Below the pieces are notes generated by a model. That model was not told the DNA's origin, did not search any database, and saw only the letters and a list, made by a program, of their open reading frames with translations. A stretch of 64,000 nucleotides of DNA from Crossaster papposus. Taxonomy: Eukaryota > Echinodermata > Asteroidea > Velatida > Solasteridae. Location: NCBI GenBank assembly GCA_037893245.1, contig JBAIAA010000025.1:1178001-1242000 (forward strand), written 5' to 3'. Below are positions 1 to 64,000 of the stretch, one piece after another; the first letter of the stretch is position 1; every line of letters begins with the position of its first letter. A program made the translations under genes and the position numbers.

Positions 1-136
1 GCCACTAATGCAACAAGAACCAGGTTGTAGCGGTATAGCGTGCAAACGCCAACCTCTCCCTCAACCGGGCGACCTACACGCGCTGTGCAGGTGCCCGCAA
101 GCGTTGTGGAGGTATCAACGGCATTTTCTTATTTAA

Positions 137-1272
137 TGGCCCTGTCACACCAGAACAATTTAGGCCAACGCGTGAGTAGCGTTTTGTAATTTTGGCAACA
201 CGCTGGCAAACGCTAACCAACGCTAGGCCAGCGTTAGCAACACGATGAGCGCGTTACTCACACGCTGGGACACGCTGTCATACGCTGAGGAAAAAAGATT
301 TTTTTTTTTTAAATAGCTACAATTTCCAGCGTTTGCCAGCGTGTGACTGCACACGCTGGCGGCGCGTTTTAGATTCGTTACTCACGCGTCGAACACGCTA
401 GGCGATCGTTATCAACCCGCTACTCACACGCTGGCGTACGCCAGGGTACGCTTGGGACACGCTGGTTATGGCCCTGCCACACCAGGACGTTTTAGGCCAA
501 TGCATGAGTAGCGCGTTAAAACTAGTTGATACGCTGGCAATTGCTGAACTTTCGCAGAAAAAGTAAAGTGGAACCGTGATTTCAGCGTGTTCATACAGGT
601 TGATAACGGGTTCATAGCGTATGCCAGCGCGTAAGTAGCGTGTGAGGAACGCGCTCAGCGTGTAAGGAACGCATCACTGATTTATAGTAAAAATACGACA
701 GCGAGTCGCCAGCGTGAGAGTAGTGGGTTGGTAACGATCGTCTAGCGCGTTCGACGCGTGAGTAACGGCCTTCTTGCGCGCCGCTAGCGTGTGCAGTCAC
801 ACGCTGGCAAACGCTGAATTTTTTTAGGTATGTTGAAAAACGAATTTTTGTTCCAGCGTGTGGGTAACGCGCTCAGCGCGTTGCGAACGCTGGCCTAGCG
901 TTGGTCAGCGTTTACCCGCGTGTTGCCGAAATTTCAACACGTTGGCCTAAAACGTTCTGGTGTGACAGGGCCATTACTGTAGTAGCGCGTCATCTTTTTG
1001 TACAACTAATCATGTGGTCGTTGCCGTACGCTGGCGCGCGTTGGACCGCGCTACTCACGCGCTGGGCAGTCGTTCATCAGTCGTCGAGCGCGTTACTAAC
1101 GCGTTATTCACGCGCTGGTGAACGTTATGAACCCGTTATTAACGCGTTATGGACACGCTGAAATCACTGTTCAACTTGACTTTTTCTGTGGAAGTTCAGT
1201 TTGCCAGCGTATCAACTATTTTTAACGCGCTACTCACGCGTTGGCCTAAAATGTTCTAGTGTGACAGGACCA
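137..1272. mobile_element. Foldback MITE built of ACGCTGG words (outer copy)
   Basis: Inverted ends TGGCCCTGTCACACCAG (left) and CTAGTGTGACAGGACCA (right) are flanked by TTAA at 133-136 and 1273-1276. The body is almost entirely a degenerate word, ACGCTGG/CCAGCGT with CGCGTTACTCACGCG variants, present in both orientations. There is no coding sequence. A second copy of the same family lies inside it. The translated frames here are an artefact of the repeated word. Confidence 0.75.
469..973. mobile_element. Foldback MITE of the same family nested in the outer copy
   Basis: The terminus TGGCCCTGCCACACCAGG at 469 is mirrored by CTGGTGTGACAGGGCCA ending at 973. A direct TTA lies on both sides (466-468 and 974-976), the mark of a 3-bp target duplication. 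The subterminal GTTTTAGGCCAA is shared with the outer copy. The 505-bp body carries the same ACGCTGG words, so the family inserted into itself. Confidence 0.8.
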
Positions 1273-1669
1273 TTAAGAAGGTCAGAGGAGAGCTTCTGCC
1301 GCCGGCCGTTGATCGCTGGCCACTCGACAGGCACACTACAGATGCCCGTCCGGCCGCCGTACGACCTGTAAGAAATGGTTGGCACCCTGCCGGATACCGC
1401 AGGGGTATCGCAAGGACATAAGCAGGGCACCGGACGAGTGCCTGCCGGACACCGGCCGATAAACGGGCCAATAATTCGACCCAATTTCCAAGAAAGTCGG
1501 CCGATCGCCGGTCGGCGACCCCCCGGGCCCCGTCATGGCAGCGTACGGGGCACTTTTAATTGTGACTGTGACCGCCATATCGCACGATCTTTTGCCGACC
1601 TCTACACGCCGGCCGATGCCTAGAAATCGCACACGCCGCCCGGGCTCCGCTTTAATTGTGACTGGGGTA

Positions 1670-2420
1670 TTACAGAAAGAATCACAGTTACTGAAACAGC
1701 CCTGTTGAGGGTGAAAAATGATATCTTGATGAAAATTAACTCTCAACATGTTACCTTGCTGGTTTTATTAGATCTAAGTGCCGCATTTGATACTGTTGAC
1801 CACAGTATCTTGTTAAATAGACTCCAGTGTAAGTTCGGGATCACAGGTACAGCAATGGACTGGTTTCGCTCATATTTAAGTGGAAGGAGTCAACGTGTAT
1901 CGATGGAGGGTATTATATCTGATCAATGTAATCTTAATTGTGGGGCCCCGCAGGGATCTTGCTTGGGACCATTGCTTTTTACTTTGTATTCATCTAAATT
2001 GTTTGATGTAGTTAATGTCATCTTCCTAATGTCCACTGCTATGCAGATGATACGCAGCTGTATTTATATTTTAAGCCTTGTAGTTCCATTCATCAGGCAC
2101 AGGCTGTGACTGCCATGGAGAATTGTATCAAAGATGTACGGTAGTGCATGTTACAGGATAGACTCATGATAAATGATAACAAAACAGAGTTTATCATCAT
2201 TGGTACTAGACAACAATTATCTAAGCTAACACTTTCTGACCTTACAGTAGGTGATGTCACAATTTCCAAAACATGTCACGTACGGAATTTGGGATCCTGG
2301 TTCGATTCTCATTTATGTATGGATCAGCATGTCACAAAAACGTGTTCTGTGGCGTTTTATCACATTCATAACATCAAGCGTATACGTAAATACTTATCAA
2401 AGAATGCTTTGGTTGTCTTA
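1670..2420 (+). mobile_element. CR1/L2-like LINE, segment 1 (reverse transcriptase, 5' truncated)
   Basis: The frame starting inside the RT domain reads TVTETALLRVKND, then LLVLLDLSAAFDTVDHSIL (motif A) and GAPQGSCLGPLLFTLY (motif B). The catalytic YADDTQLY is at about 2040 in another frame, so a frameshift lies between roughly 1985 and 2040, and a TAG interrupts at 2142-2144. The thumb region follows (WFDSHLCMDQHVTKTC, IRKYLSKNALVVL). The segment stops abruptly at the TTA target of the foldback element at 2421. The 5' half of the LINE, including endonuclease and ORF1, is missing. Dead copy; the clade is inferred from RT and C-terminal motifs. Confidence 0.88.
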
Positions 2421-4269
2421 TACCCCTGTCACACCGGAGTGCAATCTCACGGCAACCTTACTGCGATGCAGTTTTCATCAAAAACGCAGTGGGGTCGCCG
2501 AAAACTGGCAAAAAAAATTAAATCTATGAGGTAGGTAGCTCACAGTACGCTCTTGACTCGCTCACTGCGCTCTCACTACGCTCTCACTACACTCTCACTG
2601 CGACCTATGCGTTCCTCGCCGTGCTTTCACTGCGCTCCCACTACGCTCCACGCAATCTCGCTGCGACCAAGACGACCTCGCTACGACCTCGCTACGACCT
2701 TACTACGCACTCACTACGTCCCCACTACGTTCTGTGCGTTTGTACCGCGTTCGCGCGGCGACTATAAATACAGCGAGCTCGATGTTGCTGGATATTTGCT
2801 ATCTGTTGTACAATTATTATGTTCTGCCTCTCTACAGCCGTGGTAATACCCCTGTAACACCGGAGCTACGCTGCCGTTGCGCTCCCACGGCAACAACAAA
2901 AAAGTTGCAAAACGCAATAGAAGCGCAGTAGGATCGCCAAGAGCGTAGTCCGAACGCAGTGGGGTCTACCTAAGTCGTGGGAGGGTCTCCATGGTCGCCA
3001 AACCTCGGCGATTGTTTTGAGCCTGCTCAAAACAATCGCAGACGGTCGGCGACCTGGTCCAAAACGCAGTGGGAGCGCAGTGAGAGCGTAGTGGGATCTC
3101 AAATAACGTACTTGGGACGTCGTGACGTCTACCTGAGCGTGTCATGATCGTAGCAAGAGCGAGTTGGTATCGCCGTCTGCCAATCTGCGACTGAAGTACG
3201 TCTGAAGTACGACCACTGTACACTTGTCACGCTCTCACTATGCTCTTATCGCGCTCACACTGCGCTTCTACTATGTCGTATGGCTTCTTCAAGCTCATAC
3301 TGCGTCCATACGGGGCTGCTAGTACGACTATGGCGCCCCTAATGCGTCCATGGCGATTCTACGGAGCTTCCTGTACGTTCACAGTGCGATTATACTGCGA
3401 TTATACTGCGTGTATAGTACGTTCTGACTTTGACATGCGTAATGGCCACAAATGGTATAAATGCAGCCTATATCCTCCACACAACATACTAATGTACATC
3501 TACTCTTCACCATGGATGTAGAGAGGCAGAACGTAATAATTGTACAACAGATAGCAAATATCCAGCAACATCAAGCTCGCTGTATTTATAGTCGCCGCGC
3601 GAACGCGGTACAAACGCACAGAACGTAGTGGGGACGTAGTGGGAGCGTAGTAAGGTCGTAGCGAGGTCGTAGCGAGGTCGCCTTGGTCGCAGCGAGATCG
3701 CGTAGAGCGTAGTGGGAGCGCAGAGATGATCAAACTGGGAACGCATAGGTCGCAGTGGGAGTGTAGTGAGAGCGCAGTGAGAGCGCAGTGAGCGAGTCAA
3801 AAGCCTACTGTGAGCTATCTACCTCATAGATTTCAGAATTTTTTGCCAGTTTTCGGCGACCCCACTGTGTTTTTGATAAAAACTGCATCGCAGTAAGGTC
3901 GCTGTGGGATTGTACACCGGTCTGACAGGGGTATCAGTCGCAGATTGGGCAGACGGCGATACCAAATCGCTCTTGCTACGATCATGACACGCTCAGGTAG
4001 ACTTCACTACGTCCGTAGTACGTTCTTTGAGATCCCACTACGCTCTCACTGTGTTTCGGACCAGGTCGCCGACCATTCGCGATTGTTTTGAGCAGGCTCA
4101 AAACAATCGCCGAGGTTAGGCGACCATGGAAACCCTTCCACGACCTAGGTAGACTCCACTACGTTCCCACTACGCTCTTGGCAATCCTACTGCGCTTCTA
4201 CTGCGTTTTTCATTTTTTTTTGTCACCGTGGGAGCGCAACGGCAACGTAGCTCCGGTGTGACAGGGGTA
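2421..4269. mobile_element. Chimeric foldback element with interlocked inverted repeats
   Basis: Terminus TACCCCTGTCACACCGGAG at 2421 is mirrored by CTCCGGTGTGACAGGGGTA ending at 4269, with TTA on both sides (2418-2420, 4270-4272). Removing one TTA and the element restores the LINE frame. Inside are two separate inverted-repeat pairs in interlocked order: B 2421-2843 with B' 3510-3933, and A 2847-3194 with A' 3934-4269. A and B' also carry internal termini (TACCCCTGTAACACCGGAG at 2847; ...CAGGGGTA ending 3933). The arms consist of CTACGCTC/GAGCGTAG words. Each A arm holds a short hairpin, CGATTGTTTTGAGC paired with GCTCAAAACAATCG. No coding sequence. Confidence 0.85.
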
Positions 4270-4525
4270 TTAGTTCATGCTTTTGTAACCAGCCGGCTTG
4301 ACTATTGCAATAGTTTATGTTATGGTCTTCTGAATACACAACTGGCCAAACTGCAAAGAGTTCAGAATGCAGCTGCCAGGCTTGTACATGGGGCATCACG
4401 CTGGAATCACATAACACCATTACTTCATCAATTGCACTGGTTACCGATTTGTTTCCGTATTCAATTTAAAGTACTACTGCTTACATTCAAAGCTATTCAC
4501 GGCTTAGCACCTAACTATATTACTG
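4270..4525 (+). mobile_element. CR1/L2-like LINE, segment 2
   Basis: This continues the LINE C-terminal domain after the foldback insertion: VHAFVTSRLDYCNSLCYGLL, RVQNAAARLVHGASRWNHI, LHWLPICFRIQFKVLL, FKAIHGLAPNYI. All are hallmark motifs of CR1/L2/Jockey-type LINE C-termini. It ends at CTG (4523-4525), the target duplication of the Harbinger that follows. Confidence 0.9.
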
Positions 4526-5421
4526 GGGCCGGTTGCACCAACGGTCTTAAGTGCTGTACTAAAGTTACGAACTAAAATGGGTTGCACCATCGATGTCTTA
4601 CGACATGTACTAACTTCCTTGCCGTACGTATTCTGACTTACGTGTGGTGTAAGACAACTTTCGTGCAACCGAAAGACATCACGACACAACTGTTGCACCA
4701 TCACAACTTACGCATTAGTAGGACATGGATTTACGACATAAAATTACGTCTAGTGGGGAGGTGACTTAAATAGGTAGGGTAGCCATACGCGGCAATATGT
4801 TCGGGTTGAAGTACAATGTCGTTTAGGATTTTGTTAAGGAAAATATTGAAAACAATACTTCTGCATGTTTTATCACCATTTGATTGTGAAAGAAATAATT
4901 ATAAAAACAATATTTAGCTTCACATTAAAAGAGTTTGTGTACTTTGATAACACGAATTTCGTGTAAAAAACGGCTAAGCAATAAGTTATCAAGAAATCCT
5001 TCATAAAATCAGTAGCTGAGGGAAAAGAAGAACCAAACAGAAATTTTAAAAGACGTTTTCTGAGACTGCACATGGGATTAACTGTTTAGATTTCGTTCAA
5101 ATGCTTTAAATGTTTCTACTAAAAAACAACAATTATAGCAATGAATACAAACTGAACAACAAAACAAAAAAAGGTCCAACAAATTGAAATTGTTAAATCT
5201 ACAACTCGGATTTGTTTTAATCGAAACGGAACACGGCGAGTCAAAAAGAAAGTAATTCTGTTTTTGTTTAATTGAGTGAGAGAGAACATGCTCTTTATTG
5301 ACATGCTTGATTGGTGTATCAAAATTAATTACTTTTTAAAGAAAAATGTATCCGGGTCGCTTTCTTTAACCCTGTACTGTTGAACTGTTGTTTCTGTTCA
5401 TGGTTGAAATAGGGAAATCGT

Positions 5422-5604
5422 TCAGCCCCTCAATAAGTCTACAATTTGGTTTCTTCGGGCAATCCCTTCATGATTTGGATCATCATCAATGTCAGGCCAC
5501 TCGTTGTCGTCGGGATGCTCATCCATTAGCTCTGCATACATCTGCCAATCTTCGTCTTCAAGAGGCAAATGTCTGGCGAAGTTGTGAAGCATAGTACCTG
5601 GCAT
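5422..5604 (-). pseudogene. Harbinger transposase C-terminal remnant
   Basis: The minus-strand frame reads TMLHNFARHLPLEDEDWQMY, then an acidic tail DDNEWPDIDDDPNHEGIARR and NQIVDLL. A LHN-x-A motif followed by an acidic stretch and a basic end is typical of the C-terminus of HARBI1-like DDE transposases. None of the catalytic D, D, E region is present. Only about the last 60 residues survive. Confidence 0.6.
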
Positions 5605-5689
5605 ACCTTTTCAATAGGCTGCAGTCTTAGATGTCGAAGACATGCCCACCTACGTTTTCATACTTCAATGCATCTTTCGACACTGGTTC

Positions 5690-5889
5690 TTGCAATTTCC
5701 TTCGCAATTGGAAATGTTCAGGAAGGAACACGAGGCAACTATATGGAATTATTCACTCTTCAGAAAAAAGTCCAAGATGCAAAGCTTCGTTATATGAATT
5801 TAAAGATTAATAAATTGAAGAATGACGGTAACCATAACAAAGGACCCTGGGAATACAACCATTTTGATTATGATGAAATGAATTGGTGA
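5690..5889 (+). pseudogene. Probable Myb/SANT-like protein tail of Harbinger
   Basis: The plus-strand frame ends with YMELFTLQKKVQDAKLRYMN, a lysine/leucine-rich probable coiled coil, then LKINKLKNDG and an acidic end before TGA at 5889. Autonomous Harbingers carry a second gene for a Myb/SANT-like DNA-binding protein with such a C-terminal helix. The DNA-binding domain is absent. The assignment rests on position and composition. Confidence 0.4.
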
Positions 5890-6172
5890 CATATATGCAT
5901 TTGTAAACAATCACTAATTATCTGAATAAAACATAAGTGATTTAAAACATGCTGTGTACAGTTTCTATCGAATTTCGGGATTGTAACCAGCGTCGGTCCC
6001 AATACAGTTATAATTATACACTAGGACATGTCCTACGACGTGTCGTAAGATATGCATTTTAGGACAAGCCTATAAGCTTTTCGGTGCAACCGCAGTTACG
6101 ACATGTCTTAGGGTGGTCCTAATCTTCTTATCTTACGACAAGTATGTAGGGCATGATTGGTGCAACCGGCCC

Positions 6173-6645
6173 CTGATATGTTAAGTATTAAGACTCATTC
6201 TCATTATTCCTTGCGGTCAAACACTTCACTACAGCTAGCATACCCACCAGGTAGAATGCTGCAAACATTGGGGGGTACAGCTTTTTCCTCTGCAGCACCT
6301 TATTTATGGAATCAACTGCCACATGAGATTAAAACATTTCAGTCTCTTTCAATTTTTAAAACTAAACTAAAAACACACCTTTTTATTGCTGCTTTTAAAT
6401 AACTTTGTTCTGCTTTGCTGCATTGTACCTGTGTGTTTTAATGGATAATTGTGTATTTTAATGGATATTTGTATATTTGATTGTTTATTTAGGTACCGGT
6501 ATTTTAATTTCATTTGTGAATTTTAATTGTATCAGGGTAGTTAGATTTTTACGACATTGTGTATGTATACATGTACTGCGCACTTGAACACTAATGTGGA
6601 ATCTGCGCAATATAAATTTATTATTATTATTATTATTATTATTTG
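6173..6645 (+). mobile_element. CR1/L2-like LINE, segment 3 and 3' end
   Basis: The C-terminus resumes as DMLSIKTHSHYSLRSN, GTAFSSAAPYLWNQLP and FKTKLKTHLFIAAFK, with TAA at about 6400. A roughly 240-bp 3' UTR ends in GCGCAATATAAATTTATT followed by (ATT)n. A short AT-rich microsatellite tail is typical of CR1/L2 LINEs, so the genuine LINE 3' end is here. Confidence 0.88.
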
Positions 6646-7541
6646 GGTATTCTGGGCAATAATTCGGGAATGTGTGAACCTGATTTAATGTTGACTGATG
6701 TTTTATTCGGTGACGTTTTGGGGAGTATGACTCCCCTTCGTCAGACCTACAAACAATAACAAAATTTCAGAAAAATTACATTATTTATGAAAGGGCGAAA
6801 GATAGAGGTCTCTATGTGTCGATATAGGTCTCGTAAAATATATTAGATAAAATATATATCTGCCCAAAATACGTACAGATTTTCGTGGGATGTCGTCACA
6901 ATGTCATGGGGGTCGTGACGACGTCGTCACTACGTTGTGAGAACTAGGTTGTATCAAAGTCGTGGAAGGTCGTAGCTTACGGCAGGTAGCTAAACGCGCC
7001 TTCGGCTACACATAATCCACACGTGAATTTTAGGACATCCTGTGTAAAATACGTACGGGATTTGTTGTTTGAAGGAGATGAGATGGGGTAATCCAACAAG
7101 TTTAACTATACTAGTGATTCAAATGTGATATTGGTTTTTAGGTACTCAGCAGTTTTCATAATTTATGCATCATTTTCAGTTGAAAGTACTTTTGTAAATG
7201 TATACAAATACAAAAATATTGTTTTCACTACAATTAAGAATCAGTTATCTCTTGTGGATTTATATCAACTGTTTAACTTGTACTTGTTGATACTTCAGAT
7301 AGTCAATGGAATTTTGGGCATTATTTACATTGATGTCTGTTTTCTTCAGCAATTGACAAATTGCAAACTATGCAGACACATGGGATAGTTTGATCAACTT
7401 TCTGGCTTTTTTCTCTTTTTATTTTGGTCAGTTTTTCTTTTTGTCAAGTCCTTGTTTTAGAACTTCACTGCAATGCAATGCAATCTGAATCTTAACAAAA
7501 ATGAAACCAATCCTCCCTAAATCTATAGGGATTTCCTATTC
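6646..7541. other. Non-coding interval
   Basis: No gene is supported. A small hairpin, GGGGAGTATGACTCCCC, lies near 6720. Around 6895-6985 there are CGTGACGACGTCGTCAC-type palindromic words like those of the foldback elements, but I found no paired ends. A 7125-7388 open frame is AT-rich with no recognisable domain. Confidence 0.4.
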
Positions 7542-7669
7542 TATCTAAGAAAATATTCACCTCCGATACCTACAAATGCATTTCTATGCGCATGCCAAGC
7601 AATTCGCTGACACAAAAACAAAGGCTATGACGTCACCATCTGGGTATTTTCTTAGATAGAATAGGAAGA
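7542..7669. mobile_element. Short MITE
   Basis: Left TTCCTATTCTATCTAAGAAA and right TTTCTTAGATAGAATAGGAA form a near-perfect inverted pair of about 22 bp around an 85-bp core. No coding sequence. The superfamily cannot be told. Confidence 0.65.
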
Positions 7670-7864
7670 GGAATAGGAATAGATAGAATAAGTGCAGTGT
7701 GGAGCCCTAGAAAAGATGCCTTAACTGAGCCTGGTACACGTCCAAATTAGAGGTAAATAAAGGAGTTAAGACTTACTGGTTAGCTGTACTCAAAAGCTCT
7801 TATGCGGTTATGAGGATGAGTTGACAGCCCTGCGGTGTTTCTGGGCTGAAGAACGTGCTGCTGC

Positions 7865-8029
7865 TTGCAGGATTGGAAGCTAGGAAATGTTTTTCCACTA
7901 TTCAAAACTGGAGATAAATCGATCATTGCTAACTATCGCCCAATTTCCCTTTGCTCTGTTCCATGTAAAATGCTTGAAGGCTTTGTATCAAAAGACTTCT
8001 TCAGCACTCGGCAGAATACAACATTCTAC
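7865..8029 (+). mobile_element. Jockey/CR1-like LINE 2, segment 1
   Basis: The frame reads DWKLGNVFPLFKTGDKS, then NYRPISLCSVPCKMLEGF, the N-terminal RT fingers motif of non-LTR retrotransposons. It is interrupted at about 8030 by the left end of a DIRS element, and the next LINE motifs (HGFQPKRSCVTQL, FLDWSKAFDRVDHSIL) reappear at 20323. A shift of frame lies close to the junction. Sequence upstream of about 7740 is not recognisably LINE, so the copy is 5' truncated. Confidence 0.8.
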
Positions 8030-8180
8030 CTCACCATTACCTCCATTCGGACTCACGTGAGAATGTATTGTTCAGTAGCTAGCGGTATGCCACAATTGAA
8101 AGAAAAGAATGCAACCCTGCCTGTGTGCCCCTATAAAAGGCCCACCCACAGGCACGCTCACCAGTGTATTTTTGGTGGCT
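8030..8180 (+). repeat. DIRS left inverted terminal repeat with TATA box
   Basis: From about 8067 to 8180 this is the exact reverse complement of about 20137-20250. It contains CTATAAAAGG near 8131, a good TATA box about 140 bp ahead of the first gag ATG, and probably serves as the promoter. The outermost part (CACCATTACCTCCATTCGG) recurs inverted in the internal complementary region. Confidence 0.85.
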
Positions 8181-8269
8181 ATCGCGTGTACGTCGTGCGT
8201 TTTCTCGCAGCGCTCTAGCCAGCCACGTTGAAAGTTGGACCACGAGCGTGGCCAGTTAAACATTATATT

Positions 8270-9161
8270 ATGGCAAATGAAGCGGCTATTTTGCACATTA
8301 GTCCTTCAGAAGACGAAGGACTCATGGGTCAACTGGATGAAGAAATGTCTTTTCTCACCCAGGTACCAATGACAAGCAAACAAGCAACGCCGCCAGCAGC
8401 TAAACCAAAGAAGCGAACTGCTAAGCGCAAAAATATAGACCAAACAAATGCGTTGAACAAGCCGGCCTGCGATACTAAGCTAATGAAAACTAGCGGGGAC
8501 GCGTCGGACCTGCATAAAGCAGTTCACAGCTTGCAGCAAACAGTTGCTACTTTGACAAGCGCTTTCTTGCAGCGCAGCGAATCCAGTTCTAGCAATTTTC
8601 AGGCCAACCGTTTTCAAACTGAGGACATTTTGAGTGAGGGTGAAATTCCCGATGATAATTTGGTTGCATTAAACCTTGCACCGGAGACGGGCAGGGACAA
8701 CGCAGTTGCACCTGAAAGGGGCTTCGACTATTTCACTGAAGGTGATATAGATAATTTGTTGCGTGATACCAGCAGCCAGGATGATTTGCTGACCGAAATG
8801 GCAGCATTAATAGAGAGTGACGAAAAAAAAAGTTCGGCACTAAATGACCAATTGGCTAAAACAGTCAATGCGCTTGCTCAAGGCAAAATCAAACCAGAAA
8901 AACTGGAAGAAAAAATTGGCAAATATAATAAACCGAACAACTGCGGTAATCTTTGCCTAACTAGAGTGAACCCTGAGATATGGTCAATCTTAAAACCCAC
9001 AACACGTGCAAGGGATGTCAAATTCCAAAAGGTACAAAGCTCCTTTGTACGGGCATCAATAGCCATCGCAATGGTCACTGATCAATTGCTAAAGGCCAAA
9101 AACAACAATGCGACAACTGACACAGCTCAGCTTATTAGAATGCTGATTGATGCAATTGCCA
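8270..9161 (+). CDS. DIRS gag-like region, first part
   Basis: The ATG at 8270 gives MANEAAILHISPSEDEG. The protein has a lysine-rich stretch (KPKKRTAKRK) and a central segment with WSILKPTTRARDVKFQ, as in the first ORF of echinoderm and vertebrate DIRS elements. Such proteins are presumed to coat the RNA. The region runs up to the 6.9-kb insertion; its basic RGG/YR-rich end lies at 16074-16529. Confidence 0.65.
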
Positions 9162-9420
9162 CAAGTCAAAGGTAAAATGCTCTGAGAGCATAATAAAAGG
9201 GCCAACGGGTTTCCAGTTAAAGTAAAATGCTGTGCGAGCATTCCAGCTAAAGTAAAATGCTGTCTCAGCACTGCACTCGCGTCAAAAAGGAAGTGGACAA
9301 GAGAATGCCAACGGGTTTTACCTCTTACCCCCCCAACAAGCGCAGACCGAGCGAAAGGTCAGCAGGTGTGGGCCACTAGTTTGGTGTGGGCGGGTCGAAA
9401 CCGTTGCCCTCCCACCTCTC
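9161..9420 (+). repeat. Left arm of a 1.55-kb inverted-repeat structure
   Basis: It starts ACAAGTCAAAGGTAAAATGC and is inverted at 10452-10714. The arm contains three related units of the form AAAATGCT-N6-AGC (CTCTGAGAGC, GTGCGAGC, GTCTCAGC cores), each a potential small hairpin, then the CCAACGGGTT motif. Arm identity is high by eye, so the structure is fairly recent. Confidence 0.85.
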
Positions 9421-10451
9421 CCCCTTCTCCCATAGCAGCATGGACTCACAATCGGGTAGTCTAAAGCACCGACTCAATGAGCCAATGAGAGAGAGACACA
9501 CGCATTGGAGGGGAAAGCGCTGCACTCTCTGCGAGAGAGAGAAGGCCGCAACGCAAGAGAATGGGAAGGCGATCACCGGCTATGTAACGCGGTCGGTGGT
9601 CACGTAGCTGAATAACTGGCACGAAATGGACGGCGCGTAAACAATAACTCGTGCTCGCGCGATAGGGCGGATGAGCACGAGCTTATAAATAAGCTTATAA
9701 TGGGCTTATTATTAACGGATAATCTCGACGCGCGCTGTGGGCCCACGGTGAAGTTAACTTCTTACCCGCTCTGTGCGCGCTGTGTATCAAGTAGTAAGTA
9801 TGCTGCTATTGGCGCTCACGTGTTTCCGTGCAAAAGTTGTTGAGTATTGAAGCAAGGTGACATCTTTTTTTTTTTAATCCGGCACACGTGTCGGATGAAT
9901 TAGAGAAAGCGTGCGTTCGCTGTGTATTTGCGAGCGTTTGTGAGACAAATGCGCGCAAGGCACAGCTACGTACGGTGGTCTAAAGGCGGAGAAAGAAGGT
10001 GGTGCTAAGTAGAATTGTCATTGTCAACTGACGTGATGACCTGTTGCAGTGTATGAAGTGCAACCCTATGCAGGCGCGCACAGGCGCTCATGCATTAGGT
10101 GTAGCTGACAGATGCTGAAAGTACGCCGGCGCAGATGTGCATGCAAAGCGGAGCGAAGGCTGTCAAGTGTCTTGGGCTAGCTGGAGGGTGTAGGTTAGAA
10201 TTATGGGCGTAGCTAGTATGCGCCAGAGTAGAAGAGCCTGCATAGCGGCACCTAGGACCTCTCGGACAGTGTCGTCAGTGCAGGAGAGCGCGCGGTGTAT
10301 ATCAAACATTGGTGATAGTACTCTTTATAGCAACGCAAAACCAAAATTGAACTCCATCCAAGCCGTAATGGCTATCTTACGATGACCCACCAGCATTAGT
10401 GTATGCAAATAAATGCAGTGATTACGGTACGGTGCTAACCAGTTAACATCT
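9421..10451. other. Spacer between the inverted arms
   Basis: About 1.03 kb, GC-rich, containing GAGAGAGA tracts, CGCGCGC words, a poly-T tract near 9867 and several palindromic 8-12-mers. I see no coding sequence that I can support. Confidence 0.4.
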
Positions 10452-10714
10452 ACTGCTCGGTGGGAGGGCAACGATTTCGACCCGCCCACACCGAACTAGT
10501 GGCCCACACCTGCTGACCTTTCGCTCGGTCTGCGCTTGTTGGGGGGGTAAGAGGTAAAACCCGTTGGCATTCTCTTGTCCACTTCCTTTTTGACGCGAGT
10601 GCAGTGCTGAGACAGCATTTTACTTTAGCTGGAATGCTCGCACAGCATTTTACTTTAACTGGAAACCCGTTGACCCTTTTATTATGCTCTCAGAGCATTT
10701 TACCTTTGACTTGT
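10452..10714 (-). repeat. Right arm of the 1.55-kb inverted-repeat structure
   Basis: Reverse complement of 9161-9420, ending TTTACCTTTGACTTGT at 10714. The next bases (CCACTTCCTTTT) resemble an internal stretch of the arm (AAAAGGAAGTGG near 9286), which may mean the boundary here was rearranged. Confidence 0.85.
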
Positions 10715-11080
10715 CCACTTCCTTTTATTTAGTAGCTTGTGTTTGAACAGTAAGAAGTTTGCATGCGCGCTTTTGGCTCGGGATCATCGGGTGCATGCAG
10801 TCCCTCACCCAATCGCTCGACTAACTCCACATCTGGCGTCTGGGGGGTTTTGTTTATAGTCGAGCGAGCGCCTTCCCCCGGCCGATTGCCCAGATGTGGA
10901 TTTTTTTGTGTACTCGTGTTGCGCGGTGCGCGGCACAAAGGAGCAATAATGTGCAGGTGTCGTCCAGCGTGAAGCGTTCGCCATGCGAGATTTTGCGGAG
11001 CACTCGAACTTTGACGCAACCCTAACAGCGGTGCCGCAGAAAGGGTGGAGCGTTGGAGGCCTCGACGCGTCCGTGGATGA

Positions 11081-11330
11081 GAGACTAGCTAGGGATGGAG
11101 CGGAGAAGAGCTCACGCACTCCATGACTATGTGACTAGCTAGGGATGGAGCGGAGTAGAGCTCACGCACTCCATGACTACGTGACTAGCTAGGGATGGAG
11201 CGGAGTAGAGCTCACGCACTCCATGACTACGTGACTAGCTAGGGATGGAGCGGAGTAGAGCTCACGCACTCCATGACTACGTGACTAGCTAGGGATGGAG
11301 CGGAGAAGAGCTCACGCACTCCATGACTAA
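11081..11330. repeat. 50-bp tandem array, five copies
   Basis: Five units start at 11081, 11131, 11181, 11231 and 11281, each with ACTAGCTAGGGATGGAGCGG and CTCACGCACTCCATGACTA. Units differ at one to three sites. Degenerate versions (GGGTGGAGCG, GGTGGAGCGGAGGCCTCGG) flank the array on both sides. Confidence 0.92.
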
Positions 11331-11449
11331 GAGACGGGAGAAGGGGGTGGAGCGGAGGCCTCGGAGCTGTCCACATGTGAGGGATGTAATGAGACTAGGC
11401 GGATGAGGGCGGTGCAAAGCGAGTGCTCGACGCAAATACGCAGGCAAGA

Positions 11450-11608
11450 CTACTTCCGCTCCAACGGCGGCAGCAGCGCTTTGACGCCCGTGTGCGCCCA
11501 CCACTGCGCATCCTCTTTGAAGAGGCGGGCGATACGCCGCTTGTGCGTGCGCAGTCGGCGCATTTTCTCGTATGCCGCGTAGAGGCGCGCGCAAATGTAC
11601 TCGGAGGG
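11450..11608 (-). pseudogene. Unknown coding remnant, C-terminal piece
   Basis: A minus-strand frame ends at TAG 11450-11452 and reads LPSEYICARLYAAYEKMRRL, then RTHKRRIARLFKEDAQWWAH and VKALLPPLERK. Composition and GC-rich third positions look coding and differ from the surrounding repeats. I do not recognise the family. At its N-terminal side the frame meets a MITE (11609-12391), beyond which a compatible frame continues. Probably part of a dead gene of the 6.9-kb insertion. Confidence 0.4.
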
Positions 11609-12391
11609 TAGACTTGACCCAAGTCGGACTTACCATGGAGTTAAGACTACCAATTTGCTTTCGTCAACTCCGGCCGAATAGTTATGTGCTTTGTTGGCCT
11701 TAGAAAAAAGGCGCCGTCATCTGGTTGTCGTTCCGCTATCGGCATCAACGCGATGTCATCATGTCAGTGCAGTAAATCCGACTTGACGGATCGGCCAATC
11801 AAACCCCCCACGGTGATATGTAGTTATTCATAAATTATTTGCATACGCATCACATGGTTATGCGCGATGTATGCCAAATAAGTCCGCCAATCGGTACGGA
11901 CTCGCTAGACCGCTAACGGACTATGGAGGAATGGTAGGCAGTACTGTCACTAGATGCCTTTTTTAAATTGAATAACTGCGTCCATACTTCGTTTATTTAG
12001 TTAGAGTATGGTATAGTGCAAACTTAACGGCCGGACAATGTACACGATAGCAAGACTATTAAACCGTTTGTACATTTACACATAATGTACACTATGCACA
12101 TGTGTATGTACATTGTACATCACAATGTCCACGTATGTCCGTCACACAACTGGGTCAAAGTTCATATTATTACAGATATATGCTAATTTATACAATTCTG
12201 CAATTTGTAGATGAGCCCATAGGTTGTGTACAAACGTGTGGCAGATCCGTCAAGTCGGGATTTCTGAACCACACATGAGCATGGGTGGCGCATGAGGGCG
12301 CGCTACTGATAAGCGTGGACGTGACGCGAGGCGCACAGTGTGGATGACCATGAGCAATGTTACCACATAATCCCGACTTGGATCAAGTCTA
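11609..12391. mobile_element. MITE with 9-bp target duplication
   Basis: TIRs TAGACTTGACCCAAGTCGGA (left) and its near-complement ending TCAAGTCTA (right, 12391) are flanked by the direct repeat CTCGGAGGG (11600-11608 and 12392-12400). A 9-bp duplication suggests a Mutator-like family; hAT (8 bp) is the alternative. The 783-bp interior is AT-rich and non-coding. Confidence 0.85.
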
Positions 12392-12400
12392 CTCGGAGGG

Positions 12401-12529
12401 CAGCTGGCTGCACTTGCCGGCACACTTCTGTTTGTGCGGCAGTGAGGTGCCCTTGTACTGTGGCGGGCTGTTGTTGCAGAGTGTCAGCTCACTCTCTCGC
12501 TTGGTGATGGTGAGCGGCGCCGGCGCATG
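12401..12529 (-). pseudogene. Unknown coding remnant, middle piece
   Basis: The minus-strand frame reads TITKRESELTLCNNSPPQYK, then GTSLPHKQKCAGKCSQ before the MITE duplication. It is in frame with the piece at 11450-11608 if the MITE is ignored. The KC..KC cysteine pair could bind metal. Family unknown; support is codon composition and continuity only. Confidence 0.35.
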
Positions 12530-12530
12530 C

Positions 12531-14327
12531 CCAGCAAACACAAAACGTTTAAAAAACGTTTTTTAAACGTTTAAGTAGGTCCGCTAGGTCTTCGTCCTAA
12601 ATAAACGTTTACAAAACGTTATTTAAACGTTTAATTAGGCCCGCTAGGTCTTCGTCCTAAATAAACGTTTAAAAAACGTTTTTTAAACGTCCGCTACGTC
12701 TTGATTTTTAACAAACGTTTAAAAAACGTTTGGAGAACATCTAATTTTGACCTAATATTTGCCCCAAAGCAAAGGTTTTTTTAAAACGTTTACAAAACGT
12801 TTACGAAACGTTTGAAAAAGACGATTTTTTTTCTGGACGTTTAAAAAACTTTTCTTTACGTCCAAGTCAAATAAAAACTAATTGTAATTAATTATTGTTT
12901 TTTAATATTATGATTTAATATGATTATTATTTTGATGATTAAATTGAGTAGCCTAATGATGGTGATTATAATGATGATTATGATTATGATGATCGATGAT
13001 GATTATGATTATGATGATGATCATGATCGTCATCCTCATCGTGTGGCCCATATGGTCGTCGTCGACGTCGTTGATGTACGTAATTGTTATATTTTGTGAC
13101 ATCGATATCATGCGGTGCACCGGCGCGGCCTGGCTGGCCGCCTACGTACAGCGTGCATGCCATCGTTTATATTCAAACACTATGTTGGATGTTCTTGAAA
13201 GGTTTTCTGAACGTTCTGAATAGGTTTTCTGAACGTTCTTAAAAGGTTTTCTAGACGTTCTTAAAAGGTTTTCTGAACGTTCTTAAAATGTTTTTTGAAC
13301 GTTTTTAAAAGGTTTTCTAGACGTTCTTAAAAGGTTTTTTAAACGTCTAAAGGTTTTCTAGACGTCTTAAAAAGGCACTGCAAAAACTGTGGTGTTAAAA
13401 GTTTAACACCAATGTTTTTTTAATCTTTTGGAATGAACATTGGTGTTAAAATGAAGTAAAATGATTCTTGAAGTATTAGTTTCAAATCAAGTACTGGTGT
13501 TACGTACTTTTGGTGTTAAATTTGACCTAGTGCGCATGCGTGTGTGAAATAAAGCCCTCTGATTGGTCGATAAGGAATTATGGTATATGTTAACAATAGT
13601 CGATGTTAAATTGTTGTATTTAGTCCCTAAACCCATTTATTTTACCATAATATGTAATTATTTAAACGATTCCATGATTGAATTTTAATTTTTGTGCAAA
13701 CATAGTTAAAAATTCGCGTTACATTTTATTCGTTTTCAAATTTTGACATTATTCATAAAAACTAGCTGCGACTTCGTCGTGGACAAAAAAGCGTAGTATA
13801 AAACTAACAACGGCAATGGCTATGTGTGTAGTACGTATTCAGTAGGAATAAATTATTATTGTATATGGATGTGTAATGTGTAATAAGTCAGTTCTTTGTA
13901 ATATTTCATTACGTAATTTGTCCATGCAGTTAATATGTACAAAATTATAGTGTTAAAACGGTATGATCCTCAAACTGGTGTTATTCAACACCCAAATTTT
14001 TTGCAGTGTAGACGTTCTTAAAGGGTTTTCTAAACGTTCTTAAAAGGTTTTCTAGACGTTCTTAAAGGTTTTCTAAACGTTCTTAAAAGGTTTTCTAAAC
14101 GTCTAAATGTTTTCTGGAGAGCTGGTCTGGAAAACGAATACGAGACAAGGTTTTAAATTGGTTTTTTAAACGTTTTAAATTGGTTTTTTAAACGTTCAAT
14201 AAAAACGTTTTTTAAACGTCCAAAACCTACCACAAAAAAACGTTTACAAAACGGTTTTTTTGAACGTTTAAAAAACCAATTTAAAACGTTAAAAAAACGT
14301 TCAGAAAACGTCCGATTGTTAGCTGGG
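12531..14327. mobile_element. Foldback element built of AAACGTTT words
   Basis: Ends CCCAGCAAACA (12530) and TGTTAGCTGGG (14327) are inverted. The body is dominated by AAACGTTTAAAAAACGTT-type words, with a 60-bp near-tandem unit at 12540-12700 containing GGTCCGCTAGGTCTTCG and an ACGTTCTTAAAAGGTTTTCT repeat on the other side. A separate MITE is nested at 13376-14008. No target duplication is obvious and there is no coding sequence. Confidence 0.75.
13376..14008. mobile_element. MITE nested in the AAACGTTT foldback
   Basis: Left CACTGCAAAAACTGTGGTG and right CACCCAAATTTTTTGCAGTG are inverted ends. The subterminal GTGTTAAA/TTTAACAC words are also inverted. The interior is AT-rich and non-coding. 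It interrupts the ACGTTCTTAAAAGG repeat of its host element, so it is the younger insertion. Confidence 0.75.
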
Positions 14328-14650
14328 TGGAACTTGGGGCGTCGCTTTCGACGCGGAATGCGCGCCATGCGGTCGCGACGCGCGTCCAGCCATAATGTGC
14401 ATGAACTGCGTGTAGAGCAGCTGCACGTGCTAGGCCGGACGCGTGTCGTCGCGTGGCTGCGCGGAGTGACTGCGCCGACGCCGATTGATCTTATGCGCCC
14501 TATCGCGCGAGCACGAGTGCGCCCGCGCGCGATGCGCCGCCTGCGGCCCGGTGTTGTCGCCGCAGGGCGACTTGGGCATGTGCGCTTGTATCTCGTGCGC
14601 GTCGCTAGTGTACTGCGACTGGCTGCTGTCGACGAGTGGCAGCTCACTCT
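14328..14650 (-). pseudogene. Unknown coding remnant, upstream piece
   Basis: In one minus-strand frame this GC-rich stretch reads ESELPLVDSSQSQYTSDAHE, QAHMPKSPCGDNTGPQAAHR and, after an in-frame TAG, HVQLLYTQFMHIMAGRASRP. Other frames are also open because of base composition, so the reading is uncertain. Position and strand fit the pieces at 12401 and 11450, suggesting one dead gene running right to left. Confidence 0.3.
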
Positions 14651-16073
14651 CCCGCGCCCCGTAGGGTTTGCGACGCAGTCGGCGACGCGGCGACGCCTTG
14701 GGCGGCCGTCACTTGTCGGCCGCACTGCGCGCCATTATTTGTTTTAGTTTTGTGTTTTGTTTTTGTTTTGAAGGTTTTTTTACGTTTTTTTCTCTTACCT
14801 CTTACAAGCAATCGTCTATCGCTTGTTGTGCCCGGAAATCGATGCGTAGATTCCGAGCGAAGGAAACCTGCAAAAAAACACAATGTAAGTTTGCCGATGT
14901 GCGAACAAACAGCAAACGGTTGTTGAGTATAGATGCAAGTTGACACCTCGGTACACGTTGTTCCCACACAGAACAGAACCACCCGTTACAGTTAGTCGAG
15001 CCCATCTACTAACCTACCCGACTCTAAATAAACCAATCAGCCTACTTTGCCGTCAGACCTACGGTGTTGCGTCTTGCCACAGACCTACGGGCTACTAGTA
15101 TGTATATACTATATAGTACTGTACACCATTACATTGTTCTCCGTATACCCATTAGCTCCTACCCTGTGAGGAGATAGCACTAGTCAATAGCAGCTGCTAC
15201 TTCGTTGTTTCTGTCTTAATTGTCTAAATTGGTCACTTTTGAAGCCAAAATACGTTTTAGCTTCGTTATTTCGGGTGTTTTGTTACTTTTTTTAACCTTC
15301 CCCCCCCCCCCTCCTGCGAGTCGGCGTCGTCGTTGTCATCGGCGAACGTCTGCGATTGTGATGATATTGTCCAGCGTCAAGTTGCCGTTGTGTGGCAAAG
15401 GGCACACTGTGACTGCTGCAAAATAGCGAAATAGTTTGACAATTTTCAGCAGGAAATGAAACAAAATTGCGGCAGAAGCAAGAAAGTTAGACAGAAACAC
15501 AGAATTGACCGAAATTGCCGATAATTTGAAGCGATTCAGACAGCGAAAATTATTACCAGAGCTGAAATTTGTGGTTGTGTGCGCAAGCGTTTTGGCGGCA
15601 TTTGCGCAGCGCACACTTGCAAACAACGCCGCACAATTGCGCAGTACATGCGCACTGACACTAGCAAATGCTAAAACGCCCGAAACTCACAAAAACGCAA
15701 GAAATATCACACATTCTTGCACCGAGTTTCACTTAGGAATGCATTCATTCACAGATGCTTTTAGTGCCGTTTTCGTCGAACTGAGGAAATTCACATGTCA
15801 GATGGTCAGATTCGTATGACAACCCCCTCTGAGAAGTCGAAAATCTAAATTCTGTCCCAATAGAACTCATGCCCTTGATCTCCTGATCATTTTCGTTATT
15901 GGGTTCTTTTCGATTCCGTGGAGCGATCGCGAGTTATTCCAGTCGGACTGAAGAAGAAAGAAGAAAGAAGAATAAAATTAACGCAAAATCGGTGCACTGG
16001 CAAAGTAAGGGTGCCGCGGCGCTGCCACTCCCAGCCGGGCGAACCCGTTGGGTGTGACGCTCCCGCGTCACCC
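14651..16073. other. Right part of the 6.9-kb insertion
   Basis: No gene can be assigned. Visible are a poly-C tract at 15301-15312, a GAAGAAAGAAGAAAGAAG tract at 15949-15971 (on the minus strand a strong polypyrimidine-CAG, like a splice acceptor), and a hairpin GTGTGACGCTCCCGCGTCAC followed by CCTAG at the boundary. Open frames on both strands near 15340-15820 show no known domain. Confidence 0.4.
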
Positions 16074-16529
16074 TAGATACTTGGCTCTGGTAACGCACAA
16101 CTAAACTTGCGTAGAAGAGACGGCATCCGACCCGACCTAAACCAAAAATATGCGGCTTTGTGCTCATCACAAGTCCCGTGTACTAGTCTCCTTTTTGGAG
16201 ATGACCTGGCTCAGTCATGCAAGACGATAGTTGAGACAAACAAAATGAGCTCGCAGATCTTTGATTATGACTCAAAACGTCGTAATAATAGACAGTTCAA
16301 AGGCCGTGGTTCGTCTCGTCGATCTGGGGGTTTTCACTCACGGGGTTTCCCAAAGCAGCATTTCGGCGGCCACCAGACATATTACCCGAGAGGTCGAGGC
16401 TACTACCGCCGACCACTGAGTCACGGGTACTACCGTGCCAGCAGCAGTCATGGCAGTGGCAATTACCGCCAAACCCCAGCCCAATCCACCAGCACTGGGG
16501 CCTCGACAGTCAGGAAGCCAGTAAACTAG
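16074..16529 (+). CDS. DIRS gag-like region, basic C-terminal part
   Basis: The stretch reads RRRDGIRPDLNQKYAALCSS, LLFGDDL, then a tail rich in arginine, glycine, tyrosine and histidine (RGSSRRSGGFHSRGF, YYPRGRGYYRRP). RGG-like tails of this kind end the first ORF of many DIRS elements and probably bind RNA. It is separated from the first part by the 6.9-kb insertion. Confidence 0.7.
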
Positions 16530-16619
16530 TCGCACCACTAGAGTTGGTAAGTGAGTGCACATCACCCATTGCTGGGAAAACATAACCTCTGATAAATGGG
16601 TATTAGACACAGTGGCACA

Positions 16620-18350
16620 TTGCCATATCGAATTTAATTTCGCTCCAGTTCAAGCAATTCATCTTAAGCCTATTCAATACTCTGCCGCAGAGGCACAACT
16701 TATTGATGTAGAAATTGAAAAATTACAAGAAAAAGGAGCAATTATCGGGGTCACCTCTTGTCAGGGACAATTTTTGTCCAATTGCTCTTTCTTCGGTCAA
16801 AGAAGGATGGCTCAATGAGACCAATTATTAATCTGAAAGCTTTGAACAAATTCGTCACTTACCACCATTTTAAAATGGAGACTTTTGAATTTGCAGTGGC
16901 ATTAATTCGGCCATATTGCTATTTTGCATCTATAGATTTGAAGGATGCATATTTCACGATACCCATTGCTCAAGAACATCAGAAGTTTTTACGATTTCAG
17001 TGGCGAGATAAACTGTTCCAATTTACGTGTTTATGTTTTGGCCTTGCTAGTGCACCTCGTATCTTTACAAAGGTCATGAAACCACTCGTATCAACTCTAC
17101 GTAATGCTGGTCATATTTCAGCAAATTACATGGATGACTCGTTACTTATTGGTGACACATTAGAAGAATGTACCAGAAACATTGCAGCTCGTTGTGCACT
17201 GACAAATAAATTGGGGTTTGTTATTAATCAATCTAAATCGCACTTTACCCCAGTCCAAGAATTGAATTTGTTGGGATTCACCATTAATTCAATACAAATG
17301 ACGGTACGTTTACCGCCCCTCAAAGTATCAGCCACGGTTGAGGCATGCCTTGATCTCGCAAAACAATCAAACCCGCTAATTCATCGGGTGTCACAGGTTA
17401 TAGGGAAACTTGTATCGTGTTTTTCTGCAGTTCCACTCGGACCTTTACATTACCGAAGTTTATAAATGAACAAAGACGTTGCTTTGAAAAAGCATCATGG
17501 AAATTACCAGGCCAAAATGCCTCTCTCTCTGGACGCCAAGTCTGATTTGCAATGGTGGATACAGAATTTACTATGCACTTTTCGACCCATACAACCCCGT
17601 GTAACTGACATTGAAGTATTTACTGATGCTTCCCTTAGGGGTTGGGGAGCCTCTTGTCCGAAGGCTAATATTCAAACTAATGGCCGTTGGAATTGGCATG
17701 AAGCAAAGTTTCATATTAACTTTTTAGAACTCCTTGCGGTATTTTATGCTCTAAGGTCATTTAAAACTGACATTCAAAACAGAACTGTGTCCATCGCAAT
17801 GGACAATACCACAGGAGTCTCGTACATAAATCACATGGGAGGCTGTCATTCTGCTGAACTAAATGATTTAGCCAGACAAATTTGGTTTTGGTGCATCCAA
17901 AATGACATTTGGTTGATTGCACGCCATGTACCAGGTGTACAAAATACTTGTGCGGAAGTTTTGTCACGATCATTTAAGGACCATCTGGAATGGAAACTAG
18001 AGGCCAATATTTTTAAGGAAATTACATTAACGTTGGGTGTCGAACCAAGTATTGATTTATTTGCGTCTAGAAACAATTATCAATTATCAATTATTAAGCC
18101 TTTTGTGTCATGGCTACCTGACCCAGATGCAGTTGCATGTGATGCTTTTACAATGTCTTGGACAAAGGAAGTTTTTTTATGCATTTCCCCCTTTTGCTGT
18201 AATTGACAGGGTATTGCAGAAAATCGAGAGAGACGGAGCCATGGGTATACTTATATTCCCATTGTGGCAAACCCAACACTGGTTCCCTAGAATGCTGCGT
18301 CTGTTGGTAGCTACCCCGGTAACACTTCCAAAGATATCCGGGCTCTGTTG
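16620..18350 (+). pseudogene. DIRS reverse transcriptase and RNase H region
   Basis: RT motifs typical of DIRS: RPIINLKALNKFVTYHHFKM, SIDLKDAYFTIPI, FGLASAPRIFTKV, YMDDSLLIG. An RNase H region follows (EVFTDASLRGWGA, LELLAVFYAL, ARHVPGVQNTCAEVLSRS), then the DIRS-specific PSIDLFASRNN segment. Together they would copy the element's RNA into DNA. The region has a few breaks and is treated as a fossil. Confidence 0.9.
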
Positions 18351-18389
18351 AGTCTACCATGCACACGCCCCACAATATCACCATCCACT

Positions 18390-19400
18390 AGAGGACCGAA
18401 TGACAATGTGTGCTTCACTCTTATCCAGCGATCGCTCAGCTCAAGAGGCCTTTCGAACAAAGCTGTTGACATTATCCTCCAGTCATGGAGACCGAGCACC
18501 AAGAAGCAATACGCATCATCAATCGAGAAATGGGTACGTTTCTGCACTGAACGGGCTGTCGATCCAGTTCAGGCGTCTGTAAACTCGGCACTGAAATTTC
18601 TTACCAATTTATTTCAATCTGGGGCAGGATACAGCACTTTAAACACAGCACGATGTGCGTTGTCATCACTGCTTTGGTCAACGGCCGACATTAAAACCAA
18701 GTTTGGTAGTTATCCTTTGGTCATTCGTTTTATGCGAGGAGTATATAATTTAAGACCTCAATATCCTCGATATTCCCATACATGGGACGTTGGTATTTTA
18801 CTTCGTTATGTTAGCAAGATGGAGCCATTACAGTCTATTACGTTGAAACAGTTGACTTACAAACTGGTTTGCTTGTGTGCACTTACCACTGGACAGCGGG
18901 CTCAGACATTAAGCCTATTTGACATATCTAACATGAAGGTTAGAAACAAACGGGTTTTCATTAAAATAACTGATTTGGTTAAAACATCTAAACCGGGCAA
19001 ACCTCAACCACAGGTTGTACTGTCAGCATACCCACATGATAAAAGTGTATGTGTTATGCGAACCCTTTTAGAATATTTCAAAAGAACAAGAAGTTTTAGA
19101 GGTTCTAAGTCGAAATTATTTTTAAGCCATACAGTGCCGCATAAAGAGATAGGCACTGCCACAGTTTCCCGGTGGTTAAAACAATCCTTGACTGAAGCGG
19201 GTGTAGACGTGTCAAAGTTCAAAGCACATAGCTTCAGAGCTGCCTCAACTTCGGCAGCAGCTAAAAAAGGTGTACCGATTAACTAAATTTTGCAGACGGC
19301 GGGTTGGACAAACTCGACAACTTTCGCCAAGTTTTATAACAGAAGTGACAGCATTTTAAGCCCGGGGGCACAAGATCAGTTCTCCCAAGCTGTCTTAAAT
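18390..19400 (+). pseudogene. DIRS tyrosine recombinase region
   Basis: The N-terminal core-binding part contains SWRPSTKKQYASSIEKWVRF. The catalytic part shows the family's arginine (ALTTGQRAQTLSLF) and the H-x-x-R box (FKAHSFRAAST), with the tyrosine region nearby at about 19,340 (FAKFYNR). In DIRS elements this enzyme integrates a circular DNA copy without making a target duplication, in keeping with the absence of a clear one here. Confidence 0.88.
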
Positions 19401-19923
19401 AATAACGATTAATCAGCTTAGCATGCCTTTTGAAATAATTATAGGACAAACCACTGTTTTATTTAGTACTGATTCAACTCGTATGAAACTAGTGCCAATT
19501 TGGCTATCGTTTCCAACTGTATTATTTTTTGTCAAAGGCGAAATAGCCTTGCTCTGTTTATAATCAGAATCATGCCAGATTATGTACATTTTTGTCAAAG
19601 GACAGAATAATCTGACTTTGCTTATGAGATTCGTATTGTATACTTTGCCATGCTTTACAACTTTTGTTATATGAACCACACAGTGTCATTTTTTGTCAGA
19701 AGACAATAGTCTTGGCTTTCTTTATACGAATCGTACTGTTACTTTGTCGTAGACAAACGTCTTAATGAGATTTATACTGTATACTGTTGTCAAAGACAAA
19801 ATAATTTGAGTTGGAAAAAGTTTTATAAGAAGAATGCAAAAATAAATATCATATCTAAATTTGCACTTTATGTGCGGGTTGTTTTCATGGGACTTGGTTG
19901 ACATTACACTGTCCCGCTTTAAA
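19401..19923. other. DIRS 3' non-coding stretch
   Basis: An AT-rich stretch between the recombinase and the internal complementary region. It contains four spaced copies of a degenerate unit around TTGTCAAAGGMVRAATARYCTTG (for example near 19530, 19590, 19695 and 19785), alternating with TATACGAATCGTACTG-like segments. No gene. Confidence 0.5.
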
Positions 19924-20040
19924 GTCTCACGTGAGTCCGAATGGAGGTAATGGTGAGGTAGAATCTTCCAATTAAACGAGAGAAACGAAGTTTGATTATG
20001 ATTCTACCGATCCATTACCGTAACGAGGAGTCACGTGACT
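19924..20040 (+). repeat. DIRS internal complementary region
   Basis: This stretch is the reverse complement of the outer left end (GGAGGTAATGGTGAGGTAG) joined to the reverse complement of the outer right end (AACGAGAGAAACGAAGTTTG). That is the diagnostic internal complementary region thought to guide closure of the circular DIRS replication intermediate. Confidence 0.88.
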
Positions 20041-20134
20041 CCCACCCAATGTGCCTGAGCACAACTTACGACTTGCGTCGCTATATTACCCACCCTGGTG
20101 TGGGGGACCAGTGTAATGTGTTTATATTACTTTA

Positions 20135-20322
20135 AATACACTGGTGAGCGTGCCTGTGGGTGGGCCTTTTATAGGGGCACACAGGCAGGGTTGCATTCTT
20201 TTCTTTCAATTGTGGCATACCGCTAGCTACTGAACAATACATTCTCACATGACTCCTCATTACGGTAATGGATCGGTAGAATCATAATCAAACTTCGTTT
20301 CTCTCGTTTAATTGGAAGATTA
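20135..20322 (-). repeat. DIRS right inverted terminal repeat
   Basis: Begins AAATACACTGGTGAGCGTGC and mirrors the left repeat without visible mismatch over about 115 bp, including the TATA box on the opposite strand. It extends to about 20322, where the LINE resumes. Confidence 0.88.
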
Positions 20323-21557
20323 TACCCGACTCCCGAGCATGGTTTTCAACCCAAACGTTCTTGTGTAACTCAGTTAACTACCCTTTTTGACACGTGGGCC
20401 AGAGCTTTAGATGCAGCAAAACCAGCACGAGTTGATGCAATCTTTCTTGATTGGTCCAAAGCCTTTGACCGTGTTGATCATTCTATTCTTTTACAGAAAC
20501 TACATAAGTATGGCATTTGCAGTAACATGTGGATGTGGATTAGAAACTTTCTTTCAAACCGCCAACAGCGTGTTCTTTTTTCAGGTGCCAAGTTTGATTG
20601 GATACCTGTTACATCTGTGTCCCACAAGGCTCAGTTCTAGGTCCTGTGTTATTCAATTTAGTTACATCAGATTTGCCTAACTATGTTACATCTTTACTCC
20701 CACAGTATGCAGACGACACAGTCTTGTACAGAGTAATTAGAAATGCTAATGACACTGTCATTTTGCAGAATGACCTCGATATCATTAGTAAGTGGTGCAC
20801 AGATAATCACATGATGCTAAACTCAAATAAATGTAAAATTATGCACATTTCTCGATCTAGGAATCCAGTGTCAACAGCGTATTCTCTACAAGAGGCACAC
20901 CCAATGGAAGTTGCTGACTCGTATAAGTATCTTGGCATAATCATCTCAAAAGACTTGTCCTGGTCAAAACATGTTCAAATAGTTAGTTCAAGATGTGCTA
21001 AATTGGCTGGATTTATCCGCCGCACAGTCAAATCCCGAAACCCACAGGTACTGATCAAATTATTATGTTCTCTTTGCAGGCCTATTATAGAGTATGGTGC
21101 TCCTGTTTGGCTTCCACACCAGAAAAATCACATTGAATGCATCGAGTCAATTCAACGACGCTTTACTAGGTCCTGCTTTCCATTTCTGGTTTCTAATTCT
21201 CTCTCCTATGAACAACGTCTAACTGCACTTCACTTACCCTCACTCTACAACAGACTGATATTCCTCACTGTATGCTTTATTACTAAATGTATACACAGGA
21301 ACAACATCATTCCCGAAACTTTCCTACCACTGCCAAATGTTAGAAAGACCGAAACTTTGATTTTTAAACATCAGTACAGCAGGACTAATTGTTTAAAAAC
21401 AAATTCCTTTCAATTCTTCCCCAGGTTTTTTAACTCTCTCCCTTGTGACCTTAGAGACCTTTGTATCGAACCTTCACATAAACCATTCATTAATTCTTTA
21501 TGCGATTATCTGTTCAGTTCCAGTCCAATCCTTCAGGCATATTATGGCATCCAATAA
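20323..21557 (+). mobile_element. Jockey/CR1-like LINE 2, segment 2
   Basis: RT resumes with HGFQPKRSCVTQL and FLDWSKAFDRVDHSIL (motif A). One frameshift near 20595-20640 precedes VLGPVLFNLVTSDLPNYV (motif B). YADDTVLY is the catalytic box, followed by LNSNKCKIMHIS, YKYLGIIISKDLSWSKHV, CRPIIEYGAPVWLPHQ and ESIQRRFTRSCF of the C-terminal domain. TAA lies at about 21555. The copy is inactive because of the frameshift and the 12.3-kb DIRS insertion. Confidence 0.9.
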
Positions 21558-22790
21558 TTGTTGTGGTTAAATTTATATAGTGGTCCTTGTTTCTAATTAG
21601 GCCATAATAGCCTTGACTGTGACTTTGACCGTTGCTATATGCTGCTGCTAATACCCCCGTCACACCGGACTGGCGTCCTTACTGCGTCCTAAAATGGAGG
21701 ACGTCGATGGTCGCCGTGAGAACCCCAATCCTTTTTCTTAAAAAAATCAAGATTTCGGTCACCCGTCACACCGGGGGTCCTGTGCTCCGCGATCTGTACG
21801 TCTACTCGGCGTCCCCACGGCGTTCTCACCACGACCTTACCGCGTCCTTGGCGTTTCTATTGAGTTTGCACGGCGTCCCAACGGCGACTCCACGGCGCAG
21901 TAAGGACGCCATAGACGTGGTGGGGTCGTGGTAAGAACCCCATAGACGTGGTAAGGACGCAGTAAGGTCGCCGCGGGGTCCACGATCCATTTATTCGCGT
22001 CTCCACGGCGACCCTACCACGTCCATACTGCGTCCCTAGGGCGTCCTTCGAGTTCCTACTGCGTTGCTACGGCGACCATGGCGACCCCTGGGCGATCCCA
22101 CCGCGTCCTGAGCCAGGACGCCAAACCTTGGCGTTTACTTTGAACATGTCCGAAGTAAACGCCGTCGCTCTGCGACCTTCGGCGTCCTTGGGGTCCCCAC
22201 GGCGTCCTTCTGCGTTCTCACCACGACCCCGCGGCGTCCATGGCGTCCCTACCGCGTCCTGGGTCGCCGTAGGAACGCAGTAAGGACGCCAGTCCGGTGT
22301 GACAATGACCACCCATGGCAGGGGCATGGCGGCGGCCAGAGTCACAGCCAACATGACAAAGGCAGGCAATTCGGTATTCTTATAGAATGTAAGGTTTATT
22401 TAATTAAAGAAATACCTAATTATTATTATTATTTTTATACTATATTTTGTACTTATTTATTATTTATTATTTTCTTATTATTTTCTTATTATTTATTATT
22501 TATATTATTATTTATATTATTATTATTCCCTTTTTATATTTATAATTACAATCTTGTTATGTAACTGTTTCTTGTATCCCATTCAGCTTGGAGAACCCCT
22601 CGACAGGAACAATGTTTCTTTTGGGTAATCCTTCGGGAGCTGAATGGCATTTTGTCTTTGTCTTGGTTATTATGTTTGGTACATTGCATCTAAAGCTTTT
22701 ATTTTATGTTTTCTTTGTAATTTTGGTCTGTGCATTTGTTGATGTTTCCCTAGAAATAAAATAGAGAATTAGAGAAATAGAGAAAAACTT
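21558..22790 (+). mobile_element. LINE 2 probable 3' UTR, interrupted by a foldback
   Basis: AT-rich sequence with TATT-rich runs at 22410-22550 and a possible end near 22770 (CTAGAAATAAAATAGAGAA). The foldback at 21652-22304 lies within. The exact LINE end is uncertain because no clean target duplication was found. Confidence 0.45.
21652..22304. mobile_element. Foldback element built of GGCGTCC/CCACGGCG words
   Basis: The left terminus TACCCCCGTCACACCGGAC is preceded by TAA. At the right, GTCCGGTGTGACA (ending about 22304) mirrors the inner part, but the outermost bases are lost or diverged. The body is made of GGCGTCC and ACGGCGACC words with their complements. A second internal terminus, CCCGTCACACCGGGGG, lies near 21764. 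A central perfect hairpin is GGCGTTTACTT paired with AAGTAAACGCC (22130-22163). No coding sequence. Confidence 0.75.
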
Positions 22791-24413
22791 GTCTGCCCAT
22801 GTGCCCCTCAGGTATCAGAAAGTGAAAGTTTAGGAGTTTTTCCAACAAGCTTCCTGCATAATATATGTAATAGAAACACCTTGGAAATGAGCCAATGAGG
22901 TAGTCGTGCTCCTTGTTTGGTGAGCTTTGACCGAAGCAGCAACTGGTTGAGGGGGGTGTGTTCCGTGCCAGAGTAGATACTAGGCGCACCTGTAGTATGG
23001 CTGAGTGTGAACCTGGGGTGCTATCAATTGCTTCCTTCAACAGTTCGCCTTGTAAATCTGGTTGAACTGCAGGACCAGGCAGAGACCCCGGGGCTGGGCA
23101 GTAGAGGATGGAGAGGTTGTAGCTGGTAGTATGGCTTCGACGATCCACCGAGAAAGAGTACCAGTGGAAGCTGCGTTGAACGGAAGGACTGTTGTGATGA
23201 AGAGTTGTGTAGTGTTCCCACGCAGCTTCTTAGTACGTGCTATGTAAAATGTAGGGATCCTAACGGGAGCTCTATGAAATTGGCCCCTGTCTTCAACCCA
23301 CAATTTACTTTATAGCGCACCGAAGTGCTATCTCTACGGATACGCTAGGTGAGCGGATGTAGACTTGAACCCCGTTCTTGTGATCTTTAGTCCGATGATA
23401 CCAATGAGCTAAAGCGGCCACATAATCCTTAACAAATGTGTTGACAACGTTTTGGTTTTGTCCTTGTATTAAATGTGTTAAATATACTCCACATGGGAAC
23501 TTTACTGTTGGGGAGATGGGGCCTGGCAACACCTTTGAAATGTGAATTTGTCCTTTGGGTCATTCCGTGTCAATTCAAAACGCTTTTGGACCCGATTATC
23601 ACAGATTGAACAATACCTCCAAACTTTAAATACGTAAATCTCAAAAAAGTATAGCACTTATAACGCCAAGTTGTACATCATTTTAAGCTCTTTGAATGTC
23701 TTTATTTCATAAAATAAAATCAAAACCGTAGCTTAGCTTAAAGCATGGAGAAAATGGGTAACGAAATTACCTTTGTAATTGAATTTGTAAAATGCGCATA
23801 GGCTTAACAATTATGTAAATTTATGATGTTGGCAACTCTCTTATAGAAACATTGATGATGGACGCTCTTAAACTTTGTAAGGAAAAAGCCTGATTTACAC
23901 ATGAACATGCATATTAAATTGTAAGTATGTATACAAAGCACAAGAGAGCGCTTAGTGTTTAGAAATGCTGCCACTCCTAGGCCTAAAACTATGATTATCT
24001 TTATGTCTAACGTTGAATTTCCACTGGAGTTAAACTCCTCGTAAATGTATTAACACAAATCATTAACTTACAGTGAATTGTCGGTGAAAACGTCCTCGTA
24101 AATAATCAGACGCCGCACCACCCAACCAAAACAAGACGTCACCTTCTCGGCAGGCTTCAAATCAAAACGGAGCTCCTAATGAAACCTTAGCCTAAGCCTC
24201 CATTTGATACGGGCTTCAAAATGGCGGAATGGAGAGGAATCTAAAGACGAAGCATAAGCCGGAGATTTGGGAAACGGCCTACGCAAATTTATTTTCCGTA
24301 GGCTATAGGTGGGTTAAGCAAAAATCATAAATAATTCAGTAGTTTTGATGAGAAGTGATGTTTATTCATTGGATAAAAAATGATGTAACATCACTGTTAT
24401 TATATTGAGCTGA
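22791..24413. other. Non-coding interval with MITE and tRNA-like traces
   Basis: The end of a common MITE family (GAGCTCTATGAAATTGGCCCC) lies at 23269-23289, but I cannot find its partner. A tRNA-like stretch at 23349-23420 is listed separately. The 22750-23148 minus open frame has no recognisable domain. CTTCAAAATGGCGGAATGG at 24215 is a YY1-like site. Confidence 0.4.
23349..23420 (-). repeat. tRNA-like sequence (SINE head or tRNA relic)
   Basis: On the minus strand the segment reads GGCCGCTTTAGCTCATTGGT (box A-like) and, 40 bases on, GGGGTTCAAGTCT (box B-like). Spacing suits a pol III internal promoter. The anticodon arm does not fold convincingly, so this is more likely a tRNA-derived SINE head or relic than a working tRNA. 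Confidence 0.45.
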
Positions 24414-24484
24414 TGTACGTAGTGTAGTGGTTAGTAGGATGGGCTATGGATCACTGATCCCTGGGTCAAATCCTGCTGTACGTC
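24414..24484 (+). repeat. tRNA-like sequence (SINE head or tRNA relic)
   Basis: The segment contains TAGTGTAGTGGTTAGTAGGA (box A-like, resembling Glu/Asp/Gly-type tRNAs) and GGGTCAAATCCTG (box B-like). TGTACG at its start repeats as TGTACG at its end rather than pairing well as an acceptor stem, so function as a tRNA is doubtful. Confidence 0.45.
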
Positions 24485-24532
24485 TCCTCGTTTTTCTTAT
24501 AGTCAAATTAATATATTTTTATTATTTTTATT

Positions 24533-24925
24533 TTAATGGGAAAAAGAGACTTTGAACATCCCCACATGATGGAACGACTTGTACGCTCGAAGTTTTCGCC
24601 GGTCATAGTCCGCTCGAAGACAAATCAAATAATTGAAGACATCGTATAGTCCGAAATCTGGTATATTCGAGAAATCCTTTGTAAATCCAGGTAGATTAAA
24701 TGGGTCGGAAAATGTGCAGCCAGTGTCTTTCAATCTTTTGTCAAGGGTATTCTTTAAGTTCAAGTTGGGGCTAAAAAGATTTTGGTCGGTTGCCAATTTC
24801 AGATTGGCCACACACTTGCACAGTTCAACCAGTTCTTTCTTCAGGTAACCTGTTATTGAAACCCCTCTCTCTTGAAGAAATGCCTGCAGTTTCATCACGT
24901 CCCAACCTTCGAAGTTGTTATTCAT
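24533..24925 (-). CDS. SAP-domain protein, first exon or fragment
   Basis: The ATG at 24925-24923 gives MNNNFEGWDVMKLQAFLQER followed by GVSITGYLKKELVELC: tryptophan, hydrophobic spacing and RG-x-x-x-x-G-x-K-x-E-L-V fit a SAP domain, a short DNA-binding helix pair. It continues with FGLYDVFNYLICLRADYDRR and LRAYKSF, a segment that in many marine invertebrates precedes SWIM and YqaJ-type nuclease parts of transposon-associated proteins (from memory). The frame stops at 24533 after about 130 residues, with no obvious strong donor. No downstream exon was found in the window. The upstream in-frame extension to 25093 looks unrelated. Confidence 0.5.
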   Translation of the reverse strand: MNNNFEGWDVMKLQAFLQERGVSITGYLKKELVELCKCVANLKLATDQNLFSPNLNLKNTLDKRLKDTGCTFSDPFNLPGFTKDFSNIPDFGLYDVFNYLICLRADYDRRKLRAYKSFHHVGMFKVSFSH

Positions 24926-25528
24926 TAAAGAAACTATAATTCCTAAAGATTTTGAGAAGAACACAATGATGTACTGTAACGATCGAGCGAATTGTTGTGT
25001 TTTAGAGTGGTGACAGTCTCTATCATGCGCTGTTTCACAAGCGGTAGTTCCAGATACCAGACAGGAAAACTGCCATTGGCCGTGCGTTGCCATGTAGCGG
25101 CTTGCCCCGATTCACGTGTCTTGCAACAGTGGCATAATCATAATCCGTCTGGCGGACAACCGGCGCACACTGTGCATTTTAGATTGAGCGAAGACGGGGT
25201 ACAAGGATATATGCAAACCCACACGCAAATGGGTTATTCTTATTATTGTTAATATTTGACACAAGTTTGAGCGCTAACCCGACTTTGTCCTTATCATACC
25301 CTAAAACAAAGTAATTAACTTAAACCAACTAATTCAAGTAATAAGAACATCATACACTTGTGCATTCACTCTTTAAGTTTAAGGACCAACCTCCGTTTTG
25401 CCAGCATTACTGGGCATGTACAGTATGTACACAAGGGGACTGGCCACTGCATTTAACAGTGCGCCCGCTAACGAAACGGTATATAGTCCAGCTCCCTCGA
25501 TTGTGCAATGCGCGAGTTAGATCTATAA
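24926..25528. other. Non-coding interval
   Basis: No gene, RNA or transposon end is supported. Open frames on both strands near 25000-25250 lack recognisable motifs. Confidence 0.4.
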
Positions 25529-26292
25529 AGCCCCAGTCCCACCGAAAGCCGGATACGCTACGGATCACCCCGGATGCACTACGGTTCATATCCGGGGTCA
25601 TCCGGGAGTGGAACCGTAGTCAAACCGTGATGAACCGTAGCCAATCCGGGACCATCCGGGGCCATCCGGGGCCATCCGGGACCATCCGGGGACAACCGTA
25701 GTACTTCCGGGAAGTCGAGCGTCACCCCGGATCAACATCTAGCATCCGGGATAATCCGGGGCCATCCGGGAAGGGAGAGGGGGGCGGCGGAGAACCATAG
25801 TGAAACTGTAGTGCGACCGTGATGATCCGTAGTGTATCCGGGATAAACTGTAGCGTAACCGTAGCGCAACCGTAGTGTAACCGTGTTTATCCGGGATGAA
25901 ACGGGAGTTGATTCACACACGGTTCCACTACGGTTCCACTACGGATGACCCCGGATACACTACGGATCACCACAGATTCACTACGGTTTCACCACGGATG
26001 TGCCACGGTTCACCGGGGTGAACCGTGGCACATCCGGAATGAACCGTGGCGCACCCGTAGTGAAACCGTGGCGGAACCGTAGTGAATCCGTGAACATCCG
26101 GGATAATCCGGGCCCATCCGTGGCAGAACCGTAGTCAAACCGTAATAGAACCGTAATAGGACCGGGGAACATGTCACTTTTTTTCGATTGCCTTCCCGGA
26201 CCACCCCGGGTGACCCCGGATCAAACGTCTGTTTCATTCGGGGCCATCCGGGGCGATCCGTAGCATATCCGGCTTCAGTGGGACTGGGGTTA
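25529..26292. mobile_element. Foldback element built of CCGTAGT/CATCCGGG words
   Basis: Ends AAGCCCCAGTCCCACCGAAA (left) and CTTCAGTGGGACTGGGGTT (right) are inverted, with subterminal CCGGATACGCTACGGATC mirrored at the other side. ATA stands on both sides, possibly a 3-bp duplication. The body is a degenerate mix of ACCGTAGT, CATCCGGG and complements, with the orientation reversing along the element. No coding sequence. Confidence 0.8.
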
Positions 26293-26309
26293 TAGTCTAT
26301 GAGCTGGGG

Positions 26310-26580
26310 CTAATTTAATAAAACATGTAAGCGCAACAATAATTTGCTTAGCAAGAATAGTATACCCAGCACTATAGGAGACCGAGGACCCCCCTCTTAC
26401 CTATCACTCTAGACTATTTGTACCTATAACGCATGAAAAGTACATGAGGTTTTGGCTAGTAACCTGATTTTACTGAGCAAGGCTGGTTTGTGCTAAGCAA
26501 ATTGTTTGTGCTAATAAATTGTTTGTGCTAAGCAAATTGTTGTGCTCAGCAGAGCTCTCCATAAAATTAGCCCTTGGTTC
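26310..26580. mobile_element. MITE of the GGGGCTAATTT family
   Basis: Left GGGGCTAATTTAATAAAACA and right AGCTCTCCATAAAATTAGCC form imperfect inverted ends. Inside, TAATTTGCTTAGCA (left) mirrors TGCTAAGCAAATT (right, twice). The same terminal family (CTCTATGAAATTNGNCCC) appears as relics near 23280, 49630 and 60250. Confidence 0.65.
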
Positions 26581-26592
26581 AGTTCCCATGTA

Positions 26593-26940
26593 GTGGGGCT
26601 TAGCTCCAAAAAAAAGGTCGATTGTGCACTTTCCCTTAAAAGCATGAAACTTGGCACATAGTTAGAGTAACACAATACAAGGATTTTTAGTCCAGGGGCC
26701 ACCAGAAATTGCACCCCGTATGGCGGCCATCTTGGATTTCAAAATGGCCGCCATTGTGGATCTGTTTTGTTGAATATCTCCTTAACTGGTAGAGATATCG
26801 AGACAGTTGAAACGCCTATACCCACATTTTAGGGGTCTAGGAATCCATTGGTGACATAAAAGTTTAAAAATTGTGGCCGCCATCTTGAATTCCAAGATGG
26901 CCACCATCCACAAGCTATTTTGCTCAATATCTCATGATTT
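26593..26940 (+). repeat. Left inverted arm with ATGGCGGCC motifs
   Basis: Mirror of 30541-30893, near-identical by eye. The arm has paired, oppositely oriented YY1-like words: TGGCGGCCATCTTGG then AAATGGCCGCCAT, and TGGCCGCCATCTTG then CAAGATGGCCACC. These could form small hairpins or bind YY1-type factors. Confidence 0.85.
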
Positions 26941-26942
26941 TA

Positions 26943-27432
26943 GAATTTTAGAAATGAGATGGCACTATCCCATTCAGTGACACTCCCTTTCTCTTGACTT
27001 GTTTTGGCTTAAAATGGATTTTAAGCAGGACTTAGTCTTTGCCGGTTATGTCCAAATAAAAATGTATATTGGGTGGACATAAGAGATTGAGTGACTTTAG
27101 TTGGTTGGATAATCAGATGTGATTAGAGGTGCGAGCAGAGGATTATGTTTACAAATCCTCTTGATAGCAATAGCATGCTTTCGTGCCTTGCTGTAGCACT
27201 CGTCAGTTGCAAATGGGTGACTAAAAAAGAATCGAAGCCGACTCGCAGAGAGGTTGTGGTTGGGATTGGGTATATTCCAATCATGTAAGTTTAGATTGAG
27301 CCATATGTTTGTTAGTCGGTTTCAGATTGTTTCTCTAGTAAGGAGAGCAATATGTTGAGGGTTTCGTCTGGTTCAGTAGGTTGTTCGAAAAAGCCAGAGT
27401 CTGCTGGGAGTGGTTTGAGCTTTTGCTTTTGA
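26943..27432 (-). repeat. Tandem 3' copy of the Penelope-like element (A/T-rich version)
   Basis: Aligned by eye, this matches 27433-27920 at an offset of 487 bp. In the first 95 aligned bases (26963 and 27450 onward) I count 24 T-versus-C differences (T here), two other substitutions, and no A-versus-G difference on the plus strand. In sense orientation this copy has A where its neighbour has G. Confidence 0.85.
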
Positions 27433-30400
27433 TTTTAGAAATAAGATGGCACCATCCCACCCAGCGACACTCCCCCTCTCCCGACCCGTTCCGGCCCAAA
27501 ATGGACCCCAAGCATGACCCAGTCTTCGCCGGCTACGTCCAAACCAAAATGCACATTGGGCGGACACAAGAGACTGAGCGACTCCAGCCGGTTGGACAAC
27601 CAGATGTGACTAGAAGTGCGATCAGAGGACCACGTTTACAAACACCCCCGACAGCAACAGCATGCTTTCGAGCCCCGCTGCAGCACTCGTCAGCTGCAAA
27701 TGGGTGACCCAAAAAGAATCGAAGCTGACTCGCAGAGAGGTTGCGGCTGGGACCGGGCACACTCCAATCATGCAAGCTTGGACCGAGCCACACGTCCGCC
27801 AGCCGGCTTCAGACCGCCCCCCCCCCCCCCCGAGCAAGGAGAGCAACATGTTGAAGGCCTCGTCCGGCTCAGCAGGCTGCTCGAAAAAGCCAGAGTCTGC
27901 CGGGAGCGGCTCGAGCCCCCGCCCCCGCTGTGGCAGCTCAGCTCCCACCAACCTCTCCCGAATGCTCTGGGCCCCCTCGAAGGCAACAAAAGGAGGCCTC
28001 GGAAAAAGCTCTGAGAGCACCCGACTGCCCTCGATCAAGCTCCAGTGTCTGCCCACCGCTCGACACATGTCACCACGATCCATGGCTGGGCTGCAGGTGG
28101 CTGCGAAGACAAGCGGAGCCCGTCCTGCTCCCTCTCCATCCCCTGCGCCGTGCACCAGTCTCGATCGGTCGGCACGTGAGACCCCGGCTGCTGCCGCTCC
28201 GACTTCACCGGAAGTACAGCCTCCCGTGGTTAGCCTCTCCAAGAACACCTTGACTCCGCTGCGGAAACCATCCGCGCTGCCGGCGCCCCCAGCGCAGCGG
28301 AGCGCCTCCCCGTACATGAACGCCTTGAAAATACGGAGTGGGCGGGATGATGCCCCACGGAGATACTGGAAGGCCTCCGCCGGCCCCGTGCAGACCCCGG
28401 CGTCCAGGACTCCTGCCCCATGGAAACGGTCTCCTTCAAATATGGTCAAGTCAAGGTAGCCGATTGATGATTTAGAGGCCCTGCATGCAAATCTTAGGGT
28501 TGGGCGCATCCCGCACACCTCCGCGACGAGACTCCGGATCTCGTTCAGAGCTCCGTTGCAGATGACCAACATGTCGCCTCCACAGCGCCACCATGCAAGG
28601 ATGCCACCCGCCCCCTGGACCACTTTGCCCTCAAAGCCGTGCAGGGCGACGTCACAAATTTCAGGGCCTGATGCGGAGCCTACCGCACAACCAACCCTCC
28701 GGAGAAAGAACCCACTCCCGAAACGGAAGCAGCCGCGACCGAGGATGAGTTCCAGAAGCCCCCGGATGCAAATTGAAGGTGGTTCCGCGACTGGGCGGCA
28801 ACGGCCTGCGCCCTCGAGGGCACCGCAAACACATTGGACCGCCCCGCCCGTCGGACACCGGTGCACATAGAAACAACATCCATACTCGCGACCAGGACAT
28901 CCCGCGAAAAATGTCCCTCCTCCAGCCCGCGCAAAACGTCCGCCGTATCGCGGACACATGTGGGCCGCGCGGCCACTATGGGAAGAAGGAAGCAGTCTAT
29001 GCACTCTTAAACCCCCGCCGGAGAGCCAGTACAACCACCCACAATTGGACGTCCAACAAAAGGCTCCCCCGGTGGCGGTGCCCTGCGCACCTTGGGGAGA
29101 AAACACATGGCCGGACACTGACAGCTCCGCAGAAGTTGGCCGAGGCACCTCAGAGCATCGCTGCCGATGCGCCTGCCGCCTCTCACCTCCACGAGTGTGC
29201 CGCGAACCATCGCAACAGTTTGCGGGGCAACACCCCGGTCTAGCTGGGCACAGCGATGGGACTCAAGGCGGCGGCAACCCACCCGTAGATAATCCGAGCG
29301 GCCCACAATGCAAATGCCCCCGCCCCCGCCACACGGCTCGACCACGATGTCAGGACCGTTCCCGAGTCCACCCATGGCGGACAAATCCCGCGCGGTCACG
29401 TCCGCCCGCCGACTCCCCAGCCCGACACGGGCCAGCTCGAACCCAGCGGCCTCCAAGCACTCTTCCAGCGTTGCACCAGGGGACGACTCACGTCGCCAGC
29501 CCGATGGCGGCCCGAAAGGATGGCCCCTGGAGCGCCCATCACGCACCAAGAATGCAACTCCCAGCCTTCGACTGAAGGCACTCACGCCACCTACAAGCGC
29601 CAAGCGGCCCGGCCCAGCAGGAGCAGGCACGAAACCTAAACCCCTTCCCAAAGCAACTGCTTCGGTCCGCGACAGTGCCGCCCCGGATAGGCCTGCCACG
29701 AAGGACCGGCACCGCTCCGCCAGCGAGCGCAAATACTGGAGCCGGCTCGCCCGGCTCTCGATCTGCACCCGCCCGAGAAACGGCCAGACCTCGACCGACC
29801 AAGCGATCCCTCAGCTTTCCCGTCGAGTTCTCCTCCCGCCACGGCAGCCAAGAGACCAATGGCCCGGATACAACAGACAATGCAGGATGGGCCACATTCC
29901 AGTTCATTTATTACAGCCACCATACAATAATAAGGGCAAGATGACGGACCCACCTCCCCCGAGAAGGCGTGGCAGCCCCGAAAAGGACTGCTCGGCCCCG
30001 CAGTGGTCAGAGATCGGCTCAGGGCTGTCGCCCCCTCCTGACGCCCCCGTTGGGCCGACAGGGTCCCGTGAAGAAGCTCAAGAGCCTCCGAGCGGCAGAA
30101 TGGTCCCGACCCTGGAAACCCCCAGCAAGCCGGCGAGCCGGTCCCCGGCGACTGGCAGCCGGTGCGTGCACCCCTCCAGCGAGATTCCCGCGAACAGCAA
30201 CGATGCTCCCCTCCGTAGACCGCTCCAACGATCCCGGAACGAACACTGAAACCTCAGAGATCGGCGCAGATGCGGCGGCCGCACGTCCACCTTGATACAG
30301 GGTGGCGGCGTGCCAGCCTCAACCGACCGGGAAAGGAGCTGCACCTGGCGGGCGATGCGCTCCCCGGCAGCCGTCAAAGCGCTGACGCCTTCCGCCAGGA

Positions 30401-30479
30401 ACCTCACCCGTTTGAACCCCTCCTCGGACAGTCCGCGCGAGAAAGCGGCCGGCCCGGTTGCCGATGCAGATGGGCACAA
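27433..30479 (-). pseudogene. Penelope-like reverse transcriptase, G-rich copy
   Basis: Reading right to left, N-terminal similarity includes ALSRTEAVALGRGLGFVPAP, then DIVVEP followed by a glycine run where the family has a lysine/aspartate-rich motif, then LPKVRR and GRPIVGG (RT fingers). Further on come FFLRRVGCAVGSASGPEICD, ILAWWR (the active-site region, where the usual Y-x-D-D is no longer readable), YLDLTIFEGDRF, FQYLR, FKAFMYGEALR, and GRHWSLIE with LFPRPPFVAFEGAQSIRERL, all in the order of Penelope-like elements. Residues with A-rich codons are strikingly scarce: by my count four lysines and five asparagines in 508 codons (27622-29148). Typical family residues are replaced in the direction given by A-to-G change. 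Long open frames here may partly reflect loss of TAA/TAG/TGA by the same process. Confidence 0.75.
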
Positions 30480-30540
30480 GTCCAGCTCGCAGGAGAGGAG
30501 AAGACCCCTAAAACGTGGGTATAGGTGTTAAAAATGTATT

Positions 30541-30893
30541 GATATCTTTACTGCTTCATGAGATATTGAGCAAAATAGCTCGTGGATGGTGGCCATCTTG
30601 GAATTCAAGATGGCGGCCAAAATTTTCAAACTTTTATGTCACCAATGGATTCCTAGACCCCTAAAATGTGGGTATAGGCGTTTCAACTGTCTCGATATAT
30701 CTACCAGTTAAGGAGATATTCAACAAAACAGATCCACAATGGCGGCCATTTTGAAATCCAAGATGGCCGCCATACGGGGTGCAATTTCCGGTGGCCCCTG
30801 GACTAAAAATCTTTGTATTGTGTTACTCTAACCATGTGCCAAGTTTCATGCTTTTAAGGGAAAGTGCACAATTGATCAGCTAAGCCGCCCCAC
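30541..30893 (-). repeat. Right inverted arm with ATGGCGGCC motifs
   Basis: Reverse complement of 26593-26940 with only a few mismatches. An extra AAACGTGGGTATAGG segment near 30512 repeats part of the arm (AAATGTGGGTATAGG near 30663), so the inner boundary on this side is slightly rearranged. Confidence 0.85.
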
Positions 30894-31701
30894 TAATGTT
30901 ACTTTGGTTGACAACTAAATGAATTCCAATGCTTGACAGGCATATATTTGTTTTTAATAATGCGCAGAAAATTGGCTGAACATTTAGCGAACTCGATTGT
31001 TGATAAATTAGAAGAAACACAGGATTGCGGGTATACATTCGATTTTGCGCTAACATTAATTATCGGTACACTAGATTCAGTGCACAATTGGGAAATCGTA
31101 AGCTGATTTGTGTAGACTGATTACAAATAATTATCAATTGTCGAATAGAAAACGGGATTGTGAACATTTATACTATTTCGCACGAAAACGAATGCATCTC
31201 TTACAAATTAATGTGCACAATTTCCGATAATGTTCGGGAAAACCTATTACGTCGGTCAAAGGCAAAAGCCAATTTTGAGTTTACTTAAAAGTTAAAGAAA
31301 CAGGTTTTTTTTTGTAGTTTGGATTTCTGATTGCAGTAAATGCGCCAATTTAGTTATAAAAACACAAATTTACTGTAACAATTTGCTAATGATTCAATGT
31401 TTCCTTTATTAATTAATGTCCTAGCTAAGTTTAAAGTTTACAAGAATACATATAAAACTTTTTTTTTTTTAAACCTAAATATACAGACATGTTCATACAG
31501 TACGTTTTTATAAGAAATTTATAAGAAATCTAGTTGTGTACTAGAAGATAAAACACTTACTGGTAATTAGTAAATAATGTCTTTGCATCAAATGTAATTT
31601 CGAAATTAACATTGTAAATAAAAAAAATAATTACCACAAATAAACCACAAGGAAAACCGACTAGGTAAATTTGCATAAATTTCAAAGTGAACAAAGATTT
31701 T
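30894..31701. other. AT-rich interval
   Basis: No gene is supported. Poly-T tracts are present (31306-31314 and 31460-31470). No paired ends were found. Confidence 0.4.
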
Positions 31702-31762
31702 TGCAAGGCGGGACTCGAATCTGCGACACCGGACCGGCGCTCCACCAACTGAGACATCTTGA
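31702..31762 (-). repeat. tRNA-derived SINE, minus-strand copy
   Basis: On the minus strand: ATGTCTCAGTTGGTGGAGCG (box A) and GCAGATTCGAGTCCCGCC (box B), then TTGCAAAAATCTTTGTTCAC. It is head-to-head with the copy at 31836 and shares the same CTTTGTTCACTT tail. Confidence 0.65.
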
Positions 31763-31835
31763 TCTGTGCTGTTTATGTCTTCTGGCTAGCGCCCTCCAAC
31801 AAAGATGCTCACAATTTGGGGGACCGCCAACAAAG

Positions 31836-31907
31836 GGCAAGATATCTCAGTTGGTGGAGCGCCGGTCCGGTATTCCGGAGGTTGCAGGTTCGAGTCTTGC
31901 CTTGCCA
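31836..31907 (+). repeat. tRNA-derived SINE or tRNA-like gene
   Basis: The 72-nt segment reads GGCAAGATATCTCAGTTGGT...GGTTCGAGTCTTGCCTTGCCA. A 7-bp acceptor-like pairing (GGCAAGA with TTTGCC-like TTGCC ends), D-arm, T-arm and an anticodon-like stem CCGG/CCGG are visible, but the loop lacks the invariant T33. The tail CTTTGTTCACTTCATAAG and its inverted twin point to a SINE rather than a working tRNA. Confidence 0.6.
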
Positions 31908-32244
31908 ATTTCTTTGTTCACTTCATAAGAAAAAAAAAATACACAAATCCCTGCTTTTCCCCCTGAAGAGTTTTACACCATTGGCTGCAATAACTGTTTA
32001 CACCCTACACATGTACCCGTTTTTGAAGCAACTATAGAACGTTTAAAGGAAATGTGTGACAAAAATGCTCCCTGGTCCTTTTCTTAAAACCCACCTTTAT
32101 GTCTGGACGTAAAGGTGAGTGTTTAATTGAGTGTTTAATTACATATTTTATCGCTGGGATTTCACCAACCGCCATCAGCATAACATACACGATTGTCAGC
32201 TGTTTGCACGTGTTTGTAATGTGTAAAAAAATAGAGTTTTCTAA

Positions 32245-32600
32245 ATCAAAGACAGATCAAGAGGGTGAATAAGGGAACAGACCTGGGTGAAGAAAAAAAC
32301 AAAGAAGGTGTAAAACCAGAATAGAATGGGCCAGAGTAGGTTGGATCAAAGACAGATCAAGAGGGTGAATAGGGAAGGTGCAAAACCAAGAGGGAATGGG
32401 CCAGAGTATGGTGGATTAAAGACAAATTCAGGGGGTGCATAGGGGGGAAGACCCGAGTGTAAAACAAACAAGAAAGACGTAAAACCAGAAAAGAATGGGC
32501 CAGAGTAGGTTGGACCAAAGACAGATCAAGGGGGAAAGACAGATCAATGGGGTGAATAGGGGAACAAACCTGGGTGGAGAACAATTAAACAAGGAGAGGA
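32245..32600. repeat. Degenerate tandem repeat, about 100-bp unit
   Basis: Three to four diverged units contain AAAGACAGATCAAGAGGGTG, GTAAAACCAGAA and AATGGGCCAGAGTA. Related words occur inverted at about 33190-33375 (CTGGTCCATCTCTATC, CACCCAGG, CCCCCTTGAT), suggesting the two ends of one larger foldback element. Confidence 0.6.
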
Positions 32601-33619
32601 TAATTTATAAAAAAGGGGACCAGAGGTGTGAGAAGGAGAAAATGGGAGGGAGAAACCAGAGGAGTGGGAAAAAGAAAGAAAGTAAAACACCAAAGGTCTG
32701 GCAAGGGATTTACTGGCCTGGCATAGTGATTCTATGCCATGCTTGCTAGCATGCAACACTAAGAAACTGGACACCCCTGTCGGTCACCACTTCAACCTGT
32801 CTATTCATATTTCATTCCTGATATTATTCTACTTGGCATAGATTATAAATTAGCTATCTGAAAGACTCTGTTCGCCTTAGCCGGGAGATTTGGACGAATT
32901 GTCTTCGGACTATTTAACAACATTGGCTCAACATCCAACTAGGAAATGAATAACGTTTGTTCCCCATTGTCACGTGTTTTCGATAATCCCTTACTAGAAC
33001 TCTTGCTTTTTATTTTCTCTCTTGTAAACAATGTACATTGTCCTTTTTTCATCCACTGGTTTCTCCCACATGTTTTCTGCTTCTTACAGCCCTTTCATGA
33101 AATATTGTTGGTAACTGCTTCACCTCAACCTCAACCCCCCTTCTCAGCACTACTCAGGTCACACTTCTTTGTGTTTTTTTCCCCTTTAATATCTACTCTG
33201 GTCCATCTCTATCCTGGTCCATCTCTATCCTGGCCCATCTCCACCCAGGCCCATCAGTCCACCCAGGTCCATTTTGTTTTTATTTCCGCCTGGTTTTATT
33301 CACTCCTTGTTTTTCTCCACTCAAGTCTGTACTCCTATTTACCCCCTTGATATAGCTTTGATCCAACGTTCAATACCCTAGCCCGCACTTGTATTCCCTT
33401 CTCACCTAATCCTCCCTTTGTTGGTTTTTCCTCTCTCATCCTTCTATCCCTCTTTTGTGTTTCTCCTCCCTATCTTGCAATACCGACTGGTAAGAAAAGT
33501 TGTATAAGGCAATCATTATAGGGTCTAGTGTCTTACAGCAGTTTTGTAAAGCTGTGGGAGTTCTAAGGAATACATGTACATGTATGCATAACACTTATTG
33601 ATATTAACATGTTGTATGT
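32601..33619. other. Non-coding interval
   Basis: Pyrimidine-rich on the plus strand. The 32946-33350 open frame is made of TCCATCTCTATCC-type repeats and has no domain. TACATGTACATG microsatellite words are near 33574. Confidence 0.4.
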
Positions 33620-33665
33620 TGCAGGTCCAACCTCAAGTACTTGTAGTAGAGAAGCCATTAAAACA

Positions 33666-33796
33666 TTTTCTGCTTACAGAAAATCGAAAGTACGTCTGTG
33701 GAATAAAAAGGTTAGCAAGGCAGCAGTGAAAGAAAGAAAAAAATCAGGAAGAAGCTATTACAATTGGCATAATGGAGTTTCATGAAATCAAAAGTT

Positions 33797-33837
<41 letters not shown>

Positions 33838-33922
33838 TAATAAAGACTGAAGCCAATGAGCGGTAAAAGAGTATTATGCTAAAAATCTCAAATACAGCTC
33901 CATATGCCGATGTCCGTACCCA
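33666..33922 (+). repeat. 257-bp direct repeat, first copy
   Basis: Runs from TTTTCTGCTTACAGAAAATC through a (ATT)n tract to TATGCCGATGTCCGTACCC. Repeated at 35664-35920 with only a few differences. Confidence 0.95.
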
Positions 33923-34947
33923 AGCTGAGGCCAAGTTCAAAGCCTACCAACTGTTATAGGGGAGAAGCATACAGATAGTTGTACGAAAGTGGCCAATCGG
34001 CTCAATTTCTTCCAGAAACCCGGGGATTCTTTAGCCTTAAGAGATACCAAGATGAACTTGGAAAAGATTACAAGAGAATTGTACTTTACCTCTGACCATC
34101 TGATGACCTAAAAACAAGTGAAAAGCCAGGAAGCTACAGTCTGAATTTCAGAATGAAGATGCTGGTTACCAATCCTTTCATGAGGTGAACAATGAACGAG
34201 GCTCATTTAAACTGTGAGTCGTCAAGCCAGGAGGATCTCCACATATTTGAAAGTTGCTCAAGCCTCATATCTTGTTTGCAAGAACAAAACCAAGAAGCAA
34301 GATCAGATGTTTATTGTGGTGAGGAGGGGTTCTACTCTTCAAAGGTATCTTGAAGCGCTGTTCACCTGAGAATCTGTTGATGTTCACCTGAGAATCTGTT
34401 GAGAGTTATTTTTGCCGGTGAAGATGGCATAGATAGTGGTGCCATGGCCAAGGAATTGTCGACTACTGCGACAGTAGTACTACCGTTGACAATGTCTGAA
34501 GCCAGATCTTTCCTAATGGTGGACCGATTTATTTGATGCTCTATGTCCATAATGGATTCTTGTATGCAAGACGTCAAGTGTGCATAGTTAGTATGCACAA
34601 GGTGGACCACCCCCTTGTTTATTCGAGGAATGTGTGTATGACATGCTCATCAACCAAGAAATGCAGATGAATCAGCTCACTGCGGAACATCTAACCAAGC
34701 ATTAGGGAGAACTGCTGGACAAAATCGATGATGACTCCATAGCTTTTCAGGAGGCAATACTAGAACATACACATGTAGGTATATAGGAGTCATAAATGAT
34801 GATCACATGTACATGTATGTAACTGGTACAGTGATACTAAGCATTGTAGGTACGGTAGGAGGCTGCTGCACCTGAAAGAGTTTTTTTTTTAAATGGACCA
34901 GTATGGCTTTCTGGGTGTACATGTACTTCAAGACAACGCAGACATAG

Positions 34948-35120
34948 GTAAGAAGCTCTTCCTCATTAACCAAGACAAAGTTAATGCCAATTATGCGGTA
35001 TCTCTCTTGCGTCCACAGTTCTCAGAGCAAGGAACATAAAAAAGAACAGTGGAAGAAAGTGTACTTGACTGCATGTACCTGCAAGACTTCGTGATGATTA
35101 TTGAAGATGCCACAGTTACC
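34948..35120 (+). repeat. Internal duplication of the HECT pseudogene
   Basis: About 173 bp starting GTAAGAAGCTCTTCCTCATT recur at 35186-35361, an offset of 238 bp. The region codes for the ANYAVSLLRPQFSE segment, so the duplication is within the pseudogene. High similarity implies it happened after or around the gene's death. Confidence 0.9.
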
Positions 35121-35663
35121 GGATGCACAAAAGAGCTTGTCTACATGTATGATCATGAGGATACGGAGAACCAAGGAGGACATGGGTAAGAAGCTCTTCC
35201 TCATTAACCAAGACAAAGTTGATGCCAATTATGCGGTATCTCTCCTGCGTCCACAGTTCTCAGAGCAAGGAACATAAAAAAGAACAGTGGAAGAAAGTGT
35301 ACTTCACTACAAGTACATGTACCTGCAAGACTTCGTGATGATTATTGAAGATACCACAGTTAACAAGGAGGACAAAGTACATGTAAGTCTGAAGAAGCAT
35401 CCAGAGTACAGTGTTCTGACATCAGTCTCCCAGGTTTCCTAAAATGGTTAACTGGCCAGAAGCATAGACCAGTTGATGGAGAAAAGTAGCTTATTTCAAT
35501 CAAATTTGACCACAGGGCTTGCAGCGCAATCCGCTTTACAAGTATGTTCACCATGCCAGTGACCAACATGCAAGAGGAAGAAGAGTTTAGAAGGATCATG
35601 CTGCCTGCCTTTTGTAAGGTACAGGCTTTGGGTATTAGATAACTTTGTTATTTCATGAACACG

Positions 35664-35794
35664 TTTTCTGCTTACAGAAAATCGAAAGTACGTCTGTGGA
35701 ATAAAAAGGTTAGCAAGGCAGCAGTGAAAGAAAAAAAAAAATCAGGAAGAAGCTATTACAATTGGCATAATGGAGTTTCATGAAATCAAAAGTT

Positions 35795-35835
<41 letters not shown>

Positions 35836-35920
35836 TAATAAAGACTGAAGCCAATGAGCGGTAAAAGAGTATTATGCTAACAATCTCAAATACAGCTCCA
35901 TATGCCGATGTCCGTACCCA
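35664..35920 (+). repeat. 257-bp direct repeat, second copy
   Basis: A near-identical copy of 33666-33922 sits between two copies of a 65-70-bp stretch from the pseudogene end (ATGCTGCCTGCCTTTTGTAA, at 35598 and 35920). This looks like template switching or segmental insertion. Confidence 0.93.
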
Positions 35921-35989
35921 TGCTGCCTGCCTTTTGTAAGGTACAGGCTTTGGGTATTAGATAACTTTGTTATTTCATGAACACGTTTG

Positions 35990-36786
35990 TCTGCCAAATA
36001 GTGTGGAAAATGAACCCTCAAAAACTAATATCGCTTTTGGAACCAGATTGGTAGATAGTTAGGTTCCAAGAAGAGTAAGGTCCAGAGTATTGTCAATATG
36101 TCAGGCTTGGCATGTCGGGGAATTAGACCATCAACTTCCGTAACGATAGCCATCAGGTTATACACAAATAAAGCTTTAAGGCTTAAGTTAAAAGTTGATT
36201 AGCCACATTAGTATCAGTCACAAGTACATGTACAATAAAGAGAAGTTCACCTTGCCCACAGTTTGAACAAACATTGTCTGCATTTTTACATTCCTGACCT
36301 ACAAGTATCCCTGACCTACAAGTATCCCATGGTTCACCGTAAGGCAATTTGACATTTAGCCCATAGTTTACATTGTACTATGCGTATGGCTGTCCATACT
36401 GAACTTTACCAGTTTGCTTCGGATGACTTTATAGACGCAAAGTTTTTTTTCCAGAATTCTAAACAGATGACGAATAAACGTCACCAGCAAGGCCGGAAAT
36501 ATGTCAGCGACCAGCTCACAGCTAGCGAGCACAGAAATATCAGGGTGTGCTATACCATGCCCCCCTGAACCCGTCTCGGATCAAGGTTTGTGAAAATTAA
36601 TCCTGCACCTGGGCCCGGTCATTGTCAAAATAATTCTGACGCAAGCTGAATAAAATGGGCAAAGTATATGCATCGTCTCAGTAAGCTTTACCAAAAGAAA
36701 GTCGCGTGTGCATGGACAGGGCTTTGAATATAAAGGCATTGCTGATGGAATGTTGAAAGAAAGTGGTAGGAGCCGTCATGTCCATT
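35990..36786. other. Non-coding interval
   Basis: No gene is supported. It includes TGACCTACAAGTATCCC repeated in tandem at 36295-36325 and TACATGTAC microsatellite words. Confidence 0.4.
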
Positions 36787-36957
36787 ACAAGTCTCTGCAG
36801 GTCCGGCAGGTGCAAGTCAAGTCACAAGCTATTCAAATGAAAGGCATTTCTTTGTCACTGTTCATTTTGTTTACTTGTGACTGGACTTTTGACCAGACCT
36901 AATTGTGGTGGACTTTGCACTTGACATAATACAAGTAATTATCACTACTTTAGTACT
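36787..36957 (+). repeat. 171-bp direct repeat flanking the Gypsy element, left copy
   Basis: From ACAAGTCTCTGCAGGTCCGG to CTTTAGTACT. It appears identical to 46434-46604 immediately right of the 3' LTR. Between this copy and the 5' LTR lie about 41 bp containing TATGTGACAGTGTATGTGTA, which resembles the LTR start. Gypsy elements normally duplicate 4-6 bp, so this is not an ordinary target duplication. Confidence 0.95.
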
Positions 36958-36998
36958 GATAACAGTTATGTGACAGTGTATGTGTATGGTTATGTGTA

Positions 36999-37761
36999 TG
37001 TGACAGTTAAAAAGATACCCCCCCCCCTTTTAAATTTAGTGTATTCCTTAATTATGGTACATTAGGTGCAACTCTGTATCCGTACCTGTTGTATCCATCC
37101 GCCATTCACCTTTATTATGTAAATTTATATAAATGTACCTTTATTATGTAAATCTTACATGACTTCACTGGTTTCACTGGCGCCCTCACAAGCCCTTACA
37201 CTCACATTCACATTTGAAATGCTAGAGGATCAACATCGTTGTAATATCTGCTCTCTTCTCTACATTTATTACAGGTAAATACATCACTTCATTTATTCAC
37301 ATTATCTTAATCAACTAGAGTTCGTTTTATTAGTATTATTACATCCTCAGATTCGCAGTATCCTCTAAGGTTTATAGTAACAGTGTATTTTCATTAATTA
37401 ATTGAGTCCAAGGAGTGGCAGCAAGATGGCGGCCGATACTTACCTTTTGGCGGGAACGCCACATCGTTTGAATTAATATATTGCTAACGTGTTTATTCAT
37501 AATGGTTTTTGATGCTATAACTGTCTGATTGGATTAACTTCTCTTTTGATAATTATTGCATTTTGTTAAGTTCTAGTTGTGTCTCATTTGTGTAAATTAC
37601 TTAAAGATTATTGACACACTGACATTCACATTTGAAATGCTAGAGGATCAACATCGTTGTAATATCTGCTCTCTTCTCTACATTTATTACAGAATAAACC
37701 AATGGTAAACGAAAGCTGTTCTTCCTCGTCCCTATTTCGACTCCGACTTTCCGGTGTCACA
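36999..37761 (+). repeat. 5' LTR of Gypsy element
   Basis: Starts TGTGACAGTTAAAAAG and ends GGTGTCACA. TTTATATAAATG near 37126 is a likely TATA box and AATAAA at 37693 a poly(A) signal. The LTR contains a 71-bp internal direct repeat (37204-37274 and 37622-37692), and CAAGATGGCGGCC near 37432, a good YY1-type site. The bases after the LTR (TTTGGTGGAAGATCC) are the candidate primer-binding site. Confidence 0.95.
37204..37274 (+). repeat. 71-bp internal LTR repeat, first copy
   Basis: From ACATTCACATTTGAAATGC to TTTATTACAG. The second copy is at 37622-37692. The 347 bp between them begin GTAAATAC, and the second copy ends TTATTACAG, so the stretch 37275-37692 has intron-like GT...AG borders. 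The 3' LTR carries the same arrangement. Confidence 0.93.
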
Positions 37762-39224
37762 TTTGGTGGAAGATCCGGGTAGAGGAAAACAAAAACAGCC
37801 TTTCGAATCCCTTCAAGCCGGATCCGCTTGCCGTACAAGCTGATATTGTCCATTCAAGCCAACATGCTACCCCTGTCCTGATCACGACCACAGCGCCACA
37901 GCCAGCCGGCCTCGCCAGGATTCGTCTTTTGGATGTACCAGCGGCCAAACCGCTGACTGCGACTGGACGAGCCCGAGTCCTGCAGCCAAGTCGGTGTCAG
38001 GACATCGAACCAGCTCGAAGTACCCATCGATGTTGAACCCGTGGGCCCGTCGAACAAGCCAGCTAGCTGTCCTTTCCCCAGTGGTCACACATCCAGTGAC
38101 TACAGCGAAGAAAATCTACATTTAACTTGGACAGGTGTTTCTCTTTCTCTGAAACAGAGTTCGAAATTGCGGAACATATAGGCTTCTTGATCACCACATT
38201 ACAATCATCACTGAGTGAAGATTCAAGAACTGCACCGTTTTTTCTTGTTAGTTGAGTTTACGTTGAAGACCTTGAACTGTACATTTACTCGCCTTGATCA
38301 GCCCGGCCAGTTACTGCAGAACCTGCCGAGAAGTACATTACGAGTACATGCCAACTCAAGGGTCAACCAAAGAACACCTGTGAACATACTTCAAGACAAG
38401 AATCCGGATTAGCAAAAGGTAGAGGCTTGAGTTATTTTACCAAATTACTGCGGACAAAAGTCCCAACTGGTTGCTAGTTCATTGTTGTATTGTGTGTGTT
38501 AGCCCAAACAATAACACGAACAGTTATTTGTCTTGGTCCTCCCATACTCCAGCTAAGCGCACCCACTATAAGGCGTATTGACAGGCGTCTGTTTATGACT
38601 AGGAATTTACACAAATAGTCGATTTGAGTTTACGGAAAGAAGAAAAAAGTATTACTCGTAGCAAACCAAATGCCGTAAGAACCAACCCCAAGCCCATACG
38701 AGACGCAACTCGTGTGTTGGAGTTTTGATTTATATTATTGCATGGTAAACTGAGTGTTCTGATTTCACTGATTTACGCTCTGTTACACTTTCCCAAGTTT
38801 GCTTTCATTTTGGTGTCCAATTTAATTTGGTTTGACATCAGAAAATTTAAGTCAGTATAGCTATCAGATTTGATATTTTCATTTGCAGATTTGATAAATA
38901 CTGTATTTATACCATTTTACAATTTGTTAATGGTTCTTCTCGAATTAGCTGTTCCTTTGTAATCGCAAATTCACTCGTTGACTGATCCACCCACAGCGCA
39001 AGTTGAACGATATTTTATGTGAATGGGTAGAGATTGTTTTGTTGATCTTTGACAGGAAGATTTGAATAATCGTTATTGTTTTTCGTATATCGTTTTCGTT
39101 CTTGCAATATTCTTGATCTTGTATTTTGTTCCTAAACCGTAATAATTTGATGCCTAGTACCATTGACGCTCTTGCTTTTATAGTGTTAGTAGGGCTACTA
39201 CTTAGTACTTCATTATCAGACATC
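37762..39224 (+). other. Gypsy untranslated leader
   Basis: A 1.46-kb stretch between the 5' LTR and gag. It starts with the candidate primer-binding site. Minus-strand open frames at 37626-38088 are probably fortuitous. An unusually long leader may hold packaging or translation signals, but none can be named. Confidence 0.5.
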
Positions 39225-40736
39225 ATGGCTACTTCTAGAAAACGGTCTCAAGAAGAGTACTTATACCCCGCCACCCCTAGAACAGTCCGATACTCAGGAA
39301 CCCCATCAACAACCCATTCCACAACCTCACCTCGCCATCCCACAACAGCTTCAGAAACCCACGATGAACTGCCGATCCACGGACAACACCACACAGAGAC
39401 AGAAGAGCAACTAATCGCAGACCTGCAGACTTTGGAGAGACGAATTGATCAAAGCTTTCCCCGGCCTCAAGCACCCAACCGACGACAGTCGAGAGCTACG
39501 TACAGTGACACAACCCGATATGAGCCTGGTACCCGTGCCGAAAGCTCCAGGCCGCCGGACTACACAGGATATACACCTCAACGGAGAAATCAACAATCTC
39601 GTTCTCCTTCAACCCCTCTGCAGCTGATGCCATCTCATCAGATTAAAAGTGTACCCATATATACCGGCCGAGAAGGTTCAACGGTGTGTATTGAGGACTG
39701 GGTGAGGGACATGACTTACCTAATTGAAAACACAGCCATGCCATCAGAGATGAAATTTTCGACCATTGTCAGGAACCTCGGAGGAGCAGCCAGGAAACTC
39801 GTGCTTAATCTGTCTCCTGACGAACAAACTCCAAGCAGCGCCTTTGCTGAGCTAAAGGCACAGTTCGGAGACATAGCCATGAGAGGGGACCCACTCGCCA
39901 ATTTCTACGAGCGTTTGAGACAACCAAATGAGTCACCTGGTATTTACGCTGTAGAACTTGAAGCAACACTTCGGACAGTGGAGGAGCAGATGAACAACTG
40001 CCACCCCCTTCCCAGCAGAAACGGAATGCTCACACAGCAATTTATGCGTGGCGTCAAAGATGAAAAGATAACCAACCGCCTGGCCCCAATGAAACCTAGG
40101 GAGATGTTATTTCGTCAGCTGCAAATGGAAGTTAGACAGATTGAACGAGAACGCAGGACTGAAACCCTATCACACCCAAAAACAGAAGCGAAGGCCCAGT
40201 CGCAGCCACAGTATGTTCCACCACAACCTACATCCCACACTCAATCACAGCTGAAACAGCATAAAGTGACATCCGCTCTTAAACAGCAGGCGGCGTCCAC
40301 TAGCGATCTACCAACAAATCAAGGGCAGAGTCCCACTGATGAAATTCTTCAGAGTCTGATCTTGAAAGTTCAAGAATTGGCCCAGACTGTGGAGCACATC
40401 ACGACACCAGCACCAAACCCGTACCAACAATTACAGCAGCAGCGACAGTACCGACCGCAGCAGCAACAGTACCGACCGCAGCAGCAACAGTACCGACCGC
40501 AGCAGCAGCAGCAGCAGTACCGACCGCAGCAGAGTCCCACTGAGCAGTATCCCAAACAGCAACAGCAACAGTATCAGCAACAATCTCCTTCAGATGCGAG
40601 CCAGCAAAAAGTTTTCATCTGTTTCCGATGTGGCCAAGAGGGTCATATAGCTCGAGGTTGCAGAAACATTCCGTTAAACTTCCAGGGCCCCCGGAACCAG
40701 GGCAAACCGTCGGTGGCCCCAAATCACGCCCAATAG
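39225..40736 (+). CDS. Gypsy gag region
   Basis: The ATG at 39225 in a good context (ATCATGG) gives MATSRKRSQEEYL. The capsid-like middle includes YTGREGSTVCIEDWVRDMTY and LKAQFGDIA, followed by a glutamine-rich tract with a 21-bp repeat (QQQYRPQ units, 40435-40545). A CCHC zinc knuckle (CFRCGQEGHIARGC) is near the end. Gag forms the particle and packages RNA. The following pol frame overlaps its end, consistent with the frameshift or read-through strategies used by Gypsy elements. Confidence 0.9.
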   Translation: MATSRKRSQEEYLYPATPRTVRYSGTPSTTHSTTSPRHPTTASETHDELPIHGQHHTETEEQLIADLQTLERRIDQSFPRPQAPNRRQSRATYSDTTRYEPGTRAESSRPPDYTGYTPQRRNQQSRSPSTPLQLMPSHQIKSVPIYTGREGSTVCIEDWVRDMTYLIENTAMPSEMKFSTIVRNLGGAARKLVLNLSPDEQTPSSAFAELKAQFGDIAMRGDPLANFYERLRQPNESPGIYAVELEATLRTVEEQMNNCHPLPSRNGMLTQQFMRGVKDEKITNRLAPMKPREMLFRQLQMEVRQIERERRTETLSHPKTEAKAQSQPQYVPPQPTSHTQSQLKQHKVTSALKQQAASTSDLPTNQGQSPTDEILQSLILKVQELAQTVEHITTPAPNPYQQLQQQRQYRPQQQQYRPQQQQYRPQQQQQQYRPQQSPTEQYPKQQQQQYQQQSPSDASQQKVFICFRCGQEGHIARGCRNIPLNFQGPRNQGKPSVAPNHAQ

Positions 40737-43700
40737 GCCGAACTCCGCCCAAATCTACAACAGGCCAACAATGTTCAACGATTCATTGTGATAATGTGAG
40801 GCTAGACCACCAGCAGTTGATCGGCCCACACAATGAAGACATTGTAGAGGTTAATGGACAGAGTTATCGAGCATTGATCGACTCTGGATCCCAGGTAACC
40901 TCTGTTACTGAAGATATGTGGAGGAAACATCCCAAGCTCAAAGATATCAAATTGTCCTCGGGTGATGTTTACATAGAAGGTGCCGGCGGCCAAAAAGTTT
41001 CGTACTTGGGGATTCTTCGCATTTCTCTCACGGTCCTAGGCATCACGTACAATGATGTACCAGTTTTTGTTGTTCGTACCGATAGCTACCGTCAGCAAGT
41101 ACCAGTTTTAATAGGAACGAATGTCATCCGGGCTTCGAGACGAGATCAGCAGATTGAAAGAGGGAACTACTTTATGCAACACCTAAAAGAGGAAAACACA
41201 GCATGGTACACTGCATACGTCAATACATCCATCACTGATTTTGGGGACCAACACGGCAGAATGGGTTATGCAAAGTACGTGGGACGCTACCCTAGAAAGA
41301 TACAACCAGGCACAGAAGTCGATATTATCTGCGAAGCGCCGCCCAACCCAACAGGTCGTCCTTACACTGCCGTAATCGAAGGTCTACCAAATAGTGCATC
41401 CTGCTTAAGAATTGGACATCTGCTTGCCGACGTAGGACCGAACCGCCGAGTACCAGTAAGGATATGCAACATTTCAGCCAGACCTGTTGTAATCTCTAAA
41501 AACTGTCAGCTAGCCCAAGTATACTCGGTTCTACGGGTAGATGAGACAAAACAAACCACCAAGATGGCGGAAACACTGTCTACTTCACTTCATCCTAATG
41601 ATGGCTGCCCGCGTGCTCATGTGAGGAACATCGGAACAACTAAGCAACTAGCCGACATCATATCGTCTCTCGACCTGCCTGAATCTGCACTTGAAGATGA
41701 GGTGCAGAGGGAGCAACTTCATAATCTCCTTCTAGAGTTCACAGATATCTTTTCTGTCGACTCTCTCGACTTCGGACGAACCGTTACTGTGAAGCATTCG
41801 ATACCTCTCATGGATGACCATCCGTTCCGGCTTCCTTATCGGAGAATACCTCCTCGCCAGTACCAAGCGGTCAAAGAACAACTCCAGAAGATGGAACAGG
41901 CTGAGGTTATTCGCCGTAGCAACAGCCCTTACGCCTCACCATTGGTTATCGTCCACAAAAAAGACGGTACCTTACGAATCTGTATAGATTACCGCCAACT
42001 CAATAGCAGGACCATCCGCGATGCGTACCCTCTTCCGCGGATTGAGGAAGCTTTAGATGCCCTGGGTAATGCCAAATTCTTCTCCACCCTCGACCTAACA
42101 TCGGGCTATTGGCAAGTTGAGGTAGAGGAGCAAGACAAGGCCAAAACTGCATTTACTTCCCCTATGGGTCTCTACGAGTGCAATCGAATGCCTTTCGGCC
42201 TTCAAAACGCACCGGCAACGTTCCAGCGATTAATGCAGACCTGTCTAGAGGACCAGAACTATTCTTCTGTACTACTTTACCTTGACGACGTCATCGTTTT
42301 TTCATCAACATTTAAACAACACCTGCAGCGATTAGAGAAGGTATTTGCCTGCCTCCGTCGGCATGGATTGAAGCTAAAGCCTTCCAAGTGCCATCTCATC
42401 CGAAAAGAAGTGACATACCTTGGCCACATTGTGTCGGCAGCAGGCATATCTACAGATCCTGATAAAGTTGCTAAAGTTAGGGACTGGGAAACGCCTCGCA
42501 ACCACAAAGAATTACTTCGGTTCCTAGGTTTTACGGGGTATTATCGACGATATATCAAGGGATACTCAACAATGCACCAATCCTTGCATTTGCTGACTAC
42601 ACTCAACCATTCATTCTACAAACTGACGCGTCAGGAACCGGACTTGGAGCGGTGCTAAGTCAAATTCAAGATGGTCAAGAACGAGTCGTAGCCTACGCCA
42701 GCAGGGGACTAAGTCCATCAGAGACCCGTTATCCAGCGCACAAGCTCGAGTTTCTCGCATTAAAGTGGGCTGTTACCGACAAACTGCGGGATTACCTTTT
42801 AGGCAACACATTTACCGTTTGGACAGATAACAACCCACTCCTCTACATCCAGAGCACAGCAAAGCTTGACGCCACCGGACAACGATGGGCTGCTGCCCTT
42901 TCACAATTTAATTTCACCATCAAATACAAGCCTGGGAGAAACAATTCTGCAGCAGATGCCTTGTCTAGGCAACCACAGCCGAAATTGTCAGACCCTTCAC
43001 CCACCTTGGATCAGGGAGCACTGGCAATTCCCCCCGATGTTGTTCAGGCGATCTGTGGTGGTCACCCTTCCAATTCATATCCTTTCATAGAAGCCCAAAC
43101 GGGACAATGTAACGTCACAACCAGACAGCAAGCAAGGCTCCCTACTTCTGTGAAGCTCAAGGTCGGTAAAAATGATCTTCCGGGTTTGTCCAAACATCAA
43201 CTGGCTCTGACTCAACGCGATGACCCCAGTATCTCCCTAGTCATCCAGCTTCTCGAGAAAGGCCAGAGACCTGACGACCAAATCAGAAGAGATAGCTCTC
43301 CAGAATGTCTCATATACTTCAGACAGTGGGAAAAGCTGGAGTTAAGAGACCATGTCCTCTACCGTCTCCGCAAGACAACGGATGGTACATCTACACACCA
43401 GTTGGTCCTGCCTACGTTCTATCGAGATACTGCCATGACGGGTCTACACGATGACATCGGACACCTTGGCTACGACCGAACTTTAGACATGGTCCGACGG
43501 AGATTCTTTTGGCCTAGAATGGCTCAAGATGTTGCAAGGTGGTGTAAGACTTGCCAACGATGCTGTCTAAGAAAAACTGCAACAGGAAGGGTCCGTGCTC
43601 CGTTGGTCTCAATTCAAACAAACGAGCCACTGCAACTCGTGTGCATCGACTACTTGAAGCTTGAACGGAGTAAAGGTGGTCATGAAAATATCTTGGTCAT

Positions 43701-45201
43701 AACAGACCACTTCACCAAGTATGCCCAAGCGTTTCCTACTCTAGATCAGAAGGCAGAAACGGTAGCACGGGTACTATGGGAAAGCTTCATCCTTCATTAT
43801 GGATTTCCAGCCCGCATACACTCAGATCAAGGTCGTAACTTTGAAAGTCGAGTCATCCAAGAACTTTGTAAAGTTTGTGGAATTCAGAAAAGTAGGACGA
43901 CGCCCTATCATCCTCAGGGTAACGGGCAAACCGAAAGGTTTAACCATACCTTGTTGAACATGTTGGGAACACTCGACGACAGTCAAAAGAAAAATTGGAA
44001 GCAATACGTAGGAGCGATGTGCCACGCTTACAACGCTACCTGCCACGACACCACAGGTTTTCCTCCGTTCTTTTTGATGTTTGGGCGTCACCCCAACCTC
44101 CCGGTCGATCTCATGTTTGGAATCAACAACACAAATGACGACACACCTCCCGAGTATAACGACTATGTACAGAACCTCAAACAACACTTAACATCGTCCT
44201 ACAAGACAGCCAGCAAGCTAGCAAGTCAGGCAAAAGCAAAACAAAAGCGCAACTACGACCACAAGACCCATGATGCCCCCCTGCAACCTGGTGACCGTGT
44301 CTTGGTGCAAGAAAAGCATATCATAGGAACGCACAAGTTGGCGAACAGATGGGAAATGCATCCCTACATCATTGTTTCGAAACATGAAGGTATCCCCGTG
44401 TACACTGTCCGTTCCTCTACTTCTAGTAGAGAAAGAACAGTACATAGGAACCTCCTCACACCTTGCATGTTCCTCCCAGTAGTGATAGGAGACGGAGAAC
44501 CAGCTTCACCTGAAGTCAAAATAAAGACAACCCCTGAGAAAATCCAAGCAGACAAAAAGATCATCTATGAAGACAGCAGTTCAAGTGACAACATGGACGA
44601 AGATGCTGGAATTGTCTTTTATCCTGTTCACATAAGACAAGAACTTCCTCCTTCAGAACCTCCGCCAAAACTTGTATCTCCATCATCGGAGCCACCATCT
44701 CCATCATCGGAGCCTCCATCTCCGTCATCAGAGCCACCATCTCCACCATCGGAGCCTCCATCTCCACCATCGGAGCCTCCATCTCCACCATCGGAGCCTC
44801 CATCTCCACCATCGGAGCCTCCATCTCCACCATCAGAGCCTCCATCTCCATCATTAGAACCTCTATCTCCACCCGAACCTCCGCTAGAGAGTTTATTTCC
44901 ACCAGAGCTTCATTCTCGGCTTTCCTCGACGCCTCAACCCCCTTTTGAACCACAGTCGAAAATACTCCCCGAGCCTATTCTTGAACCTCTAGGAGCAATA
45001 TCTAGACCAAAGAGAACCAGAAGACCAATTGATCGACTAACATACGACTTCTTAGGGCAGACTAAACAACACCTCGTTAATTATGACAAATCTCACTTAT
45101 GTAAACTTGAAAGAGGTAAAGCTCTCTTAGTGAAATGGAAGAGCCCAGAAATGGCTTTAACTAGAAAGAAAGCCATGTTGAGATTAATGTCAGAAGATTA
45201 A
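40737..45201 (+). pseudogene. Gypsy pol region
   Basis: Domain order: aspartic protease (ALIDSGSQVTSV, near 40860), reverse transcriptase (RICIDYRQLNSRTIRDAYPL; FFSTLDLTSGYWQVEVEE; MPFGLQNAPATFQRLM; YLDDVIVFS), RNase H (YASRGLSPSETRY, VWTDNNPLLYI), integrase with an HHCC zinc finger (GHLGYDRTLDMVRRRFFWPR, CKTCQRC) and DDE core (SDQGRNFESRV, PYHPQGNGQTERFN), then a proline-rich C-terminal tail. RNase H before integrase places it in Gypsy/Ty3 rather than Copia. It is broken about once and treated as a fossil. Confidence 0.93.
44684..44872 (+). repeat. 18-bp minisatellite coding for SEPPSP repeats
   Basis: About ten copies of an 18-bp unit (CCATCTCCACCATCGGAG) encode PSPPSE hexapeptides in the integrase tail. 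Later units are the most uniform, indicating recent expansion. The long minus-strand open frame across it is a by-product of the repeat. Confidence 0.93.
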
Positions 45202-45669
45202 TTATTTCAATGTTTTATGCCATCTCAAAATTAATTTGTTTGTATTAATGTATAAAATATTCAAGCTTTACTTAAAGTATGTATACAAGAACAGTGGAGT
45301 TAATATACTTCTTGACACTGTAAATAATTCAAATTTATGTTGTTTGGTATATGCGCCCCTCTTGTTGAAGGAGCTGTTATATCCTCGGGTTTTTTCTGGG
45401 TGGAGGGCGTAGTCCCTCCGGTAAGGTCTCCATTTAGGAAAGACACCCATTTCCAGGAGCACCCTCTTGGACTGCATTTCGAGAGTTCGAAGTGGGATCT
45501 CCACAATTATATATTTAAAACAAAAGGATAAATGATTTTTTTTTTATGTAATACATGTGAAAGAAGTTGATCACACAGTAAACTTAAGATTATTTATATT
45601 TTAAATATGTACAGTATAATTTAAAACAAAGCAAAAGTCGAGGACGACTTTTCTTGAGCAGAGGGATAA
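45202..45669 (+). other. Gypsy 3' internal untranslated region
   Basis: From the end of pol to the 3' LTR. AT-rich, containing TCTTGGACTGCATTTCGAG near 45465 and GCAGAGGGATAA at 45658-45669, the candidate polypurine tract directly before the 3' LTR. No further gene such as env is visible. Confidence 0.6.
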
Positions 45670-46434
45670 TGTGACAGTTAAAAAGATACCCCCCCCCCCC
45701 TTTTAAATTTAGTGTATTCCTTAATTATGGTACATTAGGTGCAACTCTGTATCCGTACCTGTTGTATCCATCCGCCATTCACCTTTATTATGTAAATTTA
45801 TATAAATGTACCTTTATTATGTAAATCTTACATGACTTCACTGGTTTCACTGGCGCCCTCACAAGCCCTTACACTCACATTCACATTTGAAATGCTAGAG
45901 GATCAACATCGTTGTAATATCTGCTCTCTTCTCTACATTTATTACAGGTAAATACATCACTTCATTTATTCACATTATCTTAATCAACTAGAGTTCGTTT
46001 TATTAGTATTATTACATCCTCAGATTCGCAGTATCCTCTAAGGTTTATAGTAACAGTGTATTTTCATTAATTAATTGAGTCCAAGGAGTGGCAGCAAGAT
46101 GGCGGCCGATACTTACCTTTTGGCGGGAACGCCACATCGTTTGAATTAATATATTGCTAACGTGTTTATTCATAATGGTTTTTGATGCTATAACTGTCTG
46201 ATTGGATTAACTTCTCTTTTGATAATTATTGCATTTTGTTAAGTTCTAGTTGTGTCTCATTTGTGTAAATTACTTAAAGATTATTGACACACTGACATTC
46301 ACATTTGAAATGCTAGAGGATCAACATCGTTGTAATATCTGCTCTCTTCTCTACATTTATTACAGAATAAACCAATGGTAAACGAAAGCTGTTCTTCCTC
46401 GTCCCTATTTCGACACCGACTTTCCGGTGTCACA
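45670..46434 (+). repeat. 3' LTR of Gypsy element
   Basis: Same start, end, internal 71-bp repeat and signals as the 5' LTR; 765 bp. Differences I see are the longer C tract near 45690 and one base in CGACACCGAC near 46411. Confidence 0.95.
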
Positions 46435-46604
46435 CAAGTCTCTGCAGGTCCGGCAGGTGCAAGTCAAGTCACAAGCTATTCAAATGAAAGGCATTTCTTT
46501 GTCACTGTTCATTTTGTTTACTTGTGACTGGACTTTTGACCAGACCTAATTGTGGTGGACTTTGCACTTGACATAATACAAGTAATTATCACTACTTTAG
46601 TACT
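46434..46604 (+). repeat. 171-bp direct repeat flanking the Gypsy element, right copy
   Basis: Identical by eye to 36787-36957; its first A is also the last base of the 3' LTR. To its right the sequence continues TGATCAGGC, while the left copy continues GATAACAG, so homology stops cleanly. Confidence 0.95.
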
Positions 46605-48068
46605 TGATCAGGCATATTGTTCCACGTCCATTTGTACATGTACCGGTAGTGCGCCATCTAATGGCATGGTTAGACAAGCTCGCATGCTAGCAGTCTATAT
46701 CATCTGTGGAAACCTGTTGTAGCGATTACAACGCTGTTGATTGTGGGGCAGTTTAAAGCCATTGCCAGTAACGTTCATACAATAGTTCAAGACTAGGACT
46801 TGATTTAAGGCCCACAACAGATGAGATGCACAAACATGACTGTCATCTTCAGAGACGACGGACTAAATACATTGTAAATAAAATAAATAAATAAATAGGC
46901 AATTCTAAAGCAACACCCCCGTTGCTGCAGGTTGGAATGCAGCAATGGGGGTACCAATAGTATACCTGCAGCCTCTGTAAAGCCGGTGGGCCGGCCTAGA
47001 TTGCAGTTGGTAAAAAGCACAGTTGGGCCATATTTGTTTAATTGTCTGCAGAATTAGTCTGTGAGCCAAGTTCTCTGGAATATTATAAGACCGGGTGTAA
47101 GCATCCACGGTGGCAATTACTGTATATTGTAATTTCACTAATTCACACGACTGTCTAAATTAGTTTTAAAAAATAGAAAGAAAAACAAATGTTTGACCTG
47201 AGCATACAAGTGGCAACGTGATTGGCTCGACTACGCAAAGAGACTGCCCGGCGCCAAAAAAATCTGTGTACTGCATGTGTGTGTGCTGACGTGTGCGATT
47301 GTCAAAATGTACATACTTGTAAATTATTTGCGACGTCTGCCTTATACTGCTACATGTATGTGGTCTACTCTTTTAGAAAGACTAGCGCGTGAACGAGAGC
47401 AGTCAAATGGCGTACGTACATGTATAACGCAGCTAAACAAAAAAATATCCTTTTTTTCTAATTTAATACATCGTTCACATTTTGCAAATTGAAATGAAAA
47501 ATAATATTTATTGAATTTATTTCAGTGAAAAGAACAGAGTCAAAACAAAGCATTTCAAGAAAACTACTCGCTTTACGTGTTGAAGCTCCCATTTGATACA
47601 CGATAAGCCCGGAAATTTGGTTTCTCGTAAAGTCTCTTACTTTCCCGAGGTCAACTTAAACGCTCTATTACTAAAACTTTAGCCTGTGTACTTACCCTTA
47701 AAACATGCGAAGAGCTGTCGCTAATAGTCATTTTACGTCCCCCACCCCTTTTTTAGGTTTTATTTTTCTCCATCAGTCTCATATCGTGCTGTGTATAGGC
47801 GCTTGTGTGCAAGTGGATACGGAGACTACTGCGGGCTTGTCTAATTCACACTACATGTACTTCCAAATCAACGTAGAACAATATACAGTCTACATGTATA
47901 CATACGACGGTATCAATCACTAGCGTACTGGGCAAGAACTACCTGTAGTACAGCACTGGCAAAGGATTATAACTAAAACACTGATACAATCTCAAATGAG
48001 GTACCTCAGGGTTTTTTCCCAGTCCTTTGTGGATCTTTCCTCCCTCCTGGTTGAAAACAAAAATACTA
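46605..48068. other. Region downstream of neuferricin
   Basis: No independent gene is supported. AATAAA on the minus strand at about 47507-47512 and 47517-47522 are candidate poly(A) signals for neuferricin, which would make a 3' UTR of about 0.55 kb. (AAAT)n is present at 46876-46896. The minus frame at 46905-47138 has no known domain. Confidence 0.4.
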
Positions 48069-48237
48069 CTACTTTCTATCCATGTAACAAGAAACATCTC
48101 TCGAACCACAGCCATCAAAGAGTTTCATATGAGGGTCGTCAAGGTCTCGTTCCTGGGCACAGACACATCGCCAGCTGCTGGAGCCAGGAGTGAAGTACCG
48201 CCTTGGAAAACCAGCCCATTGACGGTTTATTCCACCA
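48069..48237 (-). CDS. CYB5D2: Neuferricin, exon 3 (C-terminus)
   Basis: The acceptor TTACTTGTTGTCCCCCAG precedes exon position 48237; intron phase 2. It encodes GGINRQWAGFPRRYFTPGSS, then WRCVCAQERDLDDPHMKLFD and GCGSRDVSC, ending at TAG (48069-48071). This matches the C-terminal part of vertebrate neuferricin (SGGVSRDW...PRCVCVR...). The cysteines may form disulfides, in line with an exported or luminal protein. Confidence 0.88.
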
Positions 48238-48675
48238 CTGGGGGACAACAAGTAAATTGTATTTTGAACATTAAATAAATGTAACAATGGAGGATTTTAA
48301 AACATTTATTTGTCTTGTTAGAAAAGAGATAATTGAAATGTAAAATTATGAAATTACATACATACCGGGGGGTAGTATGTACATTTTTGGTATCAATGAG
48401 ATTTTAAAAAACAACTTGGCCAACCAATTCATTTTTTGTGAATTATTAGTTTGTGCGGCATTTAGGCAAAATGAGACCGAACTAGGCAGAGGTTTGAGTA
48501 CGGATTTGATGGTATTAAGAAAGACATAAACATTCTTCTTTACAATACTTGTTGTTACATTTCAATCAGACATTCTGTTAAGTTCTTATTTATCGACATT
48601 TCAAAAAAGTTAAACACTCAGAAAAAGGCCTCAATAAGTGTTAAATGTTGTATATTTGCAAAAATGGAAGATGCC

Positions 48676-48678
48676 GAT

Positions 48679-48718
<40 letters not shown>

Positions 48719-48735
48719 GGGGGGGGGAGGGGACA
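48676..48735 (+). repeat. Poly-G tract in neuferricin intron 2
   Basis: About 55 G residues interrupted by a few A. The transcribed strand would give C-rich RNA. Length is probably unstable and may be mis-assembled. Confidence 0.9.
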
Positions 48736-48937
48736 ATAATTTTGACAAATGTGTTCAGGCATGTGGGGTGTTCAACAAAATATCACAATTCACAAATGTG
48801 AGGCATTATGGCACAATTATTGGGACTGGCTTATAATGGGCACAGACCACAGTTGAGAAAAATGCAAAAAAAAATTATCCATGGGGATTTGTTTTCCCCA
48901 TTTACAGATTTATTATAATCTTTGCTATTTCTGGAGG

Positions 48938-49074
48938 GTGGGGGGACAAGAGGGACAGGGGGACAGGGGAAAGGGGGGGGGGGGGGGGGGGGAGACGGGG
49001 GGGGGGGAGGGGGGGGGGGGAGAGACGGGGGGGGGGGGGGGCAGGAGACGGGGGGGGGGGGGGGGAGACAGGGG
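48938..49074 (+). repeat. G-rich tract with GAGACGGGG interruptions, intron 2
   Basis: G-runs broken by AGAC and AGGAGAC, starting with GGGACAGGGGGACAGGGG. Many potential G-quadruplexes on the non-template strand of neuferricin. Open frames here are artefacts. Confidence 0.9.
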
Positions 49075-49258
49075 ACGTTTGTGCTAATGCAGCACAAACA
49101 TTGCTTATAAAGGCACACAACAATTCCTTTGTAAAACCAGCTTACCAGCCACAGCTCCAAGTGATGTGATTGGTATTTAGCTGTAGGTACATCTAAGAAG
49201 TAGCTTTAAGCATAACAATCACAAGCATTTTGGCTCATAAACTGATTTACATGTACTA

Positions 49259-49581
49259 TTAAAGGTAGTATACACCATTGGTAATTGCTTGAATTATCAT
49301 GAATGAGTAGATTTGGGGGTTGTATTTTATAGTAAATATCGTTTAACTGACCTGTCCGAAGTTTTACAATCATTGATGTCAAGAAAAGCACGAAAAACAG
49401 CGTTTGTTTTCAACCGGCGTCGAGCAGTTATTCTTATGTTATTTGTGTTTTTTCGCGATATCTAGCGCAATCATTTTGCTGGATGCCTAGAATCAGTATT
49501 TACTTTCATATGAGTAAGATATTTCTTAATAATTCGGTAGTAAAATTTTTCGATATCTGCAAATGGTGTATACTACCTTTA
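49259..49581. mobile_element. TTAA MITE, copy 1 (intron 2 of neuferricin)
   Basis: Ends AGGTAGTATACACCA and TGGTGTATACTACCT flanked by TTAA on both sides. The subterminal GATATCTGCAAA and AATAATTCGGTAG match the copy at 54399, in opposite orientation. The TTAA target suggests a piggyBac-type origin. Non-coding. Confidence 0.85.
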
Positions 49582-49652
49582 AGCAAGATTTTTGGTGCTA
49601 CAGCAAACTTTTGTGTTTAAGCAGCTCTATGAAATTCGCCCCTGCAAATCAC

Positions 49653-49839
49653 CTTTTATCTGAACACCATATTTTTGTGCCTTGTTTTTGGGTCCATGAG
49701 GAGTTGCAAGGGGGATACTTTCTGTTAAACTCTGCCTCTTTTTCCTTGTCTTTCCTCCCCTCTTCCAAAACAAGCTCAGCTTTGTTGAATGCGTTTGTCG
49801 GAGCTCCTGAGGAATCATAGTATCGCCCAATCAGTTTAC
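49653..49839 (-). CDS. CYB5D2: Neuferricin, exon 2
   Basis: The acceptor TTTTATTTTGAAG precedes 49839 (phase 1); the donor AAAAG|GTGATT ends the exon at 49653 (phase 2). It encodes KLIGRYYDSSGAPTNAFNKA, ELVLEEGRKDKEKEAEF and PPCNSSWTQKQGTKIWCSDK, matching neuferricin (GRFY..., PPCNAEW...RLWCS). Both splice sites agree in phase with exons 1 and 3. A MITE relic (AGCTCTATGAAATTCGCCCC) begins only about 8 bp inside intron 2. Confidence 0.9.
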
Positions 49840-49962
49840 CTTCAAAATAAAAGTACCAGACGAACATTAGTCAACATGAGCATTTATTTTAAACACTGAA
49901 AATGGTGTTTACAGTATTTAAAATGTGGAGGCCAATGTGTGACATTGGGGTCAAAATAATGG

Positions 49963-52900
49963 TTTAAAAATAACCAAATGAAATTTAGCTTCACCTGGTT
50001 TTGCAGTCTACATGTACTTGTAGGTGCTATATTTTGTCAAAATATGATCCTTTTTAGAGTAACAACATGATAGTACCGGTACATGTAGCTAACAGGACAG
50101 AACTTTCACCTGTAACGGTGACACCAAAAACAAAAACTTCCACACTATCTTTCAAAAAATGAGAATTTTGGAGGATTGACTTTAAAGAAAAAAAGGATTT
50201 TGGAGGAGTGCATGGTCATTCGGCCTGAGATGGTATTGAATGATTGGTTCGACTTAAGCCGGGGTGGTACCGTACTTGTACAGTACCGGTACCTGTAGGT
50301 TACTGGTATGGATTTAGTACCTGTACATATTGATTTTTTGTGTGTTATTCAAAGGTACATAGTACTCAATCCTGGACATTGTATAGTTTGGAAACAGTTC
50401 ATGTACTGGTAATAGTACACTAATTAAATGACCCCTACTGACCATTAGGTGCCCATTGGCCAAATCCTGACCTCAACTGGCCATTACACTGTGATGACCA
50501 TTGGCAAAAAAATAATTAGATAAAGACTGCGAGAGAAAAAGCATTTTGTAATTTTAAAGAAAATGACCCCCACTGACCATTAGGTGACCATTGGCCAAAT
50601 TAAATGGTTCAAGACTCCGAGAGAAGACGTATTTCGAAATTTAAAATAAAATGGCCCCTACTGACCATTTTGTGACCATTAGCCAAATTCTGACCCCAAC
50701 TGACCATTACATGTAGGTGACCAGTGGCAACAATAATTGGAAAACGACTGCGAAAGAAAAAACATTTAGCAATTTTTAAGAAAATGACCCCCACTGACCA
50801 TTAGTAAAATTCTGACCCAACAGACCATTAGGTGTACATTGGCAAAACAAATTTTGAGGATTTTAGGATGAATGAATTTTGTTAGTAGGGCAATCCGAGG
50901 ATTTTGAAGGATTGAGGATGGTTGCTACTGGTAGCAAAAATGACCTATGGGGGTTAGGGTTAATTCATTATACATGTACCTGGGACAGTTTAGGCATTCC
51001 TATTGGTCGAGAGCCCGTCACGTGGCCGGTATTAAACGGAAGATAAAGACATGGCTGGAAGTGTTTAAAACCAGCTGGCAACAAAATACGTCACGCGATG
51101 TCGCATTATACCCGTCCCCAGGGCTCACTTTATTTCCAACCGTACATCGTCTCCAATAGTAAGAACGGGTGGTGTTTGGGAGCGTACAACTCGACACCCT
51201 GGGAACGAGCTTGCCAATGCTTTAAAAATAACCAAATGAAATTTAGCTTCACCTGGTTTTGCAGTCTACATGTACTTGTAGGTGCTATATTTTGTCAAAA
51301 TATGATCCTTTTTAGAGTAACAACATGATAGCACCGGTACATGTAGCTAACAGGACAGAACTTTCACCTGTAACGGTGACACCAAAAACAAAAACTTCCA
51401 CACTATCTTTCAAAAAATGAGAATTTTGGAGGATTGACTTTAAAGAAAAAAAGGATTTTGGAGGAGTGCATGGTCATTCGGCCTGAGATGGTATTGAATG
51501 ATTGGTTCGACTTAAGCCGGGGTGGTACCGTACTTGTACAGTACCGGTACCTGTAGGTTACTGGTATGGATTTAGTACCTGTACATATTGATTTTTTGTG
51601 TGTTATTCAAAGGTACATAGTACTCAATCCTGGACATTGTATAGTTTGGAAACAGTTCATGTACTGGTAATAGTACACTAATTAAATGACCCCTACTGAC
51701 CATTAGGTGCCCATTGGCCAAATCCTGACCTCAACTGGCCATTACACTGTGATGACCATTGGCAAAAAATAATTAGATAAAGACTGCGAGAGAAAAAGCA
51801 TTTTGTAATTTTAAAGAAAATGACCCCCACTGACCATGCATTAGGTGACCATTGGCCAAATTAAATGGTTCAAGACTCCGAGAGAAGACGTATTTCGAAA
51901 TTTAAAATAAAATGGCCCCTACTGACCATTTTGTGACCATTAGCCAAATTCTGACCCCAACTGACCATTACATGTAGGTGACCAGTGGCAACAATAATTG
52001 GAAAACGACTGCGAAAGAAAAAACATTTAGCAATTTTTAAGAAAATGACCCCCACTGACCATTAGTAAAATTCTGACCCAACAGACCATTAGGTGTACAT
52101 TGGCAAAACAAATTTTGAGGATTTTAGGATGAATGAATTTTGTTAGTAGGGCAATCCGAGGATTTTGAAGGATTGAGGATGGTTGCTACTGGTAGCAAAA
52201 ATGACCTATGGGGGTTAGGGTTAATTCATTATACATGTACCTGGGACAGTTTAGGCATTCCTATTGGTCGAGAGCCCGTCACGTGGCCGGTATTAAACGG
52301 AAGATAAAGACATGGCTGGAAGTGTTTAAAACCAGCTGGCAACAAAATACGTCACGCGATGTCGCATTATACCCGTCCCCAGGGCTCACTTTATTTCCAA
52401 CCGTACATCGTCTCCAATAGTAAGAACGGGTGGTGTTTGGGAGCGTACAACTCGACACCCTGGGAACGAGCTTGCCAATGCTTTAAAAATAACCAAATGA
52501 AATTTAGCTTCACCTGGTTTTGCAGTCTACATGTACTTGTAGGTGCTATATTTTGTCAAAATATGATCCTTTTTAGAGTAACAACATGATAGCACCGGTA
52601 CATGTAGCTAACAGGACAGAACTTTCACCTGTAACGGTGACACCAAAAACAAAAACTTCCACACTATCTTTCAAAAAATGAGAATTTTGGAGGATTGACT
52701 TTAAAGAAAAAAAGGATTTTGGAGGAGTGCATGGTCATTCGGCCTGAGATGGTATTGAATGATTGGTTCGACTTAAGCCGGGGTGGTACCGTACTTGTAC
52801 AGTACCGGTACCTGTAGGTTACTGGTATGGATTTAGTACCTGTACATATTGATTTTTTGTGTGTTATTCAAAGGTACATAGTACTCAATCCTGGACATTG

Positions 52901-53748
52901 TATAGTTTGGAAACAGTTCATGTACTGGTAATAGTACACTAATTAAATGACCCCTACTGACCATTAGGTGCCCATTGGCCAAATCCTGACCTCAACTGGC
53001 CATTACACTGTGATGACCATTGGCAAAAAATAATTAGATAAAGACTGCGAGAGAAAAAGCATTTTGTAATTTTAAAGAAAATGACCCCCACTGACCATGC
53101 ATTAGGTGACCATTGGCCAAATTAAATGGTTCAAGACTCCGAGAGAAGACGTATTTCGAAATTTAAAATAAAATGGCCCCTACTGACCATTTTGTGACCA
53201 TTAGCCAAATTCTGACCCCAACTGACCATTACATGTAGGTGACCAGTGGCAACAATAATTGGAAAACGACTGCGAAAGAAAAAACATTTAGTAATTTTTA
53301 AGAAAATGACCCCCACTGACCATTAGTAAAATTCTGACCCAACAGACCATTAGGTGTACATTGGCAAAACAAATTTTGAGGATTTTAGGATGAATGAATT
53401 TTGTTAGTACATGTAGGGCAATCCGAGGATTTTGAAGGATTGAGGATGGTTGCTACTGGTAGCAAAAATGACCTATTGGGGGTTAGGGTTAATTCATTAT
53501 ACATGTACCTGGGACAGTTTAGGCATTCCTATTGGTCGAGAGCCCGTCACGTGGCCGGTATTAAACGGAAGATAAAGACATGGCTGGAAGTGTTTAAAAC
53601 CAGCTGGCAACAAAATACGTCACGCGATGTCGCATTATACCCGTCCCCAGGGCTCACTTTATTTCCAACCGTACATCGTCTCCAATAGTAAGAACGGGTG
53701 GTGTTTGGGAGCGTACAACTCGACACCCTGGGAACGAGCTTGCCAATG
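49963..53748 (-). repeat. 1.26-kb unit tandemly triplicated in neuferricin intron 1
   Basis: Units begin TTTAAAAATAACCAAATGAA at 49963, 51221 and 52482 and end GAACGAGCTTGCCAATGC, the last near 53748. Copies are nearly identical: units 2 and 3 share a CATGCATTAGG insertion absent in unit 1, and unit 3 has an extra ACATGTAG. Each unit contains a sub-repeat TGACCATTAGGTGACCATTGG and TTAGGGTTA. No coding sequence. Recent duplication is implied. Confidence 0.96.
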
Positions 53749-53855
53749 CAATTATAATCTGGTTCCTAGTAAAAACACCAAAATTTACTTGCGACAATTT
53801 TCCGTGATTTTCGGGGTTTTTTTTGCTGGATTTTACAAAAAAGGTATTTATGAAT

Positions 53856-54019
53856 GGGAATAAATGTGTGTTCGGTCGGTATTAATCACTCTGTTTAATA
53901 CCGCTTGGAGTCTGGGTGCTGAGTTTACCCTCGCCTTCGGCTCGGGTAATTATCAGCACCCAGAATCCAAGCGGTATTAAACAGAGTGATTAAAACCTCT
54001 CGAACACACATTTATTCCC
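53856..54019. mobile_element. Hairpin MITE in neuferricin intron 1
   Basis: Arms of about 73 bp begin GGGAATAAATGTGTGTTCG and mirror CGAACACACATTTATTCCC. Inner arm: GGTATTAATCACTCTGTTTA. The loop is the GC-rich TCGCCTTCGGCTCGGG. Folds into a long stem. Confidence 0.85.
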
Positions 54020-54398
54020 TTAGTTAAACACTTTTTCTATCATGACAGCAATTTTAACAGCCAAAGCTGGATGAAGAGCAATTAATGACGTTTAAAAACA
54101 ACACTAGAAAGCGTGTTATTGTAAGTAAAGCCCGGTGTTTACCATGATTATTCTGGCTGTAAAGCTTACACAAAATATTAGTTGTCAATGTTACAGAGCG
54201 ACAATCTTTTCAATGACTTCAATGTAGATGTATTACAAAGCTACTAGTATGCATTATTTACACTTGGACTCATGTACTGTACAGTACCGGTACATGTACC
54301 CACCCTCCACATCTGTTCATTCTTAGTGGATACAACTACCATAAGTTACATGAAGAGAAATGCGAGGGTCAGGAGCCGTATTCACAAAAAGGTTTTAC

Positions 54399-54786
54399 TT
54401 AAAGGTAGTATACACCATTTGCAGATATCGAAAATATTTACTACCAAATTATTAAGAAATATCTTACTCATCTGAAAGTAAATGTTGATTCTGAGCATCC
54501 AGCAAAAGGATTGCGCTAGATATCCTGTAATTATTCCGAAAAATAGAATTTTATAATGAAAAATTCGCGCTCGCCGGACGGCGATCGCGAAAAAACAAAG
54601 ATAACATAAGAATAACTGCTCGACACTGGTTGAAAAAATCCGCTGTTTTTCGTGCTTTTCTCGGCATCCATGATTCTAAAACTTCGGACAGCTCAGTTAA
54701 ACAATATTTACTATAAAATACAACCCCCCAAATCTACTCATTCATGATAATTCAAGCAATGACCAATGGTGTATACTACCTTTAAG
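54399..54786. mobile_element. TTAA MITE, copy 2, inverted (intron 1 of neuferricin)
   Basis: Same ends (AGGTAGTATACACCA) and TTAA flanks as the 49259 copy but in opposite orientation and 65 bp longer. It interrupts another repeat marked by GTATTCACAAA words on both sides (54379 and 54848-54898), so it is nested. Confidence 0.83.
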
Positions 54787-55386
54787 TACAAAATAATAAG
54801 CACCCCACTTAAATGCGACTTCGACGACTTAATATTTAACTTAAGCAGTATTCACAAACATTTTCACTATATTTAAATTTTAAGCAGTATTCACAAACAT
54901 TTTCACTAAGCGCCCCTCTTATTTTCGCGTCTTAAATCTAAGTGTGGTTGGACCTGTCTTAAGTTAAAGTAGGGCACTTGGGTGTCATGGCGGCTTTTTT
55001 TCTGTCCCTTGGTTGTATGTTTTGGGCACATTTGATTTTCTAGGGGCTACTTTGGGAAATCTCGCCAATATCAAATTATTGTAAAAAGAAGCCAAGTTGA
55101 AGTTAATACATGTATGTAGGGATTGTAGTTGGTTTGACATTCTAACAGATATTTGTGATTGATTTGTTAGATTTTAGGCGGGCGGTATGATCGCGATTAA
55201 TGACATTACGTTAACGTTAACTAATGACATGCAGTACACAGTGACTGCCGACTATAAAATTCAGTATAACTGTCTTACATACATGCCATCACGTATGAGA
55301 GAATGCGGATAAATTACCATTTTAAATAACAATTTGTTTCACACTCGAGAGCAAATAAAATGTACATTTCAAACTTGTTGTTGTTG
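54787..55386. other. Intronic sequence, repeat-derived
   Basis: Contains the direct duplication TTAAGCAGTATTCACAAACATT (54842 and 54879) belonging to the MITE hosting the TTAA element, then sequence with no recognisable feature. Lies in neuferricin intron 1. Confidence 0.45.
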
Positions 55387-55646
55387 TTAACCAGTTCGCC
55401 CTGGGACTATTTTAACATCACCGATCCGAGGCGCGGGATTATTTTTTACGAAACTTGATCCGAGGCAGGTTCAGGTCGATGGTACCGGAAGCACACCCAC
55501 GCATTTCCGGCTTGCTCGCTGCTGACAGACATTTCCAGCCAAGCTCGTGACGTGTTTATAAACGCATAAATGCGTCATCTGCTTTGAATCTGGGGAAAAA
55601 ATGTGCGTGTGTATTACGTGTACGTCCTCCGGCACGAACTGGTTAA
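55387..55646. mobile_element. MITE with TTAACCAGTTCG ends
   Basis: TTAACCAGTTCG at 55387 is mirrored by CGAACTGGTTAA ending at 55646. The interior has GATCCGAGG twice and GC-rich words, with no coding. The TTAA at the ends hints at a piggyBac-type family. Within neuferricin intron 1. Confidence 0.65.
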
Positions 55647-56994
55647 AACAATTAAAACACGCGTGACTCGGGCTTGAAAACTGCAGCGCTGTGTGTGCAC
55701 GCGCATGATAAACTGCGCAGATAGATTGAACTGCTGTTGCGTAGAAACGTTTATGACGAAAATGTTTTGCGCATAAGCAACAGCGATTGCTTCGAACAAA
55801 AGTTAAGTTGAACACTTAGTTGAACACTTAGATAAGCGGGGTGATTAGATCTTTCGTAACCTTTGAGTTTTGTGAAAACAAACTTGCCTTTTTCCTATGC
55901 CAAGTTAACTTGTGTAATGTACATAATTACACCATTGTTTAAAAATAAATTTCATTTTAGAAACCAATGCACATAAATGGGCCTGGCAGCAAGGAGCAAA
56001 ATCAGTCCATTGAAAACGTATACATGTACAGTACCTGTACAGGGGTAAAAACATTCTGGTAAATTTCTCTAAATCTTCCCAGAGTTTATTGCTTTTCTAA
56101 ATAATTTCTTTCTGTTCTCACTGGGGTTTTAGGGCACAAAATCAAATCGTATAAAATTGCTTCCGTCTCATGGGCATATTTTAGAACAAACTCAACAGGG
56201 CTCCTTTCCGCACATGTAAACAAAAATAACTTATTGGGGATCACCCAGCTAACTACGGTCTGAATAGCAAGAGCTGAATTGCAGGCTGAAAACCAACACG
56301 GTCGGCATACACAAGGTGAATCAGCTCGCATTTATCCTGCAATTCAGCCTGGCGAAATTGACCTAAAATGTTTATACTCCTGTACATTTTTAATGGACCA
56401 ATATATTTTCTTGCCGCCAGGCTCTTTCATGCGCATCCACCATCCACGCATACATTTAAATGGATTTTAATTAGAGTTAGAAAGGTTAGGAGGAGCACAC
56501 AACACACTTGCACAATTAGACCTTTGCCAGGGTACGTACAATGTACCCCATCTTTAAAATCAAAGCGCAGCAAATAATACTAACAAACATGGAGGCCTAA
56601 TTCCCCCTAAATGGTACACATGTACAATGTATGTGTGGTGAACGAATGGCTCTTGCAAAGTAACAGCAGACTCACAATCCTAAAAATGGAAGAATGGCTT
56701 AAATTCCAAATGTCAATCACTAAAACTTCTTTTCGGCCGCTGGTTTTAGGCTTTATTTTGTATGATCCTTTTTCGAAATGCAATGAAACATGACCTACAA
56801 TGAAGAATACAGATTGGCGTTTCAAGAGAATTTGAGCCATCCTTCTATTTTAAGATTGTTTATCTGCTATAACCTTTGGAGAGTCACCTGTTAAACAGCA
56901 CAGACCATTTAGGCAGCCATGTTTGTTTGTGTTATTTTCCTCGCTTTGATTTTAAAGATAGCGTACCCTTTTCACTTTTACCCTTATCACTCAC
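55647..56994. other. 5' part of neuferricin intron 1
   Basis: No other gene is supported. A small inverted pair GCTGAATTGCAGG (56273) and CCTGCAATTCAGC (56336) suggests a short MITE. The intron ends at the donor at 56994. Confidence 0.45.
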
Positions 56995-57484
56995 CAACCG
57001 GTTTGTATTCCTTCTCGTAAAAGTTCACCCAAGTTTCCACTTCTATCATCTGCTGTGGACTGAGTCCTTCTACATCATCTACCAATCCGTTCTCGTTAAA
57101 CTCCCCGGTGACAAAAGCTCTCGTTGCATCACATCCAGCAAAGAACTCATACCCACCTCCTGGCCCGTAGTGCCTGGCGCCTTTCCCCACGTCAAAGACT
57201 TGGCCCAAAACAGCAAGGTAAAGACCCTTGCTCCCCTCTTTGCCATTGTACTGTGCCAATTCTTTTTTGGTCAGCAGTCTTTGGGGCTGTTCCATTTGCA
57301 GTGACAGGGCTGCTTTGGTCTGTTCTTCGGAACTTTTCTGCTGGCCTGGTTCCTCTGAATACCCAATCAAATTATTCAGGTTGATGGTGATAGCTGCGCT
57401 AATGTCCTCCCATTTGTAGAACTCCAGGTGCCAAGCTATCACTGCAGTTATGACCACAAGTGCAAGGGTAACCCGACCAAGCAT
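56995..57484 (-). CDS. CYB5D2: Neuferricin, exon 1 (signal anchor and cytochrome b5-like domain)
   Basis: ATG at 57484-57482. Residues 1-20 are hydrophobic (LALVVITAVIAW), a signal peptide or anchor. Residues about 70-160 are the heme/steroid-binding cytochrome b5-like domain of the MAPR family: LAQYNGKEGSKGLYLAVLG, QVFDVGKGARHYGPGGGYEF, then FAGCDATRAFVTGEFNENGL. The YGPGGxYxxFAGxDAxRA signature is clear; MAPR proteins use tyrosine rather than two histidines for heme. The donor GTTG|GTGAGT at 56995 gives phase 1. The three exons total 846 nt, 281 residues plus stop; human neuferricin is 264. Vertebrate neuferricin is an extracellular heme-binding protein linked to neuronal differentiation (established knowledge). 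Confidence 0.93.
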
Positions 57485-57904
57485 GTCAGACTATGTGTTT
57501 ATACTTCACCGTTATCCAAAATGTTAAATACACCAGGTACATGTAGAGTAGTGCTGTGCTCAAAGCCTCATTGATGCCACTTTAATGCCTGCTGTTTAAT
57601 GAGAAGAAACAACGAATGCTGTTATTAAAAAAATATGAATCTGTTTTGATGAGTACAAGTACCTTTGACTTGTATTAGATAAATTTCAACCGAAATATGA
57701 CATTCAATGTCAGAATCAGTCATTAGTAATTAGTAATTGTCCATGTCACACACGTAGCTGAAATATGGATAAAGTTTGTACTACAAACTTTAGTGGCCAC
57801 CCACGGTGCCGGTTTCCGTGGCCACTATAACTTGCAAGTGGCCAGTATAGCAAGGCTGTATACATGTTGTATACACGTACGCGTACATTAAGTGTAGTAC
57901 CCCT
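57485..57904. other. Upstream region of neuferricin
   Basis: This would hold the 5' UTR and promoter; no TATA box or CpG cluster is convincing. GTGGCCACTATAACTTGCAAG-like words here recur near 61155-61200, so part is repeat-derived. Confidence 0.4.
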
Positions 57905-58468
57905 AGAACTCTGGGGCTCCCGACGCCCGTAGGGCGGAGCCCCATAGATAGAGAGGGTTTTTACAGGTTAACCGCCGTTAAACAATAAAAACCGTGCACA
58001 AAATTCGGGCAATAACTCCATACTGCCGCACGGTCTACCCCAACCAAAAATTTGTATGAGTACTTTATCAACTCACCCAGCTGCTGCCCACCAAAAACCG
58101 GTTGAATCTCGGCCAATTTCTGTAAAAAAAGTGAAAACTATGCCCGTTCCGCAAACGCGACTGTTACAAGATGGCGGATAACGACGTTCAATGAACTGTT
58201 GGTACCGTGACCCCGGCCGGGGTCAGTGCGGACCAATCACATGGCTTCTCTGAACGATGACAGGGCTGTTTTCCAAACCCTGGCTTCGGTTCTGTTGGGC
58301 TCTGGCGCATTGCTAAACATAAACTATATAAATAATGCCTCTGCAAGATGAAGCCAGGGTGTGGAAAACAGCCCTGTCATCGTGCACGGTTTCTAATGTT
58401 TAACGGCGATTAACCTGTAAAAACCCTCTCTATCTATGGGGCTCCGCCCTATGGGCCCCAGAGTTCTG
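57905..58468. mobile_element. MITE with about 75-bp TIRs and a nested hairpin
   Basis: Left AGAACTCTGGGGC and GGGCGGAGCCCCATAGATAG mirror the right side ending GCCCCAGAGTTCT; the TIRs continue through AGAGGGTTTTTACAGGTTAA. Inside, GATGACAGGGCTGTTTTCCA (58257) mirrors TGGAAAACAGCCCTGTCATC (to about 58382), a second hairpin. Contains CAAGATGGCGGA near 58168. Confidence 0.88.
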
Positions 58469-58882
58469 GTATACGTGTAGTAGTATACACATATTTATAT
58501 TACATGTACTACTCTAAATCCACGCGGTCCTATTTCTACGCATTTACATTTGATTTACGTTGGCAACACGCGCGCGTGCATGAGCGTATAGGTGCACAGA
58601 TTTCGGAGGGTCGAGGATACCCATCATGTAAAGTGCAGTAAACCGTGCACATACATGTGCCGTGCTGCCCCCCCTGCCCCCCACCCCCCCCCCCCCCCCC
58701 CCCCCCCTTCACCATTTTTGTTTTGCCTTATGGCATACACCTTTCTCTCTAAGGCAGATCTTTCCGACCAATGGACAACAATGTACACTTTGAAATACGA
58801 CAAAATAAAACCAAACGCCCACGATCTGACGAGCATGAAAACCACTACGTTCACGATCAATCACGACCACTGATCACGACGT
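58469..58882. other. Non-coding interval with poly-C tract
   Basis: A C-rich run lies at 58667-58707 (CCCACCCCCC...). Palindromic CACGATCAATCACGACC-type words follow. No gene. Confidence 0.5.
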
Positions 58883-59139
58883 GTTGCGACCACTGACCTC
58901 TATACATGGACAGATCATCATTGTTTCATTTTGAAGTCGGCATGCGGAGAAGTGCAACATGGCGGACCCACGACGTGACTCTGTGAGCCAATGAAATGTC
59001 CAGGTGTACTGTTGGTACGATACGTATTACGTAATGTTTATAAATACAAAATGTACGGAATAAATCCGCTGACCTCCACACCTGGACATTTCATTGGCTC
59101 ACAGCAGTGACGTCTCGGGTCCGCCATGTTGCACTTCCA

Positions 59140-59390
59140 GGGCCCAATTTCTTGGCTCTGCTAACCACAGAATTCCGCGCTTACGGTCACCATTTTCCGC
59201 TAACCGCGCTAGCAGAAAAAAATTGAGCTAACCCTGTAAGCACAGAATCCTTAGTTACGGGATGTACGCATGCTCAGAGACCAAAATTCCTCGCTAACGC
59301 GTGAAATACGTTTACCGTAAGCACCGAATGTTCTGCTATAGTAAGCAGAGATTGTTCGCTAACGGTAAGCAGAGCCAAGAAATTGGGCCC
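59140..59390. mobile_element. MITE of the GGGCCCAATTTC family
   Basis: Ends GGGCCCAATTTCTTGGCTCT and AGAGCCAAGAAATTGGGCCC are perfect inverted repeats. The body is made of GCTAACCGC/GGTAAGCAGA words in both orientations, so it shares the word-built design of the foldback families. Confidence 0.88.
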
Positions 59391-59445
59391 TGTTCGCGCC
59401 GACTTCAAGTGTTAGCACAGCAGAATATGGACAATGGTCCGTCCA

Positions 59446-59884
59446 GGGGTGCGTTCCACTTACGCGAACTGTTTGCGCGAACGTTCGCCAACGTTTTGAG
59501 TTGGCGTTAGTTGAAGTGGAACGATATTTTAAAAACTACGTTTTCAAAATGGCGGCGCCCAGTGAAAGTGACATCGTTTGGTTCGCTGCTTTTTGTCCAA
59601 CTCATTATTTTTCTTTAAAAGATCCCTGTGAATGCTCAAAACAATCCACCGTTTATAACAAAAAGTATAAAACGTAAATAAAAACCGTGAAAAGAATCCT
59701 GCCGTCTGCTAACCGCTTCGCCATCATTAACATACGTCACTGGCCAACAGCGAACAGCTCGGAATGTCGTTCGCCGTTTTCGCTAACGTTGGCCAACATA
59801 ATTGGCGCACATTGCGTTCCACTCACGCGAACAACGCTAACGTTGGCCAACGTTGGCAACGTTCGCTGGAGTGGAACGCACCCC
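59446..59884. mobile_element. MITE of the GGGTGCGTTCCACT family
   Basis: Ends GGGTGCGTTCCACTTACGCG and AGTGGAACGCACCC are inverted, with CAG on both sides (3-bp duplication). The body carries AACGTTGGCC/GGCCAACGTT words near both ends and TCAAAATGGCGGCGCC at 59544. The CWG 3-bp site fits a Harbinger-type origin, like the CTG of the 4526 element. Confidence 0.85.
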
Positions 59885-59910
59885 AGGTGTAGAGGTCAGT
59901 GGTTGCGACG

Positions 59911-60271
59911 ACAAGAACTAGTGAACGTTATTTTAGTCTGTGCGCTCGGTGCCGTTTGTATAAAACACGAGTATGGAGTCTGGGAACTAAACTACAGGGG
60001 GATTTCGAGATCAACAGAGGGCGCATTTTATTTCTGCGGCCGGAGAACACAGGGCCCAAGCACCAAGGTCTTGCTCAAAAATAACAGGTTTCTACTTCTA
60101 GCCAAAACGCCATGTGCATTTCATGCTAAGCATAAACCAACTGAATATAAGTCGGAAACAATATATTTTACCTAAAACTAGTGTAACCCTGTTTTTGACA
60201 AAGAAGAATTTGCATGCTAAGCAAATTGTTGTGCTTAACAGCTCTATGAAATTGGACCCAGGTTTCACGGC
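59911..60271. other. Non-coding interval with MITE relic
   Basis: The end of the GGGGCCAATTTCATAGAGC family is visible at 60210-60262 (CATGCTAAGCAAATTGTTGTG, AGCTCTATGAAATTGGACCC). The overlapping 59687-60175 open frame crosses an element boundary and is not a gene. Confidence 0.5.
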
Positions 60272-61117
60272 CGGTGTGGCGGTCTCACTTCTCCGGCGTG
60301 CTAGCTTCTCCGAAAGGGAAATAACGCTACAACACGCATGCGCAAAATTGCGCAGTGGTTTACATTTTTGTCGACTTTATTCTGTGTGCTGAGTTCTTTG
60401 GTGATGTACTGGTGAACCGGTTGTAGGGTGTGTCTACGTTATATTTCAGGGTACCAGTAGAATCCAGGGCGCGTGCGACAAAATTGTACATGTACATGTA
60501 CATGTACTTTATACATGTACATTGTACATGTACTGCTATGTTGTACTAGACTAGTACTAGTCGGTCTTTTGCTTCGACACGGCGGCGTCGGCAGACACAT
60601 GACGGCCAGACTCGCTTCTGACAAGAAAAAGAGCGATCGTATTATCTTCTATCTATCTGATGACTGTTGCATTTATTTATAATAATATTACATGTAATAA
60701 CGAATATTTGTAATGCGGTAGTATCCATAAACAAGATTTATACATAGTCCGCCTCGTGTGAGTGCTCAGACTCAGAGATATAAATAAAGCTTCTCCTCAG
60801 TTCTGTCAATCATCCCCTGATGAAAACAACTTGCTACAATCTTCAAATTAAATTATTTTAATTGTTGCCCAATTTGGTTGTCTTTTCCCTGTATAGTGAG
60901 TGATCAGTTAACGAAAATTGGTCCTGAAATCAGCCACACTTTGTCAAATGCGATGAACTGAAAAATGTGGTGATAGCGCCCTCTGTTAGTAGCCCGGCAT
61001 CCGTCAGGAGAAGTAAGCACAGCGGATAAATGAGTATGTGATTGTAACGTGCTGACTTATCCGCTCAATCTGCCCGGAGAAGCTAGCACGCCGGAGAAGT
61101 GAGACCGCCACACCGGC
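60272..61117. mobile_element. MITE with 42-bp TIRs
   Basis: GCCGGTGTGGCGGTCTCACT then TCTCCGGCGTGCTAGCTTCTCC on the left is exactly mirrored at 61076-61117. The interior includes a TACATG palindromic microsatellite and AT-rich DNA; no coding. No clear target duplication. Confidence 0.88.
60487..60535. repeat. TACATG palindromic microsatellite
   Basis: GTACATGTACATGTACATGTA with a repeated block after TTTATA. Self-complementary and able to form cruciforms. A similar tract is at 61216-61238. Confidence 0.9.
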
Positions 61118-61741
61118 AATGTTGTACACATTTTATTTGCTGTGGGCTATTATGGGTTGGCCGCTATAGCCGCGTTACACAGTGGCCGCATTAGCAAGGC
61201 ATGGTTATGGTATATGTACATGTACATGTACATGTACATACATGTTTATGCAAGAATCAAACTGGGACCAAGCAAAGGTAGCCAGTTTAGCCACTGGTGG
61301 CCGCAATGGCAGGTTTGACTGTACTAATTAACAATTGCTTCAATAACGTTCAAGCAGTGTCAAAAGCTAGTCTTTGTCAGGCCTTACTGTATACAAAACA
61401 TAATGCACATTATGTTGTCATACTATTAAATAATGGTCCTAATTATTGCGTCACCGTAGTTACCGTAGGACGGTTGCATTTGGCCAATCATTGGCTTACA
61501 TGATGATTGATTATTGCTGGTTCAGGGGGCATTTATTCGCTTCTTCTTGAAAGCCAGGGACAATACTAGAAAATAATTCCCTCCTGACGTGATCGAGTCT
61601 CGACCAATCAACTCTCCTAGGTATTTATAAATTCTAGTTAGGTGTGTGACATGCATTGATATGCACTCACCTCTATGGACAATGCATGCACATAACAGAC
61701 AGAAATGCACACCCATATTGACATGTGTAAATTTTTACAGG
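61118..61741. other. Non-coding interval
   Basis: Contains TACATGTACATG at 61216-61238 and GTGGCCGCATTAGCAAGG words related to 57790-57860. No gene or RNA is supported. Confidence 0.4.
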
Positions 61742-62019
61742 AAGTGCTGGGCAAGTAGTGATTTTTTCCACTCGAGTACTTGCAAGGAAATTACTCGCGA
61801 TTAATCAAGTACTCGCGAGTAGTTGTCAACATTTTCGCAAAAAAAATATATATATATGTATATATTTTGTTCAAACTTATTATATTTAACTTCTGCAGCA
61901 ATTTGGTTTCCTTCATCGCTCAAGTTCTAATTCAAAAACATCCAAGATTAAAATCCCTTCCGTATAATAGTCAACTCTATGTTGAACTCACTACTGAATT
62001 ATTTTACAATCCCAAACCC

Positions 62020-63498
62020 AGGGGGGGGGGGCGGAGGGGGGGCCCAAGAAAGTGCGCCACCAACGTTGAAATGTATCTCATTCGTTCTTCCACGCTCATG
62101 AGCCACACATCTCACACAGTAAATACGTATAGATCGCTACCGCGAAGCGCACCATTGAAACACGTACAGATTTGCTCCGTGTATCGCTCTCCGCATTTAG
62201 TAATTCATACAACGTCTGCAAAGCCAGGTACGCAGGCACGATCTACACGGATTTTGTTTGGGGCGATGTCATTTTCTGCCATTTTCGTTCGAAAACAACA
62301 CGATAAAACGCGGGTCACAGGCAGATTTTTTTAAAAATTCAGTATATCACTGCTATACATCCTTTTTTAACGTATCCATGGAAAAAAATGAGTGGGGTCA
62401 AAGCACGATTTTTCACAATTTATCGATTATTATTGCCCTTTTTAGGGGAGGTATTTGTTAACGTCTTTTGAGTATTTGTGCACAATCTCCACGCGCATCA
62501 ACGGTACGTCAACGCTTAATTTTTTCGACTGCTTTTTTCATTTTCAATACAATTTTTGTCATTGGATGATAAACATTAAGGTAAATAACAACCTTGTACA
62601 ACTACAAAAGACAAGATGTTAAGATTGGATGCCAAAAACTCTTTATTTTTCGAGTGAGAAAATTGTTCCCCCCTATTTTGAGAATGGACGGTACCACAGC
62701 GTTTCGCAATCACAGCCTCGAAGGGCCCCCCTCCGCCCCCCCCCCCCCCCCCTGCCCAGGGGGGGGGGGGGGCGGAGGGGGGGCCCTTCGAGGCTGTGAT
62801 TGCGAAACGCTGGGGTACCGTCCATTCTCAAAATAGGGGGAACAATTTTCTCACGCGAAAAATTAAGAGTTTTTGGCATCCAATCTTAACATCTTGTCTT
62901 TTGTAGTTGTACAACGTTGTTATTTACCTTAATTGTTATCATCCAATGACAACATTTGTATTGAAAATGAAAAAAAGCAGTCGAAAAATTTTTACGTTGA
63001 CGTACCGTTGATGCACGTAGAGATTGTGCACAAATACTCAAACGACGTTGACAAATACCTCCCCTAAAAAGGGCAATAATAATCGATAAATTGTGAAAAA
63101 TCGTGCTTCGAACCCACTCACTTTTTTCCATTGATACGTTAAAAAAGGATGTAGCAGTGATATACTTAATTTTTAAAAAAATCTGCCTGTGAACCCCTTG
63201 CGTTTTATCGTGTTGTTTTCGAACGAAAATGGCAGAAAATGACATCGCCCCAACAAAAATTCGTGTAGATCGTGCCTGTGTACCTGGCTTTGCGGACGTT
63301 GCATGAATCACTGAAATCGGGGAGCGAGCGCAGAGAAAATTTGTACGTGTTTCAATGGCGCGCTTCGAGAGGGCGATCTATACGTGTTTACTGTGTGAGA
63401 TGTGTGGCTCATGAGCGTGGAAGAACGAATGAGATACATTTCAACGTTGGTGGCGCACTTTGTTGGGCCCCCCCTCCGCCCCCCCCCCCCTGCCCCTG
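62020..63498. mobile_element. 1.48-kb near-perfect palindrome with 9-bp target duplication
   Basis: Flanked by CCCAAACCC on both sides (62011-62019 and 63499-63507). Left arm 62020 to about 62757 mirrors the right arm to 63498 with roughly nine of ten bases matching by eye, including CCAACGTTGAAATGTATCTC, CAGGTACGCAGGCACGATCT and TCATTTTCTGCCATTTTCG. Centre CTGCCCAG lies within long C and G runs. A 9-bp duplication fits a Mutator-like foldback. Open frames appear symmetrically in both arms and need not be coding. Confidence 0.88.
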
Positions 63499-63507
63499 CC
63501 CAAACCC

Positions 63508-63741
63508 AAACGTGGAACATGGTTTTGAAACCTGATATCTGCAGGAGTGCTTCCATTGTATAAACTCTGCGGTCAGCTAGGACTCCATTCTGCGGTCGGC
63601 GAATGTTGCTACATTTGTGTCGGTTTCACTCAAAGGATTTAGTTCGATGAATCTTATTTATTTTGGAAAAAGACCCACCATTGTAGGCCTGCAATTATGG
63701 AGAGCGGCAAGTCGATTCATTTGTGTCGTTGCATCTTACGA
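63508..63741. other. hAT interior, right of the palindrome
   Basis: Continues the hAT interior from before the palindrome (GTGGAACATGGTTTTGAAACC onward). No transposase motif is recognisable. Confidence 0.4.
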
Positions 63742-64000
63742 CCACGTCTTAATCGGTAGTGTCAACAATCATCGCTCGCTAACAATCACTACTCGCGAGT
63801 AAATTGCAACTCGGGCTGGCACGAGTACTCGAATAGTTAAAAAACCGCGAGTAGTGCTACGAGTAGTAAAAACAAATCACGAGTAGTGACATAGTCGAGT
63901 TATAGTCGCCCAGCACTAATTACAGGGTACACGTTCCTCTATTAATTGTTTAACCCTTTTTAGACCCTGATAGCAGGCACACGTGATAATCACGTGGAAA

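Follow-up and report, generated by a model that had tools for sequence, protein, structure and literature searches.

A Penelope-like retroelement with one-strand A-to-G changes, probably of ADAR origin, carried as cargo of a DNA transposon in Crossaster papposus

The window analysed here, a stretch of 64,000 nucleotides of Crossaster papposus (GCA_037893245.1, contig JBAIAA010000025.1), was found to contain a unit of 4305 bp at 26591..30895 with the ends TAGTGGGGC...GCCCCACTA, a non-autonomous DNA transposon. The unit was flanked by ATG target-site duplications at 26588..26590 on the left and at 30896..30898 on the right. The left inverted arm (26618..26937, plus strand) contained about two 153-nt units, and the right inverted arm (30556..30875, minus strand) was followed inward by a further partial unit up to 30502; both arms were unedited. 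Between the arms, on the minus strand, copy a (26943..27432) was found to be an unedited, 5′-truncated 3′ end of a Penelope-like element, followed by the presence of a hyperedited Penelope-like element (27433..30501) whose own 3′ end is copy b (27433..27920). The edited reverse transcriptase was also on the minus strand, its earlier part in frame -2 (28854..29810) and its later part in frame -1 (27934..28797), with the catalytic motif WWRCGGD at 28573..28593.

Several other elements were found in the window. At 16719-19283 a phage-integrase-type recombinase was found behind a reverse transcriptase, the arrangement of DIRS elements, and the element at 40547-45198, with protease, reverse transcriptase, RNase H and integrase domains, is of the gypsy type. 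The region 25549-26250 contained a dense array of 10-, 11- and 21-nt units based on CCGG, CCGT and ACGG in both orientations. An inverted tRNA-like pair with a short loop between its members was found at 31685-31923, with an Rfam tRNA match at 31836-31907. Among the ten long ORFs scanned for domains, three of which gave no match, the sole likely host gene piece named was an ORF with a cytochrome b5-like domain at 56990-57490.

The motif WWRCGGD corresponds to WWRYRDD in the unedited relative L057 and to WWRYIDD in L051 and L052. It was kept in 19 of the 20 fetched copies of the unit, and the remaining copy contained WCRCGGD. The stop near 29007 of the window copy was common to three of these 20 copies, 14 contained Ser at this place and three contained a one-base gap. 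The open frame of L057 was 681 amino acids long, contained WWRYRDD as its motif C and matched Pfam RVT_1 at 40.1 bits; a Pfam scan of five edited ORFs gave no RVT_1 match even at E 10. A Penelope-like element (PLE) consensus compared with the body by tblastn gave E 6e-42. The sequence is consistent with a PLE-type reverse transcriptase, an assignment based on this consensus and on RVT_1, for which Pfam itself gave no PLE label. A GIY-YIG domain was not matched in the 681-amino-acid ORF of L057 up to E 1. Since EN-deficient PLEs are described in the accessible text of PMC3846280, the missing GIY-YIG bears on the clade and not on PLE status. Rfam detected no hammerhead on the element at gathering scores or up to E 5, no relative of the element was found among plasmids, IMG/VR contigs and GTDB contigs, and comparison with solved structures gave nothing useful. 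The contigs C48, C297, C653 and C1227 (G000) contained matches to the edited protein at about 56%, spaced by about 4255 bases, most of them with open 681-amino-acid frames, a spacing that may be read as in head-to-tail arrays. The unedited state refers here to L057 (C297), the sole fetched member of these spaced matches.

Copies a and b could be aligned end to end, the gaps being few once an expanded G run in b is set aside, and form a partial tandem of the Penelope-like kind. In the sense direction (minus strand) the full alignment from a to b contained 94 A>G, one G>A, three C>T and one T>C substitutions together with six transversions (A>T 1, C>A 2, G>T 1, T>G 2), and 66 A were unchanged. 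The binomial p for 94 A>G against one G>A was 5e-27. A preliminary description of this DNA had stated that the copies differ almost only as T versus C on the plus strand, that is, as A versus G in sense, and the complete table agrees with it, neither G>A nor C>T nor the transversions being comparable to A>G. Copy a contained the final 39 codons of the ORF and the stop; because both junctions have bases in common with the neighbours, its limits can be placed only to within a few bases. The frame in copy a and in L057 ended in QSETD followed by the stop, and the same TAA was found as TGG in b, which helps the long open frame to continue in the window. The 3′ terminus of b was TTTCTAAAATC, identical in L057, and the A nucleotides nearest to it were unedited (the last three A in the outgroup comparison, and 0/6 in the final 15 nt in the a/b pair). 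At 27817-27831 copy b contained a run of 15 C (G in sense) where copy a was found to contain AGAGAAACAA in sense, b being 9 longer; slippage of the run may have occurred on the edited template or at a later stage.

The sense A share of purines was 0.18-0.33 in the 100-nt bins of 27501-30500, with the exception of 28401-28500 (0.50). It was 0.44 in the bin across the a/b border and 0.45-0.78 beyond (26501-27400 and 30501-31000), and the skew had sharp edges, the A share jumping back at about 27433 and about 30501. For the pyrimidines there was no comparable break: T made up 0.32-0.56 of them in sense inside and 0.45-0.69 in the outside bins. The sense composition of the body was G 1129, C 827, T 693 and A 419. 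The reverse transcriptase region contained five Lys and two Asn in 427 aligned residues; a scarcity of A-rich codons had previously been remarked. At second codon positions, A made up 15% and G 34% in the two alignable edited stretches; the corresponding shares were 26-34% A and 11-20% G for five domain-supported stretches belonging to other elements of the window, and 30-31% A for three fetched reverse transcriptase relatives of the same genome. The editing level was fairly even along the element and was low in the first 100 nt (4/11) and in 28402-28501 (15/37).

The neighbour context of the a/b pair was tried as a test of polarity and was rejected, both models being fitted equally (log-likelihood gain 10.6 for A>G with a 5′ rule and 10.4 for G>A with a 3′ rule). 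The pair is thus ambiguous on direction, and outgroups were needed. Against the Penelope-type consensus, 65 residue changes of the body were explicable by A>G and nine by G>A among 292 mismatches; against three reverse transcriptase pieces of the same genome the numbers were 64, 62 and 44 versus 8, 8 and 10 (314, 311 and 276 mismatches, respectively). A genome search with the edited protein gave at least 143 matches, with the best 135 of 2354 candidates scored; these counts are lower bounds, and the places are not all independent insertions. At least 63 places (64 rows) matched the edited reverse transcriptase at 85-100% and were taken as the carrier unit, some possibly being two haplotypes of one place, and the transposon ends were checked in 21. 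Below this class were found at least four matches at 68% (the L059 kind, two of them fetched) and others at 44-58%. The pattern matches L054 and L055, considered as close relatives, proved otherwise on fetching.

The relatives L057, L058 and L060 were 93, 94 and 89% identical to the window, respectively, over 3 kb with A and G merged, and were found to contain an A share of 0.71-0.73. At the sites where the three agree, the window contained 611 A>G, 348 unchanged A, eight A>T and three A>C, together with five G>A, eight T>C and 20 C>T. The edited fraction on this reference was 611/970 A (63%), and 704/1128 A of L057 alone are now G in the window. The control comparison of L057 with L058 gave 18 A>G and 13 G>A. 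The divergence from the window element at non-A sites was about 7% for L057, 5% for L058 and 12% for L060, so these are close relatives and not the donor. Ten of the 12 relatives outside the 20 unit copies (L056-L067) were unedited, with an A share of 0.70-0.75 over the fetched stretch; in L056 and L061-L066 the changes amounted to 6 to 80 A>G and 5 to 53 G>A per aligned piece. The two edited relatives were L059 and L067, and L059 was edited at the sites of the window. L057 differed from copy a by seven A>G and eight G>A, and copy a is thus unedited. The outgroup table and the unedited copy a indicate that the A-rich state is ancestral and that A was replaced by G on the sense strand. The preliminary description had named a G-rich norm of the family as an outcome that would overturn it; with ten of 12 relatives unedited, the G-rich state is normal for the carrier transposon alone and not for the retroelement family.

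The inverted arms were 98% complementary over 320 nt and purine-balanced, and differed at 8/320 sites in mixed directions (A/G 4, G/A 2, G/T 2); the preliminary description had likewise called them unaffected. The same ends with unrelated flanks were found at 20 further places (20 fetched stretches, L034 with two units), and 3-bp target duplications were present in 18 of the 21 copies including the window, the exceptions being L031, L040 and L046. The shared ends, the unrelated flanks and the 3-bp duplications show that the inverted arms are the ends of a non-autonomous TIR DNA transposon with the edited element as its cargo; inverted ends, a duplication of fixed length and dispersed copies were all present. 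No transposase was matched in five ORFs of the unit. Copy b directly adjoined copy a in 39 of the 40 places scored with copy a, and the 40th place, on C326 (L035), contained an insertion of about 200 nt between them. One stretch (L034, C130:205782-215360) was found to contain two internally deleted carrier units head to tail with the common end CACTAGTGGGG, and the transposon may thus take its own end, or a site beside it, as a target.

The edited body was present in 20/20 fetched unit copies with an A share of 0.255-0.275. The window copy differed from the 20 others alike on both strands (A>G 234, T>C 195; G>A 123, C>T 147). L059 and L067 were internally deleted and edited, and contained the same arm at their 5′ side, the side covered by the fetched stretch. 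At the A sites of L057, G was found in both the window and L059 at 457 sites, A in both at 284, G in the window only at 52 and in L059 only at six; the 3′ part of L059 was unedited (3/97 A). The edits shared across the copies, and at the same sites in L059, indicate one editing event that was fixed and then amplified. The hyperedited copy of the preliminary description thus stands, but not as a local event, being one of dozens of descendants of a single one.

The edited fraction depended on the 5′ neighbour, with 93/115 edited after T (81%), 259/336 after A (77%), 140/238 after C (59%) and 31/137 after G (23%). On the three-relative reference this effect had a chi-square of 142 (p 1e-30), and no effect of the 3′ neighbour was found (p 0.16). 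The full 5′ order of ADARs is T or A, then C, with G disfavoured. A preference for a 3′ G is weak, is found in some ADARs and is not common to all. The contrast of 23% after G with 59-81% after the other nucleotides bears out the early remark that A after sense G is mostly spared, as with ADAR, and the accessible text of PMC2873906 also reports that an upstream G is under-represented. At the protein-inferred sites the context was weak (T-preceded versus the rest, p 0.05) and the sparing after G was absent (p 0.41), the neighbours there being altered by editing. The genome contained at least 16 matches to the ADAR deaminase domain (PF02137), the best with 310 bits over the whole domain. The element thus contained A>G on one strand, the 5′ order and editing of at least half of the A in a host with ADAR domains, and a 3′ G preference was not detected (p 0.16). 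Five matches to positions 1-44 of the ADAR deaminase were found within 81 kb at C979:267053-348180 (G000), a pattern that would fit the multiplication of an ADAR exon or gene.

The findings are with high probability explained by the copying of an ADAR-edited Penelope-like RNA into DNA, followed by its spread with a DNA transposon. The sense RNA of a Penelope-like element would have been present in a long RNA duplex, and ADAR would have changed about 63% of its A to inosine. A reverse transcriptase supplied in trans would then have read inosine as G and made a DNA copy of 3 kb. This edited copy would have been joined head to tail to the unedited, 5′-truncated copy a, most simply by a template switch in one insertion, with the insertion lying between the two arms of a TIR DNA transposon that makes 3-bp target duplications. 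The transposon would have moved as DNA, leaving the dead edited cargo at dozens of places. The order of a and b and the terminus TTTCTAAAATC fit one insertion during which the template changed from unedited to edited RNA; two successive insertions may instead have placed a and b. That several hundred edits entered the germ line in one step, through a template-switching insertion, and were then multiplied by the transposon is judged somewhat probable. The 611 A>G against five G>A, the ADAR 5′ order and the ADAR domains favour the early proposal that an A-to-G edited sense RNA was reverse transcribed.

That dA was deaminated within an RNA:DNA hybrid, such as first-strand cDNA or an R-loop acted on by ADAR, is very unlikely; ADARs edit dA in model DNA:RNA hybrids according to the accessible text of PMC12925331, but the DNA strand is antisense in both kinds of hybrid, which would give T>C in sense, where eight T>C were found against 611 A>G. 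A mutagenic reverse transcriptase miscopying template A, as in diversity-generating retroelements, would likewise restrict the changes to A, to one strand and to the reverse-transcribed stretch. It appears slightly less credible still, as the 611 A>G stood against eight A>T and three A>C and followed the ADAR 5′ order, and copy a and ten relatives with the same kind of enzyme were unmutated. The preliminary description had suggested that the inverted arms perhaps formed the edited duplex, in which case the whole transposon transcript would have been edited. In spite of their complementarity this is highly improbable, because the best-paired arms were unedited, as was copy a between them, the edits ended at 30501 and 27433, and the arms are the transposon ends. 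With the arms unedited, some other pairing would have given rise to the duplex, the most likely partner being an antisense RNA from another copy.

APOBEC-like cytidine deamination (sense G-to-A) of copy a, with b native, had been one of the alternatives in the preliminary description and fits the a/b context as well as the ADAR model (10.4 against 10.6), but its probability is close to nil, since copy a resembled the unedited L057, the body differed from the three relatives by 611 A>G and five G>A, and the catalytic YRDD of L057 was CGGD in the body. Ordinary drift of a GC-rich subfamily or GC-biased gene conversion could be suggested by the composition skew in other elements of the window (gypsy near 40001-40500), but is just as negligible, as both strands should change, as they did between the window and the 20 copies, and T>C was found eight times against 611 A>G.

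Under the preferred explanation, editing of RNA by ADAR before reverse transcription, the locus would record, in the germ line, the action of ADAR on the RNA of a retroelement. An unedited neighbour copy and outgroup relatives make the rate, the context and the strand directly readable (about 700 changes with L057 as reference). Edited RNA could then become heritable DNA and spread by way of an unrelated DNA transposon. The presence of the edits on the sense strand only argues that the template of this Penelope-like element was the sense RNA, which, if true, bears on the question of sense versus antisense templates for Penelope-like elements. It also argues that a duplex with antisense RNA probably existed; action in trans and antisense transcription are both discussed for Penelope elements in the accessible text of PMC3846280. 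Ordinary repeat searches may split edited fossils into unrelated families, and comparison in a purine-collapsed alphabet followed by a test of direction could reveal more of them.

A literature search, which covered few subscription papers, gave no report of a hyperedited Penelope-like element among the matches listed. A-to-G hypermutated avian retroviruses are Rous-associated virus 1 (Felder 1994) and avian leukosis virus (Hajjar and Linial 1995), as cited in the accessible text of PMC8586724 and PMC12925331. They are alike in being retroelements with clustered A-to-G changes, at nearly 50% of A in the affected region, ascribed there to ADAR; here, the element is Penelope-like and fixed in the genome, is edited over the whole 3 kb at 63% of A and was amplified by a transposon. 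APOBEC-edited retrotransposons, with G-to-A changes, were surveyed in genomes in PMC2873906, and the accessible text of that survey describes a similar strand-specific, clustered deamination written into the genome, but with the opposite change (sense G-to-A) and by another class of enzyme. The partial tandems of Penelope elements contain a full-length and a 5′-truncated copy head to tail, as here; no hyperediting is reported in the accessible text of PMC3846280 and PMC11167929, and the present lineage differs by giving no GIY-YIG match. The unit shares its ends, inverted arms, 3-bp duplications and dozens of copies with non-autonomous TIR transposons, and differs from them in that its cargo is a hyperedited retroelement.
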